Origin: Bergeyella zoohelcum ATCC 43767
GTDB lineage: Bacteria > Bacteroidota > Bacteroidia > Flavobacteriales > Weeksellaceae
Assembly (NCBI RefSeq): GCF_000301075.1
Contig: NZ_JH932293.1
Coordinates: 2,159,053-2,223,052 of the forward strand
Direction: 5' to 3'
DNA: 64,000 bases
Shown: in pieces, positions 1 to 64,000 of the stretch
How the letters are laid out: every line of letters begins with the position of its first letter
How positions within the stretch are numbered: position 1 is the first letter of the stretch
Translations under genes and position numbers: made by a program
Notes under the pieces: model-generated
The model's input: the letters and a program-made list of their open reading frames with translations, nothing else
What the model was told of the DNA's origin: nothing
Database searches by the model: none

Positions 1-152
1 GTGTTTACACAATCATTTGAATTGACCAAATTTTTGGCCCACTTTTTTTCAGTAATTTTATATGTATTGATTGTGTGTAACATAACGAGGCAAAGATAGA
101 TAAAGTTTTCTAATACACAAAAAGTTTTTTAAAAGTTGTACAAGACACAAAT
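1..152 (-). repeat. Dispersed ~150-bp element, copy A
   Basis: This stretch is nearly identical to 35781-35933: only a few substitutions and one indel near its right end. It starts with the last GT units of what at the other site is a (GT)24 tract, so the window edge probably cuts such a tract. On the minus strand it holds a consensus promoter (see 91-120), then sequence able to fold as a hairpin (TTACACACAATCA with TGATTGTGTAA, enclosing the palindrome CCAAAAATTTGG). No open reading frame of note. Function unknown; a mobile or regulatory non-coding element is an inference. Confidence 0.8.
91..120 (-). promoter_or_regulatory. Promoter in dispersed element copy A
   Basis: On the minus strand TTG (118-120) is followed by exactly 19 nt and TATCTTTG (91-98). 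This fits the Bacteroidetes primary sigma factor consensus. Transcription would leave the window at its left edge. The same box is conserved in copy B. Confidence 0.6.
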
Positions 153-194
153 AAGATAAGATATTAGGGATTAGAAGCTAATGGCTAATGTTCT

Positions 195-227
195 AAAAAG
201 CCACCCTTTTAGGGTAGCTTTTTTTTA
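195..227 (-). terminator. Terminator of the paa operon
   Basis: A hairpin with arms AAAGC-C-ACCCT and AGGGT-AGCTTT is flanked by A and T runs on both sides. It directly follows the paaG stop codon on the minus strand. Confidence 0.75.
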
Positions 228-1028
228 TTATTTCCCTTTGTACTGAGGTTTTCTTTTTTCTAAAAAGGCAGAAACCCCTTCTTTAAAATCGTCGGTTCTA
301 GAAGCTTTTTCTTGAAGTTCAGCCTCTAACCGAAGTTGTTTTTCTAAACTATTATCATAGGAATGTGCAAATGCCTTTTTAGTTAATTTCAATGCAGAAG
401 TAGGCATATTCGCCATATTTTCTAAAATTTCCATAGACTTGGTAGTAAACTCATCCTCACTAAAGACCTCTGCTACTAAACCTAAGCGATAAGCATCATC
501 GGCACACAGCTTTTTCCCTGTAAATGCTAAATACTGTGCCATCTGTCTTCCTACCAATTTAGGTAAAAAGTAAGTCCCTCCAGTATCTGGAATGAGACCA
601 ATATTAGAAAAAGCCTGTGAGAAATAAGCTTTCTCTGATGCCAAAACAAAATCACAAATGAGTGCAAGCATCGCTCCTGCCCCTACCGCAGGGCCATTGA
701 CCAGGGCTATTACTGGTTTTTTACAATGCGTAATCTCCATGACCAAAGGATTATAATAATCTTTTACAATTTTGTAAATCAGATTTTCGTTTTGTTGGGA
801 CTCTCCCTGCACAAAAGCATCACTCAGATTTTGCCCTGAGCAGAACGCTTTTCCTCTACCAGAAATGGCTACACAGCGAATTTCATCATCATTGTTCACA
901 CGATGAAAAAAATCTTTTAGCTCTGCCAAAGCTGGTTTCGTGAGTGCGTTATAAGTAGCCGGATTATTAAGATATACTACTTGTAATTTGCCATCAAAAT
1001 GGCTTTCTATTTCAAACTGATTATACAT
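228..1028 (-). CDS. paaG: 1,2-epoxyphenylacetyl-CoA isomerase (PaaG-like enoyl-CoA hydratase family)
   Basis: 266-residue crotonase-fold protein. The oxyanion-hole regions are AFCSGQNLSD (61-70) and GPAVGAGAM (112-120). The acid position is Asp148 in IPDTGG, as in PaaG isomerases, where hydratases usually carry Glu. PaaG converts the reactive ring epoxide of phenylacetyl-CoA to an oxepin in the cytoplasm. It is the last gene of the minus-strand paaABCD-paaG run, 73 nt after paaD and just before a terminator. The context strongly favours PaaG over a generic enoyl-CoA hydratase. Confidence 0.88.
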   Translation of the reverse strand: MYNQFEIESHFDGKLQVVYLNNPATYNALTKPALAELKDFFHRVNNDDEIRCVAISGRGKAFCSGQNLSDAFVQGESQQNENLIYKIVKDYYNPLVMEITHCKKPVIALVNGPAVGAGAMLALICDFVLASEKAYFSQAFSNIGLIPDTGGTYFLPKLVGRQMAQYLAFTGKKLCADDAYRLGLVAEVFSEDEFTTKSMEILENMANMPTSALKLTKKAFAHSYDNSLEKQLRLEAELQEKASRTDDFKEGVSAFLEKRKPQYKGK

Positions 1029-1101
1029 TTTTTTTGTTGAAAAGTTTAAGAATTAAGGGTTGAACGCTAAAAGTCAATATGAGTAGCTATACGCCAACTA
1101 T

Positions 1102-1569
1102 CTAATGACATTTAAAATAATCAAAAGGCTCTAAGCAACTATTGCACTGATAGCTGGCTTTACACAGTGTAGAACCAAATCTAGAAATCTGCTGGGTATC
1201 TTCACTGCCACATCTTGGGCATTTTTTGGGTACCGAAAGATGATGCTCATCTGCTCCTTTTTCAGGTGGAGCTATGCCATATTTTCTAAGTTTCTCTCTT
1301 GCTTCATCAGTAATCCAGTCGGTAGTCCAAACGGGAAACATCTGTGTTTCTACCTCTGCTATCAAATCATTTTTCTGAAACAGAGTGATGATATCCTCCT
1401 CTATATTGAACATCGCAGGACACGCCGAATAAGTAGGAGTAATCACCACCTTTGCCTTCCGCTCATCAAGCATTTTAGCCTCCCTTACAATCCCCAGTTC
1501 CACAATGTCTATCACGGGAATTTCAGGATCAGGAATAGTCTTGAGAAGTTGAATTAAATCTACACTCAT
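1102..1569 (-). CDS. paaD: Phenylacetyl-CoA epoxidase maturation protein PaaD
   Basis: 155 residues, close to the usual PaaD length. The N-terminal two thirds is a MIP18/DUF59-type domain with the conserved PTYSACPAM segment (45-53). The C-terminus is a zinc ribbon with CPRC (117-120) and CNSC (142-145). PaaD (also called PaaJ) is thought to help assemble metal centres of the epoxidase and is not a catalytic subunit. It lies between paaC and paaG on the same strand. Confidence 0.92.
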   Translation of the reverse strand: MSVDLIQLLKTIPDPEIPVIDIVELGIVREAKMLDERKAKVVITPTYSACPAMFNIEEDIITLFQKNDLIAEVETQMFPVWTTDWITDEAREKLRKYGIAPPEKGADEHHLSVPKKCPRCGSEDTQQISRFGSTLCKASYQCNSCLEPFDYFKCH

Positions 1570-1639
1570 TTTTTATAATGATATCGTTCGTACATAAAAT
1601 GATGACTAAACACGCTTTCTCAAAAATGGGAGAAAACAC

Positions 1640-2392
1640 TTACCAAGTACAGTCAGGATAAGTTCTCTGCATGTATTGCAGTTCACAAAGAATATACCCA
1701 AAGTACTCTGTATGAATTCCTTTTCTACTTCCTCTTTGCATGAAAACACTCTCAGGATACTCTAATCCAAAATGGGCAAAATCTTCTTTCACCTTAGCTG
1801 TCCAAGCTGCATGCAATTGCTTAGCACTAGGAATGAGGTTAAGAGCCACAAGATTTTCTTCACCTTCTACTTCATCAAATAATCCACCTGTATATTCCCA
1901 TATAGCATCTATTGCCTCTAAAAGTCTTTGTTTACTTTCATCGGTTCCATTGGCAAAAATTCGCATCCAAGTTTCGGTATGAGTATAGTGGTATTTTACT
2001 TCTTTGAGAGATTTTACACCGATTGCCTTTAAATCTTCATCTTCTGAATGACTCAGAGCTTCGTAAAGAAATAGCTGATAAGTAGCAAAAAAATAAGCCT
2101 TTAAAATCGTCTGAGCATAATCTCCATTGGGCATTTCTACCAGCTGAGCATTAAGGTATTCTTTCTCTACTCTTTTCATGGCAAAATCATCAATGCTCCT
2201 CCCATCAGCGAAATGTTTCACCGCGAGGTTATAGAGGTTATTCGCCTGCCCAAGCTGATCCAAAGCAATATTAATCAATGCGATATCTTCCTCTAGATAA
2301 GGTCCTTTACCACACCATTCCGCTAATCTTTGCCCCATGATAAGGCTATCATCTGCCAGTTTTAATATATAATTTTTCATTGTTCCACTCAC
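1640..2392 (-). CDS. paaC: Phenylacetyl-CoA epoxidase subunit PaaC
   Basis: 250 residues, ferritin-like helical protein of the PaaC family (LIMGQRLAEWCGKGP near the start, HTETWMRIFANGTDES in the middle). PaaC is the structural partner of the catalytic PaaA in the multicomponent oxygenase that epoxidises the aromatic ring of phenylacetyl-CoA. Only 8 nt separate it from paaB, which supports co-transcription. Confidence 0.93.
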   Translation of the reverse strand: MSGTMKNYILKLADDSLIMGQRLAEWCGKGPYLEEDIALINIALDQLGQANNLYNLAVKHFADGRSIDDFAMKRVEKEYLNAQLVEMPNGDYAQTILKAYFFATYQLFLYEALSHSEDEDLKAIGVKSLKEVKYHYTHTETWMRIFANGTDESKQRLLEAIDAIWEYTGGLFDEVEGEENLVALNLIPSAKQLHAAWTAKVKEDFAHFGLEYPESVFMQRGSRKGIHTEYFGYILCELQYMQRTYPDCTW

Positions 2393-2400
2393 ACTTAGGA

Positions 2401-2682
2401 TTACATATTTTTTACATCATTCGGAATCTGATAGAAAGTAGGATGCCTATAGAGTTTATCATTAGCAGGATCAAAAAATGCTTCTTTATCCATACCCTCA
2501 CTCGTCACCACGAATTTACTAGGAATCACCCATATAGAAGTCCCTTCTCCTCTTCTGGTATATACATCTCTGGCATTTTGGAGTGCCATTTCCGCTGTAG
2601 CGGCTTGTACTGTTCCTGCGTGCTTGTGGGAAAGCCCTGGTTTGGTCTGGATGAATACTTCCCACATATCTAAATTACTCAT
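2401..2682 (-). CDS. paaB: Phenylacetyl-CoA epoxidase subunit PaaB
   Basis: 93 residues, the usual PaaB size. Family hallmarks are WEVFIQTKPGLSHKHAG near the N-terminus and RRGEGTSIWVIPS in the middle. PaaB bridges PaaAC units and probably docks the reductase. It sits 18 nt after paaA and 8 nt before paaC. Confidence 0.94.
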   Translation of the reverse strand: MSNLDMWEVFIQTKPGLSHKHAGTVQAATAEMALQNARDVYTRRGEGTSIWVIPSKFVVTSEGMDKEAFFDPANDKLYRHPTFYQIPNDVKNM

Positions 2683-2700
2683 TTCTCTTATCGTTTATTG

Positions 2701-3627
2701 TTATTTTTGTTTTTGAGCGTATGCTAATGCGGCTTCTTTTACCCAAGCATTTTCTCGCTGTGCTTTTCTTTTGGTTTCTAATCTTTTTTTGTTACAAGGT
2801 CCGTTTCCTTGAAGTACTTCGTAAAACTCCTCCCATGGCAAATCTGAAAACTCATAGTGTCCTGTTTCCTCGTTGAACTTCAAGTTTTCATCAGGCACTT
2901 TAAGTCCTAAAAACTCCGCTTGTGGTACGGTAACATCTACGAAACGCTGTCTAAGTGAATCATTAGACTCTCTTTTCACACGATAGTTCATGGATTTTTG
3001 CGAGTTCGGAGAGGCATCATCATTCGGCCCGAACATCATGAGTGCTGGCCACCAAAATCTATTCAGTGCATCTTGGGCAAGCTGTTTCTGCTCCTTAGTA
3101 CCACGGCAAAGGGTCATTAGGATTTCATAGCCTTGTCTTTGGTGGAAAGATTCTTCCTTACAAATTCTTACCATCGCTCTAGAATAAGGACCGTAAGAAT
3201 TCCCCATAAGCATCACTTGGTTCATAATGGCCGCACCATCTACTAGCCAACCAATGGCTCCGATGTCTGCCCAGCTGAGTGCGGGATAATTAAATATACT
3301 AGAATATTTCGCCTTTCCAGCAAGCATATCATTGTAGGTAGCATCTCTATCTGCATGCAGGGTACCATCATTAAGTGTTTCCGTAGCTGCATAGAGGTAA
3401 AGCCCATGCCCAGCCTCATCTTGAATTTTTGCCAAAAGAGCCATTTTCCTTCTCAAAGAAGGAGCTCTGGTAATCCAGTTGGCCTCTGGAAGCATCCCTA
3501 CTACCTCAGAGTGTGCATGTTGGGAAATCTGACGAACTAATAATTTTCTATAATCTTCAGGCATCATATCTTTAGGCTCCACCTTATTTTCTGCCTGTAC
3601 ATATTCTAAAAATTTTTCTTGATTCAT
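2701..3627 (-). CDS. paaA: Phenylacetyl-CoA epoxidase catalytic subunit PaaA
   Basis: 308 residues. Two di-iron ExxH signatures are visible: EAGH (71-74) and ESFH within EESFH (159-162). This is the oxygenase subunit that, with PaaC and PaaB, adds one oxygen atom to phenylacetyl-CoA. It is the first gene of the operon. The NAD(P)H-dependent reductase PaaE and the ligase PaaK, needed for the full reaction, are not in the window, so they must lie elsewhere if the pathway works. Confidence 0.95.
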
Positions 3628-4090
3628 TTTTATTGGGTTAGTGGTCTTTTACTTGGTATCGAGAAAAAACATAAATAAACTTATTCAAAGCAAACAAAAG
3701 TGAACTATACTTAGAGGTTAAGTTTTAAAAACTCTTTTCTAATCCTTTGCCTGTCATTAAACATTTGGTTGAAATCTTCAAATGGTATAATAGACATCAA
3801 AGCCTATGAAGACATTAAAGTATTCAACTCTTTAAAAACTTGTCAAAGACAAAGATATGAAAAATTATCAAGTTTACGCAGAAATAGGTATTTATAAAAC
3901 AAAATTAAACCTCACTCTTATCAATAATCGATCAAAAAAACAATTGATTTTAAGAAAATTAACAACAATAGAACTATTGATTCTTGGTATATGCTTAAAA
4001 AAAACAAGCATATTACTTGGAAAATTTCATCGTTTGTTTTGAAAACACGGCAATTTATTCCAATTTTTTGTTCATTTTCCAAAACAAATA
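3628..4090. other. Intergenic region upstream of paaA
   Basis: About 460 bases with no convincing gene. An AT-rich 61-codon plus-strand reading frame at 3857-4042 looks random. On the minus strand TATCTTTG occurs at 3850-3857, but no TTG stands at the right distance, and it would give paaA a leader over 200 nt. I see no clear operator. Confidence 0.5.
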
Positions 4091-4127
4091 AAAAATCCCT
4101 GTAAGTTAATTACTTACAGGGATTTTT
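4091..4127 (-). terminator. Terminator after tRNA-Ser
   Basis: A perfect inverted repeat: arms AAAAATCCCTGTAAGT and ACTTACAGGGATTTTT around a 5-nt loop. It begins one base beyond the 3' end of the minus-strand tRNA and works in both directions on paper. Confidence 0.85.
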
Positions 4128-4128
4128 G

Positions 4129-4213
4129 CGGAGAGAGAGGGATTCGAACCCCCGGACCTGTTACAGTCAACGGTTTTCAAGACCGCCGCATTCGACCACT
4201 CTGCCATCTCTCC
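4129..4213 (-). tRNA. tRNA-Ser (anticodon UGA)
   Basis: 85 nt with discriminator G at 4129. The acceptor stem GGAGAGA pairs with TCTCTCC, the anticodon loop is CTTGAAA (anticodon TGA), a long variable arm is present, and the T-loop is GTTCGAATC. CCA is not encoded. Confidence 0.95.
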
Positions 4214-4241
4214 AAGAGATTATCTCTCGTTTTCAGTGGTG

Positions 4242-4249
4242 CAAATATA
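4242..4249 (-). promoter_or_regulatory. -7 box of the tRNA-Ser promoter
   Basis: TATATTTG on the minus strand, followed by CACCACT and AAAACG before the tRNA. The upstream element is TTT rather than TTG at 19 nt. The same downstream motif occurs before the tRNA-Lys cluster. Confidence 0.55.
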
Positions 4250-4331
4250 AGACTTTTTTCTCAATTAAAAATATTTTTGAATATTTTTTTCTAAAAAAAT
4301 ATATACTATATTGATTATCAATAATAAAAAA

Positions 4332-5207
4332 TCATCTATACCCAAAGTTTTTAAGGTCTCTCTCATTTTTTCTCCAGTCTTTTTTTACCTTGACGAAGAG
4401 GTTTAAGTGAATTTTTTTACCGAAAAATTGTTCTAAATCGAGTCTCGCCTGCGTTCCTACTTTTTTTATTGCCTCTCCTTTATGACCTATGAGAATGCCT
4501 TTCTGCGTTTCTCTTTCTACATAAATAACTGTATCAATGAAAATAATTCCTTCATTTTCTTTAAACTGTTCGGTAACCACTTCTACAGAATAGGGAATTT
4601 CTTTTTCATAATTAAGTAAAATCTTTTCACGGATGGCTTCATTTACAAAAAATCTTTCTGATTTATCTGTAAATTGGTCTTTATCATAGTAAGGGGGATT
4701 TTCTGGAAGCAAAGATTTCAGCTTGGGTAAAATATATTCTGTATTAAAGCCTTCTAATGCCGAAATAGGTAGAATTTCTGCCTTAGGAATTCGCTTATGC
4801 CATTCATCAATCATTGTATTAAGATGCTCCTGATTAGAACGGTCTATTTTATTGAGCAAAATAAGTACAGGTACAGGAATTTTATTGAGTTTATCTATCA
4901 AAAATTCAGATGGTTCACTTTTATCCGTACTGTCCACAATGAACAAGAAAACATCTGCATCTTGCAAAGAATCTTTTACAAAATCCATCATTTTTTCTTG
5001 TAATTCATATTTCGGTTCTAAAACACCAGGAGTATCTGAAAATACGATTTGTAAATCGTCTTCATTATAAATACCAAAAATTCTATGTCTAGTGGTCTGA
5101 GCTTTTTGGGTAACAATGGCGAGTTTTTCTCCCATCAAACGGTTGAGCAAAGTAGATTTTCCCGCATTAGGCTTCCCTACAATGTTTACAAATCCTGCTT
5201 TGTGCAT
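4332..5207 (-). CDS. era: Ribosome-assembly GTPase Era
   Basis: 291 residues from the ATG at 5207. Era binds the 3' end of 16S rRNA and aids 30S maturation. The G1 motif is GKPNAGKST (11-19), G3 is DTPG (58-61) and G4 is NKID. The C-terminal KH domain contains GHKGEAIKKVGTQAR. A longer frame starts with TTG at 5228, but that codon lies inside the promoter box TATCTTTG (5226-5233), and homologous proteins start MHKAGFVNI, so an internal ATG (5207, possibly 5213) is the real start. G1 has Ala where most Era proteins have Val. Confidence 0.95.
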   Translation of the reverse strand: MHKAGFVNIVGKPNAGKSTLLNRLMGEKLAIVTQKAQTTRHRIFGIYNEDDLQIVFSDTPGVLEPKYELQEKMMDFVKDSLQDADVFLFIVDSTDKSEPSEFLIDKLNKIPVPVLILLNKIDRSNQEHLNTMIDEWHKRIPKAEILPISALEGFNTEYILPKLKSLLPENPPYYDKDQFTDKSERFFVNEAIREKILLNYEKEIPYSVEVVTEQFKENEGIIFIDTVIYVERETQKGILIGHKGEAIKKVGTQARLDLEQFFGKKIHLNLFVKVKKDWRKNERDLKNFGYR

Positions 5208-5225
5208 ATTCATTATTTTTCGGCA

Positions 5226-5254
5226 CAAAGATAAGGATTCCGTTTGGGTTTCAA
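5226..5254 (-). promoter_or_regulatory. era promoter
   Basis: On the minus strand TTG (5252-5254), 18 nt, then TATCTTTG (5226-5233). Transcription would begin about 10 nt before the era ATG, giving a very short leader. The -7 box lies just beyond the ribD stop codon. Confidence 0.6.
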
Positions 5255-5261
5255 GTAGAAA

Positions 5262-6290
5262 TCAATGCTGATAAAACAGCACTTCATTATCCCTAAACGC
5301 TTTTTTAGCCACTGGAGTGCCTTCTATTTTCGGAGCGTAAGTTCCCTTTTCCAAATTCAAATGGTGATTTTTTATCACGATAGCTTCATCCCAAAAACCT
5401 TGGGCAATACAAGCCGTGAGCAACTGATTTCCACCTTCTATCAATACAGACTGAATTTCAAGTGAGCACAATTGTTCAAAAACTTCTTGTAAATTTTTTA
5501 TATTTTGAACCTGAACGAAACGAATATTACCTCGTACCTCATCTTTTACTTCATTGATAATCATCGTTTCTGCTTCATCATTCATAATAGTGTAATGACT
5601 AGGAATCTCTAGCTTTCTATCTAAAATAATGCGTGTAGGATTTCTTCCGCTCACCGCTCGGGTAGTCAGCGAGGGGTTATCATTCAAAGCGGTATTTTTA
5701 CCCACCATAATGGCATGTTCATGACTCCTCAGTGTATGGACAAATTGTTTCACCAAGCCATTACTTATGGCAAAAGGTTTTCCATTTTTATCTATGAATC
5801 CATCTGCAGATTGGGCCCATTTAAGTATGATATATGGTCGTTTTTTTTCATGATAGGTAAAGAATCTCTTATTCAGTTCTTGGCAACTTTCATTGAAGTG
5901 AGATTCATGAACCGTAATCCCTTTTTCTTCTAGCATTTTAATCCCTTTCCCATTAACTTTCTGATGAATATCCCTAGTACCTATGGTAACTTCGGGAATT
6001 TTTTTATCCATAATCAATACGGCACAAGGAGGCGTTTTCCCAAAATGAGCACAAGGTTCTAGAGTAACGAAGATATGCGACTGTGGAAGTACATTTTGAA
6101 CGGCAGAACGGATGGCAAAAACTTCTGCATGAGGCTGCCCTGCCTTGGGATGAAAGCCCTCCCCGATGCACTGGTTTTCAAACATCACCACACTTCCCAC
6201 CATCGGATTAGGATAAGTTTTTCCGAGGGCTAATTGTGCTAAACCAATGCTACGGCACATGGCGGTATTTTCTATTATAGAATTTTTCAC
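5262..6290 (-). CDS. ribD: Bifunctional riboflavin biosynthesis deaminase/reductase RibD
   Basis: 342 residues. The N-terminal cytidine-deaminase-like domain binds zinc with HAE (54-56) and PCAHFGKTPPC (79-89). The C-terminal half is a dihydrofolate-reductase-like reductase domain (LKWAQSADGFID, RTRIILDRKLEIP-type segments, VLIEGG). The enzyme carries out the second and third steps of riboflavin synthesis from GTP. It follows the ABC-F gene by 30 nt on the same strand. No other rib genes and no FMN riboswitch are seen here. Confidence 0.95.
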   Translation of the reverse strand: MKNSIIENTAMCRSIGLAQLALGKTYPNPMVGSVVMFENQCIGEGFHPKAGQPHAEVFAIRSAVQNVLPQSHIFVTLEPCAHFGKTPPCAVLIMDKKIPEVTIGTRDIHQKVNGKGIKMLEEKGITVHESHFNESCQELNKRFFTYHEKKRPYIILKWAQSADGFIDKNGKPFAISNGLVKQFVHTLRSHEHAIMVGKNTALNDNPSLTTRAVSGRNPTRIILDRKLEIPSHYTIMNDEAETMIINEVKDEVRGNIRFVQVQNIKNLQEVFEQLCSLEIQSVLIEGGNQLLTACIAQGFWDEAIVIKNHHLNLEKGTYAPKIEGTPVAKKAFRDNEVLFYQH

Positions 6291-6320
6291 CGAAAATGAT
6301 TTTTAATTTACTCTCTCTTT

Positions 6321-8189
6321 CTATGAACTTTTCTCCTGTAGTTCTAGCCAACGCATTTCCATTTCCTCTAAATCATTGGAAATATGCTCCAATTGCGTAG
6401 AGAGTGCGGCTATTTTTTCATATTCCGTTTCATTATTAAGCAAACCAAGAATATCTGCTCTCTCTTTTTCTTTCAATGGAATTTCTTTATCCAGCTTGTC
6501 CAGTTCCCTTTGTTCGTTATAGCTGAGTTTCTTTTTAGCGGTCTTGGGTTTTTCCGTTTTCTCTTCCACCGCTACAGGTTTCTCATGATTAGCCAGTTCT
6601 GCTTTTCTTCTTTCTCGGTATTCAGTAAATGAACCCACAAAATTCCGAATTTTACCTTCTCCCTCAAATGCCAAAACATGATCTACTATTTTATCCATGA
6701 AATACCTGTCATGAGAGACGATGAGTACTGTACCTTGAAAATTTTGTAAAAAATTTTCTAAAACGGTAAGTGTAGGTAAATCCAAATCATTAGTAGGCTC
6801 ATCAAAAATCAATACATTCGGGTTTTCATACAAAACTTTCATCAGATGAAGCCTTCTTTTTTCGCCCCCCGAAAGTTTGGCTATCGGTGAATATTGTGCT
6901 TGGTCATCAAACAAAAAGAGCCTTAAAAACTGAGAGGCAGTAATAGTTTTACCATTTGCTAAAGGAAAATGCTCAGAAATTTCCTTAATACTATCTATTA
7001 CTCTTTCATCTTCTTTAAAGAAAATGCCTTTTTGAGAGAAATAACCAAAATGAATGGTTTCCCCTGTATCTATTTTACCTGCATCAGGTTTTTCTAATCC
7101 TTGGATAATATTGAGGAGGGTAGATTTTCCTGCACCATTTTTCCCGATGATGCCTACTTTTTCGCCTCGCTGAAATTGGTAAGAAAAATCTTTAATGAGT
7201 ACTTTTTCACCATAGCTTTTGGAGATACCTTCCAGCTCCAAAATCTTTTTTCCTAGTCTTTTCATTTCAAAATCTAAGACTAAATCTTGTTTTCGGGTAT
7301 CTGTTTTTGCTATTTTCTCGGTTTGGTAGAAAGCATCTATACGGCTTTTAGATTTTGTAGTTCGGGCTTTGGGCTGTCTCCTCATCCACTCTAGTTCCTT
7401 TCTGTAGAGATTATTGGCTTTATCTATTGTAGCATGGAGATTTTCCTCTCTTATCATTTTATTTTCCAGATAAGTAGCGTAAGCACCATGATGAATATAG
7501 AGCTGCTCATCTTCCATTTCCCAAATCATATCACATACCGAATCTAAGAAATACCTATCGTGGGTAACGAGGAGCAGAGTAATTTTTTGCTTACTCAGAT
7601 AATTTTCCAGCCATTCTACCATTTCCACATCCAGATGGTTAGTAGGTTCATCCATAATGAGCAGGGTATGCGTATGCTGTACTCGGGTTTCTGTAAGGAG
7701 TTTTGCCAAAGCTACTCGTTTAATTTGCCCTCCCGAGAGCTCTCCCATTTTTTGGTTCAGATGTTCGATTTTTAGCTGAGAAAGAATCTGTTTCATCTCA
7801 TTCTCTAAATCCCAAGCATGGTGTATTTCCATTTCTGCCAATGCTTTTTCCATCTCCTCTGCATCTTGAGATACTAATGCTTTATGGTAATTTTTAAGAG
7901 CGAGGATAGGAGCAGAATCTAAGGACATCATAAATTCCTCTATGCTGCTATTTTCATCAAAATCTATTTCCTGATCAAAAAGAACTACTTGTATATCCTT
8001 ATGAATGGTGATGGTTCCACTATCTGCAATTTCTTTACCTGTAAGAATTTTGAGAAGTGTAGATTTGCCACTGCCATTTTTTGCTACAATAGCAATTTTA
8101 TCTCCCTCATTAATATGAAAAGAAATGTTTGAAAATAATTTTTTTACACCGTATGCTTTGGAAAGATTTTCTGCGGAAATGTAATTCAT
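6321..8189 (-). CDS. ABC-F family ATPase (Uup-like)
   Basis: 622 residues, two ABC domains, no membrane segments. Walker A motifs are KNGSGKST (37-44) and KNGAGKST (350-357). Signature motifs are LSGGQ (151-155) and LSGGE (439-443). Both Walker B motifs end in DEPTN. The C-terminal ~90 residues are lysine- and glutamate-rich and predict as a coiled coil, as in Uup. ABC-F proteins act on ribosomes or on DNA-related processes and not in transport. The exact subfamily cannot be fixed by eye. The gene is followed by ribD. Confidence 0.9.
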   Translation of the reverse strand: MNYISAENLSKAYGVKKLFSNISFHINEGDKIAIVAKNGSGKSTLLKILTGKEIADSGTITIHKDIQVVLFDQEIDFDENSSIEEFMMSLDSAPILALKNYHKALVSQDAEEMEKALAEMEIHHAWDLENEMKQILSQLKIEHLNQKMGELSGGQIKRVALAKLLTETRVQHTHTLLIMDEPTNHLDVEMVEWLENYLSKQKITLLLVTHDRYFLDSVCDMIWEMEDEQLYIHHGAYATYLENKMIREENLHATIDKANNLYRKELEWMRRQPKARTTKSKSRIDAFYQTEKIAKTDTRKQDLVLDFEMKRLGKKILELEGISKSYGEKVLIKDFSYQFQRGEKVGIIGKNGAGKSTLLNIIQGLEKPDAGKIDTGETIHFGYFSQKGIFFKEDERVIDSIKEISEHFPLANGKTITASQFLRLFLFDDQAQYSPIAKLSGGEKRRLHLMKVLYENPNVLIFDEPTNDLDLPTLTVLENFLQNFQGTVLIVSHDRYFMDKIVDHVLAFEGEGKIRNFVGSFTEYRERRKAELANHEKPVAVEEKTEKPKTAKKKLSYNEQRELDKLDKEIPLKEKERADILGLLNNETEYEKIAALSTQLEHISNDLEEMEMRWLELQEKSS

Positions 8190-8232
8190 ATACCGTTAAG
8201 AGATTGAGTGTCTGTTTTAGTTAAATTAAGAA

Positions 8233-8718
8233 TTATTGCACTTCTACTCTTCCATGAATATTTCCCGCAAGCATAGGACCATTTTCAGTTTGCATCACAA
8301 AGCTTACCTTATATTTACCATCGGTAAGTTTTTTCACAGAACATTGACCAATGGACAAATTACTATAGTACTGCGTGCTATTTCCTCTTTTTACAAAGTA
8401 AAAGCTGTCCGTAATACTCATTTGTCTGGTATTATTGAGGATATTATAGTCCCCATCAATATTCGTGTAGTTGTACGGATGTGAAAGCACTATTTTCACT
8501 TCTCTCTCGGCATCTTCATCTTTAATGTAAAAATGAAAAGCATGGATGTTATCATCCGTAGAATTTTGTGCTTTTGCAGAAGTGAGCTTAGCTGAAACAA
8601 TGGACATGCCCACGCCATCTATTTTAATCTTTCCCAGCTCAGGAGTTTCGTCTTTTTTACATTGAACCACGAGCAATGCTGTGAATACGAGTGCCAAAAA
8701 TGAATAAATGTGTTTCAT
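8233..8718 (-). CDS. Small lipoprotein of unknown function
   Basis: 161 residues. The N-terminus is a lipoprotein signal with lipobox LVVQC (Cys20), followed by charged KKDE, so the protein is probably anchored to an outer or inner membrane face. The rest (IKIDGVGMSIVSAKLTSAKA and later beta-rich segments) matches no family I recognise. It has its own likely promoter at 8733-8740, and the ABC-F gene follows 43 nt downstream. Confidence 0.7.
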   Translation of the reverse strand: MKHIYSFLALVFTALLVVQCKKDETPELGKIKIDGVGMSIVSAKLTSAKAQNSTDDNIHAFHFYIKDEDAEREVKIVLSHPYNYTNIDGDYNILNNTRQMSITDSFYFVKRGNSTQYYSNLSIGQCSVKKLTDGKYKVSFVMQTENGPMLAGNIHGRVEVQ

Positions 8719-8732
8719 AGATTTAATTTGTC

Positions 8733-8740
8733 CAAACTTA
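8733..8740 (-). promoter_or_regulatory. -7 box before the lipoprotein gene
   Basis: TAAGTTTG on the minus strand, 15 nt before the start codon. The -33 element is weak (TTC near the right distance). Confidence 0.4.
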
Positions 8741-8932
8741 CGAAATTTCTAGAAATTGAACCCACATAAAAATATAGAATTTACGCGATGCGTATATAGC
8801 TTTAAGCTCAATAGAATGAATGAGCGATAGATCATTTTGGCATTCTCATCTAAGAACAAATTATTTCCTATTATCCTTATTTTTCCTTATTTTCGCGAAA
8901 ATCAAAATTTTCACACTCGTTTTCAGAAATTT

Positions 8933-10189
8933 ATGGAGTTATATTATACTTTTTCTATCCTCATTGTATTAGCAGCAGTATTTTCATTCCTCAATATTCG
9001 GTTTTTAAAGCTTCCTGATACCATAGGAATTATGCTTATTGCGGTATTAGTATCTTTAGGAATTCGTTTCTTCGGAAACACCTATTTTCCAGAAACCACA
9101 AGAGAGTTTTTTGACCTCATCAAAGATTTTGATTTCACAGAGGTACTTATGGGGGCTATGCTGAATTTTCTACTCTTCGCAGGGGCTTTGCATATTAATT
9201 TCTCTGACCTCAAAGAGCACAAATGGTCTATCCTTACCTACGCATCTATATCGGTAGTACTTTCCGCTTTCATTGTTGCAGGATTACTTTTTTATTCGGC
9301 TCCTTTACTAGGAGTTCATATTCCTTTTATCTACTGTTTACTTTTCGGTACGCTCATTTCCCCTACAGACCCCATTGTAGTACTGGGCATTCTGAAAGAA
9401 GCGAAAGTTCCTAAAATGATAGAAACAAAAATTACGGGCGAATCTCTTTTTAATGATGGTGTGGCGGTAGTAATGTTTGCCGTGGTACTCAAAATGGCAA
9501 CGGATACACATTTTGATGCTTCATTTTTTTCCGTTTCTAAATTATTTCTCTTAGAAGCAGGAGGAGGAATTCTTCTAGGGACAACGCTAGGGTTTCTAGC
9601 CAGCAACATCATGAAGAAAACAGATGATTATAATTTTTCAGTACTCATCACTTTAGCCATTGTGATGGGCGGTTTTTTATTGGCAAAACAATTGCATTTT
9701 TCTTCTCCTTTGGCCATGGTTATTTCTGGACTTATCATCGGAAATTATGGCAAAAAAGTAGCAATGACGGAAACTACGAGGGATTATCTGAGTAAATTCT
9801 GGGAACTCATTGATGAAATACTCAATGCGATACTCTTCCTTTTTATCGGTTTTGAACTGCTCATGCTCCCTGATTTACAAAAGCAGTTGTTACTGGGAGG
9901 GGTAGCTATTTTCATTTGCCTCATTGCAAGGAGCCTGGCAATAAAACTTCCTGCCCGTACTATTTTAAGAAAAAATACCTATTCTAATGGGGCTCTTATT
10001 ACCATGATTTGGGGCGGTGTACGCGGTGGCGTTTCCATTGCTTTAGTCATGAGTATTCCCAATAGTGCAGGAGAAATTAAAGATGTACTCTTAGAAATCA
10101 CCTATATCGTAGTACTTTTTTCCATTGTAGTACAAGGGCTTACCGTGGGAAATGTAGCAAAAAAAGTACTAAAAAACGAAGTGGAATAG
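8933..10189 (+). CDS. Sodium/proton antiporter, CPA1 family
   Basis: 418 residues from the ATG at 8933. A longer frame from a TTG at 8837 adds a charged, non-conserved stretch that I reject. About 12 membrane helices are evident. Family hallmarks include [19 protein letters not shown] and [14 protein letters not shown], which hold the conserved acidic ion-binding positions, and [13 protein letters not shown] near the end. It probably exports Na+ (or K+) in exchange for protons at the inner membrane. It is a single gene, convergent with the tatD-like gene. Confidence 0.9.
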
Positions 10190-10209
10190 AAATCACTGAA
10201 CTATTCCAC
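10181..10209 (+). terminator. Inverted repeat at a convergent gene end
   Basis: GTGGAATAG (10181-10189, ending with the antiporter stop codon) and CTATTCCAC (10201-10209) form a perfect 9-bp stem with an 11-nt loop. No strong T run follows, so terminator function is likely but not certain. Confidence 0.5.
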
Positions 10210-10234
10210 GCATTTTATACAAAACATATTTCCC

Positions 10235-10996
10235 TTACCTGAATACCCTCTTGGCATTAGCTGATGTTTGGGCGATGATTTCCTCTAATGGTTTTTGATA
10301 AAGCGTAGCGAGTTTTTCGGCAACGAGTTTTATAAAAGCACTCTCATTTCTCTTTCCTCTATGAGGAACGGGAGCAAGATAAGGAGCATCTGTTTCTAAT
10401 ACGATATGCTCCAAAGGAATTTGGGCAATAAATTGGTCTATTTTCCCATTTTTAAAGGTAACTACTCCACCGATACCCAATAGAAAATTAAGCTCTACCA
10501 CCCGCTCTGCCTGTTCTTTATTCCCTGAGAAGCAATGAAAAATCCCTCTGAGTCTAGGATGTTTTTTAGCATTTAAAATCGCCAGCGTTTCCTCTGTACT
10601 TTCTCGGCTGTGGATGACTATAGGAATATCTTTCTCTATTGCCCAATCAATTTGCTGTTCAAATGCTTCTTTCTGAATACCAAAAGTGCTTTTATCCCAA
10701 TACAAATCAATGCCGATTTCTCCAATGGCACAGAAAGTTCTTTCATCTAAATATTTTTTAACAATAGCCAATTCATGATGATAATCTTCAGCACGAACAT
10801 CGCAAGGATGAAGCCCCATCATAGCGTGCATATATTCAGGATATTCTGCCTCCAAAGCAAGCATTTTTTCATGATGAGAAGCATCTATTGCAGGAAGATA
10901 AAATCGTTCTACACCTGCATCTAAAGCTCTCTTTATCATCTCTTTTCTATCTTCATCAAACTGTTCTGAATAGAGATGAGTATGGGTATCTATCAT
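10235..10996 (-). CDS. TatD-family metal-dependent hydrolase
   Basis: 253 residues, TIM-barrel amidohydrolase fold. Metal ligands visible are the N-terminal HTH in MIDTHTHLY, Glu in GEIGIDLYWD, His in IVIHSR, His in FHCFSG and Asp in LETDAPYL. TatD proteins are DNases or related nucleases. The start overlaps the stop of the GSCFA gene in ATGA (10993-10996), so the two are translationally coupled. Confidence 0.92.
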   Translation of the reverse strand: MIDTHTHLYSEQFDEDRKEMIKRALDAGVERFYLPAIDASHHEKMLALEAEYPEYMHAMMGLHPCDVRAEDYHHELAIVKKYLDERTFCAIGEIGIDLYWDKSTFGIQKEAFEQQIDWAIEKDIPIVIHSRESTEETLAILNAKKHPRLRGIFHCFSGNKEQAERVVELNFLLGIGGVVTFKNGKIDQFIAQIPLEHIVLETDAPYLAPVPHRGKRNESAFIKLVAEKLATLYQKPLEEIIAQTSANAKRVFR

Positions 10997-11976
10997 AATA
11001 AATAAGGGAGTTTTTGGAGTTCTTCGGAAAAAATAGTGTGCTGTACCTTTGCCTGTTGTGCTTTTATTCTTTCCTTTAATTTCCGCTGAAAATTAATATA
11101 ATCTATGCTTTTTTCATCCAAAGGCTGGTGTGCCAATCCTTGCTGAATTTTCATATTTTCATCCATAAAATCCAATGCGGAAGGTGAAAAAAACGCTTGG
11201 CTAAATTTCTCAAAAATATATTGAAACGCTTGTTCCGAAGGGTGTATCATGTCTTCTTTATAAAATCTATAATCCCTAAGGTCATCCATCATCAGTTCAT
11301 AAATAGGGAGATAATGCACAGTATCATATTGTTCTACCACATCATGAAGAGCGGAAATGAGTCTGGATTTACTTCGCTGATTTTCTACCATTCCTTCCCG
11401 AGTATGCCGAACGGGTGAAACGGTAAAATACACCGCCACCTCATCAGTACATATATTTTTTATAGAAGTGATAATTCTTTCTATACTTTCACGAATTTGC
11501 TGTTCTGTGAGCAATTGTTTTTCAAAGAATTTATTTGGAATTTTATGGCAATTGGCCACCCATTTATCTTTAGGCAAAAAACGATGTACAAAACTGGTTC
11601 CCAAAGTAATAAAAACAAACTGTGTTTTTTGAAGAAAAAAATGTGCTGCTTTCAGGGATTCATTAATTCTTTTTAATACATCTTCTACGAAAATCCCATC
11701 AAACTCGGTATGATGGTCTAAAGAGATTATTTTCCCTTTGTATTCTAATAAATCACTTTCAGAGTAACTCTGATTTTTTTCCATTCTTTCTATGGCTTCA
11801 GCGATGGAAAAGGGGTTAAACATCGTACCATAGGGATTGGACAAGATTTGGAATTGTGATTTTTTAAAAACATAAGCCAATTCATCTGCAAAGCAAGACC
11901 CCATACTCAATATAGCACTATTGGGCTGAATTTTCACGGATTGCTCCGAAATAAAAACTTCTGTTCTAAATTTCAT
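10993..11976 (-). CDS. GSCFA-domain protein
   Basis: 327 residues from the ATG at 11976; an upstream TTG at 12000 lies in repeat-like intergenic sequence and is rejected. The family motif appears as SMGSCFADE near the N-terminus, and HPSEQAFQYIFEKF near the C-terminus resembles the catalytic His block of SGNH/GDSL hydrolases. The family is common in Bacteroidetes and may act as an esterase; its substrate is unknown. It overlaps tatD by 4 nt. Confidence 0.88.
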   Translation of the reverse strand: MKFRTEVFISEQSVKIQPNSAILSMGSCFADELAYVFKKSQFQILSNPYGTMFNPFSIAEAIERMEKNQSYSESDLLEYKGKIISLDHHTEFDGIFVEDVLKRINESLKAAHFFLQKTQFVFITLGTSFVHRFLPKDKWVANCHKIPNKFFEKQLLTEQQIRESIERIITSIKNICTDEVAVYFTVSPVRHTREGMVENQRSKSRLISALHDVVEQYDTVHYLPIYELMMDDLRDYRFYKEDMIHPSEQAFQYIFEKFSQAFFSPSALDFMDENMKIQQGLAHQPLDEKSIDYINFQRKLKERIKAQQAKVQHTIFSEELQKLPYLL

Positions 11977-11996
11977 TTTTTTATGTTTAATAATAG

Positions 11997-12066
11997 GCAA
12001 TAAGCAGGAAGCAATAGGCAGGAGGCTTTTAACCTCATCATTTCTTAACTTTCTAACACCTAACCT
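11997..12066. repeat. Degenerate intergenic micro-repeats
   Basis: Short imperfect repeats of the form AAGCAGGAAGCAATAGGCAGG and CTTTCTAACACCTAACCTCTAA fill the gap between two genes. Similar runs occur at 170-200, 22148-22180, 32485-32555, 35990-36160, 42540-42565 and 59475-59520. Their role is unknown. Confidence 0.5.
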
Positions 12067-13038
12067 CTAACTTTCTCTCCTCAAAAGATAATTTGCCAGC
12101 TCTATAAAAGGTCTCTTTTTTTCTTCAGGTGCATTAATCTGCATCAGGTAGTTATGAGCTATTTCATTATGCTTTTCTATCAACCTTAGCGTCTTTTCAT
12201 CCGCTTTTGTCTTTCGGAAGATTTTTTCTACTCCATACACTTTATCCACATTATCGGTTTTTTTAGCATACCAAAAATCCAATTCTTTTCGCTCTTCTTC
12301 ATTGGCATTTTCTCTTGCTAAAAGGTAAAGCACTGTTTTTTTATTTTCGTAAATATCCCCCGCTTGTTTTTTTCCGAATTGCTCCATATCTCCGAATACA
12401 TCTAAATAATCATCTTTAATTTGGAAAGCGATGCCTAAATGTTTTCCGAAATTGAAAATGGCTTTTGCATCTTTAAAATCTGCTCCCGCAATTAAAGCCC
12501 CTATCTCAAAGGAACTGGCAGCAAGCACTCCCGTTTTATAAGTAATCATTCGGATATAGTCTTGGAAGGTAACTTTCTCTTGCGTTTCAAAATTAATATC
12601 ATACTGCTGTCCCTCACAAAGCAAAAGCCCTGTATGGGTAAATACACGGATGCACGCCTTAAAAATATGAGGTTCTAAATCTTCAAAAAACTTATACGCC
12701 TTAAGCAAAAGACCATCTCCTGAAAGAATCCCCGTATTAATACCATGCAGCGTATGTACCGTAGGCTTTCCTCTTCTGAGAGGAGCCTCATCCATAATAT
12801 CATCATGAATCAATGTAAAATTATGGAAAAACTCTATTGCCAAAGCTGGTTTAATACATTTCTGGATATCCCCTCCAAAAAGTTCGCATGCCATAAGCAC
12901 CATAATAGGTCTGAGCCTTTTTCCTGCGTTAGAAATAATATAATTCATCGGAGCATAGAGCTCTTCTGGCTTATCTTTAAACTGATAACGCGTTATTGCT
13001 TTTGATATTATATCTTGATAATGATGTAGAAGTTCCAT
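12067..13038 (-). CDS. Polyprenyl diphosphate synthase
   Basis: 323 residues, all-helical isoprenyl synthase. The first aspartate-rich motif is DDIMD (79-83), followed by RRGKPTVH, and the second is DDYLD (209-213). It condenses isopentenyl diphosphate with an allylic diphosphate. Chain length cannot be decided by eye; farnesyl, geranylgeranyl or longer (quinone side chain) products are all possible. It stands alone on the minus strand, upstream of the GSCFA gene. Confidence 0.92.
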   Translation of the reverse strand: MELLHHYQDIISKAITRYQFKDKPEELYAPMNYIISNAGKRLRPIMVLMACELFGGDIQKCIKPALAIEFFHNFTLIHDDIMDEAPLRRGKPTVHTLHGINTGILSGDGLLLKAYKFFEDLEPHIFKACIRVFTHTGLLLCEGQQYDINFETQEKVTFQDYIRMITYKTGVLAASSFEIGALIAGADFKDAKAIFNFGKHLGIAFQIKDDYLDVFGDMEQFGKKQAGDIYENKKTVLYLLARENANEEERKELDFWYAKKTDNVDKVYGVEKIFRKTKADEKTLRLIEKHNEIAHNYLMQINAPEEKKRPFIELANYLLRRES

Positions 13039-13141
13039 CGTTTGTTTCTTTTGAATTCTTTTTTAGAAATATATTATAGATTATTTCTTTGATATTTTCA
13101 TTCGTTCCTAGTCTATAAAGAGCTATACGAATGAATAGAAA

Positions 13142-15214
13142 CTATCTATTCTTCTTATAATACGCTATTCCGCATTCTAAGAATTTTTTGAAGTCCTCTT
13201 TTGGCATATAGCCAGATACAGGGTGATTAATCAATCTTCCGTCTGGCATAAGGAGTACATAATGCGGCTGAGAATTATTATTAAAATTCAACTGCTGGAA
13301 CATGCTCCATTTATCCCCAATGGTTTTTATTTTTTTCATCTGTCCCCCCCCCATATCTATACTCGTTTGTTCATTTTCAGGGAGTTTTTCTTTATCATCT
13401 ACATAGAGGGAAGCCAGTACCACATCTTGCTGAAGAATAGGTAATATATCAGGCTCTGACCATACAAACTCCTCCATTTTTCTACAGTTTTCACAGCCGT
13501 ATCCAGTAAAATCTATGAGTACAGGTTTGTTTTGTTCTTTACTTATTTCTAAAGCTTTAAAGAAGTCGTGTTCCATTTTTATTCCCATGAAATCATCTCC
13601 TTCTTTATGGAAATAGCTCACATTAGCAGGAGGTAAAATTCCTGAAAGCAACTGTAATTTAGGTTTATCAGAAGGGATAAGCCCTTGTACCAAATACACG
13701 ATGAAGCCTATACCAAGGAAGCCAATCACTTTTCTAGTAGTAGAAATTTTTGCTTTTTTATCATCATGTGGAAAACGAATCACCCCGAACAGATAGAGTA
13801 CCAATCCTATTGTGATGAGTATCCAAAGTGCAATAAATAACTCTCTTTTGAGCAAGAAGGTTTTGGTTACTAAGTCGGCTTTTGATAAAAATTTCAATGC
13901 CAATGCCAGTTCCACAAAGCCAAGGAATACCTTTACAGTATTCATCCATCCACCTGATTTGGGTAAACTTTGTAGTGCCTGTGGGAAGAGTGCTAATAGT
14001 CCAAAAACAATGGCCCACGAAAGCCCGAATCCTGCCAAGGCAAAAGTAAGCAGCATAGGCACATCTGTAGAACCTGTTACGGCACTTCCTAATAGCGTCC
14101 CCAATATAGGCCCTGTACAAGAGAAAGATACAATGACAAGGGTGAGTGCCATAAAGAAAATCCCAATGACTCCTCCTGCTTCTTCTGCTTTAGAAGATTT
14201 ATTTGCGATGGCACTTGGTAAGGTAATATCATAGTAACCAAAGAAACTCCCTGCAAAGAAGAGGAAAATAAGGAAAAAGGCGATATTGAGCGTTACCGAA
14301 GTAGAAATTTCATTAAAAATATTTCCTGCAATACCATCAATGAGGTGGAAAGGTACGGAAAGTAAGATGAAGATAACTAAGATAAAAAATCCGTATAATA
14401 GTGCTTGAGAACGCCCTTTCGCTTTATCTCTTGAACCTTTGGTAAAGAAAGACACCGTAAGGGGAATCATTGGGAAAACACATGGCGTAAGGAGTGCCAC
14501 CAAACCACCAATGAATCCAAGGAAGAGATACATCCATAGCCCACTTTCTTCCGTTTTCTTTTCCCCACAATCGGTTAAAGGGTTTTGAATGTCTATCGTA
14601 CTAAATTTAAGTCCTTGTGGGGCAGTAACATGAGCTTCTGCTGGGGTTTCATTTACCATTGGCACAGCTGCAATGGCAGAGTCCGTTTTCACTTCCTTTG
14701 TGGGTATAACTTCCTCGTCAGTAGTTACGGAAGTTTCCACTTTCTTACCTTCTACTGTTTTTTGAAATTCTAAAGTAACAGGTGCCAAACATACTTTATC
14801 ATCGCAAGTCTGATAAGTGATTTCAGCAGTAACTGTGGCTTTAGCCTCTGGCTTTTTGAGTTTAAATTTTTGTTTAAAAAGAACAGAATTACTGTAATAA
14901 ACAATTTGAGCTCCGAAGGCTTCGGAAAATTCGCTGTGTTTTTTTCCTACTTCTACTACTTTCCCTACCAAGGTAATACCCTCTTTAGAAGAGAGAAGCA
15001 TCTCAGTAGGAATACCGCTATCTTCGGGTAAATCTTGAGAATAAATATGCCACCCTTTTTCCAGCTTAGCACTCAATACCGCTTCATAAGTAGTATCATC
15101 TATAGCATTAATAGCATAGGTAAACTTTACAGGATCTTTGATTTGAGCGAAAAATAATTGTACTATAAAGATAAATAGCGTACTCCAGAAAAATCTTTTT
15201 TTCATATGCTTCAT
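13142..15214 (-). CDS. dsbD: Thiol:disulfide interchange protein DsbD
   Basis: 690 residues (or 687 from a second ATG at 15205). It has a signal peptide, then a periplasmic N-terminal domain with Cys137 and Cys142 (TCDDKVC), then about eight membrane helices from residue ~225 (CcdA-like, with LLTPCVFPMIPLT), and a C-terminal thioredoxin domain with CENC (574-577). DsbD carries electrons from cytoplasmic thioredoxin to periplasmic disulfides. All three cysteine pairs appear present. A terminator for the upstream PUR gene lies directly before it. Confidence 0.93.
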   Translation of the reverse strand: MKHMKKRFFWSTLFIFIVQLFFAQIKDPVKFTYAINAIDDTTYEAVLSAKLEKGWHIYSQDLPEDSGIPTEMLLSSKEGITLVGKVVEVGKKHSEFSEAFGAQIVYYSNSVLFKQKFKLKKPEAKATVTAEITYQTCDDKVCLAPVTLEFQKTVEGKKVETSVTTDEEVIPTKEVKTDSAIAAVPMVNETPAEAHVTAPQGLKFSTIDIQNPLTDCGEKKTEESGLWMYLFLGFIGGLVALLTPCVFPMIPLTVSFFTKGSRDKAKGRSQALLYGFFILVIFILLSVPFHLIDGIAGNIFNEISTSVTLNIAFFLIFLFFAGSFFGYYDITLPSAIANKSSKAEEAGGVIGIFFMALTLVIVSFSCTGPILGTLLGSAVTGSTDVPMLLTFALAGFGLSWAIVFGLLALFPQALQSLPKSGGWMNTVKVFLGFVELALALKFLSKADLVTKTFLLKRELFIALWILITIGLVLYLFGVIRFPHDDKKAKISTTRKVIGFLGIGFIVYLVQGLIPSDKPKLQLLSGILPPANVSYFHKEGDDFMGIKMEHDFFKALEISKEQNKPVLIDFTGYGCENCRKMEEFVWSEPDILPILQQDVVLASLYVDDKEKLPENEQTSIDMGGGQMKKIKTIGDKWSMFQQLNFNNNSQPHYVLLMPDGRLINHPVSGYMPKEDFKKFLECGIAYYKKNR

Positions 15215-15220
15215 AGATTG

Positions 15221-15256
15221 AAAAAAAGCATACCGATAAGCTATCAGGATGCTTTT
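15221..15256 (-). terminator. Terminator after the PUR-type gene
   Basis: On the minus strand arms AAAAGCAT and ATGCTTTT enclose a second small stem (GATA/TATC). A T run follows. It separates the PUR-type gene from dsbD. Confidence 0.65.
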
Positions 15257-15291
15257 GTGTTTTTTAATGAAAATAAAATTAAATTTATTAC

Positions 15292-15630
15292 TTAAATTTC
15301 CTCCTCTGATTCAATGGTGAAATTTCTCGATTTAAAATTTTTATCATGCTTCTCAGAAATTACATCCTCTCCTTTTTCTGTAAGGATAAACTCACATGAT
15401 TCTCCTAGCATTTCTTGGAAAGCCTTAAAATCTTCCTTGTAGAGATAGATTTTATGCTTTTCAAAAGTAGCCTCTCCATTATCATGCAAAGTTTTTTTAC
15501 TTTCAGTAATGGTAAGGTAATAATCTCCCGCTTTGGTTTCACGGACATCAAAAAAGTAAGTTCTTCTACCAGCTTTTAGTACTCTGGTAAAAATTTCATT
15601 CTCGTGGCGTTCTTTGTAGTCACTCATCAT
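15292..15630 (-). CDS. PUR-alpha-like nucleic-acid-binding protein (DUF3276)
   Basis: 112 residues. The pattern EIFTRVLKAGRRTYFFDVRE and later KIYLYKEDFKAFQEML fits the small bacterial PUR-domain family, which binds single-stranded DNA or RNA with a Whirly-like fold. The acidic C-terminus (SEEEI) is typical of Bacteroidetes members. It is monocistronic, with a consensus promoter close upstream and a terminator after it. Start could be either of two adjacent ATGs (15630 or 15627). Confidence 0.85.
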   Translation of the reverse strand: MMSDYKERHENEIFTRVLKAGRRTYFFDVRETKAGDYYLTITESKKTLHDNGEATFEKHKIYLYKEDFKAFQEMLGESCEFILTEKGEDVISEKHDKNFKSRNFTIESEEEI

Positions 15631-15653
15631 AATTGTTTTGAAATCTTTCCCAA

Positions 15654-15682
15654 CAAAATTAATAGAAAAATTGGAATCACAA
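15654..15682 (-). promoter_or_regulatory. Promoter of the PUR-type gene
   Basis: On the minus strand TTG (15680-15682), 18 nt, TAATTTTG (15654-15661). Transcription would start about 15 nt before the coding region. Confidence 0.6.
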
Positions 15683-16062
15683 AATTTTTTTTCAAAAAAT
15701 ATTCATTTTTATTTGAAAAAGAGTAATTGACGAGCGTAATATAAGAGCAAACTTAAGCTTTTTTATTGATTTTATGCTTTGACAATCAGTAAGAAATGTT
15801 TTAAATACAAGACCACGCAAAAGATTTGTTTTTTTAAGTTCAAAAGAAATATATTTGAAAGCAATTAATAATAACGGAAAGTTACTTTTATAAGTTGAAT
15901 CTAGGTCATATAGATCGATAAATATTCATGTTTTGAAATTTTTGTGGTAATTCATCTTGTTTTTACCGAAGAAATCTATCATGCGGATTCATGTTTTTTT
16001 TCACGACTTTGATTTTATGAAAAGAAAAAATTTGTAACTTCCCCAAAGAAAAAATTAAACAG
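15683..16062. other. Intergenic region before acs
   Basis: About 380 AT-rich bases between divergent genes. I find no gene, RNA or clear inverted repeat. A TTG and a TTTG lie 19 nt apart near 16010-16037, but the TA of the -7 consensus is missing, so the acs promoter is not assigned. Confidence 0.5.
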
Positions 16063-17970
16063 ATGAGAAAATACCAAATTCAAGATCTTCCAGATTATTT
16101 TAAACAATATAAGAAATCCATAAAGAATCCCAAGAAATTTTGGGATAAAATAGCCGATGAAAATTTCGTTTGGTATCAAAGGTGGAGTAAAGTAGTGGAT
16201 TTTGATATGGAAAATGCACATATCAAATGGTTTAAAAATGCAAAACTGAATATCACTAAAAACTGTTTAGATAGACACCTCAATGAGAGAGGAGAAAAGA
16301 CAGCAATTATCTGGGAACCGAATAATCCTAATGAACAAGCACAATACATCAGTTATAGGGAACTTCATTCTAGAGTATGTAAAATGGCCAATGTTCTCAC
16401 CGAAATGGGAGTGCAAAAAGGAGATAGAGTATGTATTTACCTTCCAATGATTCCAGAAATAGCGGTAGCAATGTTGGCTTGTGCAAAGATGGGAGCAGTG
16501 CATTCCGTTATTTTTGCAGGTTTTTCTGCTTCTGCGGTATCCTCGCGGGTAAATGATTGCGGAGCAAAAGTCATTATCACTTCTGATGGAAGCTATAGAG
16601 GAAACAAATCTATAGACCTAAAAAGTATCATAGATGAAGCAGTGGAAGCGTGTCTTTCTGTAAAAAAAGTTTTAGTAGTAAAAAGAACGGGACATGAAGT
16701 AACCATGAAAGAGGGGAGAGATTTTTGGTTGGCAGAATATTTAGACAAGGCATCAAATGACTTCGTTACTAAAATAATGGATGCCGAGGATCCGCTTTTC
16801 ATTCTCTACACTTCGGGGTCCACGGGAAAACCTAAAGGAATGCTACATACTACAGCGGGGTATATGGTTTATACGGGCTATACTTTTCAAAATGTTTTTG
16901 ACTACAGGGAGAATGATGTGCATTGGTGCTCAGCAGATGTGGGCTGGATTACAGGACATTCTTATATTATCTATGGACCTCTCATTAATGGAGCTACCAC
17001 GGTAATTTTTGAGGGGGTACCTACCTATCCTGAGCCTGATCGTTTTTGGGAAATCATAGAGAAACATAAAGTAACACAATTTTATACCGCACCTACAGCC
17101 ATTCGTTCTTTGGCAAAGGAATCCATTGAATGGGTAGAAAAACATGATCTATCTAGCCTTAGGGTTATTGGCTCTGTAGGAGAACCTATCAATGACGAAG
17201 CATGGCATTGGTTTAACACCCATATTGGGAAGAAAAAATGCCCTATTTTGGATACTTGGTGGCAAACGGAAACGGGAGGTATCATGATTTCGCCCATTCC
17301 TTTTGTTACCCCTACCAAGCCTACCTATGCTACGCTGCCATTGCCAGGAATTCAGCCCGTTTTAATGGATGAGAAAAGAAATGAGATTTCAGGAAATCAA
17401 GTAGATGGTAATTTGTGCATTCGTTTTCCATGGCCGGGAATTGCAAGGACGATATGGGGAGACCATGAGCGGTATAGAGCAACCTATTTTTCGGCATTTC
17501 CAGGAAAATATTTTACGGGAGATGGGGCATTAAGAGATGAAACAGGTTACTATAGAATCACAGGAAGAGTAGATGATGTGATCATAGTTTCGGGGCACAA
17601 TCTAGGTACTGCACCTATAGAAGATAGCGTAAATCTACATCCTGCGGTGGCAGAATCTGCTATTGTAGGCTATCCACATGATATTAAAGGAAATGCATTG
17701 TATGGTTTTGTGATGCTAAAAGAAGTGGGAGAAAGTAGAGATAGAGAAAACCTAAGAAAGGAAATTAATCAAGTAATTGCTGAGGGGGTAGGTCCTATAG
17801 CGAAGCTAGATAAAATCCAGTTTGTAAGTAGCCTTCCTAAAACCCGTTCTGGGAAAATTATGCGTAGGATATTGAGAAAAATAGCGGAAGGAGATTTTTC
17901 TAATTTTGGAGATACCTCTACACTTATTAATCCTGAAATCATTAACGAAATCCAAGAAGGTAGAATATAA
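16063..17970 (+). CDS. acs: Acetyl-CoA synthetase (AMP-forming)
   Basis: 635 residues, ANL superfamily. The N-terminal Acs domain (DYFKQYKKSIKNPKKFWDKI) precedes the AMP-binding core, with YTSGSTGKPKG (249-259) and a DTWWQTETGG segment. ITGRVDDVIIVSGHNLGTA marks the hinge, and the C-terminal motif SGKIMRR contains Lys598, the residue acetylated in regulated Acs enzymes. WWQTETGG, with its Trp, favours acetate over longer acids. It links acetate and the beta-oxidation product pool to acetyl-CoA and is a single gene with its own terminator. Confidence 0.93.
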   Translation: MRKYQIQDLPDYFKQYKKSIKNPKKFWDKIADENFVWYQRWSKVVDFDMENAHIKWFKNAKLNITKNCLDRHLNERGEKTAIIWEPNNPNEQAQYISYRELHSRVCKMANVLTEMGVQKGDRVCIYLPMIPEIAVAMLACAKMGAVHSVIFAGFSASAVSSRVNDCGAKVIITSDGSYRGNKSIDLKSIIDEAVEACLSVKKVLVVKRTGHEVTMKEGRDFWLAEYLDKASNDFVTKIMDAEDPLFILYTSGSTGKPKGMLHTTAGYMVYTGYTFQNVFDYRENDVHWCSADVGWITGHSYIIYGPLINGATTVIFEGVPTYPEPDRFWEIIEKHKVTQFYTAPTAIRSLAKESIEWVEKHDLSSLRVIGSVGEPINDEAWHWFNTHIGKKKCPILDTWWQTETGGIMISPIPFVTPTKPTYATLPLPGIQPVLMDEKRNEISGNQVDGNLCIRFPWPGIARTIWGDHERYRATYFSAFPGKYFTGDGALRDETGYYRITGRVDDVIIVSGHNLGTAPIEDSVNLHPAVAESAIVGYPHDIKGNALYGFVMLKEVGESRDRENLRKEINQVIAEGVGPIAKLDKIQFVSSLPKTRSGKIMRRILRKIAEGDFSNFGDTSTLINPEIINEIQEGRI

Positions 17971-17976
17971 TTTTTT

Positions 17977-18010
17977 AGAGACGCAATTTTTTTAGGCGTC
18001 TCTGTTTTTT
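17977..18010 (+). terminator. acs terminator
   Basis: Arms AGAGACGC (17977-17984) and GCGTCTCT (17996-18003), followed by a T-rich run. Confidence 0.85.
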
Positions 18011-18255
18011 TCATCAATCTCCTCTAATTCTTTAAATAAATTGCTCATATATACTTACCTTTGTGTAATTTTGGTTTATACATAGATACGCTTAAAGATT
18101 CAAAACCTCTTCATTCTCCGCCTTTTTTATTTTTTGAAGTAGTATTTGTAAAAACTATAAATTTCAAAAACATGACGAATGTTAATAAAAATTAATATAT
18201 AATTAACGGTAATTATTTGGATATTTGCCACAAGAAAATTAAGAATAAAATTAAC

Positions 18256-18894
18256 ATGGGAATTGGAAACATTTTTAAAGCATTTCAACCGAAAGACAAG
18301 GTCTTTTTTGTGTTGTTTGAAAAAATGGCGAATACGCTAGTAGAGATGTCAGAAGCTTTCTACGAAGGTATCAAAGATTTTGACATGAATGATGATATGC
18401 TCCTAAAAAAAATAGGAGAATATGAGCATGTCAATGATGATACCACGCATCAAATTTATGTAGAACTAGGGAAAAACTTCATCACTCCTTTTGATAGAGA
18501 AGATATTCACTCTCTAGCAACGAGCTTAGATGATATTGCAGATTATATCTATGCTTCTACTAAATACATTTTCTTGTATAAAAGCCCAGAAACAGCGGCT
18601 TATCAGGAATTTGCACTTCTTATCCATAAAGCGTGTGTAGAGATTCAAAAGGCCATTGATAATCTTAAAGATTTTAAAGATTTAGCTGCAGTAAAAGAAT
18701 CTTGTATTAAGATTAATAGTATAGAGAATATCGCAGATGATGTTCAAAGCGAGGCACTTATCAAACTGTTTGAAACCAATGATCCGATTAATATTATCAA
18801 GGTAAAACAAGTGCTTAATTATCTAGAAGAGGTAACCGATAAGGCAGAAGATGTGGCCAATGTTTTAGATAGTATCATTATTAAATACGCTTAG
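18256..18894 (+). CDS. DUF47 phosphate-transport accessory protein (PhoU-like)
   Basis: 212 residues from the ATG at 18256; an earlier TTG at 18217 gives an unlikely N-terminal addition. All-helical PhoU-like protein of the DUF47 family, with the acidic metal-binding pattern ATSLDDIADYIY and, near the end, LEEVTDKAEDVANVLD. Such proteins partner and probably regulate low-affinity Pit transporters. The pit gene starts 22 nt downstream on the same strand, which fits a two-gene unit. Confidence 0.9.
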   Translation: MGIGNIFKAFQPKDKVFFVLFEKMANTLVEMSEAFYEGIKDFDMNDDMLLKKIGEYEHVNDDTTHQIYVELGKNFITPFDREDIHSLATSLDDIADYIYASTKYIFLYKSPETAAYQEFALLIHKACVEIQKAIDNLKDFKDLAAVKESCIKINSIENIADDVQSEALIKLFETNDPINIIKVKQVLNYLEEVTDKAEDVANVLDSIIIKYA

Positions 18895-18916
18895 AGTAGA
18901 ACCAATTTTTTTGTGT

Positions 18917-20062
18917 ATGGAATTTCCTATACTTCTTATCGCCATCATTACTTTGGCGTTGATTTTTGATTATATCAATGGATTTCATGATGCTGCCAAT
19001 TCTATTGCCACCATCGTATCTACTAAAGTACTTACCCCTTTTCAGGCGGTACTTTGGGCGGCCGTTTGGAATTTTGCGGCGTTTTTCATTGCGGCATACA
19101 TCATCGGTGAATTTAAAATAGGTAACACCATTGCCAAGACTGTAAATGAAAACTTTATTAATTTAGAAGTGATATTTGCGGGATTAGTAGCGGCTATTGC
19201 TTGGAATCTGCTTACTTGGTGGTTTGGTATCCCTTCTTCCTCTTCGCATACGCTCATCGGAGGTTTTTTAGGGGCTGCTCTCATGCATGCCCTGATGCAG
19301 GATTATCACCATATCGCGGTAACGCAGCCTGATTTATCCATGTTTGAAAAGCTAAAACTGGCATTTCAGATGCTTTTTACACAAGATGTAGTGAAATACA
19401 GCAAAGTAATTCCTATCTTCTTATTCATTTTTTTAGCACCGGTAATAGGTATGATTGCTTCGGTAATCATTACGCTTATCATTGTCAATATTTGCCGAAA
19501 ATCCAATCCTCATAAAGCGGAATCGGCATTTAAGAAAATGCAGCTTTTTTCTTCAGCACTTTTCAGTCTTGGGCATGGTCTTAATGATGCTCAAAAGGTA
19601 ATGGGAATCATTGGTGCAGCCGTAATTTACTATCATGTGAATATGATAGGAGGGAATGACCCTTATGCACTTCTTCCGCATGCTGAAAGATTTGATTTCT
19701 TTACCCAAGATTATATTTGGGTACCTTTGGTGTCATTTATTGCCATTGGTTTAGGAACCATGAGTGGTGGATGGAAAATAGTGAAAACCATGGGGACTAA
19801 AATTACTAAAGTAACATCTCTAGAAGGCGTAAGTGCCGAAACAGCAGGAGCCATGACGCTTTTCCTTACGGATCATTTTGGTATTCCAGTTTCTACCACG
19901 CATACCATTACGGGATCTATCATCGGGGTAGGGCTTACCAAGAGAATATCTGCCGTAAGGTGGGGAATCACTGTAAGCCTACTTTGGGCATGGGTGCTTA
20001 CCATTCCTATTTCCGCTATAGTGGCAGCACTCTGTTACTTGGGAGTTACTTATTTTGGATAA
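18917..20062 (+). CDS. pit: Inorganic phosphate transporter, PiT family
   Basis: 381 residues from the ATG at 18917 (a TTG two codons earlier is less likely). About ten membrane helices. The duplicated PiT signature is visible as GFHDAANSIATIVST near the N-terminus and GHGLNDAQKVMGIIG in the second half, and SSSHTLIGG and STTHTITGS form the paired internal repeats. It imports phosphate (or metal phosphate) driven by a cation gradient. It follows the DUF47 partner and ends before a clear terminator. Confidence 0.94.
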   Translation: MEFPILLIAIITLALIFDYINGFHDAANSIATIVSTKVLTPFQAVLWAAVWNFAAFFIAAYIIGEFKIGNTIAKTVNENFINLEVIFAGLVAAIAWNLLTWWFGIPSSSSHTLIGGFLGAALMHALMQDYHHIAVTQPDLSMFEKLKLAFQMLFTQDVVKYSKVIPIFLFIFLAPVIGMIASVIITLIIVNICRKSNPHKAESAFKKMQLFSSALFSLGHGLNDAQKVMGIIGAAVIYYHVNMIGGNDPYALLPHAERFDFFTQDYIWVPLVSFIAIGLGTMSGGWKIVKTMGTKITKVTSLEGVSAETAGAMTLFLTDHFGIPVSTTHTITGSIIGVGLTKRISAVRWGITVSLLWAWVLTIPISAIVAALCYLGVTYFG

Positions 20063-20102
20063 GGAAAAGAGAATCCAAGATATTAAAAAATTAATCAAAA
20101 AT

Positions 20103-20136
20103 AAAATAGGGTTTTCACTTGATAAACCCTATTTTT
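20103..20136 (+). terminator. pit terminator
   Basis: Arms AAAATAGGGTTT and AAACCCTATTTT with a 9-nt loop and trailing T residues. Confidence 0.8.
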
Positions 20137-20323
20137 ATATTTAAATTTTCACTTTTTGTTGAGGAAAATCTTCCAATCGGTCAAGGAGTAATTTTTCTAA
20201 AGAGAGTCCTTAGGCAGAACCTCATTAATTCACCGGATTTGAGATAAAATAAGCAAGAAAAAAACATTAGAACTTCTCGGCAGGAAAAATCATATTTTTA
20301 GTTTTCAAGGAAAAAAGCGAAAT
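20137..20323. other. Gap between convergent transcription units
   Basis: No gene or structured element seen between the pit terminator and the fad operon terminator. Confidence 0.5.
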
Positions 20324-20362
20324 AAAAAAAGCTGTCCTAAAACCATGGGACAGCCTCTTTTT
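20324..20362 (-). terminator. fad operon terminator
   Basis: On the minus strand GCTGTCC (20348-20354) pairs with GGACAGC (20331-20337), followed by a run of T. It starts immediately after the fadE stop codon. Confidence 0.8.
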
Positions 20363-22126
20363 TTATCCAATCTTGGCACTTGCTATTTTTTCCGTGAGTG
20401 CTACAATATTCGGATAGTTGGTGTATTTAGTAAATCTTCTTACTCCAGAAAGCATCATACGCTGTTCATCTCCTTCCGCAAAAGAGATAATTCCCTCCTT
20501 GGCAGCTACAATGATTTTTTCTACCGCATGATAAAGATTCAGCCTTGCCATAGCCGCCTCTACGCTATCGGTATCAAAATGCTTTTCAGCTCTAAGTATT
20601 GCTGATTCTGCCATGTAAATCTGATTCAGAATTTCAGAAGCATTCAGAAGCAGGTGCTGCTGCTTTTCTATATCCATCATATACTTTTGTAATGCTGCTC
20701 CTGACACCATGAGAAAAACTTTTTTCAGATTGGCAATAATGGCTTTTTCTTCGCTCATATATTCAGAGTAGTCTGGTACTTCAAAGGACGGTATGCTCAT
20801 GAGTTCTTTGCCTACTTCCATCGCTGGAGAAATTAAATCCAGATGCCCCTTCATAGCCCTTTTGATAAGCATTCCCACGGCGAGCAATCTGTTAATTTCA
20901 TTAGTACCTTCATAGATTCTTGAAATTCTAGAGTCTCTCCATGCCGCTTCCATAGGAGCATCTTCAGAGAAGCCCATTCCTCCATAAATCTGGATACCTT
21001 CATCAGCGATGTGCTGAGTAGCATCAGATACGAATACTTTAAGGATAGAGCATTCTACTGCGAACTCTTCCACACCTTTAAGTTCTGCCTGCTGATGCGT
21101 CATTCCCTCCTCTATGAATTGAGCAATTTTATCTTCAATATTTTTTGCTGCACGGTAAGTTCCTGATTCGCTCACGAAATGAAGTGTTGCCATCTCTGCC
21201 ACTTTCTTACGAATAGCACCGAAAGTAGAGATACTCACCCCAAATTGTTTTCTTTCATTGGAGTACTGAATTGCCTGTTGGATAATTCTTCTTTGCCCAT
21301 CTAAGGAAGCCGCTGCCAGCTTTATTCTACCTACATTGAGAGCGTTAAGGGCGATTTTAAACCCATTATTTCTCTCTCCCAGAAGGTTTTCTACAGGGAT
21401 TTTCATATCATTAAAAAACACCTGACGGGTAGATGATGCTCTGATGCCAAGTTTATGCTCCTCTTCGCCCAAACTTAAGCTTTCAAGCTGCTCTAATTCG
21501 GAACGATTCACAACAAAACCTGTAAGGTTCTTATCATCATCTATTTTGGCAAAAAAAGTAAAAGTATCTGCAAAACCTGCGTTAGAAATCCACATTTTCT
21601 GTCCGTTAATGATATAATGTTTTCCGTCCTCTGATAATCTGGCTTTCGTTTTTCCGCTATTGGCATCAGACCCTGCATCGGGCTCTGTAAGACAATAGGC
21701 ACCGAATTTAGTTCCTGCAGCCAAATGAGGGAGGTATTTTTGTTTTTGCTCTTCTGTACCGTAAAACAAAATAGGCAAAGTACCTATCCCTGTATGTGCA
21801 CCATAGGCAGTGGCCAGTGAACCATTGGCACCAGAAGTAGCATCACATGCGAGCATAGTACTCACAAAGCCCATTCCCAAACCACCATACTCCTGAGGCA
21901 CAGCGATGCCAAGCAATCCCAGTTCACCGAGTTCCTTCATACATTCTTCAGTAAAGGCATAGTCTTTCTTTTCGAATCTTTCGTTATTGGGTACCACTTT
22001 TTTATCGATAAACTCCTTTGCAGAGTCGCGAAGCATTTTTTGTTCCTCTGTAAGTTCTTCTAATGAAAAAACATACTTTGCTTCTATTGGTTTAATGAGG
22101 AATTCTCCTCCTTTTAGTGTATTCAT
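20363..22126 (-). CDS. fadE: Acyl-CoA dehydrogenase, FadE type
   Basis: 587 residues, longer than classical ~380-residue dehydrogenases because of a C-terminal extension, as in Bacillus FadE (YusJ). Flavin-binding signatures are CLTEPDAGSD (145-154) and QIYGGMGFSEDA (379-390). The likely catalytic base is Glu406 in IYEGTNE. It performs the first, FAD-dependent step of fatty acid beta-oxidation. It is the last gene of marR-fadN-(helix bundle)-fadA-fadE, separated from fadA by a 279-nt repeat-containing gap. Confidence 0.93.
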   Translation of the reverse strand: MNTLKGGEFLIKPIEAKYVFSLEELTEEQKMLRDSAKEFIDKKVVPNNERFEKKDYAFTEECMKELGELGLLGIAVPQEYGGLGMGFVSTMLACDATSGANGSLATAYGAHTGIGTLPILFYGTEEQKQKYLPHLAAGTKFGAYCLTEPDAGSDANSGKTKARLSEDGKHYIINGQKMWISNAGFADTFTFFAKIDDDKNLTGFVVNRSELEQLESLSLGEEEHKLGIRASSTRQVFFNDMKIPVENLLGERNNGFKIALNALNVGRIKLAAASLDGQRRIIQQAIQYSNERKQFGVSISTFGAIRKKVAEMATLHFVSESGTYRAAKNIEDKIAQFIEEGMTHQQAELKGVEEFAVECSILKVFVSDATQHIADEGIQIYGGMGFSEDAPMEAAWRDSRISRIYEGTNEINRLLAVGMLIKRAMKGHLDLISPAMEVGKELMSIPSFEVPDYSEYMSEEKAIIANLKKVFLMVSGAALQKYMMDIEKQQHLLLNASEILNQIYMAESAILRAEKHFDTDSVEAAMARLNLYHAVEKIIVAAKEGIISFAEGDEQRMMLSGVRRFTKYTNYPNIVALTEKIASAKIG

Positions 22127-22233
22127 AAGTTTATTTTTTTAACAATTTTTAAGCAGTAAGCAGTAAGCTTTAGGCTCTTTTAGGAAAATCTCCGTCAGAA
22201 GTCTTTGTACTTTATACTTTGTCCATTGTACTT

Positions 22234-22351
22234 AAATCTCCGTCAAGTCCGAGCAAAATCTCCGTAAGCCTCGAAGAAAATTTCCGTAAGCCTCGCGTGA
22301 AATCTCCGTAAGCCTCGCGTGAAATCTCCGTAAGCCTCGCGTGAAATTTCC
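22234..22351. repeat. 22-nt tandem repeat between fadA and fadE
   Basis: About five head-to-tail units at 22234, 22256, 22278, 22300 and 22322, plus a partial one. A full unit starts AAATCTCCGTA and ends AGCCTCGCGTG. The two units at 22300 and 22322 are identical, and divergence grows toward 22234. The period is not a multiple of three and no reading frame uses it. It lies between cistrons of one operon. Confidence 0.85.
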
Positions 22352-22405
22352 CTTATAAGTCTTTATACGCTATACTTTGTACATCGTACTTTACACTTTG
22401 TACAA

Positions 22406-23584
22406 TTACATGATTTCAAAGATGGATGCTGCTCCCTGTCCTGTTCCTACACACATGGTTACCATACCGTATTTGTTACCTCTTCGTTTCATTTCATCAA
22501 TGAGCTGAACGGTAAGTTTTGTCCCCGTACAACCGAGTGGATGCCCCAAAGCGATAGCTCCCCCATTCACATTGAGAATTTCAGGATTAAGGTCAAGTTC
22601 TTTTCTAATGGCAACGGATTGAGAAGCAAAAGCTTCATTAAGCTCTATTAATTCAATATCATTCAATGCCAGCCCAGCTTGTTTCAGTGCTTTGGGAATA
22701 GCGTGAATAGGCCCCATTCCCATAATTCTCGGTTCAAGACCCGCCGCAGCATAAGCCACCAATCGAGCTTCGGGTTCTAATCCTAGCTCCTTTACCATAT
22801 CTTCGCTCATCACAATAACGAAGGCCGCCCCGTCACTCATTTGGGACGAATTTCCTGCCGTTACGCTTCCTCCATTGGCAAAAACAGGTTTCAGCCTTGC
22901 CAGTCCCTCCAAAGAAGTGTCTTTTCTTGGACCTTCATCTATGGCGAAATCAAATTTCTTGGTCTGAAGTTTTTGGTTTTCATCTACAAAAGTATGCTCC
23001 ACAGGAATTGGGACGATTTGATTCACAAATTTCCCTTCTTCCAACGCCTTCAATGCCTTCTGATGGGAATAAAATGCGAACTCATCTTGTTCTTCTCTGG
23101 TAATACCGAACTCCTTCGCCACCGCCTCTGCAGTGTAGCCCATTCCCCAATAGTAGTCGGGGTTAGTTTTAGCGATATTCGTTTCTGGCACAGGCTTGTA
23201 TCCGCCCATAGGGATGTAGCTCATAGATTCTGTCCCCCCTGCGATGATACAATCTGCCATACCTGCCTGAATCTTAGCAGAAGCAATAGCGATAGCCTCA
23301 GAACCCGATGCACAATATCTATTCACGGTTACCCCTGGCACTTTATCGGTATTAAGTCCCATGAGGGAGATGAGTCTGGCAACATTAAGTCCCTGCTCTG
23401 CTTCGGGCATTGCATTTCCCACGATGAGGTCATCTATTCTATTTTTATCTAACTGTGGCACCGCTTCCATAAGTTTTTCTATTACAGTAGCGGCCATAAT
23501 GTCTGGTCTAGTAAATCTTAGACTTCCTTTAGGTGCTTTACCCACGGCAGTTCTAAACCCTTTTATAATGTATGCTGGTTTCAT
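22406..23584 (-). CDS. fadA: Acetyl-CoA C-acyltransferase (3-ketoacyl-CoA thiolase)
   Basis: 392 residues, full-length thiolase. The nucleophile is Cys91 in NRYCASGSEA. The C-terminal His348 in GGAIALGHPLGCTG and Cys378 in MCVGTGQGA complete the active site. It cleaves 3-ketoacyl-CoA to acetyl-CoA and a shortened acyl-CoA. It lies in the same order as Bacillus fadN-fadA-fadE, but with a small helix-bundle gene inserted before it. Confidence 0.95.
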   Translation of the reverse strand: MKPAYIIKGFRTAVGKAPKGSLRFTRPDIMAATVIEKLMEAVPQLDKNRIDDLIVGNAMPEAEQGLNVARLISLMGLNTDKVPGVTVNRYCASGSEAIAIASAKIQAGMADCIIAGGTESMSYIPMGGYKPVPETNIAKTNPDYYWGMGYTAEAVAKEFGITREEQDEFAFYSHQKALKALEEGKFVNQIVPIPVEHTFVDENQKLQTKKFDFAIDEGPRKDTSLEGLARLKPVFANGGSVTAGNSSQMSDGAAFVIVMSEDMVKELGLEPEARLVAYAAAGLEPRIMGMGPIHAIPKALKQAGLALNDIELIELNEAFASQSVAIRKELDLNPEILNVNGGAIALGHPLGCTGTKLTVQLIDEMKRRGNKYGMVTMCVGTGQGAASIFEIM

Positions 23585-23601
23585 ATTCTTTTTGTTTTAT
23601 T

Positions 23602-23637
23602 GTATAATGTACTAAGTATAATGTACTAAGTATAATG
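23602..23637. repeat. Short 14-nt tandem repeat upstream of fadA
   Basis: GTATAATGTACTAA occurs twice in tandem and begins a third time. Related TATAATGTAC/TACTTTGTAC strings occur at 22195-22232, 22352-22400, 24180-24225 and 35955-35985. Confidence 0.6.
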
Positions 23638-23727
23638 ATTTTTTATTATACAACAACTTTATTCTTATATTAATATTATACTGGTACAAAGTATGATGAC
23701 TTTACTTTTATAATGTGCAAAATTTTG

Positions 23728-24081
23728 CTATTGCTTTAGCTTGTTTATCAGTTTTATAAGCATATTCTGAATATATCTCAAATCACTAAATATATTTTCA
23801 AAACATTCTTTTGAAATGTAATCCAAGTTATTAGCTACAATCAATTGAGTTTCAAATTCAAATGATGATGCCAAAGCAATGGATAAAAATTGAACAAACT
23901 GTTTATCCGTCTCTCTTCCTGCTCCTTCGGCTATATTAGACGCTATGGAAATCAAACTTCTCCGAGACTGCGAGGTCAATCCGAACACTTCCTCTTTCGG
24001 AAAATCTCTAGACACGCTATAGTAAGTTGTAGTAAGAGCCATCGCTTTTTTCCAAACTTCCAATTCTCTGAAATTATGCAT
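23728..24081 (-). CDS. Four-helix-bundle protein of the rRNA intervening-sequence family
   Basis: 117 residues. MHNFRELEVWKKAMAL at the start, then FGLTSQSRRSLISIASNIAEG and GRETDKQFVQFLSIALAS, are typical of this small all-helical family, first seen in open frames inside 23S rRNA intervening sequences and later found free in many genomes. Its biochemical role is not established. Here it stands between fadN and fadA in an otherwise standard operon, flanked on both sides by AT-rich repeat-like gaps of about 145-155 nt, which suggests later insertion. Confidence 0.88.
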   Translation of the reverse strand: MHNFRELEVWKKAMALTTTYYSVSRDFPKEEVFGLTSQSRRSLISIASNIAEGAGRETDKQFVQFLSIALASSFEFETQLIVANNLDYISKECFENIFSDLRYIQNMLIKLINKLKQ

Positions 24082-24235
24082 TTTTAATTGTATAGTGCTG
24101 GTTAATTGTTCAATACAGTATTAATGTATTATAAGCCTACAATATGGTTATAATTTTTATTTTCTTAATACATTAATTTACAATCTTATATCTTTATACC
24201 TTTTACATTGTACTTTATACAATGAAAAAATCAAT

Positions 24236-26644
24236 TTAATTTCTCAATGGTTTTCCTTTTTGGAGCATGTATTGGATTCTTTCTAGCGTTTTTCTTTCTC
24301 CGCAGAGCTGTAAGAATGCTTCTCGCTCTAAGTTAAGGAGATATTGTTCTGATACTTGCGTTTGTTCTGAGAGATTTCCTCCTGCCATTACGAAAGCGAG
24401 TTTATCTGCAATTTTCTTATCGTGTTCTGAGATGAAATTCCCTGCCAACATCTGATCCGTACCTACATAAAACATTCCCAAAGCATCTTTACCTAAGACG
24501 GTTACTTTCTGCTGTATCGGCTGGGTATAGCCTTGCTCAGCCATTGCTAATGCTACGGATTTTGCCGTTTGGATTTGGGTATTTTTATTCACTACGATAA
24601 GGTCTTTACCTTTTTCCAAAATATGCATATCCATAGCTTCATATGCAGAGGTAGCCACTTTACCCATTGCGATATTCATAAAAGCATCTCTCAGTCTATT
24701 ATTTTTCACATCGTCTTTCACAAAATCTCTGGAAGTTCTTAGCGTCATTTCCTTAGTTCCACCGCCTCCAGGGATTACTCCTACGCCTACTTCTACCAAT
24801 CCGATATAAGTTTCTGCGGCAGCTACCACTCTATCCGCATGAAGTGTCATTTCACAACCTCCCCCAAGGGTCATTCCAAAAGGAGCCACCACTACTGGTA
24901 CGAAGGAATATCTCACTCTCATCATAGATTTTTGGAAATAAGCAATTGCCATGTTAAGGTCATCCCAGTCTTGCTCCACGGCCATCATAAGAATCATGGC
25001 TAAGTTGGCTCCTACGGAGAAATTCGCTCCTTGATTGGCAATAACTAAACCATCGTATTCCTTTTCTGCAAGGTCTATGGCACGATTGAGCCCATCCAAA
25101 ACTTCCCCACCTAAGGAGTTCATTTTAGAACGAATTTCAAAATTGATAATTCCGTCTCCTAAATCTTGAATAGCCGCTCCAGAATTACTCCATAGCGTTT
25201 TATTTTTTCGGATATTATCTAATATGATGAACTGCTCATGCCCTGGAATTTGGGCGTATTCTTTTTTCTCTTTGTCAAAGAAAAGGGTAAGCCCTCCATC
25301 ATTAACTTGATAAAAAGAGCCGTTATTTTCCGCAAGTTCTTTCACCCAGTCAGATACAATATATCCTGCTTCATTAGCCAGCTCTACGCCTTTTTTTATT
25401 CCTACGGCGTCCCAAATTTCAAAAGGTCCATTCTCCCAGCCGAACCCTGCACGCATGGCATCATCTATCTTATAAATTTCGTCTGAAATCTCAGGCACTT
25501 TGTGAGAAACATAAGCAAACAATGCACCTAGCGACTTTTTATACAGTTCCGATGCCTTATCCTTTCCACCAATCAGCACCTTAAATCGGTCTATTGGCTT
25601 GTCAATGTTTTTGGTAAGCTCTAGCGTAGGAAAATTAGATTTAGCTTGTGCTGAATATTCTAATGTCTCCAAATTCAGCTCATGAATTTCTGATTTCCCC
25701 TCTGCATTTTTTACTTTTTTATAAAAGCCTCCTTCTGTTTTAGCTCCTAACCATTTATTACTCACCATGGTTTGGATATAGTCTGGCAACTGGAATACAT
25801 CATTAAAATTTTGTGCTTCCATACCGCTCTTATGCACCCCTTTTGCCACCATGACGAGAGTATCCAAGCCTACCACATCTGCCGTTCTGAATGTAGCAGA
25901 TTTCGGCCTTCCTATGATAGGCCCTGTAAGTTTATCTACCTCTGATACGGTAAGGCCTAATTTCCTCACATTATGAAGTAAGTCCATCATGCTAAATACA
26001 CCTATTCTATTCGCTATGAAAGCAGGGGTATCTTTAGCGATGACTGTGGTTTTCCCTAAAAACTTCGTTCCGTATTCTTTATAAAATTCTACAATTTCTG
26101 GGGCAGTATCTTTAGTAGGAATCACCTCTAAAAGTGGTAAATACCGTACAGGATTAAAAAAGTGGGTTCCTGCGAAATGCTTTTTAAAATCATCACTTCG
26201 CCCTTCAGTAAGGAGATGAATAGGTATTCCTGAAGTATTAGAAGACACCAAAGTACCTTCTTTCCGAAACTGCTCTATCTTTTCATAAACCGATTTTTTA
26301 ATATCTAATCTTTCCACCACGACTTCGATAATCCAATCGGTATTTTTTATTTTGTGTAAATCATCATCAAAATTCCCTACTGTAATCCGCTCTGCAAACT
26401 TTGGAGAATACAGCAAAGCAGGACTTGATTTTTTTAATTTTTCAAAATTCTCAGTAGCAATTCTATTTCTGAACGCTTTGCTTTCTTCGGTCAGTCCTTT
26501 TTTTCGTTCGGTGTCAGAGAGTTCATTTGGGACGATGTCCAGCATAAGCACTTCCACACCGATATTAGCAAAATGTGCGGCAATTCCACTCCCCATAATT
26601 CCAGAACCTAAAACCGTAATGTGCTTGATTCTTCTTTTTTTCAT
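24236..26644 (-). CDS. fadN: 3-hydroxyacyl-CoA dehydrogenase / enoyl-CoA hydratase fusion (FadN type)
   Basis: 802 residues. The NAD-binding dehydrogenase is N-terminal, with GSGIMGSGIAAHF (13-25), followed by the dehydrogenase C-terminal domains. The crotonase (hydratase) domain is C-terminal, with GGGCEMTLHADR and VIPGGGGTKEM. This is the domain order of Bacillus FadN, the reverse of E. coli FadB. It catalyses the second and third beta-oxidation steps. It is the first structural gene after marR, with an 83-nt gap. Confidence 0.93.
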   Translation of the reverse strand: MKKRRIKHITVLGSGIMGSGIAAHFANIGVEVLMLDIVPNELSDTERKKGLTEESKAFRNRIATENFEKLKKSSPALLYSPKFAERITVGNFDDDLHKIKNTDWIIEVVVERLDIKKSVYEKIEQFRKEGTLVSSNTSGIPIHLLTEGRSDDFKKHFAGTHFFNPVRYLPLLEVIPTKDTAPEIVEFYKEYGTKFLGKTTVIAKDTPAFIANRIGVFSMMDLLHNVRKLGLTVSEVDKLTGPIIGRPKSATFRTADVVGLDTLVMVAKGVHKSGMEAQNFNDVFQLPDYIQTMVSNKWLGAKTEGGFYKKVKNAEGKSEIHELNLETLEYSAQAKSNFPTLELTKNIDKPIDRFKVLIGGKDKASELYKKSLGALFAYVSHKVPEISDEIYKIDDAMRAGFGWENGPFEIWDAVGIKKGVELANEAGYIVSDWVKELAENNGSFYQVNDGGLTLFFDKEKKEYAQIPGHEQFIILDNIRKNKTLWSNSGAAIQDLGDGIINFEIRSKMNSLGGEVLDGLNRAIDLAEKEYDGLVIANQGANFSVGANLAMILMMAVEQDWDDLNMAIAYFQKSMMRVRYSFVPVVVAPFGMTLGGGCEMTLHADRVVAAAETYIGLVEVGVGVIPGGGGTKEMTLRTSRDFVKDDVKNNRLRDAFMNIAMGKVATSAYEAMDMHILEKGKDLIVVNKNTQIQTAKSVALAMAEQGYTQPIQQKVTVLGKDALGMFYVGTDQMLAGNFISEHDKKIADKLAFVMAGGNLSEQTQVSEQYLLNLEREAFLQLCGERKTLERIQYMLQKGKPLRN

Positions 26645-26727
26645 ATATGATAGGTTTTATATTTACCTTTTATTTTCCCTTAACAAGTACAATAAAAAGA
26701 TACAACTGTTTTACAATAATTTTTCTA

Positions 26728-27186
26728 TTATTTTTTATTCTTAGCAATCGCATCAAGGGCAAGGCTCAAGATGGTATCCATTACCTCTTTAAATACCTCT
26801 AATTTTTCAGCATCTATTTTATCCACAATCATCTTATTAAAAGAAAGTACCATTTCTTTAGAAATATTTCTCGCATTTACCCCTTTTTCTGTAAGTTTAA
26901 TAAAAACCTCTCTTTTATCATCACTTCCTTTATCTTTATAGATATATTCCCCATCTTCCAAAAGTTTAATAATTCTAGTAAGCGAAGTAGGCTCTATTGC
27001 CATTTTAGGCCCCAAATCCGTACTACGAGTACCATGTTTAGGGTCTATTTTCAGCAATGTCAATGCTTGTACCGTAGTGGAATCATACGCCTGAGCGATT
27101 TCAGAATACATTTTAGAAACTGCCAACCATGTTTGTTTCAAGATGAGATCTATACTCTCTACTTTTTCATTCGTTAAATTGTTCAT
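26728..27186 (-). CDS. MarR-family transcriptional regulator
   Basis: 152 residues with a central winged helix-turn-helix (DLGPKMAIEPTSLTRIIKLLEDGEYIYKD-type region, wing with DDKREVFIKLTEKG). It is the first gene of the fad operon and probably its local repressor. An 18-bp perfect palindrome lies 30 nt upstream of its start (27216-27233), next to a -7 box. The ligand is unknown; an acyl-CoA or aryl-CoA is a reasonable guess from the neighbours. Confidence 0.88.
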   Translation of the reverse strand: MNNLTNEKVESIDLILKQTWLAVSKMYSEIAQAYDSTTVQALTLLKIDPKHGTRSTDLGPKMAIEPTSLTRIIKLLEDGEYIYKDKGSDDKREVFIKLTEKGVNARNISKEMVLSFNKMIVDKIDAEKLEVFKEVMDTILSLALDAIAKNKK

Positions 27187-27202
27187 AATATCATATTTTA
27201 CT

Positions 27203-27210
27203 CAAAGGTA
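27203..27210 (-). promoter_or_regulatory. -7 box of the marR-fad promoter
   Basis: TACCTTTG on the minus strand, 16 nt before the marR start. The -33 element is poor. The palindrome at 27216-27233 occupies the spacer. Confidence 0.5.
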
Positions 27211-27215
27211 GCAAA

Positions 27216-27233
27216 TATTATGCACGCATAATA
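27216..27233. promoter_or_regulatory. Candidate MarR operator
   Basis: Perfect 8+2+8 palindrome TATTATGCacGCATAATA between the -33 and -7 positions of the marR promoter. Size and position fit an autoregulatory MarR site; binding is inferred. Confidence 0.55.
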
Positions 27234-27295
27234 ACAAACAATGTTAAAATAATGTTAAATTTTAGCAAATCCAATAATAAAAGAAATATTATTTT

Positions 27296-28234
27296 TTAAA
27301 ATCCTATTTTTTTAAGAAGTTCAATTGTTTCAAATAAATTATTTACTATGTATTCTTTTTGATTATCCAAAAAAGAAATAAAAATTTGACGATTCTTAAA
27401 AACAATATTTACCGAAGATAAATCAGTAGAAAAATTCTTCTGTAATGCTTTTACCATCAGCTCAATATGCTCCACATCGCCTTGAATATTAGGAGGAATA
27501 AAAGCAGATGAAAATAAGGGGGAGTGTTCAGTAAAAAAATCTTTCTTCATCCTCTGCACATCTTCCGAAAGCCCTGAGTACAGCTTACCATTATCTATAA
27601 GCCAAAGAAAATCCGCATACTGCATTGCCATTCGCCAATCATGAGAAGAAAGAAGAATAGACTTATCATACGCTTGAGCTATTTCTCTAAGCAATTCCAA
27701 AAGGATGATTTTGTTTTTTTGATCAAGGTGCGTAGTAGGCTCATCTAATAATAACACAGGCGTTTCTTGAGCCAATGCCATTCCTATCAAGGATTTTTGG
27801 AGGTTACCATCAGAGAGTTCACGAATATGAGTATATCTATACCGCTCAAGATGAAGCATATCAATAATGTCATGAATATTCTGTTCATCTTTCTTGGACA
27901 AACGAAAATAATAAGGGTAATGAACAAATTTCCCGAGTGCAATTAAATCAAACACGGTGTACTGATCAGGAATTTTAGATTTAGAAAATACCACTGCCAT
28001 TTTCAGTGCTATTTCTTTAGCTGTCATTTGACCAATAGACCTCTGATCCAAAAAAATAGCCCCATCCAAAAGAGGTAATTGTCCAAGCATGGATTTTAAT
28101 AATGTGGTCTTGCCCACTCCATTATCTCCTACCAAAAGCGTTACTTTCCCTGTATGCAATTCCGCATGTGGGATATCTACCAACGGATAATGATACCCTA
28201 TTTTGGCGTTGGAAATGATGAGATGGTGAGCCAT
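27296..28234 (-). CDS. ABC transporter ATP-binding protein, FecE-like
   Basis: 312 residues. Walker A is GDNGVGKTT (36-44), the signature is LSDGN (140-144) in place of LSGGQ, Walker B is VLLLDEP (160-166), and the switch His is in LSSHD. The layout matches ATPases for iron-siderophore, haem or cobalamin importers. The last ~90 residues are an extra domain. No permease or binding protein gene lies nearby, so its partner must be elsewhere. It follows the flippase gene by 22 nt. Confidence 0.85.
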   Translation of the reverse strand: MAHHLIISNAKIGYHYPLVDIPHAELHTGKVTLLVGDNGVGKTTLLKSMLGQLPLLDGAIFLDQRSIGQMTAKEIALKMAVVFSKSKIPDQYTVFDLIALGKFVHYPYYFRLSKKDEQNIHDIIDMLHLERYRYTHIRELSDGNLQKSLIGMALAQETPVLLLDEPTTHLDQKNKIILLELLREIAQAYDKSILLSSHDWRMAMQYADFLWLIDNGKLYSGLSEDVQRMKKDFFTEHSPLFSSAFIPPNIQGDVEHIELMVKALQKNFSTDLSSVNIVFKNRQIFISFLDNQKEYIVNNLFETIELLKKIGF

Positions 28235-28256
28235 AAAATAACATTTTTATCGAAAA

Positions 28257-29732
28257 TTATTTTCCAAAAAGTTTTTTCAGGAATCCCTTATTCAGGTATT
28301 CATCCAATGGCATAAGCTTAAAAAAATGATTTCCCAAAAGCACTATACCTATCGCCACCAATGGCTTGTAGATTAAATTGACCAAAGGATATCTAAATTC
28401 AGGTAAATATGTAGCAATAATTACCGATAGAAAAGAAATGATTGCCAGCAATATCATCTCTATGGTAATAGGATGTACATTAAATTTTTTATAATTAAAG
28501 ACCAACTTAATTACATTATACAATAAAAGAGAAATTGCCGTAGCCAATGCCACTCCTACTATCCCTAAATCTGTAAATGAAAGAAAAAGATAATTGGTAA
28601 AAATAGTAAGAAAAGCGAGAAGTAGCATCACCAAAATATTGAATCGGTAATACTTAGAAAGAGAAATAATATTCCCATTAAACCCCGTAGCCAGATCTAT
28701 GAGAATAGCAGAACCCAAAATCCAAATAACAGGCTCTGACTCTAAAAGATACATTCCATTTTTAATGAACATAGTGAGATAAGGAAACCCTGACAATAAA
28801 CCTGTGAATAATAGCGTTCCTAAGAAAAATAAACTCAGCGAAGTCTTCTTATGAAATTTATCCAATGCTTCCATATTATTCTCCTCCAAGTAAGTGTTAA
28901 TAATGGGAGCCGAGATACTAAAAAGCCCCAATTGAGGCATAGAAATCAAAGAAATAATTCCTAAAATAGTACTGTAAATACCTACTTCCTGCATGCTGAT
29001 ATAATCACCTATCATCACTTTGTCAATTTTAATAGCAATAAAGTTACCGATATTACCTAGGAAACTAAAAAAACTATAATTAAGGAACGATTTATAAAAA
29101 CCATCTTTCTTAATAAAATCTGTACCGGTATCCCACTGAAACTTTTCTAATCGCTGTAGATACATCCAATAGCCCAGCAGAGCCATAAAAAACACCCCTA
29201 AAAATATCCCCAAAGAAATAGCACTTACCACACCCAATATAAACGCACTGAATGCCAAAACATTCGCCATCTTAGGAAAAATATTTTCAAAAATATTAGG
29301 AATGGCTATTCGCTTAAAATTACTGGCATAACGATTACATAAATGAGATAATGATAATATTAAAACCAAAGGCAAAATGTACCACTTATAATTCCATCGT
29401 TCACTGAACTGCAATGAAGGAAAAAGCCAGTGGATACCGAAAAAAAGCAATGAAAATAAAAGAAAATTAAAAACTATCATCCCCAAAGAAAGAAAGAAAA
29501 TATTCTGATGCTTCCCCAGACTGTGAGTATGATAAAAAAATTTCACATTAGCATAAGAGATACCAAATACCACGATAGGAACAAAAATCTCAGCCATAGA
29601 CATAATGTAGCTAAGTGTCCCATAAAACTCAAAATGATAAGGAAAAAGAAAATAAGTAGAAAGTGCACCGAGCAAAAACCCAGCATACCCCACCATCGTA
29701 TATTTTATGCCCTGCCTCGCCACTACACTCAT
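28257..29732 (-). CDS. Oligosaccharide flippase family membrane protein
   Basis: 491 residues with roughly 14 membrane helices, MATE-like/MOP fold as in Wzx and related polysaccharide exporters. It would move lipid-linked sugars across the inner membrane. No glycosyltransferases or other envelope polysaccharide genes are close by, so its substrate cannot be inferred from context. Neighbours on both sides run on the same strand. Confidence 0.85.
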   Translation of the reverse strand: MSVVARQGIKYTMVGYAGFLLGALSTYFLFPYHFEFYGTLSYIMSMAEIFVPIVVFGISYANVKFFYHTHSLGKHQNIFFLSLGMIVFNFLLFSLLFFGIHWLFPSLQFSERWNYKWYILPLVLILSLSHLCNRYASNFKRIAIPNIFENIFPKMANVLAFSAFILGVVSAISLGIFLGVFFMALLGYWMYLQRLEKFQWDTGTDFIKKDGFYKSFLNYSFFSFLGNIGNFIAIKIDKVMIGDYISMQEVGIYSTILGIISLISMPQLGLFSISAPIINTYLEENNMEALDKFHKKTSLSLFFLGTLLFTGLLSGFPYLTMFIKNGMYLLESEPVIWILGSAILIDLATGFNGNIISLSKYYRFNILVMLLLAFLTIFTNYLFLSFTDLGIVGVALATAISLLLYNVIKLVFNYKKFNVHPITIEMILLAIISFLSVIIATYLPEFRYPLVNLIYKPLVAIGIVLLGNHFFKLMPLDEYLNKGFLKKLFGK

Positions 29733-29797
29733 GGTACAAAGATAAGATTTAAAATTTCAAACCCACGGAGAAAAAAAATGTTTCAGCCTCTGGTTTA

Positions 29798-30490
29798 TTA
29801 ATGTTCATGCCCTACGAAATGAAACAAAGTAGCCAAAGCAATCCCCAAAACCACAAAACCGATTTTTTTCCAATCAATATTATGATTTTTATTACTTTCA
29901 AATATAATGACGGAAGATATATGTAAAAATATCCCTCCCACAATTGCCATAATATAAGGAATATAAGAGACAGGCAGAAAATCTCCCAACCAATACCCCA
30001 AAGGTGAAGCAATAGCAAACAGCCCTATAATAAACCATGAGTAAGAGGAAAGTTTCTTATGCCTGAATAAAAATGTACCCAATATAAAAGAAATAGGAAC
30101 ATTATGCACCAATATCCCTTGTAAATAAGGCGAAGCCAAATCTTTTTCATTGGCCAATGGTATCCCTTCTATAAAGGCGTGAATGAAAAGCCCAATTACC
30201 AAACCAATAGGTAAAATATTCTTCTCTGTAGGCTGATGGATATGCCCATGCTCAAACCCTTTAGTAAAATTTTCTAAAAACATCTGTAAAACTACGCCCC
30301 CCAGCACCCAAAGTCCAATAGAATGCGTATGTGCAGCATAAATGGAGGGAAAAAGCTCATTCATACAAATGGCAATGAGAAAACCCGCACTGAGAATAAG
30401 AAAATTTTTGGCTATTTTCTCTTCTTTACCAAAAAAAATTCCCAGCACTACCCCCACTAAAACACTTAGGATTAATAAAACCACCATCAT
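29798..30490 (-). CDS. ZIP-family metal transporter
   Basis: 230 residues, about eight membrane helices. The histidine-containing stretch FEHGHIHQPTEKN and helices with HAFIEGIPLA and HNVPISFILG carry the typical metal-binding residues of ZIP proteins. It probably imports zinc or another divalent metal. Its ATG overlaps the stop of the methyltransferase gene in ATGA (30487-30490). Confidence 0.88.
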   Translation of the reverse strand: MMVVLLILSVLVGVVLGIFFGKEEKIAKNFLILSAGFLIAICMNELFPSIYAAHTHSIGLWVLGGVVLQMFLENFTKGFEHGHIHQPTEKNILPIGLVIGLFIHAFIEGIPLANEKDLASPYLQGILVHNVPISFILGTFLFRHKKLSSYSWFIIGLFAIASPLGYWLGDFLPVSYIPYIMAIVGGIFLHISSVIIFESNKNHNIDWKKIGFVVLGIALATLFHFVGHEH

Positions 30491-31224
30491 CCTTTCATTT
30501 CATTTTTGATAAATACCATTATCGTTCTTGGAGAAGTTTCAGGGTGAAATTCATTCAGCTGATAATCTCCAAATTTCGCTCTTAGATGCAAACCATATTG
30601 CTGAGCCAGCTGTTCTATTTCTTGCATGGTATGCAATTTTACTTTTTCAAAAAAATGAAAATCTTCCCCTTGGTCTCTGAAGAAAATATCCTTGATAATG
30701 AAAGCGTTTTCTATTCTCCTTTTAATGTGGAAATCCATCCGCTCTCTTCTGATTATTTCAGAAGCAATGAGATTACTCCTCACGAAATCAGCATTCAAAA
30801 AATCCAATACAAAAATACCATTCGGCTGGAGCACTTCGGATACGGAACGAAACACTTTATGGTCATCCTGAGCATCATCAAAATAACCAAAGCTCGTAAA
30901 CAGATTAAATACCGCATTGATATTTTGATACGCCATTGGCATTCTCATGTCATGCACCTCAAATTTCAGCGAATCATTTTCATATTTCTTATTATGAAGA
31001 ATACTGTTCTCTGACAAATCTAACCCGATGACATCATACCCTAGCCGATTGAGATACAAAGAATGCCTCCCCTTACCACAAGCCAAATCTATTATGCTGC
31101 TTTTTTCTGGTAATTGTAAAAATTCTGTGAGCAAATCCAAAAAACGCTCTGCTTCTTTAAAATCTCTGTTACTGTACAAAAGATGATAGTACGGTGTATC
31201 AAACCATTTCGCATACCAAGCCAT
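30487..31224 (-). CDS. Class I SAM-dependent methyltransferase
   Basis: 245 residues. Motif I is IIDLACGKGRHSLYL near residues 40-55, with an acidic end of strand 2 at VIGLDLSE and a motif IV-like AVFNLFTSFGYF. The substrate is unknown. It is coupled to the ZIP gene by a 4-nt overlap and is divergent from the THUMP methyltransferase gene. Confidence 0.85.
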   Translation of the reverse strand: MAWYAKWFDTPYYHLLYSNRDFKEAERFLDLLTEFLQLPEKSSIIDLACGKGRHSLYLNRLGYDVIGLDLSENSILHNKKYENDSLKFEVHDMRMPMAYQNINAVFNLFTSFGYFDDAQDDHKVFRSVSEVLQPNGIFVLDFLNADFVRSNLIASEIIRRERMDFHIKRRIENAFIIKDIFFRDQGEDFHFFEKVKLHTMQEIEQLAQQYGLHLRAKFGDYQLNEFHPETSPRTIMVFIKNEMKG

Positions 31225-31298
31225 TCGGCAAAAATACTTAATTTTGCAGAAAGAAATATTTTCTTTCTTTCGTTTTTTTCAATTTATATTTTAAACAG

Positions 31299-32462
31299 AT
31301 GCAGTTAGACGGAGATTTTTCCATTCAGATAAAAACTTTTTTCGGCTTAGAGGAAGTATTGGCTCAAGAAATAAAACAGCTTGGCGGTAAATCCATAGAA
31401 ATCAAAAACAGAGCGGTCAACTGCGTGGGAGACCTCGGTTTTCTCTACAAAATCAATTACAGCCTAAGAACGGCACTCAAGATATTGGTGCCTATATCCT
31501 CTTTTAAAGCCTTTAACGAACATAAGTTTTACCAAAAATTAAAATCTTTAGACTGGAATAGCTACCTCTCACCTCATCAGTCTTTTGCCATAGATGCTAC
31601 GGTACACTCTGAAAAGTTTAAACACTCTCAGTTCATGATGCTGAAAATGAAAGATGCCATTGTGGATTTTTTTAGAGACCGATACAGCACTCGCCCCAAC
31701 ATAGACACTCAGAACCCTGACATTAAATTTCATCTCCATATTGATGAAGACAAAGTTACCATTGCATTAGATTCCTCAGGCGAACCCCTCTACAAAAGAG
31801 GCTATAGGGTACAGTCTGGAGATGCCCCCATCAATGAAGTACTGGCAGCAGGAATGCTAAAAATAGCAGGATGGGACGGTAAAGGAAATTTCTTAGACCC
31901 CATGTGTGGCTCGGGGACACTCCTCATAGAAGCCGCCATGATAGCCATGGAGCTTCCGGCACAGCTATTTAGAAAAAGGTTTGGTTTTCAAAATTGGAAA
32001 AATTATGATGGTCACCTCTTTGCTACCATTCGAGAATTTAGGCTAAAAAGAATTCGGGAGTTCAATGGCGTGATACGCGGTTATGACATTGATAACAAAA
32101 TGCTATCCATTGCCCAAAAAAATATCCTTTCCGCAGAGCTGGAAGATGTGATTACCATAGAAAAGAAAAATTTTTTCGAGAGCAAAAAAGAAAATTTCCC
32201 ACTGCTCATGGTATTTAATCCGCCTTATGACGAAAGAATCCGTATTCGTCAAGAAGATTTTTATAAAAAAATAGGAGATACTTTTAAACAATCCTATCCC
32301 AATACTTTAGCATGGCTCATCAGCTCTGATTTAGAAGCCGTAAAGAAAATAGGACTTCGCCCATCCCGAAAAATAAAACTCTACAACGGAAAATTAGAAA
32401 CCCGTTTCCTACAATACGAAATGTACGAAGGAACAAAGAAAATACACCGATTTCAAAAATAA
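31299..32462 (+). CDS. THUMP-domain RNA methyltransferase (RlmL N-terminal-half type)
   Basis: 387 residues. An N-terminal THUMP domain (about 50-160) precedes a Rossmann methyltransferase with DPMCGSGTLLIEA (from 200) and the N-methylating motif NPPY (307-310). It matches the RlmL half of E. coli RlmKL, which makes m2G in 23S rRNA. The exact target base is inferred only. TAATTTTG at 31239-31246 is a possible -7 box. Confidence 0.88.
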   Translation: MQLDGDFSIQIKTFFGLEEVLAQEIKQLGGKSIEIKNRAVNCVGDLGFLYKINYSLRTALKILVPISSFKAFNEHKFYQKLKSLDWNSYLSPHQSFAIDATVHSEKFKHSQFMMLKMKDAIVDFFRDRYSTRPNIDTQNPDIKFHLHIDEDKVTIALDSSGEPLYKRGYRVQSGDAPINEVLAAGMLKIAGWDGKGNFLDPMCGSGTLLIEAAMIAMELPAQLFRKRFGFQNWKNYDGHLFATIREFRLKRIREFNGVIRGYDIDNKMLSIAQKNILSAELEDVITIEKKNFFESKKENFPLLMVFNPPYDERIRIRQEDFYKKIGDTFKQSYPNTLAWLISSDLEAVKKIGLRPSRKIKLYNGKLETRFLQYEMYEGTKKIHRFQK

Positions 32463-32484
32463 AATCACATCTCTAAGTACAATG

Positions 32485-32555
32485 ATTTTAGAAGTTAGAG
32501 ATTAGAATTTGGAAGTTAGAAAGCTAACTGCCAATGGCTAGAAGCTAAAAACTCA
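32485..32555. repeat. Degenerate intergenic micro-repeats
   Basis: Strings such as GAAGTTAGAGATTAGAATTTGG and AAGCTAACTGCC repeat imperfectly. They belong to the same loose family seen at 170-200, 12000-12066 and 35990-36160. Confidence 0.5.
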
Positions 32556-32562
32556 CTATCAT

Positions 32563-32600
32563 AAAAAAAGCCCTATCAGAACTAAAACTCTGATAGGGCA
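32563..32600 (-). terminator. Terminator of the coiled-coil protein gene
   Basis: Arms GCCCTATCAGA and TCTGATAGGGC form an 11-bp stem. On the minus strand a run of T follows. It begins 10 nt after the stop codon. Confidence 0.85.
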
Positions 32601-32609
32601 AAGTAAAAT

Positions 32610-34697
32610 TTATTGGATTAATTTTTCTAATCTCTCAAGCCTCTGCTTTAAATCTGCAATCTCTGCATCTTTAGCTCTCAATGCTTCTGCTTGTTGCTTA
32701 TTCACTTTGTCTTGCTCTATGCTGTGCAAATAAAGCTCTTCTATTTTCTCCACATTGGTCAGCTGCGTTTCCATTAAATCTACATAACCTTGTGCCTTAA
32801 TAGTCTCCGCAGATTTATACCCAGGCAAGTGTCCATTCGCTTTTACAAAATCTTCTACTTGGCTCAATGATTTAAAGTTATAATCTGCCTTGATAGAAGA
32901 AGTTCCTGTATAGTACTTTTGGAATACATAATCTGGGAAGATGGTGGCTCCATTAACTCCTTGGAAAGAAGTAGCTCTTACCATTCCTTCATCTGTAATG
33001 CTTATTGGGTGAGTAGTTCTGTCTCCATTAGCAGATGTAATGGCAAGCTGTACAGAATTACTCGCTGTATCTGGAACCCATGCAGATCTGATAGTAGTAG
33101 AACTACCGATTACCAATTTACCTTCTGCATCTGCATATACTGGACGATTACCTGATCCTGCTAAAGCCGTAGATTTGATACTACCCGCTACATCGAGTTT
33201 TTCAGATGGGGTTATAGTGCCGACACCTATATTTCCTGTTGGAGTAATTCTCATTGCCTCTTCTGTTATACCTGAATTAGAGGTAGAAAAAGCGAAACCC
33301 GTAAACCCTGAATTTATTCCTCTTACAACATTTATTTTTGCAGAAGAAGCAGGATTATCCGTATAAAGTTCTATAGCTTTACTTACATTATTATTGGTAT
33401 TATTTCGAGTCCCCAATACCAATAAAGGCGTATCTACATTTCTTTCATTGAATGCATGAATTTTTCCTTTTGGTTCTTTTGTTCCTATACCTAAATTAGA
33501 TTCTAAATAATTGATTTTATTAGCTCCGCTAATGTAGATTCCATATCTATTAGTCACATTAAACTGAGTCGGATGCCCATCTGCATAGTAGTCATAATAA
33601 TTAGTAACCGTTCCTGTGAAAGTATCATTGGCTTCTATCCTAGGAGCGTATGCATACATGTTGGTAATATTTCCAGAACCCAAAACTTTAAAATGCACCC
33701 TAGAGCCTATAAGATTAGTTACATTTGCTTTGTTTTGAGATAAGATATCCAATCTTGTAAGTCCTACATGAATATTAGATACTATTCCAGCGGACTTTTG
33801 TAACATAACCGACCCTGAAGTACCTATAATAGTACCTGTGTTTCCCGCTCCTGCATCCAAAGCTCTTGTTCCTAAAGCAGTTAATTCTGAAGTAGCACCA
33901 TCATTAAGTTTCGTTGCGGAAAAAAAACCTGTTCTCAGTAGCCGAACACCTAAAGGATAAGATGGAGGTATTGTTACATTATTAGAATGAAATACAATAT
34001 TAGAGTTCGCTCCTGTGTTATCTTTTAATCCATCAACTTCCAAACGATTTGAAATAAAATCAAAAGATTGATTCCCATCTAATCCTCTATTATATTCTTT
34101 ACCAGAGGAACTATACATTGAAAAATCTGTTTGTTTTATATCAGAAAAAGAGGTATCTATTGTTTGATTTGTATTATAATCATAATCTACAACGGATGTT
34201 TTATTTTTAGGTGTTCGATAAAAACCTTTAGGTGTATAGTGAACATCTTGTTCGATTAACGAGCTTTTAAGGCTTACTTTATTACCATCTTTTTCTATCC
34301 AAATTTGCTCAGCACTATCACTCCCCGCTTTCACCCACTCGGTACCGTTGTAATAATAGTACCCTTTTTCCGTAATCTTCGCTACTCTATTATCTACTGT
34401 AGCATCACCTGCTACAGTGTAAGTAGCATCCGTAGCATACACTAAAGTACCTTCTACGGGAGCGGCAATATTCGCAATTCTCGTCTTGCTCAGCTTTGGG
34501 GCAATAATCCCTTCGTTCGTTTTTGCCTCTACTCTAGCGTTATCACTATTCGGCTGTACATCCATCGTAGCACTCGGCTCTATGGTGTTTACCCCTACTT
34601 TACCCCTGTAAGGGTCTTGCTGCTGTTGCTGTGCGTAGCCATAAGTTATAAAACCTAAGAACGCTAACACACTGATCTTGATTGTTGTTTTGTTCAT
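32610..34697 (-). CDS. Secreted protein with tail-fibre-like C-terminus and coiled coil
   Basis: 695 residues. A signal peptide ends near AYAQ, followed by a run of five Gln. Repeated phrases of the type GKVGVNTIEPSATMDV, LGIGTKEPKGKIHAF and IGVGTITPSEKLDVAGSI are spaced along the chain, as in fibrous surface proteins. The end has a GHLPGYKSAETIKAQGYVD block and a ~50-residue heptad coiled coil (DAEIADLKQRLERLEKLIQ), resembling trimerising chaperone ends of tail-fibre and adhesin proteins. It is probably an exported fibre or adhesin; function unproven. It lies downstream of the HU-like gene. Confidence 0.7.
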   Translation of the reverse strand: MNKTTIKISVLAFLGFITYGYAQQQQQDPYRGKVGVNTIEPSATMDVQPNSDNARVEAKTNEGIIAPKLSKTRIANIAAPVEGTLVYATDATYTVAGDATVDNRVAKITEKGYYYYNGTEWVKAGSDSAEQIWIEKDGNKVSLKSSLIEQDVHYTPKGFYRTPKNKTSVVDYDYNTNQTIDTSFSDIKQTDFSMYSSSGKEYNRGLDGNQSFDFISNRLEVDGLKDNTGANSNIVFHSNNVTIPPSYPLGVRLLRTGFFSATKLNDGATSELTALGTRALDAGAGNTGTIIGTSGSVMLQKSAGIVSNIHVGLTRLDILSQNKANVTNLIGSRVHFKVLGSGNITNMYAYAPRIEANDTFTGTVTNYYDYYADGHPTQFNVTNRYGIYISGANKINYLESNLGIGTKEPKGKIHAFNERNVDTPLLVLGTRNNTNNNVSKAIELYTDNPASSAKINVVRGINSGFTGFAFSTSNSGITEEAMRITPTGNIGVGTITPSEKLDVAGSIKSTALAGSGNRPVYADAEGKLVIGSSTTIRSAWVPDTASNSVQLAITSANGDRTTHPISITDEGMVRATSFQGVNGATIFPDYVFQKYYTGTSSIKADYNFKSLSQVEDFVKANGHLPGYKSAETIKAQGYVDLMETQLTNVEKIEELYLHSIEQDKVNKQQAEALRAKDAEIADLKQRLERLEKLIQ

Positions 34698-34740
34698 CGT
34701 TTTTAAATTTAAAATGTTGATTTATTTTTTTTTATTAAAT

Positions 34741-34812
34741 GATTAAAAGATTGAAAAAATTAAAAGATTCCGTTCATTTCGATGATTTCGATTTTTTTAG
34801 ATTCTTTAGATT
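34741..34812. repeat. Leader repeat upstream of the surface-protein gene
   Basis: The block GATTCCGTTCATTT through TTAGATTCTTTAGA resembles 35330-35410, which lies at about the same distance upstream of the HU-like gene. The AT-rich ATTAAAAGATTGAAAA strings also recur at 59415-59465. Confidence 0.6.
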
Positions 34813-34846
34813 TTTCCCTTTTTTATATATTCTTTTCATAGTCTCA

Positions 34847-34907
34847 ATTCCCTAACTAGGGAATTTCAATTTCCTAACTAGGAAATTATATTTTCCTAGC
34901 TAGGAAA
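34847..34907. repeat. Three consecutive CTAACTAG palindromes
   Basis: ATTCCCTAACTAGGGAAT (34847-34864) and ATTTCCTAACTAGGAAAT (34869-34886) are inverted repeats apart from the central AA. The third, TTTCCTAGCTAGGAAA (34892-34907), is perfect. Spacing is about 22 nt, two helical turns. They start 10 nt after the HU-like stop codon, upstream of the surface-protein gene. Confidence 0.85.
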
Positions 34908-34917
34908 TTTTCCATCC

Positions 34918-35304
34918 CTAAGGTGCCTTTTCGTACTTGGCTGTTTTCAGAGCATCTTTCAGCTTTTTACCCGGTGTGAAAAGTATCCTAGAGTCTCTAA
35001 TGGCACTCGCCGTTACTTCTGATTCCGCCTCCTTACCCTCACTGCTAATGCTCTGACGGAAAGATCCTACCTCTCCCAAGCGTACTATAAAGCCATTGGT
35101 AAGCTCATCAGGCAATATATCGGCAAAGGCATACAGCACCGCACGGATGTCTGCCCCGCTTACTGTAGAAATTTTCTCTATTCGCTTCGTCATATCTTCC
35201 AGCGTCAGCTCTCCGCTGTACACTGGAGATGCGTAATATTTCTTCGCTCCGCCTCCCGAAACACCCGGTTGGCTCTTCTCAATGGTCTTAAATTTTAGTG
35301 ACAT
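34918..35304 (-). CDS. HU-like DNA-binding protein (Bacteroidetes HU family)
   Basis: 128 residues. KKYYASPVYSGELTLEDMTKRI and ILPDELTNGFIVRLGEVGSF followed by ILFTPGKKLKDALK fit the larger HU/IHF-like proteins (HU-HIG type) common in Bacteroidetes. It should bind DNA with little sequence preference. No promoter consensus is seen close to its start; the nearest good one is at 35871-35900, beyond a (GT)24 tract. It is followed by the surface-protein gene. Confidence 0.85.
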   Translation of the reverse strand: MSLKFKTIEKSQPGVSGGGAKKYYASPVYSGELTLEDMTKRIEKISTVSGADIRAVLYAFADILPDELTNGFIVRLGEVGSFRQSISSEGKEAESEVTASAIRDSRILFTPGKKLKDALKTAKYEKAP

Positions 35305-35734
35305 AGGCTTTTATTATTAATGGATTAAAAAATTAGAGGATTAAAAAATTAAAGGATTCCGTTCGTTTCTATGATTTCGATAATTTTGATTTTTTAGATT
35401 CTTTAGACTCTTTAATTTCTTTCCTTTTTCTAGATAATTCCTTATTAAATCCCTATCCTCCCAAAAAACAATTAGTGAACTGTACAAATTAGAAGGGAGA
35501 CACTGATATCGTATTGATTTTTGTAAAAAGTTCTGGTGAAGGATAGGGAAGGTACTGGTGCAGGTCTCTCCTCTATGGGGTAATGAATAACTATGATGAT
35601 GACATAGACACAAACAAAATCGCCCCCTTCTCAATGAAGGAGGATATAAATTAAAATATCCGATATTTGCTCGCTCTAGATTTTTTTTATAGATTCCGCG
35701 TACACACGCATATTTATATACACTTAGCGAAGGT

Positions 35735-35933
<199 letters not shown>

Positions 35934-36246
35934 TTTAGATGTTGAAGATTAGAGATTGTATAATGTACAAAGTAGAATGTATAATGATTTTAGAATTTGG
36001 AAGCTAGAAAGCTAAAAGGCTAAAAAGTTAGAAGCCAACTGCTAGCAACCGAAAGCCTCCTTCACATTGCTTCCTGCCTACTGCTTTTAGAAATTAGATG
36101 TTGGAAATTAGAATTTAGAGGTTAGAAAAAGCTAACTGTCAAAAGCCAGAAGCCTTTTAAACAAGAAAACAATCACTTCTCTTTTCTTTTTATTTCTTGG
36201 ATTTTTAAGTCTTTTAGATTTCAATCGCCTATTCGCTAAAAACCTA

Positions 36247-36675
36247 TTAAGGGTACATCTCTTCGTTTGGGTTTCCTTCGAAAAGGGTAAATGTAATAGG
36301 AATATGGATAGGTTTTCCCGATTTTTTGTAATGAAGCACGGCTTTTTTCTCATCATGTGCATGATTTTCCTCCACAGATGGAAAATCTGCAGATACCGAA
36401 TATAGACCTGTAAGATGTATATTCTTTCCTGCATCACTACTCATTTGCATAGGTACTTTCAGCGTACCGAAATGCAATTCAAAGTCTGAAAACTGCTTTG
36501 CATCATCTTTCTTTGGGTGGATTTCTAGAGCGTAATGATAAGTCTTCGCTCCTTGCACCCCTCCATGACGAATATAATAGGTGGATGAAAGCACATCTAA
36601 AAAAGAGCTCGCTGTGCGAATACTCGCACAGCCAACTCCTAATGCCATCATCATGGTATATATCATTATTTTCAT
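36247..36675 (-). CDS. Small lipoprotein of unknown function
   Basis: 142 residues with lipobox LGVGC (Cys16). A His/Glu/Asp-rich segment (SVEENHAHDEKK) lies in the C-terminal half, and the rest is beta-rich (YHYALEIHPKKDD, FELHFGTLKVPM). I do not recognise the family. Its ATG shares a base with the stop of the upstream T9SS protein gene (TAATG at 36673-36677), so the two are probably translated from one mRNA. Confidence 0.7.
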   Translation of the reverse strand: MKIMIYTMMMALGVGCASIRTASSFLDVLSSTYYIRHGGVQGAKTYHYALEIHPKKDDAKQFSDFELHFGTLKVPMQMSSDAGKNIHLTGLYSVSADFPSVEENHAHDEKKAVLHYKKSGKPIHIPITFTLFEGNPNEEMYP

Positions 36676-39488
36676 TATCTGATAATTACAGAGGTACTAA
36701 ATAATTGTTTACCATCTTTCTCCACGGTAAGCATATATGCTCCTTTTGCCAGCTGTACATAGAACTCTTCCATATTCTTCACTTGATGATTCGTGTACAC
36801 TAGTTTTCCTGAAGCATCAAACATTTTTACCGTAGCTGAATGTACACCTTCTGGCAAACGGACATTCAGGTTCCCTCTGGAAGGGTTAGGATACACAGAA
36901 CGCAATCTGCTCTTATTCACTTCTTCACTGGTAGAAAGTGTAGAGTTTTGGGTGGTCCATACTCCTCTACCATAGGTAGCTGCCAATACTGTTCTGGTGG
37001 ATGGTCTATAGTCTAAATCGGTTACCCTTACATTGCCTAGATTACTCGCATATTGAGCCCAAATAGGGTTCGGACTGGTAAAGTTATTCGTTCCCCAGAT
37101 TCCCATTTCTGTACCTATGATTACTTCATCTGCATCTTCAGCATTTACCAATGCCGTTCTCACAGGCATATCTGGCAAATTTCCATCTTTCTGAAGCCAA
37201 TTATTTCCACCATCGGTAGTATAGTAAATATTATTAATATTATAATTGGTCATCGTAACGATGATATGCTGCTCATCTGTTCCAAACTCAATATCTGAAA
37301 TGGAGCCAATACCTGGCGTATTAAGTACCGTAAAGGTAGGATTAGTACCACCGCCATCTGCCACTCTGATGATTCTCCCTTGGTTGGTTCCTGCATAAAG
37401 TGTAGAACTTCCCACAGCTGAGTATGGAGAGGCTTTAAGATGAGTAATCTGCTCACTTTGCTGTGCCGTAGCTAAAGTCAAAACACGATTGATAAACGGT
37501 GCAGTCTGTGTTCCATTTCCTTGTAACACATTAGGCACTACAAAAATAGAAAGTCCACTTCTGTAAGAGTACATGATATCATTGGTTCTGTCCAGTGCCA
37601 TTTCATTGATAAAATGCCCCATATTTCTATCATTTGGACTTGTGATGAGATTTCTAGCTACCAGCGTATTTCCTTGGGTAAAAATCTTATAGTGAGAATT
37701 GAACACATAGCTGGTAATGAGGTATTCATCTTGGTCATCATAATCTGTGTAGCCTCCATCACCACTTGTAGAAGGGTAATGAGTCAAGAAATTGGCTTGA
37801 GCCAAACTTGGAGTGGAAAGCCAAAAACTTCCATTATCCTGAGCTCCTGCAGATAACTCTTCGTTATTCGTAGTTTTGGTAGGGTTAAGTGCCGCTCTAT
37901 AAATCTGTGTAACATTCAGGCGGTTATTCCTCTTCACAGCACTACTTCCTCCTTGGAAATTATTTTTATTAGGCACATAATACATTCCTCCATCATTCCC
38001 GATGAGCATTTCATTGGTATTCGAAGGATTAAACTCTATGACATGCTGGTCTGCATGAATCACTGGGATATTAAGTCCCACGAGATTGTTATTATTAGAC
38101 CATTTAGTAATCTGCGTCCAAGATTGTCCTCCATTGGTAGATTTAAAAGTATCTATTCCCCCTGCATAGACTGTATTTTGGTCATTCGGGTCCACTTTAA
38201 TTACCAAATCATAGAAATGCTGCCCTCTGGTAAAGTCATTATTGGGAATACCATTATCTGCATCCACAGGTAATGTAACCACTCCCGTGCCTTCTCCACT
38301 ATGGTTCCATGTAGTACCTCCATCAGTAGTTTTAGCTATTCTTACGGGCTCTGCTTGAGATACCCCTTGCATCAAAGCATAGACTACATTAGGATTTTGT
38401 GGAGAGATGGTAAAGTTCACTCTAGCATTTCCATTTCCATTGGTATATACTTGGGTAAAATTGACCCCATCGGTAGATTTAAAAATCTTACCCCCAGAAG
38501 GAAGATTAGAAAATCTAGAAGCCCTTGTACTCACCCATACAGAATTATCTGCTCCTATTTCTATTTGCTGAACAGAATATCCGATGTTAGAAGGGGCATT
38601 GGTATTGGGATTAACAATATTAAAATTATCGTTTTTAGTGAAAGTATTTCCACCATCGGTAGAAACATATAACCCTGACTGATACAATCCTTGCCATCCT
38701 TCGGAGTAGCCTCCACTTACTCCTACGAAGATTTCAGAAGTACCATTTACATTTCTGATTTTGATATCGTTCACGAAGAAATTACCATTTCTTACTGTAT
38801 TGGAGTAAGTAGCAGGAATAGTAAAAATCTGTTGCCAAGTTTGTCCTGCATCGGTAGATTTCCAAATTCCAGAGCCTAAGCCATCTCCCGTTTCCACTTC
38901 TCCTGTTCCCACATACATGGTTTGCGGATTATTCGGGTCAAAGGCTATACAGTGAATAGAAGTACTCGCCCAAAAAGTACTCAGAGGTGTCCACTCATTA
39001 TTAGCATCTGCGGGGTCTTGGTTTACCCAAAGTCCTCCCGTAGCACTTCCAGCAAAAGCTCTTCTTCCTGCAGGGTCATTAGGGTCATAAGCAATGGCTC
39101 TAATTCTTCCTCCTACGGCATAAGGCCCTCTTTCCACCCAAGGCTGATCAAATCCTCTATCAGTAAAATTTCCTGCATTAAGCAATTTTAATCCTGCTTT
39201 TGGGGCGTATTTTCCTCTTTCTATTTCTGTTTTTACTTTCGCTAATTCAGAAAAATAGGTAACCCCCGTAATAGGATCCATGGTTCTTTTATAGTCTTCC
39301 ATATAGTATCTATCTGGAGGGCTCATCAGCTCATCGGCTTTTCTCTCTAATACACTTTTCACCTTGGCATCATGCCTTTGATAATGTTCTTGAAGTTTTT
39401 TCAGTGTCTTTTGCTGTTCTGTTTCCACTTGTGCTGCAACTCCAGCCACCATTCCTACCATGAGGATAGAAGTAATTATTTTATTCAT
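36675..39488 (-). CDS. T9SS-sorted beta-propeller (BNR/VPS10-like) protein
   Basis: 937 residues from the ATG at 39488; an upstream frame start at 39566 is rejected because MNKIITSILMVGMVAG is the signal peptide. Many BNR/sortilin-type repeats are visible (GIWKSTDAGQTWQQ, TDGGTTWNHSG, STNGGQSWTQI, TDGGNNWLQKD). The last ~75 residues are a type A sorting domain for type IX secretion (SVYPNPSRGNLNV through SVIIR). It should be exported and attached to the surface or released. Ligand or enzyme activity is unknown. Confidence 0.88.
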   Translation of the reverse strand: MNKIITSILMVGMVAGVAAQVETEQQKTLKKLQEHYQRHDAKVKSVLERKADELMSPPDRYYMEDYKRTMDPITGVTYFSELAKVKTEIERGKYAPKAGLKLLNAGNFTDRGFDQPWVERGPYAVGGRIRAIAYDPNDPAGRRAFAGSATGGLWVNQDPADANNEWTPLSTFWASTSIHCIAFDPNNPQTMYVGTGEVETGDGLGSGIWKSTDAGQTWQQIFTIPATYSNTVRNGNFFVNDIKIRNVNGTSEIFVGVSGGYSEGWQGLYQSGLYVSTDGGNTFTKNDNFNIVNPNTNAPSNIGYSVQQIEIGADNSVWVSTRASRFSNLPSGGKIFKSTDGVNFTQVYTNGNGNARVNFTISPQNPNVVYALMQGVSQAEPVRIAKTTDGGTTWNHSGEGTGVVTLPVDADNGIPNNDFTRGQHFYDLVIKVDPNDQNTVYAGGIDTFKSTNGGQSWTQITKWSNNNNLVGLNIPVIHADQHVIEFNPSNTNEMLIGNDGGMYYVPNKNNFQGGSSAVKRNNRLNVTQIYRAALNPTKTTNNEELSAGAQDNGSFWLSTPSLAQANFLTHYPSTSGDGGYTDYDDQDEYLITSYVFNSHYKIFTQGNTLVARNLITSPNDRNMGHFINEMALDRTNDIMYSYRSGLSIFVVPNVLQGNGTQTAPFINRVLTLATAQQSEQITHLKASPYSAVGSSTLYAGTNQGRIIRVADGGGTNPTFTVLNTPGIGSISDIEFGTDEQHIIVTMTNYNINNIYYTTDGGNNWLQKDGNLPDMPVRTALVNAEDADEVIIGTEMGIWGTNNFTSPNPIWAQYASNLGNVRVTDLDYRPSTRTVLAATYGRGVWTTQNSTLSTSEEVNKSRLRSVYPNPSRGNLNVRLPEGVHSATVKMFDASGKLVYTNHQVKNMEEFYVQLAKGAYMLTVEKDGKQLFSTSVIIR

Positions 39489-39509
39489 TTTATTATTAAA
39501 TATTGATAG

Positions 39510-39517
39510 CAAATATA
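39510..39517 (-). promoter_or_regulatory. -7 box of the T9SS protein gene
   Basis: TATATTTG on the minus strand, 21 nt before the chosen ATG. The -33 element is TTT at 19 nt. Its position supports the shorter start. Confidence 0.5.
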
Positions 39518-39621
39518 ATGATATTTCATTCAATAAAAATGAGCTCAACATTACTGTCGAACTCATTTTCTGAAAACCTTTTAACTTTTAATAATTTAAA
39601 TCTTTTAATTTTTAAATCTAT

Positions 39622-42480
39622 CTACACATACGCTTCTATTGGTGCACAAGTACAGATAAGGTTTCTATCTCCATACGCATCATCTACTCTAGATACAGAA
39701 GCGAAGAATTTATTCTCTCTCACCCAATCTAAAGGATAAGCTGCTTTTTCACGGCTGTACGGCTTGTCCCAAGTATCCGAAAGAAGTACCTGCTCTGTAT
39801 GTGGTGCATTTTTCATTACATTATTTTTAGCATCCACTTTTCCTGCTACTATTTCTTCAATCTCCTGCTTGATGCTAATTAGAGCGTCTGCAAATCTATC
39901 TATCTCTGCTTTACTTTCAGATTCTGTAGGCTCTATCATGAGGGTTCCTGCCACTGGGAAAGACACCGTAGGTGCGTGGAAGCCATAGTCCATTAATCTC
40001 TTCGCTACATCCCCCACTTCTATTCCTGCTGCTTTGTACTGACGGAAATCCACGATACATTCATGTGCTACTCTACCGTTGGCATTCGCATACAAGATAG
40101 GATAATGCTCTGCTAATCTTTCTTTGAGGTAGTTGGCATTAAGTATCGCATGTTCTGTTGCTTTTTTAAGCCCCTCATTTCCGAGCATTTTAATATAAGC
40201 ATAAGAAATATTGCACACCAACGCCGAGCCGTAAGGTGCTGAAGAAATGGCATCAATAGCATTACTTCCTCCAGTAGCGATATTTGGGTTACTTGGTAAG
40301 AAAGGAACGAGATGCTCTGCCACACAGATAGGCCCTACACCAGGCCCTCCACCTCCGTGAGGGATGGCAAAAGTCTTATGTAAATTGAGGTGACAAACAT
40401 CTGCCCCGATGTTCCCTGGACTGGTAAATCCTACCTGAGCATTCATATTGGCTCCATCCATATACACCTGTCCGCCATGTTGATGGATGAGTTCTGTAAT
40501 TTCACGGATATTGGCATCAAAGAAACCATAAGTAGATGGATAGGTAATCATGGCCGCCGAAAGATTTTCGCTGTGCTGCTCTGCTTTTGCTTTTAAATCT
40601 TCAAAATCAATTTCTCCGTTTTCTAGATTTTTTACCACTACCACTTTCATCCCTGCCATCACTGCAGATGCTGGATTGGTACCGTGTGCCGACTGTGGAA
40701 TGAGGACGATGTTTCTATGCCCTTGCCCATTGGCTTTGTGATACTCTCTGATGACCATAAGCCCTGCATATTCTCCTTGAGCTCCCGAGTTCGGCTGGAG
40801 TGAAGTTCCTGCAAAGCCTGTGATTTTTGCCAAATCTTTTTCTAATTCTTTGAGCATTTCTATATACCCTTGTGCCTGAGCTACTGGTACAAATGGATGT
40901 ACGCTTCCCCATTCTGACCAAGAAAGAGGCAACATCTCTGCAGCGGCATTGAGTTTCATGGTACAAGAACCTAAAGAAATCATGGAGTGCGTAAGCGAAA
41001 GGTCTTTTCTTTCCAGCATTTTGATATATCTCATCAGTTCCGTTTCGGTATGATAAGAGTTAAATACCTCTTCGGTAAGAATTTCATCTGTTCTCAATAC
41101 TTCAGCAGGAAGTGTAAGCTCCTCATTCAGTACCAATTTGAATGCTTGTTTTTGCTTAAAAGAAGCAAAGGCATCCATCAGTTCATTAAGTTTGTCTAAA
41201 GTAGAAGTTTCATTGATAGAAACGCTAATTACCCCTTCGGTAAAATAATTAAGGTTTATTTTTCTGCCCTCCATTATTCTTCTGATGTCCATTTTTTCAT
41301 CTTCATGGACGAAAATTTTCACCGTATCAAAAGAAGGCTCTTCAGCCACCTGATAGCCCAATGCTCCTAAACCTTTAGAAAGGGCATTTACTTTATAATT
41401 AATTTGATTTGCGATGAACTCCAAACCTTTAGGCCCGTGATATACCACATACATAGAAGCCATTACGGCCAATAACACTTGGGCGGTACAGATATTAGAA
41501 GTAGCTTTTTCTCTTTTGATGTGCTGTTCTCTGGTTTGTAGTGCCATACGGAGTGCTCTCTTTCCGTACATATCTTGGGAAACGCCTATGATACGCCCTG
41601 GAATATCTCTCTTGTACGAATCTTTACAAGCAAAAAATGCAGCGTGAGGCCCACCAAATCCCATTGGAATACCGAATCTCTGTGTAGTTCCCACGGCACA
41701 GTCGGCACCCATTTCAGCTGGAGATTTTAGCTTTACCAATGCCAATGGGTCACAAGCTACTGCCACCTGTACATTATTATTTTTATAATTTGCAATGATA
41801 GAAGTATAATCTACCACCGCTCCATTTTTCCCTGGATACTGAAGCAACGCCCCAAAGAAAGCATCATCTAACTGTACAGTCTCATGATTACCGATTACTA
41901 TTTCTATTCCTAAACCATCTGCTTTGGTCTTTAGCACCGCAATGGTTTGTGGCAATACCCAATCTGAAACGAAGAATTTATTTACTTCTGCTTTTTTCTG
42001 CTCTTTGGTTCTATTGGCAAAGAACATATTCATCGCTTCGGAAGCGGCAGTTCCTTCATCGAGGAGGGAAGCATTTGCCAATGCAAAGCCTGTGAGACTG
42101 GCTACAATGGTCTGATAGTTAAGCAAAGCCTCTAATCTCCCCTGGGCAATTTCCGCTTGATAAGGCGTATATGCCGTGTACCAACTTGGATTTTCGAAAA
42201 TATTTCTTTGAATTACTGGCGGTAAGATGGTGCCATGGTATCCGAAACCGATATAGTTATCATACTGAGCATTTTTCTGAGATAAATTCTTAGAATGCTG
42301 AAGCATCTCAAATTCTGACAGAGGTGCCGAAAGCTCTAAATCTTTCTCCAAACGAATAGCCGAAGGAATGGTTTGTTCTAAAAGTTCTTCCACAGATGCC
42401 ACACCTATCTTGCTGAGCATCGCATTTTTGTCATTTTCATTCAATGAAATATGACGATTCACAAATTGAGTAGTATTCAT
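39622..42480 (-). CDS. gcvP: Glycine dehydrogenase (decarboxylating), P-protein
   Basis: 952 residues, the long single-chain P-protein formed from fused P1- and P2-like halves. The PLP lysine is in LNLHKTFAIPHGGGGPG, near residue 700. It decarboxylates glycine and passes the aminomethyl group to the lipoyl H-protein. gcvT and gcvH are not in the window. No glycine riboswitch is visible; a promoter lies close upstream. Confidence 0.96.
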   Translation of the reverse strand: MNTTQFVNRHISLNENDKNAMLSKIGVASVEELLEQTIPSAIRLEKDLELSAPLSEFEMLQHSKNLSQKNAQYDNYIGFGYHGTILPPVIQRNIFENPSWYTAYTPYQAEIAQGRLEALLNYQTIVASLTGFALANASLLDEGTAASEAMNMFFANRTKEQKKAEVNKFFVSDWVLPQTIAVLKTKADGLGIEIVIGNHETVQLDDAFFGALLQYPGKNGAVVDYTSIIANYKNNNVQVAVACDPLALVKLKSPAEMGADCAVGTTQRFGIPMGFGGPHAAFFACKDSYKRDIPGRIIGVSQDMYGKRALRMALQTREQHIKREKATSNICTAQVLLAVMASMYVVYHGPKGLEFIANQINYKVNALSKGLGALGYQVAEEPSFDTVKIFVHEDEKMDIRRIMEGRKINLNYFTEGVISVSINETSTLDKLNELMDAFASFKQKQAFKLVLNEELTLPAEVLRTDEILTEEVFNSYHTETELMRYIKMLERKDLSLTHSMISLGSCTMKLNAAAEMLPLSWSEWGSVHPFVPVAQAQGYIEMLKELEKDLAKITGFAGTSLQPNSGAQGEYAGLMVIREYHKANGQGHRNIVLIPQSAHGTNPASAVMAGMKVVVVKNLENGEIDFEDLKAKAEQHSENLSAAMITYPSTYGFFDANIREITELIHQHGGQVYMDGANMNAQVGFTSPGNIGADVCHLNLHKTFAIPHGGGGPGVGPICVAEHLVPFLPSNPNIATGGSNAIDAISSAPYGSALVCNISYAYIKMLGNEGLKKATEHAILNANYLKERLAEHYPILYANANGRVAHECIVDFRQYKAAGIEVGDVAKRLMDYGFHAPTVSFPVAGTLMIEPTESESKAEIDRFADALISIKQEIEEIVAGKVDAKNNVMKNAPHTEQVLLSDTWDKPYSREKAAYPLDWVRENKFFASVSRVDDAYGDRNLICTCAPIEAYV

Positions 42481-42506
42481 AGAATTTTATGTAATCTAAT
42501 TTTCCG

Positions 42507-42537
42507 TAAAGGTACGAATTGTAAAAAAGATGAGCAA
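42507..42537 (-). promoter_or_regulatory. gcvP promoter
   Basis: On the minus strand TTG (42535-42537), 20 nt, TACCTTTA (42507-42514), one base off the TAnnTTTG consensus. Confidence 0.45.
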
Positions 42538-42584
42538 AATAATTAACTATTGGCTGTTAGCTGTTAAGCACATTCCTCCCCCAG

Positions 42585-42601
42585 CCCCTCCGAAGGAGGG
42601 G
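42585..42601. repeat. GC-rich hairpin beyond the distal array end
   Basis: CCCCTCC and GGAGGGG with a GAA loop, in an otherwise AT-rich gap 50 nt outside the last full CRISPR repeat. It could end array transcription, although no T run follows on the minus strand. Confidence 0.45.
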
Positions 42602-42782
42602 AGCTTATAGTTTCTCAACAAAATATCCTTCTGTGTAAAACCTACATGAAGTTGTGATTACCCTCCAACATGAGAGCAGTTCCAACACCGCTATATGCTT
42701 TGGCTGATGAAATACCGTTGTGATTACCCTCCAACATGAGAGCAGTTCCAACTTGATACACCACTTCTTCATCAAGGAAAAA

Positions 42783-44535
42783 GTTGTGATTACCCTCCAA
42801 ATGCTTTGCATTCATGAGTTCCTTTGAAAAACAAATAAAACTTCACGAATAAAATGAGAGCAGTTCCAACACTTACGAAATCCTCACGATGCTACAGGGC
42901 GTTGTTATTACCCTCCAAATGCTTTGCATTCATGAGTTCCTTTGAAAAAACAATAAAAACTCACGAATAAAATGAGAGCAGTTCCAACGAGAGATTAAGT
43001 GCTGGTAATTACATAATAGTTGTGATTACCCTCCAAATACTTCGTATTCATGAGTTCCTTTGAAAAAACAAATAAAAAGTCACGAATAAAATGAGAGCAG
43101 TTCCAACTTCTTTTTGGAACTTATCTTCTCCATACCTGTTGTTATTACCCTCCAAATACTCTGTATTCATGAGTTCCTTTAAAAACAAATAAAAAACTCA
43201 CGAATAAAATGAGAGCAGTTCCAACTTCTTTTCATTGAAGATATTGATAGAGTGTGTTGTTATTACCCTCCAAACGCTTTGCATTCATGAGTTCCTTTAA
43301 AAACAAATAAAAAACTCACGAATAAAATGAGAGCAGTTCCAACGGAATGTAGAAAGTCGTATGAATATGACCTGTTGTTATTACCCTCCAAATGCTTTGC
43401 ATTCATGAGTTCCTTTGAAAAACAATAAAGACTCACGAATAAAATGAGAGCAGTTCCAACAAGACTTTACGATCCAACGATCGTAGCACAGTTGTGATTA
43501 CTCTCCAAAATGAGAGCAGTTCCAACTCATCATATTCTAGAAACTCCATTTTCCCTGTTGTGATTACCCTCCAAATGCTTTGCATTCATGAGTTCCTTTG
43601 AAAAACAATAAAGACTCACGAATAAAATGAGAGCAGTTCCAACAATATCGCAGATGGATTAGTTATGAATATAGTTGTGATTACCCTCCAAATGCTTTGC
43701 ATTCATGAGTTCCTTTGAAAACAAATAAAAAACTCACGAATAAAATGAGAGCAGTTCCAACCGTTAGAGAATACGATACTCAAAAAAAAGGGTTGTTATT
43801 ACCCTCCAACATGAGAGCAGTTCCAACTATACCATCTCTCCAACAATTTACAGTAGAGTTGTGATTACCCTCCAAATGCTTTGCATTCATGAGTTCCTTT
43901 GAAAAAACAATAAAAACTCACGAATAAAATGAGAGCAGTTCCAACGTGTTGCTGCATGGGAATGTCCTAAGTGGTGTTGTTATTACCCTCCAAATACTCT
44001 GTATTCATGAGTTCCTTTGAAAACAAATAAAAACTTCACGAATAAAATGAGAGCAGTTCCAACGATTTTCAAAGAAAATCTAATCCCGACTTAGTTGTGA
44101 TTACCCTCCAAATGCTTTGCATTCATGAGTTCCTTTGAAAAAACAATAAAAACTCACGAATAAAATGAGAGCAGTTCCAACGTGTTGCTGCATGGGAATG
44201 TCCTAAGTGGTGTTGTTATTACCCTCCAAATACTCTGTATTCATGAGTTCCTTTGAAAACAAATAAAAACTTCACGAATAAAATGAGAGCAGTTCCAACG
44301 ATTTTCAAAGAAAATCTAATCCCGACTTAGTTGTGATTACCCTCCAAATGCTTTGCATTCATGAGTTCCTTTGAAAAAACAATAAAAACTCACGAATAAA
44401 ATGAGAGCAGTTCCAACTAGCTCTTCTGTTATTATATCCCTCCGACAGTTGTGATTACCCTCCAAATGCTTTGCATTCATGAGTTCCTTTAAAAACAAAT
44501 AAAAACTTCACGAATAAAATGAGAGCAGTTCCAAC
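42783..44535 (-). repeat. Long-form (88-nt) CRISPR direct repeats with internal insert
   Basis: Within this span 14 of 16 repeats carry about 52 extra bases between CCTCCAA and AAATGAGAG, the loop of the normal repeat hairpin. The insert has two further hairpins. One pairs ATTCATGA with TCACGAAT, with one G-U. A small one pairs ATGC with GCAT around TTT. In the repeats at 43019, 43138, 43976 and 44212 the small stem is ATAC/GTAT, a compensatory change, and at 43256 it is ACGC/GCAT, which pairs as G-U in the transcript. Long repeats are known from this type VI-B locus; the covariation is my observation. Confidence 0.85.
43858..44329 (-). repeat. Exact 236-bp tandem duplication inside the array
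   Basis: 43858-44093 (two long repeats and two spacers) is followed by an apparently identical 44094-44329. The duplicated spacers start GTGTTGCTGCATGGG and GATTTTCAAAGAAAA. Confidence 0.95.
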
Positions 44536-45195
44536 GTTGGGAGAGAGTTATCTCGCCATCTATTAGTTGTGATTACCCTCCAACATGAGAGCAGTTCCAA
44601 CTAGGACTAGTAAATCTCCTGGTGCAAAAATGTTGTGATTACCCTCCAACATGAGAGCAGTTCCAACATCCCGTTAAAAATTGACAGCTCCTACATAGTT
44701 GTGATTACCCTCCAAAATGAGAGCAGTTCCAACCTTCTCGGTAGATTGGCGGGCATCCCCTTAGTTGTGATTACCCTCCAAAATGAGAGCAGTTCCAACT
44801 ACTGAAGTTCTATATGTACGAGCTCCTGTGTTGTGATTACCCTCCAAAATGAGAGCAGTTCCAACTATGTATGCTTCGGATATTATGGTTTTGGAGTTGT
44901 GATTACCCTCCAAAATGAGAGCAGTTCCAACAAACCAAACCTTTCTAAGGAAGAAATGCTGGTTGTGATTACCCTCCAAAATGAGAGCAGTTCCAACAAC
45001 CTAAGTCTCCTACCCCTCTTATAAAATGTTGTGATTACCCTCCAAAATGAGAGCAGTTCCAACGTGATTTCGTACCGCATTATAACCCAATTCGTTGTGA
45101 TTACCCTCCAAAATGAGAGCAGTTCCAACTTTCATTTTTTAAACCCTTTTTTATCTATTGTTGTGATTACCCTCCAAAATGAGAGCAGTTCCAAC

Positions 45196-45253
45196 CTCAA
45201 TGCTAAAAAATGAGTGTATAAAACTGTCTATCAGGAGTGTAATATCCTATATT
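45196..45253 (-). other. Array leader (58 nt)
   Basis: The gap between the cas13b stop codon and the first repeat. It is AT-rich and contains the weak inverted repeat AGGA-N8-TCCT (45235-45250). I see no TAnnTTTG box and no terminator, so the array may be transcribed from the csx27 promoter. Confidence 0.5.
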
Positions 45254-48200
45254 TTACTTTATCAGTGCTTCTTTTTCCTTTTTAAATACCTCAGCAAAAT
45301 ACTCGGCATAGGTTTTTTCTTTTTCTATTTTGCCGTATTTTTCTTGACAATAGTCCCAAAATTCTTTTTTAGGTAATTGGTTGTGTGCAAATTTATTACG
45401 AATATAGGTTAAAACAAAAGCTTTTTGTTCTAAATCGGTTGCTTCTTGTTTTAGTTGGTTAATGTTCACATCTTCAGGTTCAGTATTTAAGTTGAATACC
45501 TTATAGCTCTCCACATCTTCATTTTTAAGTTGCTTTAAAAGTCCGTTGAGAATGTAGTATTTGAAATTTTGATTATCCCCTTTTTTTAATATTTCCTTAT
45601 CTTTTACCTTTTCCAAAATATATTCCTCTATAAGGTGGACTTCCTTCAACAGTTCTTCCCTTCTCACTTTTTCATATTGCTCTATTTCTCTTTCCACCAC
45701 ATACGGATAATTTTCCTCTTCCTTACTCTCTTTGATTAGAAACGCCTGCCATTCTATATTTTCCTCATATTTTAAGAAAGCTTGAACCCTTTGGTCGTAT
45801 TCATATTTTATGAAATCTCCTACATTTTTTAGCTTTACATTTTCTACCGTAATTTTTCCGTCACACAACTTTAAATCAACGGTTTTGTTCCAAATATAGT
45901 TAGTATTTCGCTCGCCCGTTTGTCTGGCTCTCTCCTGATTTCCTAAGCGTTCCTCCCGAGATTGATACAAATCTTCTAACGAAAACTGATCGATGCTATC
46001 CTGCTTGAATACCGATTTGAAAATATGTTTTGCCATCAAAAGTGTAAACACATCGTTTTTCTTTTGTTGGTAGATTTTAGTTTTTCGTTTTCGGTCTGCT
46101 TGTTTTTTTTCCAATTCTACAAGCGGATAATTTTCAGTATCATAAAATGTCTGAAAATTCTGATATTCCTTGTAATACCTAAACCAATCGGCAAAAAGAG
46201 CTTCATTTCCTTTAAAAGTTTTTCCTTTGATTATCGTAGGTTTTTCATCCATAAAGCCCCGCTCTAAAAAGATAGGATACCCCAATATAGACTGAACCCG
46301 AGCATCTAATTCTTTGTGAGTATAATTTTGTTTTTTCAAAAATTTAAAACACTCATTTTCTACCTTTTTGAAGACTTTATTTTCGGATTTAAAGTTTTCG
46401 GCTTGTTGCACCAACCCACTGATGTATTCCAACCGTTTATCTAAATAACAAGTGTAAAATTGGTACAAATATTTTTGTTGAAAATATCCTCCCAACTTAA
46501 AAGGTAAATGCTGAAATACTTTTTCAGGCAAAAGATTTTTCAACTCCTCTTTACATTGCTCATAATACGCCAACGATTTTTGTAACAAGCTGTGTTGCTC
46601 CCCTTTCCATTCGTTTTTGAAATCGGTAGGCATAAAGCGTTTGATGTCATTCGCCAACCAAACCGCTACTTTTCCTTTTTCTCGATAATAAAGAACTTCT
46701 TTTCGTGCAGGAGCTTCAGGGTACTTTCGTTTAAGGTTATCTTTTAAATATTGTTTATGATTTCTATCTCTGACTTTATTTATCTCCCTATTTTTATCTT
46801 GATAAGCAATAAAATCATTATATTCTTTTTCACGAACCGTTTGTTCATCTTTTAATTTTTGTAGAATGTTTTGCTCTTGCTTCAAATCTTTTATCAATTT
46901 CTCTTTATCAATAGCAGTAGAATTTCCGTCTTGATAAGGTTTTAATATCTTGGCATTGGTATCTTTATCTATGATTTGCTGGATTTGAGCTTGAATTTTT
47001 CCTACGATTTTCTTTTCTAACTCTTTTCCAATTTCCTTTCTTAATTCTTTTTCACCTTTCTTTTCTAACTTTTCTTTCTTTTTCTCCCATTTATCGAAAA
47101 ACTCATACAAAATGGAATGAATGTCATTCATACTCAGATAAGCCGTGGGTTGCCCACCGAAAACAATAGCTTCTTTTGGATTGCTTTCATTGATTGGCAC
47201 TATTTCTTCTATAATGTTCTGGATAGACGGCTTGCTGGCTTTTCTTTGCTTGAGCTGATGGGCTTTTACGGCTTTATCTACTTCTGAAACATATTGTTGG
47301 TTAAGCAATTTCACTTTTATACCAATTTTCCCTGCGACAGGCTGTTTCTCTCTGTCCAAAATACTACCCGCGATAGGAAAATCTTTATCATTAACGGAAA
47401 TATTTTCCTTAGGAAAATCATAATTGGGGTTAGGAAAAATTTCCCAATAGTGTTCTCTATCTTCATTGGTTTCGGTATTTTTTATAAACAATGCTTTTTT
47501 ATGTTCCAATTCCGAAAGCCTTCCGAAAACGGTGATTTTTTCTTTTATTCTTCGGTCAGAAATCAGATTTTCTTTAGGGCGAGAATCGTGAAGATAATTC
47601 CCTAAATGCACTTGAAAACGAAGCGTAGGGAACTGAGCAAACTCATCTAAAAATCGAATGGCAAAATAATTGAATTTATCTTCGTAACGCTTGCGAATCA
47701 CTGGATGAATTACCTGCTCTTCTTCCATTGTCCCTACATCGCCATTGTTCTCTTTTAGGTATTCATTCCAATCTTCGATGAAAGTTTTTTGTACATCTTC
47801 GCTCAAATTCTGATAGACCACATCGGGTACTTTGCTCAATTCATCAAGCATCTGCATCATTAGAGTTTCTTTGGCATAAACGGAAAGCTGTTCAGCATTT
47901 TCTGCCTCACCATAGTTGATTTCAGCCGTTCTCACTTTTCGTTTCAATTTTTTGTAAGCCAAATGCGAGAAAATTTCGTGCGTAGCCATAAAACAAATGC
48001 TGTTTTTTCCATGGCTCACCGTTGCTTCAGATACCGTTGCTTCATCGATAACCGTAGCCTTAAACCCTGCTATTTTAGATTTGAATGCGTGTATTTCTTG
48101 TTTGGTGAGAAACAAAGAAAGCAGGAAGACTACTCCGTTTTTCGAAATTGGAATTTTCAAATCGCCTTCTTCTTGCTGAGGATCACTTTTGGTATTGTAC

Positions 48201-48928
48201 TTTGCTTTGCTGGATTCTTTTAGGCTATCTTTTTTCTTATCGATATAAACATCAAAAGCATCATTATAAATCGCTGCTATTAAATCATCCCTTTTATCAC
48301 TGTATTTGAATGGAGCTACCAATTCTTTCTCTCCTCTTTCTCTTTGATTTCTACGCTTCTCCTCTATTTTTCTTGCTGTGTCTCTTAGATATTCTAATTT
48401 CTTTTGGCATAAAATATCCAATTGTTTTTCTATGCTTTTTTTCAGGATTTCTTTTGTTTTATCGGTTTTTACTTTTTTCTTTTTTACCGTTAAAACCGTG
48501 CTTTTCAGCATCTCATCCAATACGCCAAATATTTCATCTGTAATTTCTACCTCTCCGTGTTCCTTATGCGTATAAAAGTTTCTTAAATCTCTTACGGCTT
48601 TTATAATGCCTTTAAAATTCTTTTTAAAATTTTCTTTTCGTTCTTTTATAGGAACTTCTTTTTTATCCAAAAGACGAGCCATAGGGAAATAATCAGAAAG
48701 CAATTTCACATACCTTTCGTATTCCACTAATGAAATATTTTCCTTAAAGATAGCATCAAAAAAATTCTCCGAAGTGTACTCTTTACCTTTTAATCTTTTT
48801 CCCAATTCTCTAAATACACTATCTGTATTTTCCATTGCTGCATTGAAATAACCCGCAAAATACGATTTATCTTGTGGTTTAAAAGGGTTGTAATAAATAT
48901 TATTCCCCAAAGATGTTTTGTTTTCCAT
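45254..48928 (-). CDS. cas13b: Cas13b RNA-guided RNase (type VI-B effector)
   Basis: 1224 residues. Two HEPN RNase motifs stand near the ends: RNFYTH (R116, H121) and RNKFAH (R1177, H1182). This terminal placement and spacing are those of Cas13b from Bergeyella zoohelcum. The middle is rich in Lys/Glu helices (for example 620-760), with the lid and linker regions that bind and process crRNA. With a crRNA whose repeat lies 3' of the spacer, it cuts matching single-stranded RNA and, once active, other RNA nearby. It starts 9 nt after csx27 and ends 58 nt before the array. No transmembrane or DNA-cutting domain is present. It is complete, with no frameshift. Confidence 0.98.
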   Translation of the reverse strand: MENKTSLGNNIYYNPFKPQDKSYFAGYFNAAMENTDSVFRELGKRLKGKEYTSENFFDAIFKENISLVEYERYVKLLSDYFPMARLLDKKEVPIKERKENFKKNFKGIIKAVRDLRNFYTHKEHGEVEITDEIFGVLDEMLKSTVLTVKKKKVKTDKTKEILKKSIEKQLDILCQKKLEYLRDTARKIEEKRRNQRERGEKELVAPFKYSDKRDDLIAAIYNDAFDVYIDKKKDSLKESSKAKYNTKSDPQQEEGDLKIPISKNGVVFLLSLFLTKQEIHAFKSKIAGFKATVIDEATVSEATVSHGKNSICFMATHEIFSHLAYKKLKRKVRTAEINYGEAENAEQLSVYAKETLMMQMLDELSKVPDVVYQNLSEDVQKTFIEDWNEYLKENNGDVGTMEEEQVIHPVIRKRYEDKFNYFAIRFLDEFAQFPTLRFQVHLGNYLHDSRPKENLISDRRIKEKITVFGRLSELEHKKALFIKNTETNEDREHYWEIFPNPNYDFPKENISVNDKDFPIAGSILDREKQPVAGKIGIKVKLLNQQYVSEVDKAVKAHQLKQRKASKPSIQNIIEEIVPINESNPKEAIVFGGQPTAYLSMNDIHSILYEFFDKWEKKKEKLEKKGEKELRKEIGKELEKKIVGKIQAQIQQIIDKDTNAKILKPYQDGNSTAIDKEKLIKDLKQEQNILQKLKDEQTVREKEYNDFIAYQDKNREINKVRDRNHKQYLKDNLKRKYPEAPARKEVLYYREKGKVAVWLANDIKRFMPTDFKNEWKGEQHSLLQKSLAYYEQCKEELKNLLPEKVFQHLPFKLGGYFQQKYLYQFYTCYLDKRLEYISGLVQQAENFKSENKVFKKVENECFKFLKKQNYTHKELDARVQSILGYPIFLERGFMDEKPTIIKGKTFKGNEALFADWFRYYKEYQNFQTFYDTENYPLVELEKKQADRKRKTKIYQQKKNDVFTLLMAKHIFKSVFKQDSIDQFSLEDLYQSREERLGNQERARQTGERNTNYIWNKTVDLKLCDGKITVENVKLKNVGDFIKYEYDQRVQAFLKYEENIEWQAFLIKESKEEENYPYVVEREIEQYEKVRREELLKEVHLIEEYILEKVKDKEILKKGDNQNFKYYILNGLLKQLKNEDVESYKVFNLNTEPEDVNINQLKQEATDLEQKAFVLTYIRNKFAHNQLPKKEFWDYCQEKYGKIEKEKTYAEYFAEVFKKEKEALIK

Positions 48929-48937
48929 AGTTCGTTT

Positions 48938-49597
48938 TTATTTTTTATTGTGTGTTAATTCTGCATAGTAAAGTCCGAAAATTCTGTCTGTCATTTTTAC
49001 CCGAAACCATTGGGCTATAACCGATGATAATCCACCTAGAACGAAGGTTCCTATAATAATTGTAATGATTTTCTCACTCAGCGAACAATCATTCATAAAA
49101 AAGGATGCTAATAAAAAGATAACACTCACGGGAAGTACAAATAACGAAAGCGTTACGATGTTCCGAAACAAGAAATAAATACTCTGAAAATTTTTTGCTT
49201 GGGATATTTTGCCTTGTGCCTCTAAATAATAATACGCTGTATCAAAGACACTTCCATTACTGATATTTTCTGTTACCGAAATTCCTTTATTTGTTCTGTA
49301 AATTTCTTTCAAATCAGGAAGAATTTCAGTGATGTACTCGTCATTTTTCATTTTGTCCATAGGCGTACAAGCCAATTTCTTATACCACTTTCTCTTTATC
49401 AACCAAAATGTGATGATATGAATCAAGCATCCTATAAATAGGGCAATGGCAAAAAACAACAGACCGTCGCTAAGGTTTCCTGCTGTAATGAGTGGGGCTT
49501 TCCCAAAAACATATTCCGCTGAAAAATTTATCAGCTCAATCATAATGACTCCCGGAACTACAAAGGAGAGCAATTCGTAAATAGATAATCTGTCCAT
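48938..49597 (-). CDS. csx27: Csx27, membrane accessory protein of type VI-B1
   Basis: 219 residues. I predict four membrane helices (about 9-27, 44-70, 140-168 and 178-200) with a cytoplasmic-looking charged loop between the second and third (KRKWYKKLACTPMDKMKNDEY). Csx27 marks subtype VI-B1 and has been reported to dampen Cas13b interference; how it does so at the membrane is unclear. It is the first gene of the csx27-cas13b-array unit, with a good -7 box 21 nt upstream. Confidence 0.95.
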   Translation of the reverse strand: MDRLSIYELLSFVVPGVIMIELINFSAEYVFGKAPLITAGNLSDGLLFFAIALFIGCLIHIITFWLIKRKWYKKLACTPMDKMKNDEYITEILPDLKEIYRTNKGISVTENISNGSVFDTAYYYLEAQGKISQAKNFQSIYFLFRNIVTLSLFVLPVSVIFLLASFFMNDCSLSEKIITIIIGTFVLGGLSSVIAQWFRVKMTDRIFGLYYAELTHNKK

Positions 49598-49618
49598 AAA
49601 CTAAAAATTATAATTCTA

Positions 49619-49626
49619 CAAATATA
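49619..49626 (-). promoter_or_regulatory. -7 box of the csx27-cas13b operon
   Basis: TATATTTG on the minus strand. The element 19 nt further up reads TGG, a weak TTG. Transcription would start about 15 nt before csx27. Confidence 0.5.
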
Positions 49627-49702
49627 ACTATTGATTACAATAATTCCATTGAATTTTGAAGTTCTTACACCTTAAATTTTCCATTATTCCGATAAAATAA
49701 AG

Positions 49703-49710
49703 TACATTTG
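49703..49710 (+). promoter_or_regulatory. -7 box of the UPF0173 hydrolase gene
   Basis: TACATTTG, 19 nt before the ATG at 49730; no clear -33 element. It is divergent from the csx27 promoter. Confidence 0.45.
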
Positions 49711-49729
49711 TGAAACAATTAACATATTT

Positions 49730-50416
49730 ATGGACATACAATTTCTTGGGCAAAATTGCTTTCTTATTCAGTACAAAGGAAAGAATATCCTTACGGATCC
49801 TTTCTACAATTTTCAAAAGGAAAAATCGGGCTTTGACATTACGAAGTCAAAGATTGATTTTGTACTTATCACGCACGCTCACGGTGACCATACCGCCGAT
49901 GTAAAGGAGGTATTACAGCATCATCCTGAAGCTACCATTATCGGTCAACCCGAAATCTGTGGACACTTCGGACACTCTAAAAATATCGACTTAAATATCG
50001 GTGGAAGCACAATGGTAGAAGACCTCAAAATCACCATGGTTCCTGCACACCACACCAACTCTTTTCCTGATGGAAGCTATGGCGGAACGGCAAGTGGATA
50101 CATGCTTCAATTCAACGAAAAATGCGTGTACCTTGCAGGAGACACAGGAGTAATGGCAGATATGAAACTCTTCCCTACCCTTTTTGGCACCATTACGGAA
50201 GCCATCTTACCTATAGGCGGGCACTATACAATGGATGCACAGCAAGCGAGTATTGCCGCTAAAGAACTGCTAAAAACTACAAAAGTCATCGGTTGTCATT
50301 TTGATACTTTCCCTCCTATTCGTATTCATCACGCATGGGCGAAAGAAGTTTTTGAACAAAAAGACATTACACTTACCCTTCCTGAAGTAGGGGAAAGAAT
50401 AGCCCTCACTTCATAA
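49730..50416 (+). CDS. Metallo-beta-lactamase-fold hydrolase (UPF0173)
   Basis: 228 residues. The metal motif HAHGDH (49-54) and later conserved His/Asp residues (VPAHHTNSFPDG, YLAGDTGVM, GCHFDTFPPI) fit the UPF0173 family of metal-dependent hydrolases. Its substrate is unknown. It is a lone plus-strand gene between the CRISPR operon and the tRNA cluster, with no sign of being part of the CRISPR system. Confidence 0.9.
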   Translation: MDIQFLGQNCFLIQYKGKNILTDPFYNFQKEKSGFDITKSKIDFVLITHAHGDHTADVKEVLQHHPEATIIGQPEICGHFGHSKNIDLNIGGSTMVEDLKITMVPAHHTNSFPDGSYGGTASGYMLQFNEKCVYLAGDTGVMADMKLFPTLFGTITEAILPIGGHYTMDAQQASIAAKELLKTTKVIGCHFDTFPPIRIHHAWAKEVFEQKDITLTLPEVGERIALTS

Positions 50417-50515
50417 ACGAATAAAAATCCAGAAGCCCTCCAAAATGGAAGGCTTCTGAACACCAAATCACAAAATATTAATATGAAAAAAAAATTTACT
50501 AACACAGTAAACTTG

Positions 50516-50588
50516 TGACTCGGCTGGGATTCGAACCCAGGACCCATACATTAAAAGTGTATTGCTCTACCAGCTGAGCTACCGAGTC
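50516..50588 (-). tRNA. tRNA-Lys (anticodon UUU), copy 1
   Basis: 73 nt; acceptor GACTCGG with CCGAGTC, anticodon loop CTTTTAA, T-loop GTTCGAATC. Identical in sequence to the copy at 50691-50763. Last of three tRNA genes in the transcript. Confidence 0.95.
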
Positions 50589-50598
50589 GGTTTTTTGG

Positions 50599-50682
50599 TG
50601 CCTGCGACTGGACTCGAACCAGCACATCCTTAAGGATACCACCCCCTCAAGATGGCGTGTCTACCAATTTCACCACACAGGC
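50599..50682 (-). tRNA. tRNA-Leu (anticodon GAG)
   Basis: 84 nt; acceptor GCCTGTG with CGCAGGC, anticodon stem CCATC/GGTGG around loop TTGAGGG, a long variable arm, and T-loop GTTCGAGTC. Between the two tRNA-Lys genes. Confidence 0.93.
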
Positions 50683-50690
50683 TATTGTTG

Positions 50691-50763
50691 TGACTCGGCT
50701 GGGATTCGAACCCAGGACCCATACATTAAAAGTGTATTGCTCTACCAGCTGAGCTACCGAGTC
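50691..50763 (-). tRNA. tRNA-Lys (anticodon UUU), copy 2
   Basis: 73 nt, same sequence as 50516-50588. First gene of the cluster, next to the promoter. Confidence 0.95.
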
Positions 50764-50797
50764 TCCTAAAACAGATATCCTCCGTTTTAAAGTGGTG

Positions 50798-50826
50798 CAA
50801 AGATACGATATTTTTTCTATTCTCAA
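50798..50826 (-). promoter_or_regulatory. Promoter of the tRNA Lys-Leu-Lys cluster
   Basis: TTG (50824-50826), 18 nt, TATCTTTG (50798-50805) on the minus strand, followed by CACCACT and AAAACG as before tRNA-Ser. Confidence 0.65.
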
Positions 50827-50858
50827 AATTTTTCTTCAAATTTGTGAAAAATTTTTAC

Positions 50859-51386
50859 ATGATTATTACCCTTATCGGATATATGGGAAGCGGAAAATCA
50901 CTGATAGCCAGTCAACTATCCAAAGAAATCAATTTACCCATTATAGATACAGATTTTGAAATTTCTAAGAGAAACAACAGAAGTATAGGTCAGATTTTCG
51001 AAACAAAAGGTGAACTTTACTTCCGAAGACAGGAAAAAGAAATATTAGAAGAAATACTAGCCACCCATGAAAATCTCATTCTGAGCGTAGGAGGAGGCAC
51101 ACCATGTTATTACAATAATATGGAACTGCTGAATTCTTCCACGCATACCGTTTTCCTCCAAGCAAGCGTCTCCACACTTACCCGAAACCTTTTACTCAAC
51201 AAGAATAAAAGACCCCTCATCTCCAGAATCTCTGATGAAGAGCTCCCCGAATTTATAGCAAAACATCTTTTCGAAAGAAATATTTTCTACACTCAGGCAC
51301 AGACCACCATTATCACCGATGGAAAAACGCCCGAAGAAATCACTTTAGAAATTAAAGAGAAAATCTTCAGGCAAGATTATACTTAA
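50859..51386 (+). CDS. aroK: Shikimate kinase
   Basis: 175 residues from the ATG at 50859; an in-frame GTG at 50844 adds five residues not expected in the family. The P-loop is GYMGSGKS (7-14), and DTDFEI and GGGTPCYYNN are the shikimate-binding segments. It phosphorylates shikimate in aromatic amino acid synthesis. It overlaps the convergent S4 gene by 4 nt at the stop codons. Confidence 0.93.
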   Translation: MIITLIGYMGSGKSLIASQLSKEINLPIIDTDFEISKRNNRSIGQIFETKGELYFRRQEKEILEEILATHENLILSVGGGTPCYYNNMELLNSSTHTVFLQASVSTLTRNLLLNKNKRPLISRISDEELPEFIAKHLFERNIFYTQAQTTIITDGKTPEEITLEIKEKIFRQDYT

Positions 51387-51805
51387 TCTTCGTCCATTTC
51401 GTCTTGGTCATCTTCGAAGAAAGCCTCCCAATCGGTTTCGCCTTGCTGTACAAAGTCATAGATATCTCTACGGTCTTTTTTAGTAGGTCTTCCCTCTCCT
51501 TTTTGTCTATAATAGTTTTGCTGTGCTTTCTTCATCTTGAGCATTTCATATTCTTTGGCATCGGTAAGGTCTATGATATGCTCTGCCACCAGTTTTGCCC
51601 CTACTCTACTTTTGGGGATTTTTTCTACCTTTATGGTGAAGGTAATGGTATTCTTTTTTATCTTAATCACCTCCCCCACTTTCACCTCCCGAGAAGCCTT
51701 TACTGCTGATTCACCGATAATTACCCTATTCTTTTTTATCTCATCTGCAGCAATGCTTCGGGTTTTGTACACCCGTACGCTCCAAAGAAATTTGTCTATT
51801 CTCAT
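51383..51805 (-). CDS. S4-domain RNA-binding protein (Hsp15-like)
   Basis: 140 residues. The N-terminal S4 domain (MRIDKFLWSVRVYKTRSIA) is followed by a basic stretch (KKAQQNYYRQKGEGRPTKK) and a very acidic tail (EDDQDEMDED). Hsp15 binds stalled 50S subunits carrying nascent chains. Convergent with aroK and divergent from the lipoprotein gene at 51861. Confidence 0.88.
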   Translation of the reverse strand: MRIDKFLWSVRVYKTRSIAADEIKKNRVIIGESAVKASREVKVGEVIKIKKNTITFTIKVEKIPKSRVGAKLVAEHIIDLTDAKEYEMLKMKKAQQNYYRQKGEGRPTKKDRRDIYDFVQQGETDWEAFFEDDQDEMDED

Positions 51806-51860
51806 TATTTTTAATTACATTTGTCCCAATAACTGGAAGCAATTTACTATTTATTTAACA

Positions 51861-52586
51861 ATGAAAAAAATTTTCTTATACACCGCTGCCATTTCTTTAT
51901 TGGCTTTTTCGTGCAATAGAGATAAAGATGATAACACCGTAACTGAACAAATAAGCATACAAGAAAGAAACCAACTGGACAACGAGGCGATGACCCACTT
52001 CTTAGAAACCCGATATATGGATGATAACGGAGTGATTAAAATGTTTAAGGACAATGACCCTTCTGATGACCACTTTACAAAACTGGCTGACCTGAATCCT
52101 AAACAGCTTTCTAATGGAACTTACTATATCCTAAGACCCAATGCTCAGCCTAATAATGGTACACCTATTCATTCAGATAGCGTGATTCGTCTTATGGGAA
52201 GAGCAGTATCTTATAAATCCAACAAAACAGAAAAAGGAGGAAGATTCGGAGAAGACATTATATTCCAAAGTGGTTTAGAATCAGGGGAAATAGAGGTAGA
52301 TCCGAAATATTTCTTTGCACCGAAAAGTTTTATTGACCAATACAACACCACCAAAGGTAAATCTTACGATAAGTCTTTTTTTGAAATCGAAGGATTTTCA
52401 GAAGCATTACAGCATTTCCAAGCGTTTAATAAATCAGATGATGAATTTCCTCAGCTACAGGGGGTAATCATCGTTCCGTCCAGAGCGGCTTTCGCCCGTG
52501 ATGCCCACTATCCTTACACAACCTATAATATGTATGATAGAAGTGTGGTATTTAATTTCCAAGTGTACAAAAGCCAAGCAAGATAG
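51861..52586 (+). CDS. Lipoprotein, possibly FKBP-like
   Basis: 241 residues from the ATG at 51861; upstream frame extension is antisense to the S4 gene and rejected. The lipobox is LAFSC (Cys18). The C-terminal part (EGFSEALQHFQAF, then QGVIIVPSRAAFARDAHYP) recalls the layout of FKBP-type prolyl isomerases in gliding-related lipoproteins, but the likeness is weak. Treat the function as unknown. Confidence 0.72.
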   Translation: MKKIFLYTAAISLLAFSCNRDKDDNTVTEQISIQERNQLDNEAMTHFLETRYMDDNGVIKMFKDNDPSDDHFTKLADLNPKQLSNGTYYILRPNAQPNNGTPIHSDSVIRLMGRAVSYKSNKTEKGGRFGEDIIFQSGLESGEIEVDPKYFFAPKSFIDQYNTTKGKSYDKSFFEIEGFSEALQHFQAFNKSDDEFPQLQGVIIVPSRAAFARDAHYPYTTYNMYDRSVVFNFQVYKSQAR

Positions 52587-52604
52587 TACCATTATTACAA
52601 TAAA

Positions 52605-52639
52605 TATTCCCCTTGTGTATGCACAAGGGGATTTTTTTT
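52605..52639 (+). terminator. Terminator after the lipoprotein gene
   Basis: TCCCCTTGTG and CACAAGGGGA with a TATG loop and a T run. It also serves the convergent alpha/beta hydrolase gene, although on that side the T run is short. Confidence 0.85.
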
Positions 52640-53393
52640 AACTTAATTCCTCTATTAATATTGAACTACACACTATTGGCTTTTCCCAATGTCCATTATG
52701 CCCACAGTCTAAAATATAGGTTTTAATATTTTCTTTCATCGGTATTTGCTTCATCACCTCAGAGGCATTTACCGCATTATCATGCTTCCCAAGGATGAAC
52801 ATCACTTTTCCTTTCAATGTATCCACTACTGAAAGCCGATTGGGTCTGAGCATCATTCCTTCCAATGCTGCGATTACATTTTCTGGTGCTGTAGAGAGGG
52901 CTATTTCTTTAGCCAAAGTAATTTTAGATTCCAGTTTTTTTCTTTCTAAAGCACTAAATAACAGTGGAACCCCTGCATTAATGTAGGTATTCATACTTTC
53001 CCTTACTACGCGAAAACTTTTCTTTCTCATTTCCTTTTTCTCCTCAGAATCTTCTAAAAATGTAGAGAAAAACAAAGTTAAGCTCTTCAAATCTTCCGCA
53101 TATTTTTCAGCATAAGCCAAACTAACATATCCCCCCATAGAATGTCCCAAAAGGTGAAACTGTGCTATATTTTCACTCTGTACTACTTCCTTTACCGCCT
53201 CTGCCATCATTTCCATAGTATGCACAGAAGCTTGGTTTGGTGATTTACCATGCCCCGGTAAATCTATTTTAATCAAAGAAAATTTATCTTTTAATAGCGG
53301 CTCCATCTCTTGCCAGATGGTATTATTTTCCATAAACCCATGAAGCAATACCAGTGCTTCATTTCCTGTTCCTATTTTTGTATAGTGTAACAT
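52638..53393 (-). CDS. Alpha/beta-fold hydrolase
   Basis: 251 residues. LLHGFMENNTIW forms the oxyanion region, the nucleophile is Ser85 in GHSMGG, and the likely catalytic His is in DCGHNGHWEKP near the end. It resembles small esterases and MenH/BioH-type hydrolases; the substrate cannot be named. A single gene on the minus strand. Confidence 0.88.
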   Translation of the reverse strand: MLHYTKIGTGNEALVLLHGFMENNTIWQEMEPLLKDKFSLIKIDLPGHGKSPNQASVHTMEMMAEAVKEVVQSENIAQFHLLGHSMGGYVSLAYAEKYAEDLKSLTLFFSTFLEDSEEKKEMRKKSFRVVRESMNTYINAGVPLLFSALERKKLESKITLAKEIALSTAPENVIAALEGMMLRPNRLSVVDTLKGKVMFILGKHDNAVNASEVMKQIPMKENIKTYILDCGHNGHWEKPIVCSSILIEELS

Positions 53394-53497
53394 TTTTATT
53401 AAAAATCAAGTATTGTACAATCTCTTTTTTATCATCTTAAGCACTCTCAGGCTGCTTCATTCAGATACTTATAGCACCTCTTTCATTTTCTTTTCTA

Positions 53498-56104
53498 CTA
53501 AAAAGGAGCATTATTAATCGGTGGTGTTACTTGCTTATATTTTAGTGCATCACTTAAAATATTGGCTTTGATTCCTATGAAGAAATCATATACTTTATAC
53601 TGCCCAAAAGGCACCCAATTAAAATGAATGGTAAAACTTCTTTGGTCTCTTGCAAAGCCTATTCTTGGCATCTGAAAACTCTTAGAAATAAAATCATAAT
53701 GAATACTTCCATTGATATTCCAATAGGGAGTCAATGCCAGCGTTCCGTCTAAGCTGACCGTTGCCAAATGTCTATTTTCTGGGATAATGCTTCGGGTATA
53801 GCCATAATTTGCATTCACATTCAGTGTCCAGCTTTGGGTAAACTGAGCATAGTTATCCTCATCAAAATAGTATTTCTCATTCCGAATTTCTCCTTTAGTC
53901 TTGTATTTTTTAGACAAATCAGTTTCTCTTTTAGGGTTGAAGGTTTCATTATTCATCGGGAAAGAAAGCTGCATCCCAAAGGATTGTACTCCAAACTGCC
54001 CTATTTTCTCGGTACGGATGAGCTGATTATTTTCTATATTCGTTCTATAAGGGTCAATAATAAGGCTGGAATTAATTCTCAATTTATTTTCTAAAAGGCT
54101 GGTTTGTCCACTGATATTAATCGTAGAAAAACGATGTTTCTCCGCAGCAAAATTATAGCTCCCTGAGATATTGAGTGCTTCAAATATTTTTATCTTCCTC
54201 ACTCCAGTAGAATCTTTTTTAGAAGCTACTTTCATCTCTATATTATTATTAATAGAATAGGTAAGGCTTCCCTGTACCCCCATAGATGGTGTTCCTACAA
54301 TCCCCCCCTCAAAAATAGAATATGCGGTAGGGAGCCCGTTAGCATCTTGGAACATTCTATAATAGCCGAACTCTGGTTTCCCAAAATCAGGTCTATAATT
54401 AAACCCTATACTTGGGCTCATCATGTGCCGAATTCCTCTGATGGTAGCATTTTTAGAAAACATTTTCATTCCATAAAGGGTGGTCTGAAGGCTTGCTCCA
54501 AAGCCAAAAGTAGAAAACCCTGCTACTTTTCTATTGACCGTAGTTTCTATCTGATTGGTCATCGGATTATAGTGTTTTCTCACGGTTTTCGTGGTCATGG
54601 CATTTTCTATATTTGCCGAAAGGGAGAATGTGAAATACTTAGCAATGGTAGAATTGGTTTGTAAAGAAATGGGTGCTTGAAGCCCCGTTTGCATCTTTTC
54701 CCACATCACGGGAGTGAATATTTCCCCTTGGTTCAAATTAACATAATTATTAAAACTCAATGAAGTATTCACATTAATATTCTCTAAAAGCCCTTGCCTT
54801 ACTCCCGTTTTAGGTTTAAAAAGGTAAAACTGAGCTACCGCTACATTCACCGTAGGCAATCTTAAGTCCGTAGTTCCCGTTTGGAAGTTTTGCCCATAAT
54901 TTGCATTGGCTGTAATAGTTACGGGAAGTGTGAGAAATCTTTTGGTTAAACTGATACTGGAATTCTGCTGTGTGTTCAGTACATTTTGATTGAAAATGTA
55001 ATTATTATTAATAGTATTATTATAAAACTTAGAAGAAACGATATCCACCGAGGCATTAAAAGTAAGAAGTGGATTGGCTTTGGCATCTTGGGAGTGTCTC
55101 CAGCTGATTCTATAGGTAGCGGTTTTATTATAACTATCTAATCCTTTTATTCCCACCACAGTATGTCCTATATCTGCTGTAAAAGCACCACTGTACTTAT
55201 ATTTCTTGAGATAATTCAGTTCAGGTCTCAAGTTAAAGCTACCTTTAGTATAAACATCGGCAAGAATTTTCAGGTCAAAGTGTTTACCAATAGGCTGGTA
55301 ATATCCTAATCCGTTCAGAAAAAATCCTACATCTTGCCTCTCTCCAAAACTAGGAATAAGTATCCCTGCGGATCTTTTTTCGGAAAAAGGAAGAATAGCA
55401 AAAGGCATAATGAGGGGTGTAGGAACTTGCTCTATATACATCTGTATAGGTCCTGTAACTATGGAAGTACTATTTTTCCCTTTCAGAAGTTTTATATCTT
55501 TTGCCATCAAATGATAGTCTGCCAAAGAATCTTTTTTCTCTAGAAAATATTGGTCTGTGGTAAACATTCCCCTCCTCATATGAAAGACGGAGTCATTATA
55601 CTTCTTCGTTTTTGCAGCGATAATTACCCCTTCATTTTCTTCCGTACGAGCGTTATAAGCAATGGCCTGTTTGGTCTTGAAATTATACTCAAAATCCCGA
55701 TACTCGTACTTCTTGCCTCCCTGATTGGCTACTGCAGAAGCTATTACATTCCCCTTATCATCTACCTTGCCTCTCGCATAAATAAGATTTTTCTGATGGT
55801 CTATACGGATATAGTCTGCATCAATCTGCATATCTTGATAAGTAATCTGTGCATTACCGAGGAGATAAGTCATTTTATTAGCAAAATCATTCCGCTCTGA
55901 GTCTGCTTTGGTCCTCAGAATATCTGTCAGCTGCTCCTCCTGAAGCGTAATTACCGTATCTTTTTTTAGCGTACCAGCAACCTCTTTTTTAGGAATTTTC
56001 TGTATTTCTTGTCCTACAAATTTTCCTAAAAAAGCGTTAAAAATTAGGATAATTAGAAATAGTAATTTATTTTTGACCGATATTTCTATTGTACAATTCC
56101 TCAT
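53498..56104 (-). CDS. lptD: LptD-like outer-membrane LPS assembly protein
   Basis: 868 residues with an N-terminal signal-like segment. A LptA/OstA-type domain follows (LLGNAQITYQDMQIDADYIRID, NLIYARGKVDDKGN). A long C-terminal beta-barrel has alternating aromatic strands and ends in a typical outer-membrane strand region (FNWVPFGQYKVYDFFIGI). LptD inserts lipopolysaccharide in the outer leaflet. The start is close to the promoter-like TAATTTTG at 56110-56117, so the leader would be very short. Divergent from the amidase gene. Confidence 0.85.
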   Translation of the reverse strand: MRNCTIEISVKNKLLFLIILIFNAFLGKFVGQEIQKIPKKEVAGTLKKDTVITLQEEQLTDILRTKADSERNDFANKMTYLLGNAQITYQDMQIDADYIRIDHQKNLIYARGKVDDKGNVIASAVANQGGKKYEYRDFEYNFKTKQAIAYNARTEENEGVIIAAKTKKYNDSVFHMRRGMFTTDQYFLEKKDSLADYHLMAKDIKLLKGKNSTSIVTGPIQMYIEQVPTPLIMPFAILPFSEKRSAGILIPSFGERQDVGFFLNGLGYYQPIGKHFDLKILADVYTKGSFNLRPELNYLKKYKYSGAFTADIGHTVVGIKGLDSYNKTATYRISWRHSQDAKANPLLTFNASVDIVSSKFYNNTINNNYIFNQNVLNTQQNSSISLTKRFLTLPVTITANANYGQNFQTGTTDLRLPTVNVAVAQFYLFKPKTGVRQGLLENINVNTSLSFNNYVNLNQGEIFTPVMWEKMQTGLQAPISLQTNSTIAKYFTFSLSANIENAMTTKTVRKHYNPMTNQIETTVNRKVAGFSTFGFGASLQTTLYGMKMFSKNATIRGIRHMMSPSIGFNYRPDFGKPEFGYYRMFQDANGLPTAYSIFEGGIVGTPSMGVQGSLTYSINNNIEMKVASKKDSTGVRKIKIFEALNISGSYNFAAEKHRFSTINISGQTSLLENKLRINSSLIIDPYRTNIENNQLIRTEKIGQFGVQSFGMQLSFPMNNETFNPKRETDLSKKYKTKGEIRNEKYYFDEDNYAQFTQSWTLNVNANYGYTRSIIPENRHLATVSLDGTLALTPYWNINGSIHYDFISKSFQMPRIGFARDQRSFTIHFNWVPFGQYKVYDFFIGIKANILSDALKYKQVTPPINNAPF

Positions 56105-56140
56105 CAGGGGTCAAAATTAAACAAAATTTTAGATAGAATC

Positions 56141-57421
56141 ATGATTTACATCCATAGATTACAAAAAATCACTTTCCTAATACTCATGCTCTTTTCAGTA
56201 GGGCTTTTTGCTCAAAAAAAATTCATCATCGTCTTAGACGCAGGACATGGTGGGTCCGACTGGGGTGCATACCGAAAGTATGATGATATAGGTCTAGTAG
56301 CCGAAAAAGATGTTACTCTGGCAGTGGTACTCCGCGTAGGAGCTGTGTTGGAAAAAAATAAAGATTTTAAAGTCATCTACACGAGAAAAACAGATGTATT
56401 CCCTTCTCTTTTAGAACGAACCAACTTAGCCAATAGAAGTAAAGCGGACCTTTTCGTCTCGGTACATGTGAATGCTACTACTAAAAGTGCTCCATTTGGC
56501 ACAGAAACCTTCGTACAAGGCCCTGACCAAAACAAAGCCAATCTAGAAGTAGCGAAAGCGGAAAACTCTGTAATCTACTTAGATGAAAAAGACAAAGCAA
56601 CTTTCGGAAGCTATGACCCTACTTCTCCTGAATCACTCATCGCACTGAAACTTCAGCAGAGTAAATATCTAGAAAGCAGCTTACTCTTAGGGGGACTTGT
56701 GGAAGAAAATTTCGTAAAAAAAGACGGCAGATTTTCCAGAGGCGTAAAACAACAAAATCTCCATGTACTTCGTATGAACGCTAGACCTTCTGTATTGATA
56801 GAAACTGGCTTTGTAAGTAACCCTGAAGAAGCAAGGTACTTGGCATCCGAAAAAGGACAAAAAGAAATAGCAGAAAGTATAGTGAATGCCATTTTATCTT
56901 ATAAAACTGCATGGGACAAAAAAATGGGCTATTCCGCCAAAGCAAAAGAACCCGAAAAACCAAAGGAAGTGGCTCTCAAAAATGAATTCAGAATTTGGCT
57001 CATGAGCACTCCTAATAAAATAAACTACGGAGACCCAGCACTGAAAGGACTCAGCAATGTATTGGTGATAAAAGAAGGCAAATTCTATAAATACTACTTT
57101 GGTAAAACGAATTTTGGGTCTATCCGTGATGCCAATCTTAAAACCGCCAAAGATGCAGGATTTAGAAACGCCTCAGCCATCAGCTTTATGCCTAATCAAT
57201 CACTTGCCTATTCCTACTATACCATAGAGGTGTATGTAGGAGCAGACCGACTGAAAAATGACAGCTATATACTGAAAACACTAAAAGATGTACAAAGAGA
57301 AAAAGTAAACGGCGTATTTTATTACACCTATGGCAAAGCAAAAACACTAGAGGAAGCCATCAAAATTCAAGAAGAATTGGCTGAAAAAGGCATCAAAAAC
57401 ACCGCTATACAAAAAAAATAA
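56141..57421 (+). CDS. N-acetylmuramoyl-L-alanine amidase (AmiC type)
   Basis: 426 residues. A signal peptide precedes the amidase_3 domain. Zinc ligands are His36 (LDAGHGG), Glu55 and His109 (VHVNA); the catalytic Glu221 is in LIETGFVSN. The C-terminal ~130 residues (from about 290) form a further SPOR-like region, expected to bind peptidoglycan at division sites. It cleaves the amide bond between muramic acid and the stem peptide. It is followed by tRNA-Glu. Confidence 0.92.
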   Translation: MIYIHRLQKITFLILMLFSVGLFAQKKFIIVLDAGHGGSDWGAYRKYDDIGLVAEKDVTLAVVLRVGAVLEKNKDFKVIYTRKTDVFPSLLERTNLANRSKADLFVSVHVNATTKSAPFGTETFVQGPDQNKANLEVAKAENSVIYLDEKDKATFGSYDPTSPESLIALKLQQSKYLESSLLLGGLVEENFVKKDGRFSRGVKQQNLHVLRMNARPSVLIETGFVSNPEEARYLASEKGQKEIAESIVNAILSYKTAWDKKMGYSAKAKEPEKPKEVALKNEFRIWLMSTPNKINYGDPALKGLSNVLVIKEGKFYKYYFGKTNFGSIRDANLKTAKDAGFRNASAISFMPNQSLAYSYYTIEVYVGADRLKNDSYILKTLKDVQREKVNGVFYYTYGKAKTLEEAIKIQEELAEKGIKNTAIQKK

Positions 57422-57430
57422 AAAATATTT

Positions 57431-57460
57431 TTGGGACATTAAAATATTTCATTATATTTG
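57431..57460 (+). promoter_or_regulatory. tRNA-Glu promoter
   Basis: TTG (57431-57433), exactly 19 nt, TATATTTG (57453-57460), a full match to the consensus. The tRNA begins 13 nt downstream of the box. Confidence 0.8.
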
Positions 57461-57473
57461 CAGTCTCAAAAAC

Positions 57474-57545
57474 GGCCTATTCGTCTAGTGGTTAGGACTC
57501 AAGATTTTCATTCTTGCAACAGGGGTTCGATTCCCCTATAGGCTA
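57474..57545 (+). tRNA. tRNA-Glu (anticodon UUC)
   Basis: 72 nt; acceptor GGCCTAT with ATAGGCT (first pair G-U), anticodon loop with TTC, T-loop GTTCGATTC, discriminator A. CCA is not encoded. Confidence 0.95.
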
Positions 57546-57547
57546 CT

Positions 57548-57579
57548 AAAAAAACCACCTCAAATTGAGGTGGTTTTTT
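57548..57579 (+). terminator. tRNA-Glu terminator
   Basis: AAACCACCTCAA and GAGGTGGTTTTTT form a strong hairpin with a T run directly after the tRNA. Confidence 0.9.
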
Positions 57580-57825
57580 CTACATATCCAATAATCTCCC
57601 CAAATTGGCTTAACCTGATTATAAAAACCACTTCTTATCCGTCATAAATTTTCCGAATCCTAGGACGATTTCAAAACATTTTCCTTTTATAAGATATCAA
57701 GAATACAATTACAAAGCAGAAATAGAAGAAGACTAAAAAACAAAAAACTCAAGAAAGAAAATGAATTTTAATTAGCCCTCTATTATTCCAAATACTCTTT
57801 TTTCTGAAGTCACTGTTAGTTATAC
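57580..57825. other. Gap between tRNA-Glu and guaA
   Basis: About 250 AT-rich bases; I see no gene or structured element. Confidence 0.5.
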
Positions 57826-57855
57826 AAAAAAATCACTCTAAATAGAGTGATTTTT
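57826..57855 (-). terminator. guaA terminator
   Basis: AAAAATCACTCTA and TAGAGTGATTTTT form a near-perfect hairpin 18 nt after the guaA stop codon, with a T run on the minus strand. Confidence 0.8.
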
Positions 57856-57873
57856 ATTATTAGCATTATTCGA

Positions 57874-59403
57874 TTACTCCCATTCAATGGTTGCAGGGGG
57901 TTTGCTAGAAATATCGTATGCCACGCGGTTGATGCCTTTCACCTCGTTGATGATACGGTTGGATACCAGTTCCAAAAACTCGTATGGCAGTTTACTCCAA
58001 GTGGCCGTCATAAAGTCAATAGTATTGGCAGAACGCACCACTGCGGTGTACTCATAGGTTCTTTCATCGCCCATCACACCTACAGATTTTACAGGAAGTA
58101 AAACCACGAAAGCCTGAGATACCTTTTCATAAAGGTCGTTTTTATACAATTCTTCGATGAAAATATCATCTGCTTCTTGTAAAATTCTTACCTTTTCAGC
58201 ATCCACTTCCCCTAAAACACGGATACCCAAACCAGGCCCTGGAAACGGATGTCTGTACACCAAATGATGTGGAATCCCCAACTCTTCGCCCACTTTTCTC
58301 ACCTCATCTTTGAAAAGTTCACGCAAAGGTTCTAGCAATTCCAGCTTCATTTCCTCGGGTAACCCTCCTACATTATGGTGCGATTTAATCACCGCTGAAG
58401 GCCCTTTTACCGACTGACTTTCTATTACATCTGGATAAATAGTGCCTTGAGCCAAAAACTTAGCCCCTTCCATTTTATGAGATTCTTCATCGAATACGGC
58501 TACAAATTCATTACCGATGATTTTTCTTTTCTGCTCAGGATCTGAGATGCCTTTTAGTTTAGATAAAAACCTCTCGGAAGCATCTACCATTTTAATATTC
58601 ATATTGAAATGCTCCCCGTAGTTTTCCATCACTTTTTTACCTTCGTCTTTACGAAGAAGCCCTGTATCCACAAAAATACAAGTCAGCTGATCACCTATAG
58701 CTTTATGAATGAGCACTGCCGCTACCGAAGAATCTACCCCTCCCGAGAGTCCAAGAATCACCTTTTCTTTTCCTACCTTTTCCTTAATTTCGGCTACGGT
58801 TCTTTCTATATAACCTGTCAGTTTCCAGTTTTTCTCCGCTTTACAAATATGAGTAACGAAATTTTCCAGCATCTTTGCTCCTTCTTCGGAGTGGGTAACT
58901 TCGGGGTGAAATTGTACGGCATAGATTTTTTTATCTTCATTTGCCATTGCAGCGATAACGCCACTCTTCGCCGAAACCTCAAAACCTGCTGGGACTTCGG
59001 AAACCTCATCGAAATGGCTCATCCATACGGTAGATTTTTCAGATACATTTTGGAAAAGAGCATTGGTTTTCACTATTTCCAATTCTGCCTTTCCATACTC
59101 TCCTTTTTCGCCTTTGGTTACTTTTCCTCCTAAAAGATGTGCCGTGAGCTGCATCCCGTAACAAATTCCCAATACAGGAACTCCTGCCTCGAAAAGCGTT
59201 TTTTCTACCAAATGAGCATCCTCTGCATTTACTGAACTTGGCCCTCCAGAAAGGATAATCCCTGCTGGTTTTTTAGCTAAAATATCTTCCAATGGAGTGT
59301 TAAAAGGAATGATTTCCGAGTACACCTCCATCTCGCGAATTCTCCTACCAATCAACTGATTGTACTGAGAGCCAAAGTCTAATATGATAATTCCGTTTTG
59401 CAT
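57874..59403 (-). CDS. guaA: GMP synthase (glutamine-hydrolysing)
   Basis: 509 residues. N-terminal class I glutamine amidotransferase with Cys81 (GICYGMQL), His166 and Glu168 ([10 protein letters not shown]). The ATP pyrophosphatase domain has [10 protein letters not shown] (217-226), and the C-terminal dimerisation domain ends [12 protein letters not shown]. It makes GMP from XMP. It heads a run of purine genes on the same strand, in the order purH, purD, guaA as transcribed, although gaps suggest separate promoters. Confidence 0.97.
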
Positions 59404-59522
59404 AGAATAGTTGAATATTTAAAAGATTGAAAGATTAAAAAATTAAAAGATTGAAAGACTGAAAAAACAAAAAAGCGGTTTGCATTCTGCCTATAGCTTA
59501 TTGCTCACCGCCTATTGCTTAT
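59404..59522. repeat. Micro-repeats between purD and guaA
   Basis: AT-rich strings AAGATTGAAAGATTAAAAA repeat imperfectly, followed by TTGCATTCTGCCTATAGC and CACCGCCTATTGC. They belong to the loose families seen at 34741-34770 and 12000-12066. Confidence 0.5.
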
Positions 59523-60761
59523 TTAAAATTTCCCGATGTCTTCTCGGTAGAAAGCGTAATCAAATTTTACCACTTGTGCATCTTCATACACTTTCCTTCT
59601 TGCCTCTTCGTAGGTAGCTCCTGTAGCCACAAGATTCAGTACTCTTCCTCCTGATGTTACTACTTCATCTCCACTATTGGTAGCTCCCGCGTAAAGCAAC
59701 TGAGAATGTTTTACTTTATCTGTGCCACTGATAACCAAATCCGTCTGAATAGTTCCTGGATATCCTCCGGAGCACATGACAAGGGTTACCGCCTTTTCAT
59801 CTTTAAACTTAAGCTCTACCTCTTTCCCCTCTAAACAATCTTCAATGACATCTAATAAATCATTTTCTAATAATGCCATGATAGACTGTGTTTCAGGATC
59901 CCCAAAACGCATATTGTACTCTAAAAGATGGCAGCCATTTTTGGTAACCATCAGTCCAAAGAAAATCATTCCTTTAAACTGTAAGTTTTCTGCTTTCAGC
60001 CCTGCTAATGTAGGCTCAAGAATATTTTTATGGAAATCATAGGCGTGCATATCTTGAAATTCAGGACTTGGTGCTACACTTCCCATTCCACCAGTATTGG
60101 CTCCTGTATCTCCGTTTCCTACTTTCTTATAATCTTTCACCGGCAAACAAGGGAAAAACTTTTCTCCATTAGAGAAAGCGATTACTGATGCTTCAAAGCC
60201 TTCTAAATAATCTTCAATAATCACTTGGATACCTGCATCACCATAGATTCTACGAATCATAAAGTTTTCCAATGTAGCCTCTGCCTCTGCATGATCTTCA
60301 CAAATAACCACTCCTTTTCCTCCTGCCAGTCCACTGGCTTTGATTACGATAGGATATGTTCTCTTGGCGATATGCTCCTTTGCAAATTCATAAGAATCAA
60401 AAACCACCGCGTTGGCTGTTTTCACATTATAGGTTTGCATGAATTTTTTAGAAAACGCCTTGCTTCCTTCTAATTTCGCTGCTCTAGATCTTGGCCCGAA
60501 AACTTTAAGACCATGTGCCTGAAATTCATCTACAATACCTTCTACTAAAGGAGCTTCTGGACCTACAATGGTAAGGTCTATTTTTTCTTTGATGGCAAAA
60601 TCACGAAGTTTGATGATATCATTTTCGTAAATATTTTTCCCGAACTTACTGGTAGTAGCATTTCCTTTTGCGAAATACATTTCTGAAACACGGCTATCTG
60701 AATTTAGCTTGGCAGCGAGAGCGGATTCTCTCCCTCCTTCACCTACAATGAGTACTCTCAT
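59523..60761 (-). CDS. purD: Phosphoribosylamine-glycine ligase
   Basis: 412 residues, ATP-grasp enzyme. The N-terminal preATP-grasp is VLIVGEGGRESALA, the ATP-binding lid is VIKASGLAGGKGV, and GDTGANTGGMGSVAPSP and EYNMRFGDPETQ are family signatures. It forms glycinamide ribonucleotide in purine synthesis. TATTTTTG at 60796-60803 on the minus strand is a possible -7 box. Confidence 0.96.
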   Translation of the reverse strand: MRVLIVGEGGRESALAAKLNSDSRVSEMYFAKGNATTSKFGKNIYENDIIKLRDFAIKEKIDLTIVGPEAPLVEGIVDEFQAHGLKVFGPRSRAAKLEGSKAFSKKFMQTYNVKTANAVVFDSYEFAKEHIAKRTYPIVIKASGLAGGKGVVICEDHAEAEATLENFMIRRIYGDAGIQVIIEDYLEGFEASVIAFSNGEKFFPCLPVKDYKKVGNGDTGANTGGMGSVAPSPEFQDMHAYDFHKNILEPTLAGLKAENLQFKGMIFFGLMVTKNGCHLLEYNMRFGDPETQSIMALLENDLLDVIEDCLEGKEVELKFKDEKAVTLVMCSGGYPGTIQTDLVISGTDKVKHSQLLYAGATNSGDEVVTSGGRVLNLVATGATYEEARRKVYEDAQVVKFDYAFYREDIGKF

Positions 60762-61064
60762 ATCTATTTAATATTTATTCTGATTAACTTTCATGCAAAA
60801 ATACTGAATTTTCGTGGTTTATTTACTTTTTTTTATACTAATTTTCATCGAAGCTATTTCTACTTATTTGGCATTAAACTCCATTGAAAAATAAAAAAAT
60901 GAAGTATCGTAATTCTTTTATTAAAAATCTATAAATGAATTGATAAAGAAGGTTGAATTGAACCCTTTTGGGTACTTTGTCAATGTTCTTAGTACTTTGA
61001 CAAAGTGCTTTAAAATATCTTTATTTTTAGCAAAAAACACTCTCCCTTTTCAAAATAAAACTTA
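60762..61064. other. Gap between a secreted-protein gene and purD
   Basis: About 300 bases with no gene. ACTTTGTCAA (60974-60983) and TTGACAAAGT (60997-61006) form a perfect 10-bp inverted repeat with a 13-nt loop. No T run follows on either strand, so a regulatory site is as likely as a terminator. Confidence 0.55.
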
Positions 61065-61673
61065 CTACTTCACTTTCATCGTTACAAGGAAATAATGGGG
61101 AATTTTAAAATGTTCGCCCAATTTTTCAGGTAAAATATCCGTTTGCACTACCTCACAATACGAGCCAGAACCATCGCTATGAATCGTAGGTGTAATGATG
61201 GCTAATAATGGAATTTCTTTATTCATAGGGTATTCCTTCACAATTTTATTCCCAAAAAAGTCTTTCGCTATATAATCTCGGGATTTATTTTTCTCTAAAA
61301 TATCCAAATCTAATGTCTTAGAGGAAATGTTATAAAAATCTGCTTTAATACTAAAAGTTCCTCTCAATATTTGAGTGAATATCTTCATAGAAAAAGGCGA
61401 ATATTTAATCTTTAAAAAGTCTGCTTCGGATGTATCTAAAAGTTGAGTTTTTTGCTTTAATTTTCCCTCTACAAATTCATAAACATTCACTTCAAAATGT
61501 TTTCCACCGAGCTTTTCGTTTTCAAAATTAAACTCTGAAACCTGAATATTTTGGAAATACAAAACTTCTCTAAGTTCGGGATGGGATGTTACATTTTTCA
61601 ATGTCATTTTTAAGTTTTGTCCTAAAACCAATTGCCCTAAAAACAACAATAATAAAGAAATTTTAGTCTTCAT
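61065..61673 (-). CDS. Secreted protein of unknown function (paralogue of 63298-63885)
   Basis: 202 residues with a signal peptide ending near LVLGQ. It aligns by eye with the protein at 63298-63885: ELREVLYFQNI with ELRDILSFEGI, KHFEVNVYEFVEGK with KHFKIFVKHIWEGK, LLDT with LIDT, and a C-terminal HFKIPHYFLVTM with EFGIAHYIIYEM. I recognise no family. It lies downstream of purH on the same strand. Confidence 0.75.
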   Translation of the reverse strand: MKTKISLLLLFLGQLVLGQNLKMTLKNVTSHPELREVLYFQNIQVSEFNFENEKLGGKHFEVNVYEFVEGKLKQKTQLLDTSEADFLKIKYSPFSMKIFTQILRGTFSIKADFYNISSKTLDLDILEKNKSRDYIAKDFFGNKIVKEYPMNKEIPLLAIITPTIHSDGSGSYCEVVQTDILPEKLGEHFKIPHYFLVTMKVK

Positions 61674-61694
61674 AATACTCTAATCTTATTTACT

Positions 61695-61731
61695 AAACCC
61701 TTTCAAAGTTTAGAACTCTGAAAGGGTTTTT
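61695..61731 (-). terminator. Hairpin after purH
   Basis: AAACCCTTTCA and TGAAAGGGTTT form an 11-bp stem. The T run is better on the plus strand, so it may be a partial terminator between purH and the next gene. Confidence 0.45.
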
Positions 61732-61770
61732 AATTTTTCTTTTTTTTGATTCTTAAAAAATCTTCAATGC

Positions 61771-63285
61771 TTAATGAAAGAAATGTCTCATCCCCGTAAA
61801 TAGCATTGGAATGTCGTGCTCATTCGCAGCGGTGATGCTTTCTTCATCTCTTATACTTCCACCTGGCTGGATGATGGCTTTAATACCCTCTTTGGCACAA
61901 GTATCCACCACATCTCGGAATGGGAAAAACGCATCAGAGGCCAAAACTAAATCGCCACCGAATTTTTCTTTCGCTCTTTCTATGGCTTGTTGAGTTGCCC
62001 AGATTCTATTTACCTGTCCACCACCTACGCCCAAGGCTTGCTTACCGTTAGTAACCACGATGGCATTGGATTTTACATATTTTACCACTCTTTGGGAAAA
62101 CAGAAGAGCTTTTCTTTGTTCCTCGGTTGGTTGGGTTTCGGTAACTACTTTAATATCGGTAGAAAACCGGTCATCTGCATTTTGCACAAGCATTCCACCA
62201 TCTATTTTCACCCAAACCTGACGGTCAGAGACCGCATTCTTAATTTTAATCACTCTTAAGTTTTTCTTTTGGGCTAAAACTTCCAAAGCATCAGCATCAA
62301 AATCCGTAGCCATTACGATTTCAAGGAAAGTTTTGTTAAGTTCCTCTGCTGTAGCTTTATCCACTTTATAATTCATCGCCACTATTCCTCCGAAGATAGA
62401 CACAGGGTCGCACTCAAAGGCTTTTTGGTAAGTCTCCAAAGCCGTTTCTCCAATCGCCACACCGCAAGGCGTGGAATGCTTCACGGCACAACAAGCCATT
62501 TCGTCTTTGAACTCATTCACCACTTTCCAGCACAAGTCCATATCACGAAGATTATTGAACGATAATTCTTTTCCTCCCAACTGCTCGAAATCTTTCATCG
62601 CTCCGTTTTCCACAGTAGAAACATAGTAAGCTGCCGACTGGTGTGGATTCTCACCATATCTCAAATCGGCTACCTTTTTGTATGAAGCGTTTAAATATTG
62701 TGGATATTCTTCTTGCAAAAGCATTTTGGAAATGGCAGCATCGTACGCCGAAGTGAGGTTAAATACTTTTCCTGCTAAAGTTTTACGCGTTTCTAAAGTG
62801 GTATCTCCGCCTTGTTGCATTTCGGATTTCACCTTTTCATAATCCTGAACATCAGTAATCACCGTTACAGAATTAAAGTTTTTGGCTGCGGAACGAAGCA
62901 TGGAAGGTCCACCGATATCGATGAATTCTACTTTCTCATCCAAAGAAATATCTTTATTGGCATTTTCGAAGAATGGGTAAAGGTTCACGATGACCATGTC
63001 AATCAGTCCAATACCATGCTCCTGAACGGTTTTCATATGCTCTTCATTGTTGCGAACTGCCAAAAGCCCTCCGTGAACTTTGGGGTGTAGGGTTTTCACT
63101 CTACCGTCTAGCATTTCGGGAAATTCCGTCACCTCATCGATTTGGATAGGATTGAGCCCTGCCTCTTTGAGATGCTTAAAAGTTCCTCCCGTAGAGATGA
63201 GTTCGTAATGGTTTTGCTCTAAAAATTGTGCAAATTCTGTAAGTCCGTTTTTATCTGATACGGAGATTAATGCGCGTTTTTTCAT
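61771..63285 (-). CDS. purH: Bifunctional AICAR transformylase / IMP cyclohydrolase
   Basis: 504 residues. The N-terminal IMP cyclohydrolase (MGS-like) domain covers about 1-190 ([27 protein letters not shown]). The C-terminal transformylase has [26 protein letters not shown] and SDAFFPFRD. It performs the last two steps to IMP, which guaA downstream converts onward via XMP. Flanked on both sides by paralogous secreted-protein genes. Confidence 0.96.
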
Positions 63286-63297
63286 TATATCTTTATT

Positions 63298-63885
63298 TTA
63301 TTCTTCAAAAATCATTTCGTAGATTATGTAGTGTGCGATACCAAATTCTTCTCCCCATTTTTCTACCTCTTTTCCACTGCTATCTACTGCACAATAAAGT
63401 TTCCACCCATCTTTCTCATAAGGGAGAATGTAGGCAAATAAGGGAAAAGCCTTTCCTAGCTGGATTTTTACTTTATCACCAATTAACCTAAAGGAATAAT
63501 CGAAAGATTTAGTAGCATCGTACATTTTAGAATTTCCAAATTGCTTAAAGTTGAACGCCACTTTAACCTGATTTTCAGTGGCTTTTTTAGCCATAGCGTT
63601 AAATGATAAGGTATCACTCTCTATAATAGATTTTTTAAAAAGCTCTCGAGTATCTATCAAGGTATCTACTTGGGTAATTTTTCCCTCCCAAATATGCTTT
63701 ACAAATATCTTAAAATGCTTGTTTTTAATCTGTTTACCTATAAATTTCACATTTATTTTATCTATTCCTTCAAACGATAGAATATCCCTCAACTCTTTAT
63801 TGTGTGCCCCGTATTTGGATTCTATTTTTATTTCTTGCCCGAAAATCATAATTGGGAGAAAAAAAAGCAATACTATGTATTTCAT
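63298..63885 (-). CDS. Secreted protein of unknown function (paralogue of 61065-61673)
   Basis: 195 residues; the signal peptide ends near IMIFGQ. Shared blocks with its paralogue are listed there. It starts within the window and lies 12 nt upstream of purH, so it may be co-transcribed with it. No domain recognised; a periplasmic location is inferred from the signal peptide. Confidence 0.75.
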   Translation of the reverse strand: MKYIVLLFFLPIMIFGQEIKIESKYGAHNKELRDILSFEGIDKINVKFIGKQIKNKHFKIFVKHIWEGKITQVDTLIDTRELFKKSIIESDTLSFNAMAKKATENQVKVAFNFKQFGNSKMYDATKSFDYSFRLIGDKVKIQLGKAFPLFAYILPYEKDGWKLYCAVDSSGKEVEKWGEEFGIAHYIIYEMIFEE

Positions 63886-64000
63886 TTTGAGTGGTATTTT
63901 GTATCCTTTCTGTTAATAATGCTAGGCATCTCCTAGCTAATTATCTTTAATTTTCACGCTTTTATTATTATGAATGATTACCGCTAATACTCCCCAAATC
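63886..64000. other. Right edge, non-coding
   Basis: GCTAGG (63921-63926) and CCTAGC (63932-63937) form a short hairpin. Nothing else is seen before the window ends. Confidence 0.4.

Follow-up and report, generated by a model that had tools for sequence, protein, structure and literature searches.

A putative mobile hairpin element in the long repeats of the native BzCas13b CRISPR array

The type VI-B1 CRISPR system of Bergeyella zoohelcum, with its effector BzCas13b, was reportedly described by Smargon and colleagues in 2017. The system is a standard tool for targeting RNA. Its long direct repeat is also on record; our literature search found no printed origin for the insert that makes this repeat long. 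For type VI-B systems, the available portion of one review describes processing of crRNAs, cleavage of target RNA, and repression by Csx27; it also reports long repeats with 118-nt crRNAs, as well as 66-nt guides (PMC8209922). The accessible part of PMC8092290 raises as an open question how acquisition machinery with a length ruler gives rise to VI-B repeats that differ in length. Mobile elements (IS or MITE) inserted inside CRISPR repeats are known from 59 cases, according to the available text of PMC4852346.

We analyzed a window of 64,000 nucleotides from B. zoohelcum ATCC 43767 (positions 2,159,053 to 2,223,052 of contig NZ_JH932293.1; coordinates below are within this window). We think it very probable that the window holds the native BzCas13b locus and that its long repeats arose when a mobile hairpin element inserted in the loop of a repeat and was copied through the array, with long guides still possible.

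Identity and layout of the locus

All parts of the locus are on the minus strand, in the arrangement that a first-pass annotation had given. The gene for the VI-B1 accessory protein, csx27 (48938..49597; 219 amino acids), is followed after 9 nt by cas13b (45254..48928; 1224 amino acids). A 58-nt leader (45196..45253) separates cas13b from the first repeat of the CRISPR array (42651..45195).

The effector scores 838.8 bits against the VI_Cas13b profile (NCBIfam NF038190; cut-off of 150), and the accessory protein scores 288.4 bits against the Csx27 profile (NCBIfam NF040557; cut-off of 65) and is also identified as Csx27 by PADLOC. The two HEPN motifs, which have the form R-x4-H and lie near both ends of the effector, are intact (RNFYTH at 116 and RNKFAH at 1177). 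The effector's sequence is that of the protein in PDB entry 6AAY, and the sole difference is R1177A, which was engineered in 6AAY. These comparisons, including that of the 1224-residue effector with known Cas13b proteins, bear out the first-pass annotation, which had assigned the locus to type VI-B1 with Csx27, had read both HEPN motifs as intact, and had stated that the system is not new. Judging by sequence, the locus is the native BzCas13b type VI-B1 system of B. zoohelcum, already known.

The dimensions of the array also fit type VI-B1, in which repeats measure 36 nt and spacers 30 nt: 36 nt is the length of 14 of the 28 repeats, and all 27 spacers have exactly 30 nt. Csx27 from this locus has no similarity to the Csx28 of locus L033. 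The B. zoohelcum genome has four matches to Cas1 and none of them is in the window, so the locus lacks cas1.

The spacing and strand make it plausible that csx27, cas13b, and the array form one transcript, as had been claimed. The -7 box that had been placed ahead of csx27 is present (TATATTTG, 49619..49626, minus strand) but is without evidence of function: the window has 84 occurrences of TAnnTTTG and 82.2 are expected, so we dropped the promoter reading and give the box no weight. A consensus scan of 42450-42720 found no terminator-like site.

The array would be transcribed from the minus strand, probably jointly with csx27 and cas13b. Cas13b would then bind the hairpin of each repeat and trim its 3' end, leaving the spacer on the 5' side of each guide. 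Upon a match to an RNA, both HEPN motifs would act together as a general RNase, which Csx27 would damp. By prediction, the leader binds about two thirds of the bases in the first repeat and undoes that repeat's own stem: the stem's pairing is 0.001 with the leader, as compared to 0.728 with shuffled leaders, and 6 of 300 shuffles gave a value as low. This pairing would prevent a useless guide from being made from the first repeat.

A mosaic of short and long repeats

The array had been taken as ordinary, but half of its repeats (14 of 28) carry an insert of about 52 nt and have 87–89 nt instead of 36. Counting from the leader, the short repeats are 1–10 with the spacers between them (44566..45195), repeat 17 (43792..43827), repeat 20 (43491..43526), and, at the leader-distal end, repeats 27 and 28 with the spacer between (42651..42752). 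The ten newest repeats are thus all short. The long repeats (with the element and both TTT in parentheses) are 11 at 44448..44535 (44464-44518), 12 at 44330..44417 (44346-44400), 13 at 44212..44299 (44228-44282), 14 at 44094..44181 (44110-44164), 15 at 43976..44063 (43992-44046), 16 at 43858..43945 (43874-43928), 18 at 43674..43761 (43690-43744), 19 at 43557..43643 (43573-43626), 21 at 43374..43460 (43390-43443), 22 at 43256..43343 (43272-43326), 23 at 43138..43225 (43154-43208), 24 at 43019..43107 (43035-43090), 25 at 42901..42988 (42917-42971), and 26 at 42783..42870 (42799-42853), all on the minus strand. Units 14–15 are an exact copy of units 12–13, and 25 of the 27 spacers are distinct.

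The place of the insert is fixed. Short repeats read ..CTCAN-TTT-GRAGG.. and long repeats read ..CTCAN-TTT[...GCA]TTT-GRAGG.., with TTT on both sides of the insert. Within the repeat, TTT is found at one place only, in a run at positions 17–20. We propose that a hairpin-forming mobile element of about 49 nt entered the loop of a 36-nt repeat at its TTT and that the invaded repeat then multiplied through the array. Our proposal would explain why half of the repeats have 88 nt instead of 36.

The 11 distinct inserts fold on their own (mean z of -3.70 relative to shuffled inserts). Furthermore, the hairpin of the repeat is kept: the predicted pairing of the repeat stem is 0.972 with the real inserts and 0.902 with shuffled inserts. 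Within the array, covariation is slight (one pair with double changes), and RNAalifold counted no covarying pairs within Bergeyella or within the second genus described below. Because the insert lies in the loop and folds on itself, the repeat's stem would survive the insertion, and long guides could still be made.

With the contiguous stretch of the array as the query, the best match to phages had E = 0.8 (4 records at E ≤ 2; at E ≤ 10, there were 88 records, with none better than E = 0.8 among the 30 matches listed), and the best match to plasmids had E = 9 (12 records). In the B. zoohelcum genome, the array itself aside, the best match had E = 0.11. These phage, plasmid, and own-genome matches are at chance level. 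Viral contigs had no close relatives of Cas13b, and the insert and the short repeat, as exact patterns, had no matches there.

Related copies outside CRISPR and in other Cas13b arrays

A pattern derived from the array inserts matched in 9 of 320 genomes from the family, and a backwards-pattern control matched in none. Five of the nine genomes have no match to Cas13b, and their five copies are full-length. We also searched with models of the element (R1), of the array inserts alone (R2), and of the B. zoohelcum inserts alone (R3). R1 had matches in 29 of 52 genomes in a first set, which was chosen to be rich in the genera concerned (25 of 48 if the four genomes with arrays are removed). In a second set, R1 matched 15 of 40 genomes from the family and 7 of 40 from outside it at E ≤ 0.01 (p = 0.08), or 8 of 40 and 1 of 40 at E ≤ 1e-6 (p = 0.03), a limit that was picked after the list was seen. 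R2 gave 29 matches at E ≤ 0.01 and hit each of 19 dispersed loci, previously selected by R1 or the pattern, at least once. R3, at E ≤ 0.05, recovers no more than 14 of 22 element loci.

The copies whose flanks we inspected (30 copies) are intergenic or lie within transposase genes; two of them are inside IS982-like transposase genes of B. zoohelcum itself. For the IS982 and IS256 transposase genes that carry the element, uninterrupted homologues exist. The element thus resembles a MITE in two respects: dispersed non-coding copies are at unrelated sites in many genomes, and both occupied and empty sites are found (the long and short repeats, and the IS982 and IS256 genes). As cut here, 12 of 21 dispersed copies have equal end triplets (TTT/TTT or ATT/ATT).

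The copies cluster on one strand, so we considered that they might be integron-like cassette sites; we dropped this reading after copies were found inside transposase genes. In L109 and L114, each half of the gene next to the insert is open; the translated sites share one orientation. Other copies within transposase genes are decayed, and, by eye, the IS982 codons before the insert differ from those at its end. One idea is that copies inside transposase genes are bypassed during translation or are tiny introns. Separately, we noticed a weak match in the B. zoohelcum genome near C1:1384728 (85% over 32 nt) and an R1 match on C3.

The VI-B2 arrays of three genomes (G308, G309, and G310) from another genus, presumably Riemerella (a label from the repeat; g30 below), have inserts at the same point as in Bergeyella. 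A third lineage (L044) has an insert at this point once, in its last repeat. The inserts from B. zoohelcum and g30 are more closely related than chance would give (mean local score of 22.3 versus 13.2, with sd of 2.4; 6 of 2000 shuffles reach it).

We also considered a single ancient insertion, with the array, but not the effector, being exchanged between loci of types VI-B1 and VI-B2 within the family. Every one of the five arrays with the insert has it at the same base, as this would predict. Among 16 other arrays set against that of B. zoohelcum, G308 has the closest short repeat, with 33 of 36 positions in agreement, yet the two effectors align over 219 amino acids only, at 29% identity. 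(The short repeat of B. cardium, outside that comparison, has 32 agreements and one gap.) A single insertion would also fit the three g30 array genomes, where R1 found copies in the arrays only (17, 4, and 8 matches) and none elsewhere, and the L044 insert, which is nearest to a g30 array insert (0.80, versus 0.77 for dispersed copies and 0.72 for B. zoohelcum). However, in a comparison that took in 21 dispersed copies, 13 of 14 g30 inserts were nearer to a dispersed copy than to B. zoohelcum, and 8 of 8 B. zoohelcum inserts resembled some dispersed copy more than they did any insert of the g30 arrays, which favors repeated insertion. Furthermore, with a single TTT in the repeat, repeated hits at that point are expected. 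A single ancient insertion seems possible but rather unlikely.

We would give about even chances to the broader proposal that the loops of VI-B repeats are recurrent landing sites for one family of mobile hairpin elements that belongs to the bacterial family of Bergeyella. At least three lineages (Bergeyella VI-B1, g30 VI-B2, and a Flavobacteriaceae MAG with VI-B1) would have been hit at the same TTT, the invaded repeat would have multiplied in two of them to become a lasting component of the array, and the element would ride in guide RNAs with immunity intact.

Somewhat more doubtful than a single insertion is that the insert serves the guide RNA under selection, for instance as a brake or a protein site, instead of being a tolerated passenger. 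The inserts do fold better than shuffled sequences and protect the repeat stem, but a mobile palindrome would fold alike. Three positions in the long stem have changed on both sides between the genera with pairing kept (by eye). The inserts diverge by 8–14%, versus 0–2% and 3–5% for the two halves of the repeat, which argues against selection. Three g30 genomes retain the long form, and in G308 it accounts for the seven newest repeats of full length, but the newest repeats are short in our window and in G310 (14 full-length repeats).

Finally, we reject an origin of the long repeats from repeat-spacer-repeat units by fusion or degeneration: by arithmetic, a deletion from such a 102-nt unit could yield 88 nt, but related sequences of about 50 nt occur within transposase genes and in intergenic regions, including in genomes that lack a match to Cas13b.

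Implications and comparison with known systems

If the long repeats did arise from a mobile insertion, then the Cas13b guide may tolerate a hairpin of about 50 nt in the loop of its repeat, which would be useful for adding aptamers. The insert would also be a natural marker for the copying of repeats through arrays, and it would bear on the question about VI-B repeat lengths that the accessible part of PMC8092290 raises.

The system itself is no different from the published BzCas13b system, with the same effector (bar the engineered residue in 6AAY), Csx27, and 36-nt repeat. What we add is a likely origin for the odd long repeats, which, from their sequences, look like ordinary repeats with a small mobile hairpin element inserted. 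The g30 VI-B2 arrays have a nearly identical repeat and the same insertion point, but they carry Csx28 where Bergeyella has Csx27, and the effector of G308 is closest to PbuCas13b. As in the type VI leader-repeat hairpins described in the available part of PMC13187072, base pairing between the Bergeyella leader and the first repeat is predicted to abolish that repeat's hairpin; the evidence there is experimental, for the VI-B2 system of P. gingivalis, whereas for the Bergeyella locus it is a prediction only. As in the IS and MITE insertions covered by the available text of PMC4852346, a putative mobile element lies in a direct repeat, here with TTT on both sides as a possible short duplication of the target. 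However, those insertions split the array in two, while in Bergeyella half of the array consists of invaded repeats, and the repeat's fold is kept.

The native BzCas13b locus and its mosaic array

On the minus strand, the window carries csx27 (48938–49597; 219 amino acids; NCBIfam Csx27, 288.4 bits with a cut-off of 65), then, after 9 nt, cas13b (45254–48928; 1224 amino acids; NCBIfam VI_Cas13b, 838.8 bits with a cut-off of 150), and then, after 58 nt, a CRISPR array (42651–45195) whose repeats and spacers we read directly. These coordinates confirm the layout in the first-pass annotation, and PADLOC calls concur with NCBIfam. The protein search proposed there matched PDB 6AAY (Bergeyella zoohelcum Cas13b) as well as VI_Cas13b. 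The window's protein equals 6AAY (compared in two stretches, to about residue 1010 and residues 1009–1224) at every residue but 1177, which was engineered in the deposited protein (R1177A). Both HEPN motifs are unbroken (RNFYTH at 116 and RNKFAH at 1177), as had been claimed. Given this identity and the intact motifs, this is the native locus of the well-known tool enzyme BzCas13b, so the annotation was right that the system is not new. It had also placed a -7 box ahead of csx27. A -7-box-like sequence, TATATTTG, is indeed present at 49619–49626, but the pattern occurs in the window at chance frequency (84 vs. 82.2 expected). Judging from sequence, co-transcription of csx27, cas13b, and the array is plausible. 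We also noticed three consecutive tRNA genes about 0.9 kb upstream of csx27 (50516–50763, minus strand), and a palindrome resembling CCCCTCC-TT-CGGAGGGG directly past the array (about 42575–42602), which the terminator scan did not flag.

The array has 28 repeats and 27 spacers of 30 nt each; just 25 spacers are distinct because units 14–15 are an exact copy of units 12–13. Fourteen repeats are of 36 nt and 14 are of 87–89 nt; read from the leader end, their short/long order is SSSSSSSSSSLLLLLLSLLSLLLLLLSS, with six switches. A long repeat is a short repeat with about 52 nt within its loop. Across the copies, the mean divergence of the insert is 7.7%, vs. 0% and 3.1% for the repeat halves, and adjacent copies are not more similar than others. 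The existence of long repeats is already known, as is the system: the available text of one review describes type VI-B crRNAs of 66 nt and of 118 nt, the latter with a composite repeat (PMC8209922). In the literature searched on the long repeat, the accessible portions give no origin for it. A CRISPR survey of Riemerella anatipestifer, in the part available, reports an orphan locus and a rule under which repeats over 48 nt are dropped (PMC5006608). We propose, with considerable confidence, that half of the repeats of the native BzCas13b locus were lengthened by a mobile hairpin element of about 49 nt, which inserted at the TTT of the loop and was copied through the array.

Related inserts in and outside other Cas13b arrays

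Cas13b was found in 12 of 320 genomes of Bergeyella's family; wider draws of 395 genomes each gave four above the cut-off, including this strain's own. Arrays were readable next to Cas13b at 18 loci (17 by pattern and L036 by inspection). The pattern found no array at L039, L064, or L065, and the count leaves out the short contigs L017/L045 and L047. Long repeats are in four arrays: the window's and those of three genomes of another genus, probably Riemerella, where they make up 17 of 26 (G308), 8 of 23 (G310), and 4 of 9 (G309) full-length repeats. In a fifth array, from a Flavobacteriaceae MAG (L044), the last of 21 repeats alone has the insert; the effector is 42% identical to BzCas13b in the best segment, and a Csx27-like gene lies alongside. 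All five arrays share the same insertion base. The G308 system is type VI-B2 (Csx28, 261.5 bits), and its effector is nearest to PbuCas13b (6dtd) and aligns to BzCas13b over 219 amino acids only, at 29% identity. In a tree of 13 effectors, G308 and G310 are on their own long branch. The Cas13b of G309 is in two parts about 2 kb apart.

By sequence, the inserts of the window and of the second genus are more closely related than expected by chance: their mean local score is 22.3, vs. 13.2 (sd 2.4) for shuffled inserts, and 6 of 2000 shuffles reached it. We modeled the element from 26 copies, four of them dispersed, i.e., outside arrays (covariance model R1); from array inserts alone (R2); and from the window's inserts alone (R3). 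The remaining 13 arrays had no match (12 by R1; L037 by R3 only).

With blastn, full-length long repeats were confined to the array, both in this strain (14 places, with short partial matches elsewhere) and in the three genomes of the second genus. When a pattern derived from the array inserts was run on 320 family genomes, it hit 9 (backwards control, 0): the four genomes with long-repeat arrays (array genomes), plus five that have no Cas13b match and one place each. Those five copies are full-length relatives of the element and are not in CRISPR arrays. At E ≤ 0.01, R1 matched 29 of 52 family genomes selected as rich in the pattern-matched genera (25 of 48 after removing array genomes). In a further set, it matched 15/40 from the family vs. 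7/40 from other families (p = 0.08), or 8/40 vs. 1/40 at E ≤ 1e-6 (p = 0.03, with a limit picked post hoc). R1 found no copies beyond the arrays in the three array genomes of the second genus. R2 at E ≤ 0.01 gave 29 matches, with at least one in each of 19 dispersed loci that had been selected via R1 or the pattern. The top match of R3 was a dispersed copy in G199 (48.2 bits; best array insert of the second genus, 39.6). At E ≤ 0.05, R3 had 20 matches, in 14 of 22 known element loci, and matched 0 of 20 other loci, though L044 and L117 among these carry copies detected by R1. The window also has a weak element-model match at 18952–19001 (plus strand; 17.4 bits, E 0.015).

We considered that arrays might have been exchanged between loci. 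This is possible: of the short repeats of 16 other arrays, that of G308 is the most similar to the window's, with 33 of 36 positions shared (31 of 36 for L044), and that of B. cardium, which is outside this list, shares 32 with one gap. However, when 8 of the window's inserts were compared with dispersed copies and with 14 array inserts of the second genus, the nearest sequence was a dispersed copy for all 8 (mean best identity 0.79, vs. 0.73 with the second genus). For 13 of the 14 inserts of the second genus, too, a dispersed copy was nearer (0.77) than any of the window's inserts (0.72). The L044 copy is nearest to an insert of the second genus (0.80), then to a dispersed copy (0.77), then to the window's (0.72). 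These identities favor separate insertions into arrays but do not prove them, because the elements are short. The sole TTT of the repeat is the loop run, which can explain the common insertion position.

Copies inside transposase genes

When we inspected the flanks of 30 dispersed copies by eye, none was within a CRISPR repeat. In this strain, flank reading and translation place two copies in IS982-like genes (L109 1667–1714, at C1:607166, and L110 1754–1801, at C1:1400753, both on contig C1). The element, of about 48 nt, is at the same point of the gene in both; both gene halves are open in L109, and the front half is frameshifted in L110. The three copies in an IS982-like gene of G302 share their flanks (L108; two of three translated). 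A single common site is occupied in IS256-like genes of four genomes (L106 in G311, L103 in G312, L114 in G297, and L116 in G313), and another copy is in a probable DDE transposase gene (L115 in G196). Pfam matches exceed the cut-offs for L109, L114, and L108 and are below them for L115. In homologues without an interruption, annotated as IS982 in Leptospira and as IS256 in Flammeovirga, exactly the inserted stretch is missing. The array site also has two states: CTCAN-TTT-GRAGG (short) and CTCAN-TTT[...GCA]TTT-GRAGG (long). The end triplets of 21 dispersed copies, as cut, are TTT/TTT in 10, ATT/ATT in 2, and unequal in 9. Target duplication on insertion is likely but not clean, as the triplets are equal in only 12 of 21. 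At L114, the insert breaks the frame, yet both gene halves stay open; a bold reading is that such inserts are bypassed during translation, but other copies are decayed.

Folding, leader, and probable history

The inserts are more stable than shuffled sequences, with a mean z of -3.70 in the window (11 distinct), -3.02 in G308 (17), -3.08 in G310 (8), and -2.47 in G309 (4). The repeat's own stem is predicted to stay paired despite the insert: pairing is 0.972 in the window's long repeats vs. 0.902 with shuffled inserts (G308, 0.860 vs. 0.662; G310, 0.890 vs. 0.749; G309, 0.873 vs. 0.607), and is below 0.5 in 1 of 17 long repeats of G308. In insert-only folds of the two genera, compared by eye, both partners differ at three positions of the long stem, yet they still pair. 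Within the window's array, one small-stem pair has a double change (3 of 11 distinct rows). RNAalifold counted no covariation within genera.

The window's leader is predicted to pair with the first repeat. With leaders of 58, 65, 100, and 180 nt, own-stem pairing of this repeat is 0.001–0.004, vs. 0.66–0.75 with shuffled leaders (equally low in 6/300, 2/300, 6/300, and 4/150 shuffles, respectively). We also noticed that in the second genus, a truncated repeat adjoins the leader and is fused with it (AATACCCT ... AGGGTATT; L033 about 8192–8320, with matching places in L034 and L038), and that each of the three genomes has a different first spacer after it, which means that this repeat cannot simply template new full repeats. 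By inspection, the 3' half of this truncated long repeat is opposite a complementary leader stretch.

In the most likely history, the element would first have inserted into one repeat, which would then have multiplied via new-spacer uptake and recombination, with now and then a scarless loss of the insert. Our confidence in the mobile-element explanation is slightly lowered by the lack of non-array copies in the second genus and by the unequal end triplets. Spacer uptake probably relies on a different Cas1 of the same genome, which encodes a type II Cas1 together with Cas9 (L042 6167–12850: Cas9 of 1415 amino acids, type II Cas1, and two repeats of about 45 nt, 77 nt apart). The genome has a further CRISPR array, with 64–65-nt units, adjoining a 347-amino-acid Cas1 (L040 2436–4075; L041 16126–16541), and a Cas1 match on contig C2 scores the same as that Cas1.

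The accessible portions of the literature searched on the long repeat hold no account of it as a mobile insertion multiplied to half of an array, and do not describe one element family in arrays of both VI-B subtypes. Mobile elements within CRISPR repeats have precedents, with 59 cases in the available part of one study (PMC4852346). The predicted pairing of leader and first repeat resembles that described for VI-B systems, in the portion available (PMC13187072). Similarly, the proposed uptake through the genome's other Cas1 is like that of F. columnare, where, according to the available text, gene deletion showed the reliance on another Cas1 (PMC8092290).

Follow-up and report, generated by a model that had tools for sequence, protein, structure and literature searches.

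The extra sequence in the long repeats of the Bergeyella zoohelcum Cas13b array is a copy of a small, dispersed, self-folding mobile DNA element family. Very probably it is an ~52-nt, two-hairpin palindromic element of Flavobacteriales that landed in the TTTT of the repeat loop and multiplied with the repeat, its compensatory base changes reflecting constraint on the element. The fold is real and belongs to the mobile element; a role in the CRISPR RNA (crRNA) is possible.

The type VI-B locus and its long repeats

The window (the whole 64,000-nt stretch of B. zoohelcum ATCC 43767 DNA analysed here) encodes a Cas13b that can be aligned over its whole length with the BzCas13b in PDB 6AAY and is identical to it within the part of the alignment shown. 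This effector, the 36-nt repeats with GTTG/CAAC ends adjoining cas13b and the Csx27 accessory gene assign the locus to type VI-B (Table 1). The crRNA strand of the array is the minus strand. Half of the array repeats (14 of 28) are long and span 42783–44535, each consisting of an ordinary 36-nt repeat (20 first and 16 last bases) interrupted by 51–53 bases. The blocks 43857–44092 and 44093–44328 are 100% identical over 236 nt, a perfect tandem duplication of two repeat–spacer units, and two spacers therefore occur twice. Long repeats are not in themselves new, because a review (PMC8209922) that refers to the original discovery (Smargon 2017) describes a 118-nt long crRNA of B. zoohelcum with a composite repeat. 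No Rfam family matches at gathering score within 42500–45300.

Table 1 Features of the cas13b locus and element copies in its long repeats (small stem as read on the plus strand)
Feature	Position in window	Strand	Remarks
Type VI-B CRISPR array	42651–45195	−	28 repeats: 14 short (36 nt), 14 long (87–89 nt); spacers all 30 nt
cas13b, 1224 aa	45254–48928	−	NF038190, E 6.6e-252; full-length alignment with 6AAY chain A
csx27	48938–49597	−	NF040557, E 4.6e-86
Element copy in long repeat 42783–42870	42799–42850	−	ATGC/GCAT
Element copy in long repeat 42901–42988	42917–42968	−	ATGC/GCAT
Element copy in long repeat 43019–43107	43035–43087	−	ATAC/GTAT; plus-strand loop TTC
Element copy in long repeat 43138–43225	43154–43205	−	ATAC/GTAT; plus-strand loop TCT
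Element copy in long repeat 43256–43343	43272–43323	−	ACGC/GCAT; G–U in RNA
Element copy in long repeat 43374–43460	43390–43440	−	ATGC/GCAT
Element copy in long repeat 43557–43643	43573–43623	−	ATGC/GCAT
Element copy in long repeat 43674–43761	43690–43741	−	ATGC/GCAT
Element copy in long repeat 43858–43945	43874–43925	−	ATGC/GCAT; duplicated block
Element copy in long repeat 43976–44063	43992–44043	−	ATAC/GTAT; duplicated block
Element copy in long repeat 44094–44181	44110–44161	−	ATGC/GCAT; duplicate of 43858
Element copy in long repeat 44212–44299	44228–44279	−	ATAC/GTAT; duplicate of 43976
Element copy in long repeat 44330–44417	44346–44397	−	ATGC/GCAT
Element copy in long repeat 44448–44535	44464–44515	−	ATGC/GCAT

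A dispersed element family

Copies outside arrays were first found with a covariance model built from 38 array inserts (R1), which matched many sites in Weeksellaceae and other Flavobacteriales—16 in a single genome (G283), and others in or adjoining IS3 and IS256 genes, in a group II intron and in heptad repeats. As R1 was made from array inserts, the non-array copies that it found could be biased towards array-like structure. To avoid this circularity, a second model (R2) was built exclusively from 52 non-array copies. R2 matches all 14 window inserts (E 1e-9 to 8e-8; covariance-model E-values are rough here) and every array insert tested, including those of Riemerella and Flavobacterium Cas13b arrays; matches at E about 1e-9 are unlikely to be due to chance. 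Hits extend to 19 of 40 genomes (that of B. zoohelcum and relatives, each a different genus), and none was found in 101 control genomes of the Bacteroides pyogenes family at E 0.001. The B. zoohelcum genome itself holds two R2 copies outside the array, both within IS982 elements. Viral contigs yielded neither the insert, in a DNA pattern search, nor Cas13b.

The dispersed copies occupy varied settings. The element lies repeatedly inside AGTTTCA-type heptad repeats in G283 (L125–L139), and GATTTGA and GATTTTA heptads flank it in other genomes. At L111 and L118 the element copy sits within a group II intron, with two copies in that genome; L111 matches Rfam group-II-D1D4-3. Flavobacterium covae carries more element-like tandem copies (L171 and neighbours), in some of which long stretches separate the small-stem arms (AATCGAAG...CTTCGATT).

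Insertion after TTT and an empty site

Excision of the insert restores the 36-nt repeat, with 0–3 mismatches to the short repeat, in all 52 long repeats compared. Every one of the 52 inserts ends in TTT, and the base triplet before the insert is TTT in 47 and TGT in 5. The insertion point falls in the loop of the hairpin predicted for the short repeat; in Bergeyella and Riemerella repeats this loop contains the sole TTT of the crRNA strand, which would set both the site and the orientation of insertion. One empty site was demonstrated, an IS3 stretch that bears the element in genome G315 and runs uninterrupted in G129 (96%) and G223 (91%). Three nucleotides (TTT) are common to both flanks there, the finding, at this one IS3 site, that bears on the criteria for miniature inverted-repeat transposable elements (MITEs), which are terminal inverted repeats, a target-site duplication and a parent transposon; no parent element emerged.

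We propose that the element, presumably mobilized by an enzyme, enters directly after TTT and itself ends in TTT, and that one copy would have landed in the TTTT of a Cas13b repeat loop. The inserted copy would then multiply along with the repeat, spreading within the array by repeat duplication. In the 118-nt long crRNA, the element would form an extra domain within the ordinary hairpin loop of the repeat and, because it is seated in the loop, would be tolerated.

Distribution and entry into Cas13b arrays

We surveyed 41 Cas13b loci from genome contigs, plus others from whole genomes. Related inserts occupy the same repeat position in three Riemerella genomes, Flavobacterium sp. J27, F. jejuense, F. 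covae and a Flavobacteriaceae metagenome-assembled genome (MAG); most other Cas13b arrays surveyed have 36-nt repeats only. In a tree with few resolved forks, array inserts group by genus, in keeping with a single founding insertion in each lineage and its later multiplication along with the repeat. The Cas13b proteins of Bergeyella and Riemerella share 21–22% identity, making separate insertions or array exchange likely.

Several independent entries, with site and orientation set by the TTT target, and one ancestral insertion seem to us evenly poised. Multiple entry is consistent with inserts found at the same place despite such divergent effectors, with an insertion site that is the only crRNA-strand TTT in both genera and with the separation of array inserts into groups by genus. 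On the other side, a tree that unites all array inserts in one clade is not rejected (AU p 0.46), and the two genera have very similar repeats, leaving array exchange possible. Within arrays, insert similarity shows no clear trend with distance and no fall; leader-end copying in its simple form might have given similarity that falls with array distance.

Other features of these arrays were also seen. The repeats closest to cas13b in Riemerella anatipestifer (L056:13299–14091) are long, which raises the possibility that long repeats are copied at spacer uptake. In F. covae (L050:14552–14650) and F. columnare (L041:14682–14780), the last repeat half leads into a conserved ~99-nt trailer that contains a palindrome (AATAGTCCA.TGGACTATT). 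Many repeat copies of the Chryseobacterium Cas13b arrays L042 and L047 differ mutually at several positions, in contrast to the uniform Flavobacterium arrays.

A conserved two-hairpin fold

An alignment of 115 copies (A4), originally fitted to another register of H1, best supports a fold of two hairpins, H1 (pairs 6–51, 7–49, 10–46 and 11–45) followed by H2, the small stem. H1 is 98% paired around a nearly invariant UC/UC mismatch, with 7–49 present as C–G in 61 copies and U–A in 41. Judged against a tree-aware null among all pairs, 7–49 reaches E 0.005 and 11–45 E 0.075; support for this register is partly selected, because one alignment served both to find it by a scan and to count its pairs. 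An outer-stem register, TCAC/GTGA, was dropped when the covariation scan gave the four H1 pairs above.

For the small stem, the tree-aware null gives pair 56–71 an E of 4.8 among all pairs and of 0.04 when only structure pairs are considered. Its fourth pair, across 104 distinct copies, is G–C in 74, A–U in 8, C–G in 2 and G–U in 2, unpaired in 3 and gapped in 15. Outside arrays the stem is 96–99% paired, with A–U and C–G replacements. The tree offers few supported branches for phylogenetically independent pair tests.

A neighbouring 8-bp stem had been described in the earlier note as kept in all window copies. Its arms, ATTCATGA and TCACGAAT, are indeed present in 14 of 14 long repeats, and most minimum-energy folds computed for the window copies include it, so it may form in these RNAs. 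Covariation in the family nevertheless favours a register other than that of the 8-bp stem (8–53, 9–52, 10–51 and 11–49), whose pair 11–49 fails in 18 of 104 copies. The two stems have two bases in common (GCATTCATGA) and therefore cannot both form in full; the ATGC/GCAT stem is absent from the minimum-energy folds of a set of folded window RNAs.

Coupled changes and selection on the crRNA

The starting observation was that nine long repeats have ATGC/GCAT as the small stem, four have ATAC/GTAT and one has ACGC/GCAT (plus strand), counts that we reproduce. The ATAC copies at 43976 and 44212 had been ascribed to one duplication; the identity of the two blocks carrying them bears this out and makes them one event, leaving three distinct ATAC copies. 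The G–U pair assigned to the ACGC/GCAT variant exists in RNA, with the correction that it forms on the minus strand only; the same holds for G–U in the 8-bp stem, since the crRNA strand is the minus strand.

The small stem is real, its fourth pair being kept in most of 104 distinct copies. Inside arrays, loops are more variable than stems (Riemerella, p = 0.0009; Flavobacterium sp. J27, p = 0.007; Bergeyella, p = 0.02), and the same is true of the dispersed copies in G283 (p 0.005). A constraint thus exists that is not special to arrays; either crRNA use or element biology is a possible cause.

The interpretation in the earlier note is partly supported: the small stem stands, but the argument from coupled changes to selection on the folded RNA is not supported. 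Copies that lie outside CRISPR arrays carry the same compensations, and within arrays one pair in one array, that of the window, alone changes on both sides (G–C to A–U). A covariation test run on array inserts alone gave no significant structure pair against the tree-aware null among all pairs (best E 3.4; small stem E 13). A within-array shuffle of the small stem over all arrays gave p = 0.08 (overall p 0.24). Because the two hairpins are conserved in and out of arrays, the compensatory changes reflect constraint on the element rather than specifically on the crRNA: matching base changes are a trait of the element family and by themselves no proof of selection on the long guide RNA.

The coupled change in the window may also have arisen in one event, such as quasi-palindrome template switching, and have been passed among the repeats by copying and gene conversion, the fold in this array being free of selection; we lean against this account but consider it tenable. 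Only one pair is doubly changed and the loop alters along with it (crRNA loops AAA, AGA and GAA), at most three ATAC rows are distinct, and the stem variants stand on differing backgrounds, which suggests exchange among repeats. The division of distinct window rows into 8 G–C and 3 A–U has a chance of 1/165 under row independence, yet the rows are related copies. What speaks against a single event is that the same replacement recurs in several unlinked non-array copies from other genomes (L086, L104, L109 and L112), and that stems are less variable than loops.

We judge it rather unlikely that the insert serves the long crRNA as a functional domain whose fold is selected via Cas13b binding, processing or activity, a proposal compatible with a mobile-element origin. 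Besides the lower variation of stem columns inside arrays, it can draw on H1 pairs that are 98–100% kept in 45 distinct array copies, on long repeats in eight arrays (Bergeyella, Riemerella, Flavobacterium and the Flavobacteriaceae MAG) and on the in vivo production of the long crRNA reported in a review (PMC8209922). However, non-array copies are under the same constraint, the insert is absent from most Cas13b arrays, and the double-sided change stays at one pair in one array. Moreover, the small stem has lost the pair that closes its loop in 12 of 37 copies in arrays versus 1 of ~51 outside (Fisher p 8e-5, related copies being counted singly). We regard as unlikely the more far-reaching idea that a mobile palindrome was co-opted as an extra Cas13b guide-RNA domain, perhaps repeatedly across genera, with array hairpins now needed for long-crRNA function (for example, processing, Csx27-linked regulation or decay resistance).

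Search for a mobilizing enzyme

No mobilizing enzyme was found adjoining most of the element copies. A Y1 transposase as mobilizer in the B. zoohelcum genome is ruled out, there being no Y1_Tnp match in the B. zoohelcum and Riemerella genomes searched (G000 and G308–G312). Locus L113 is the only one with the element near a REP-associated transposase, and no relative of that enzyme was found in G000, G308, G310 or G312. GGAG is common within the 3′ arm of the element; the criterion for a REP guide, of the GTAG type, is a tetranucleotide at the hairpin foot.

Significance and comparison with known systems

Long Cas13b crRNAs have reportedly been known since 2017. Tracing the insert to a mobile hairpin provides an origin for their extra sequence and offers a reason for the presence of long and short repeats within one array. 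It also serves as a warning that covariation in a repeat-embedded element need not imply guide-RNA function. The long repeats can further be viewed as a natural experiment on the amount of foreign RNA that can be tolerated in a Cas13b repeat loop. This structured element family of Flavobacteriales is apparently undescribed; we found no account of the element or of the origin of the insert in the searchable literature, most subscription papers lying outside the search.

Rickettsia palindromic elements are likewise small palindromes, and their insertion sites include genes and functional RNAs; they belong to another phylum, and the likeness is one of analogy only. REP elements and their associated tyrosine transposases (PMC6006769, PMC2817692) also involve small dispersed palindromes, and the Bacteroidetes TnpA subclass 2.6 (REP-type) has flanking ‘atypical secondary structures’ of which the genome holds further copies (PMC6006769). 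Unlike these systems, the B. zoohelcum and searched Riemerella genomes are without a Y1 transposase. HIP1 in a Synechocystis CRISPR repeat (PMC6604393) is also a dispersed palindrome within a CRISPR repeat, but a short methylated site, whereas the element here is a 52-nt two-hairpin insertion. A further comparison is with the B. zoohelcum type VI-B long crRNA of PMC8209922—the same organism, the same Cas13b and a 118-nt crRNA with a split repeat. Where the passage in that review gives the intervening sequence without an origin, we identify it as a dispersed mobile element that folds into two conserved hairpins.
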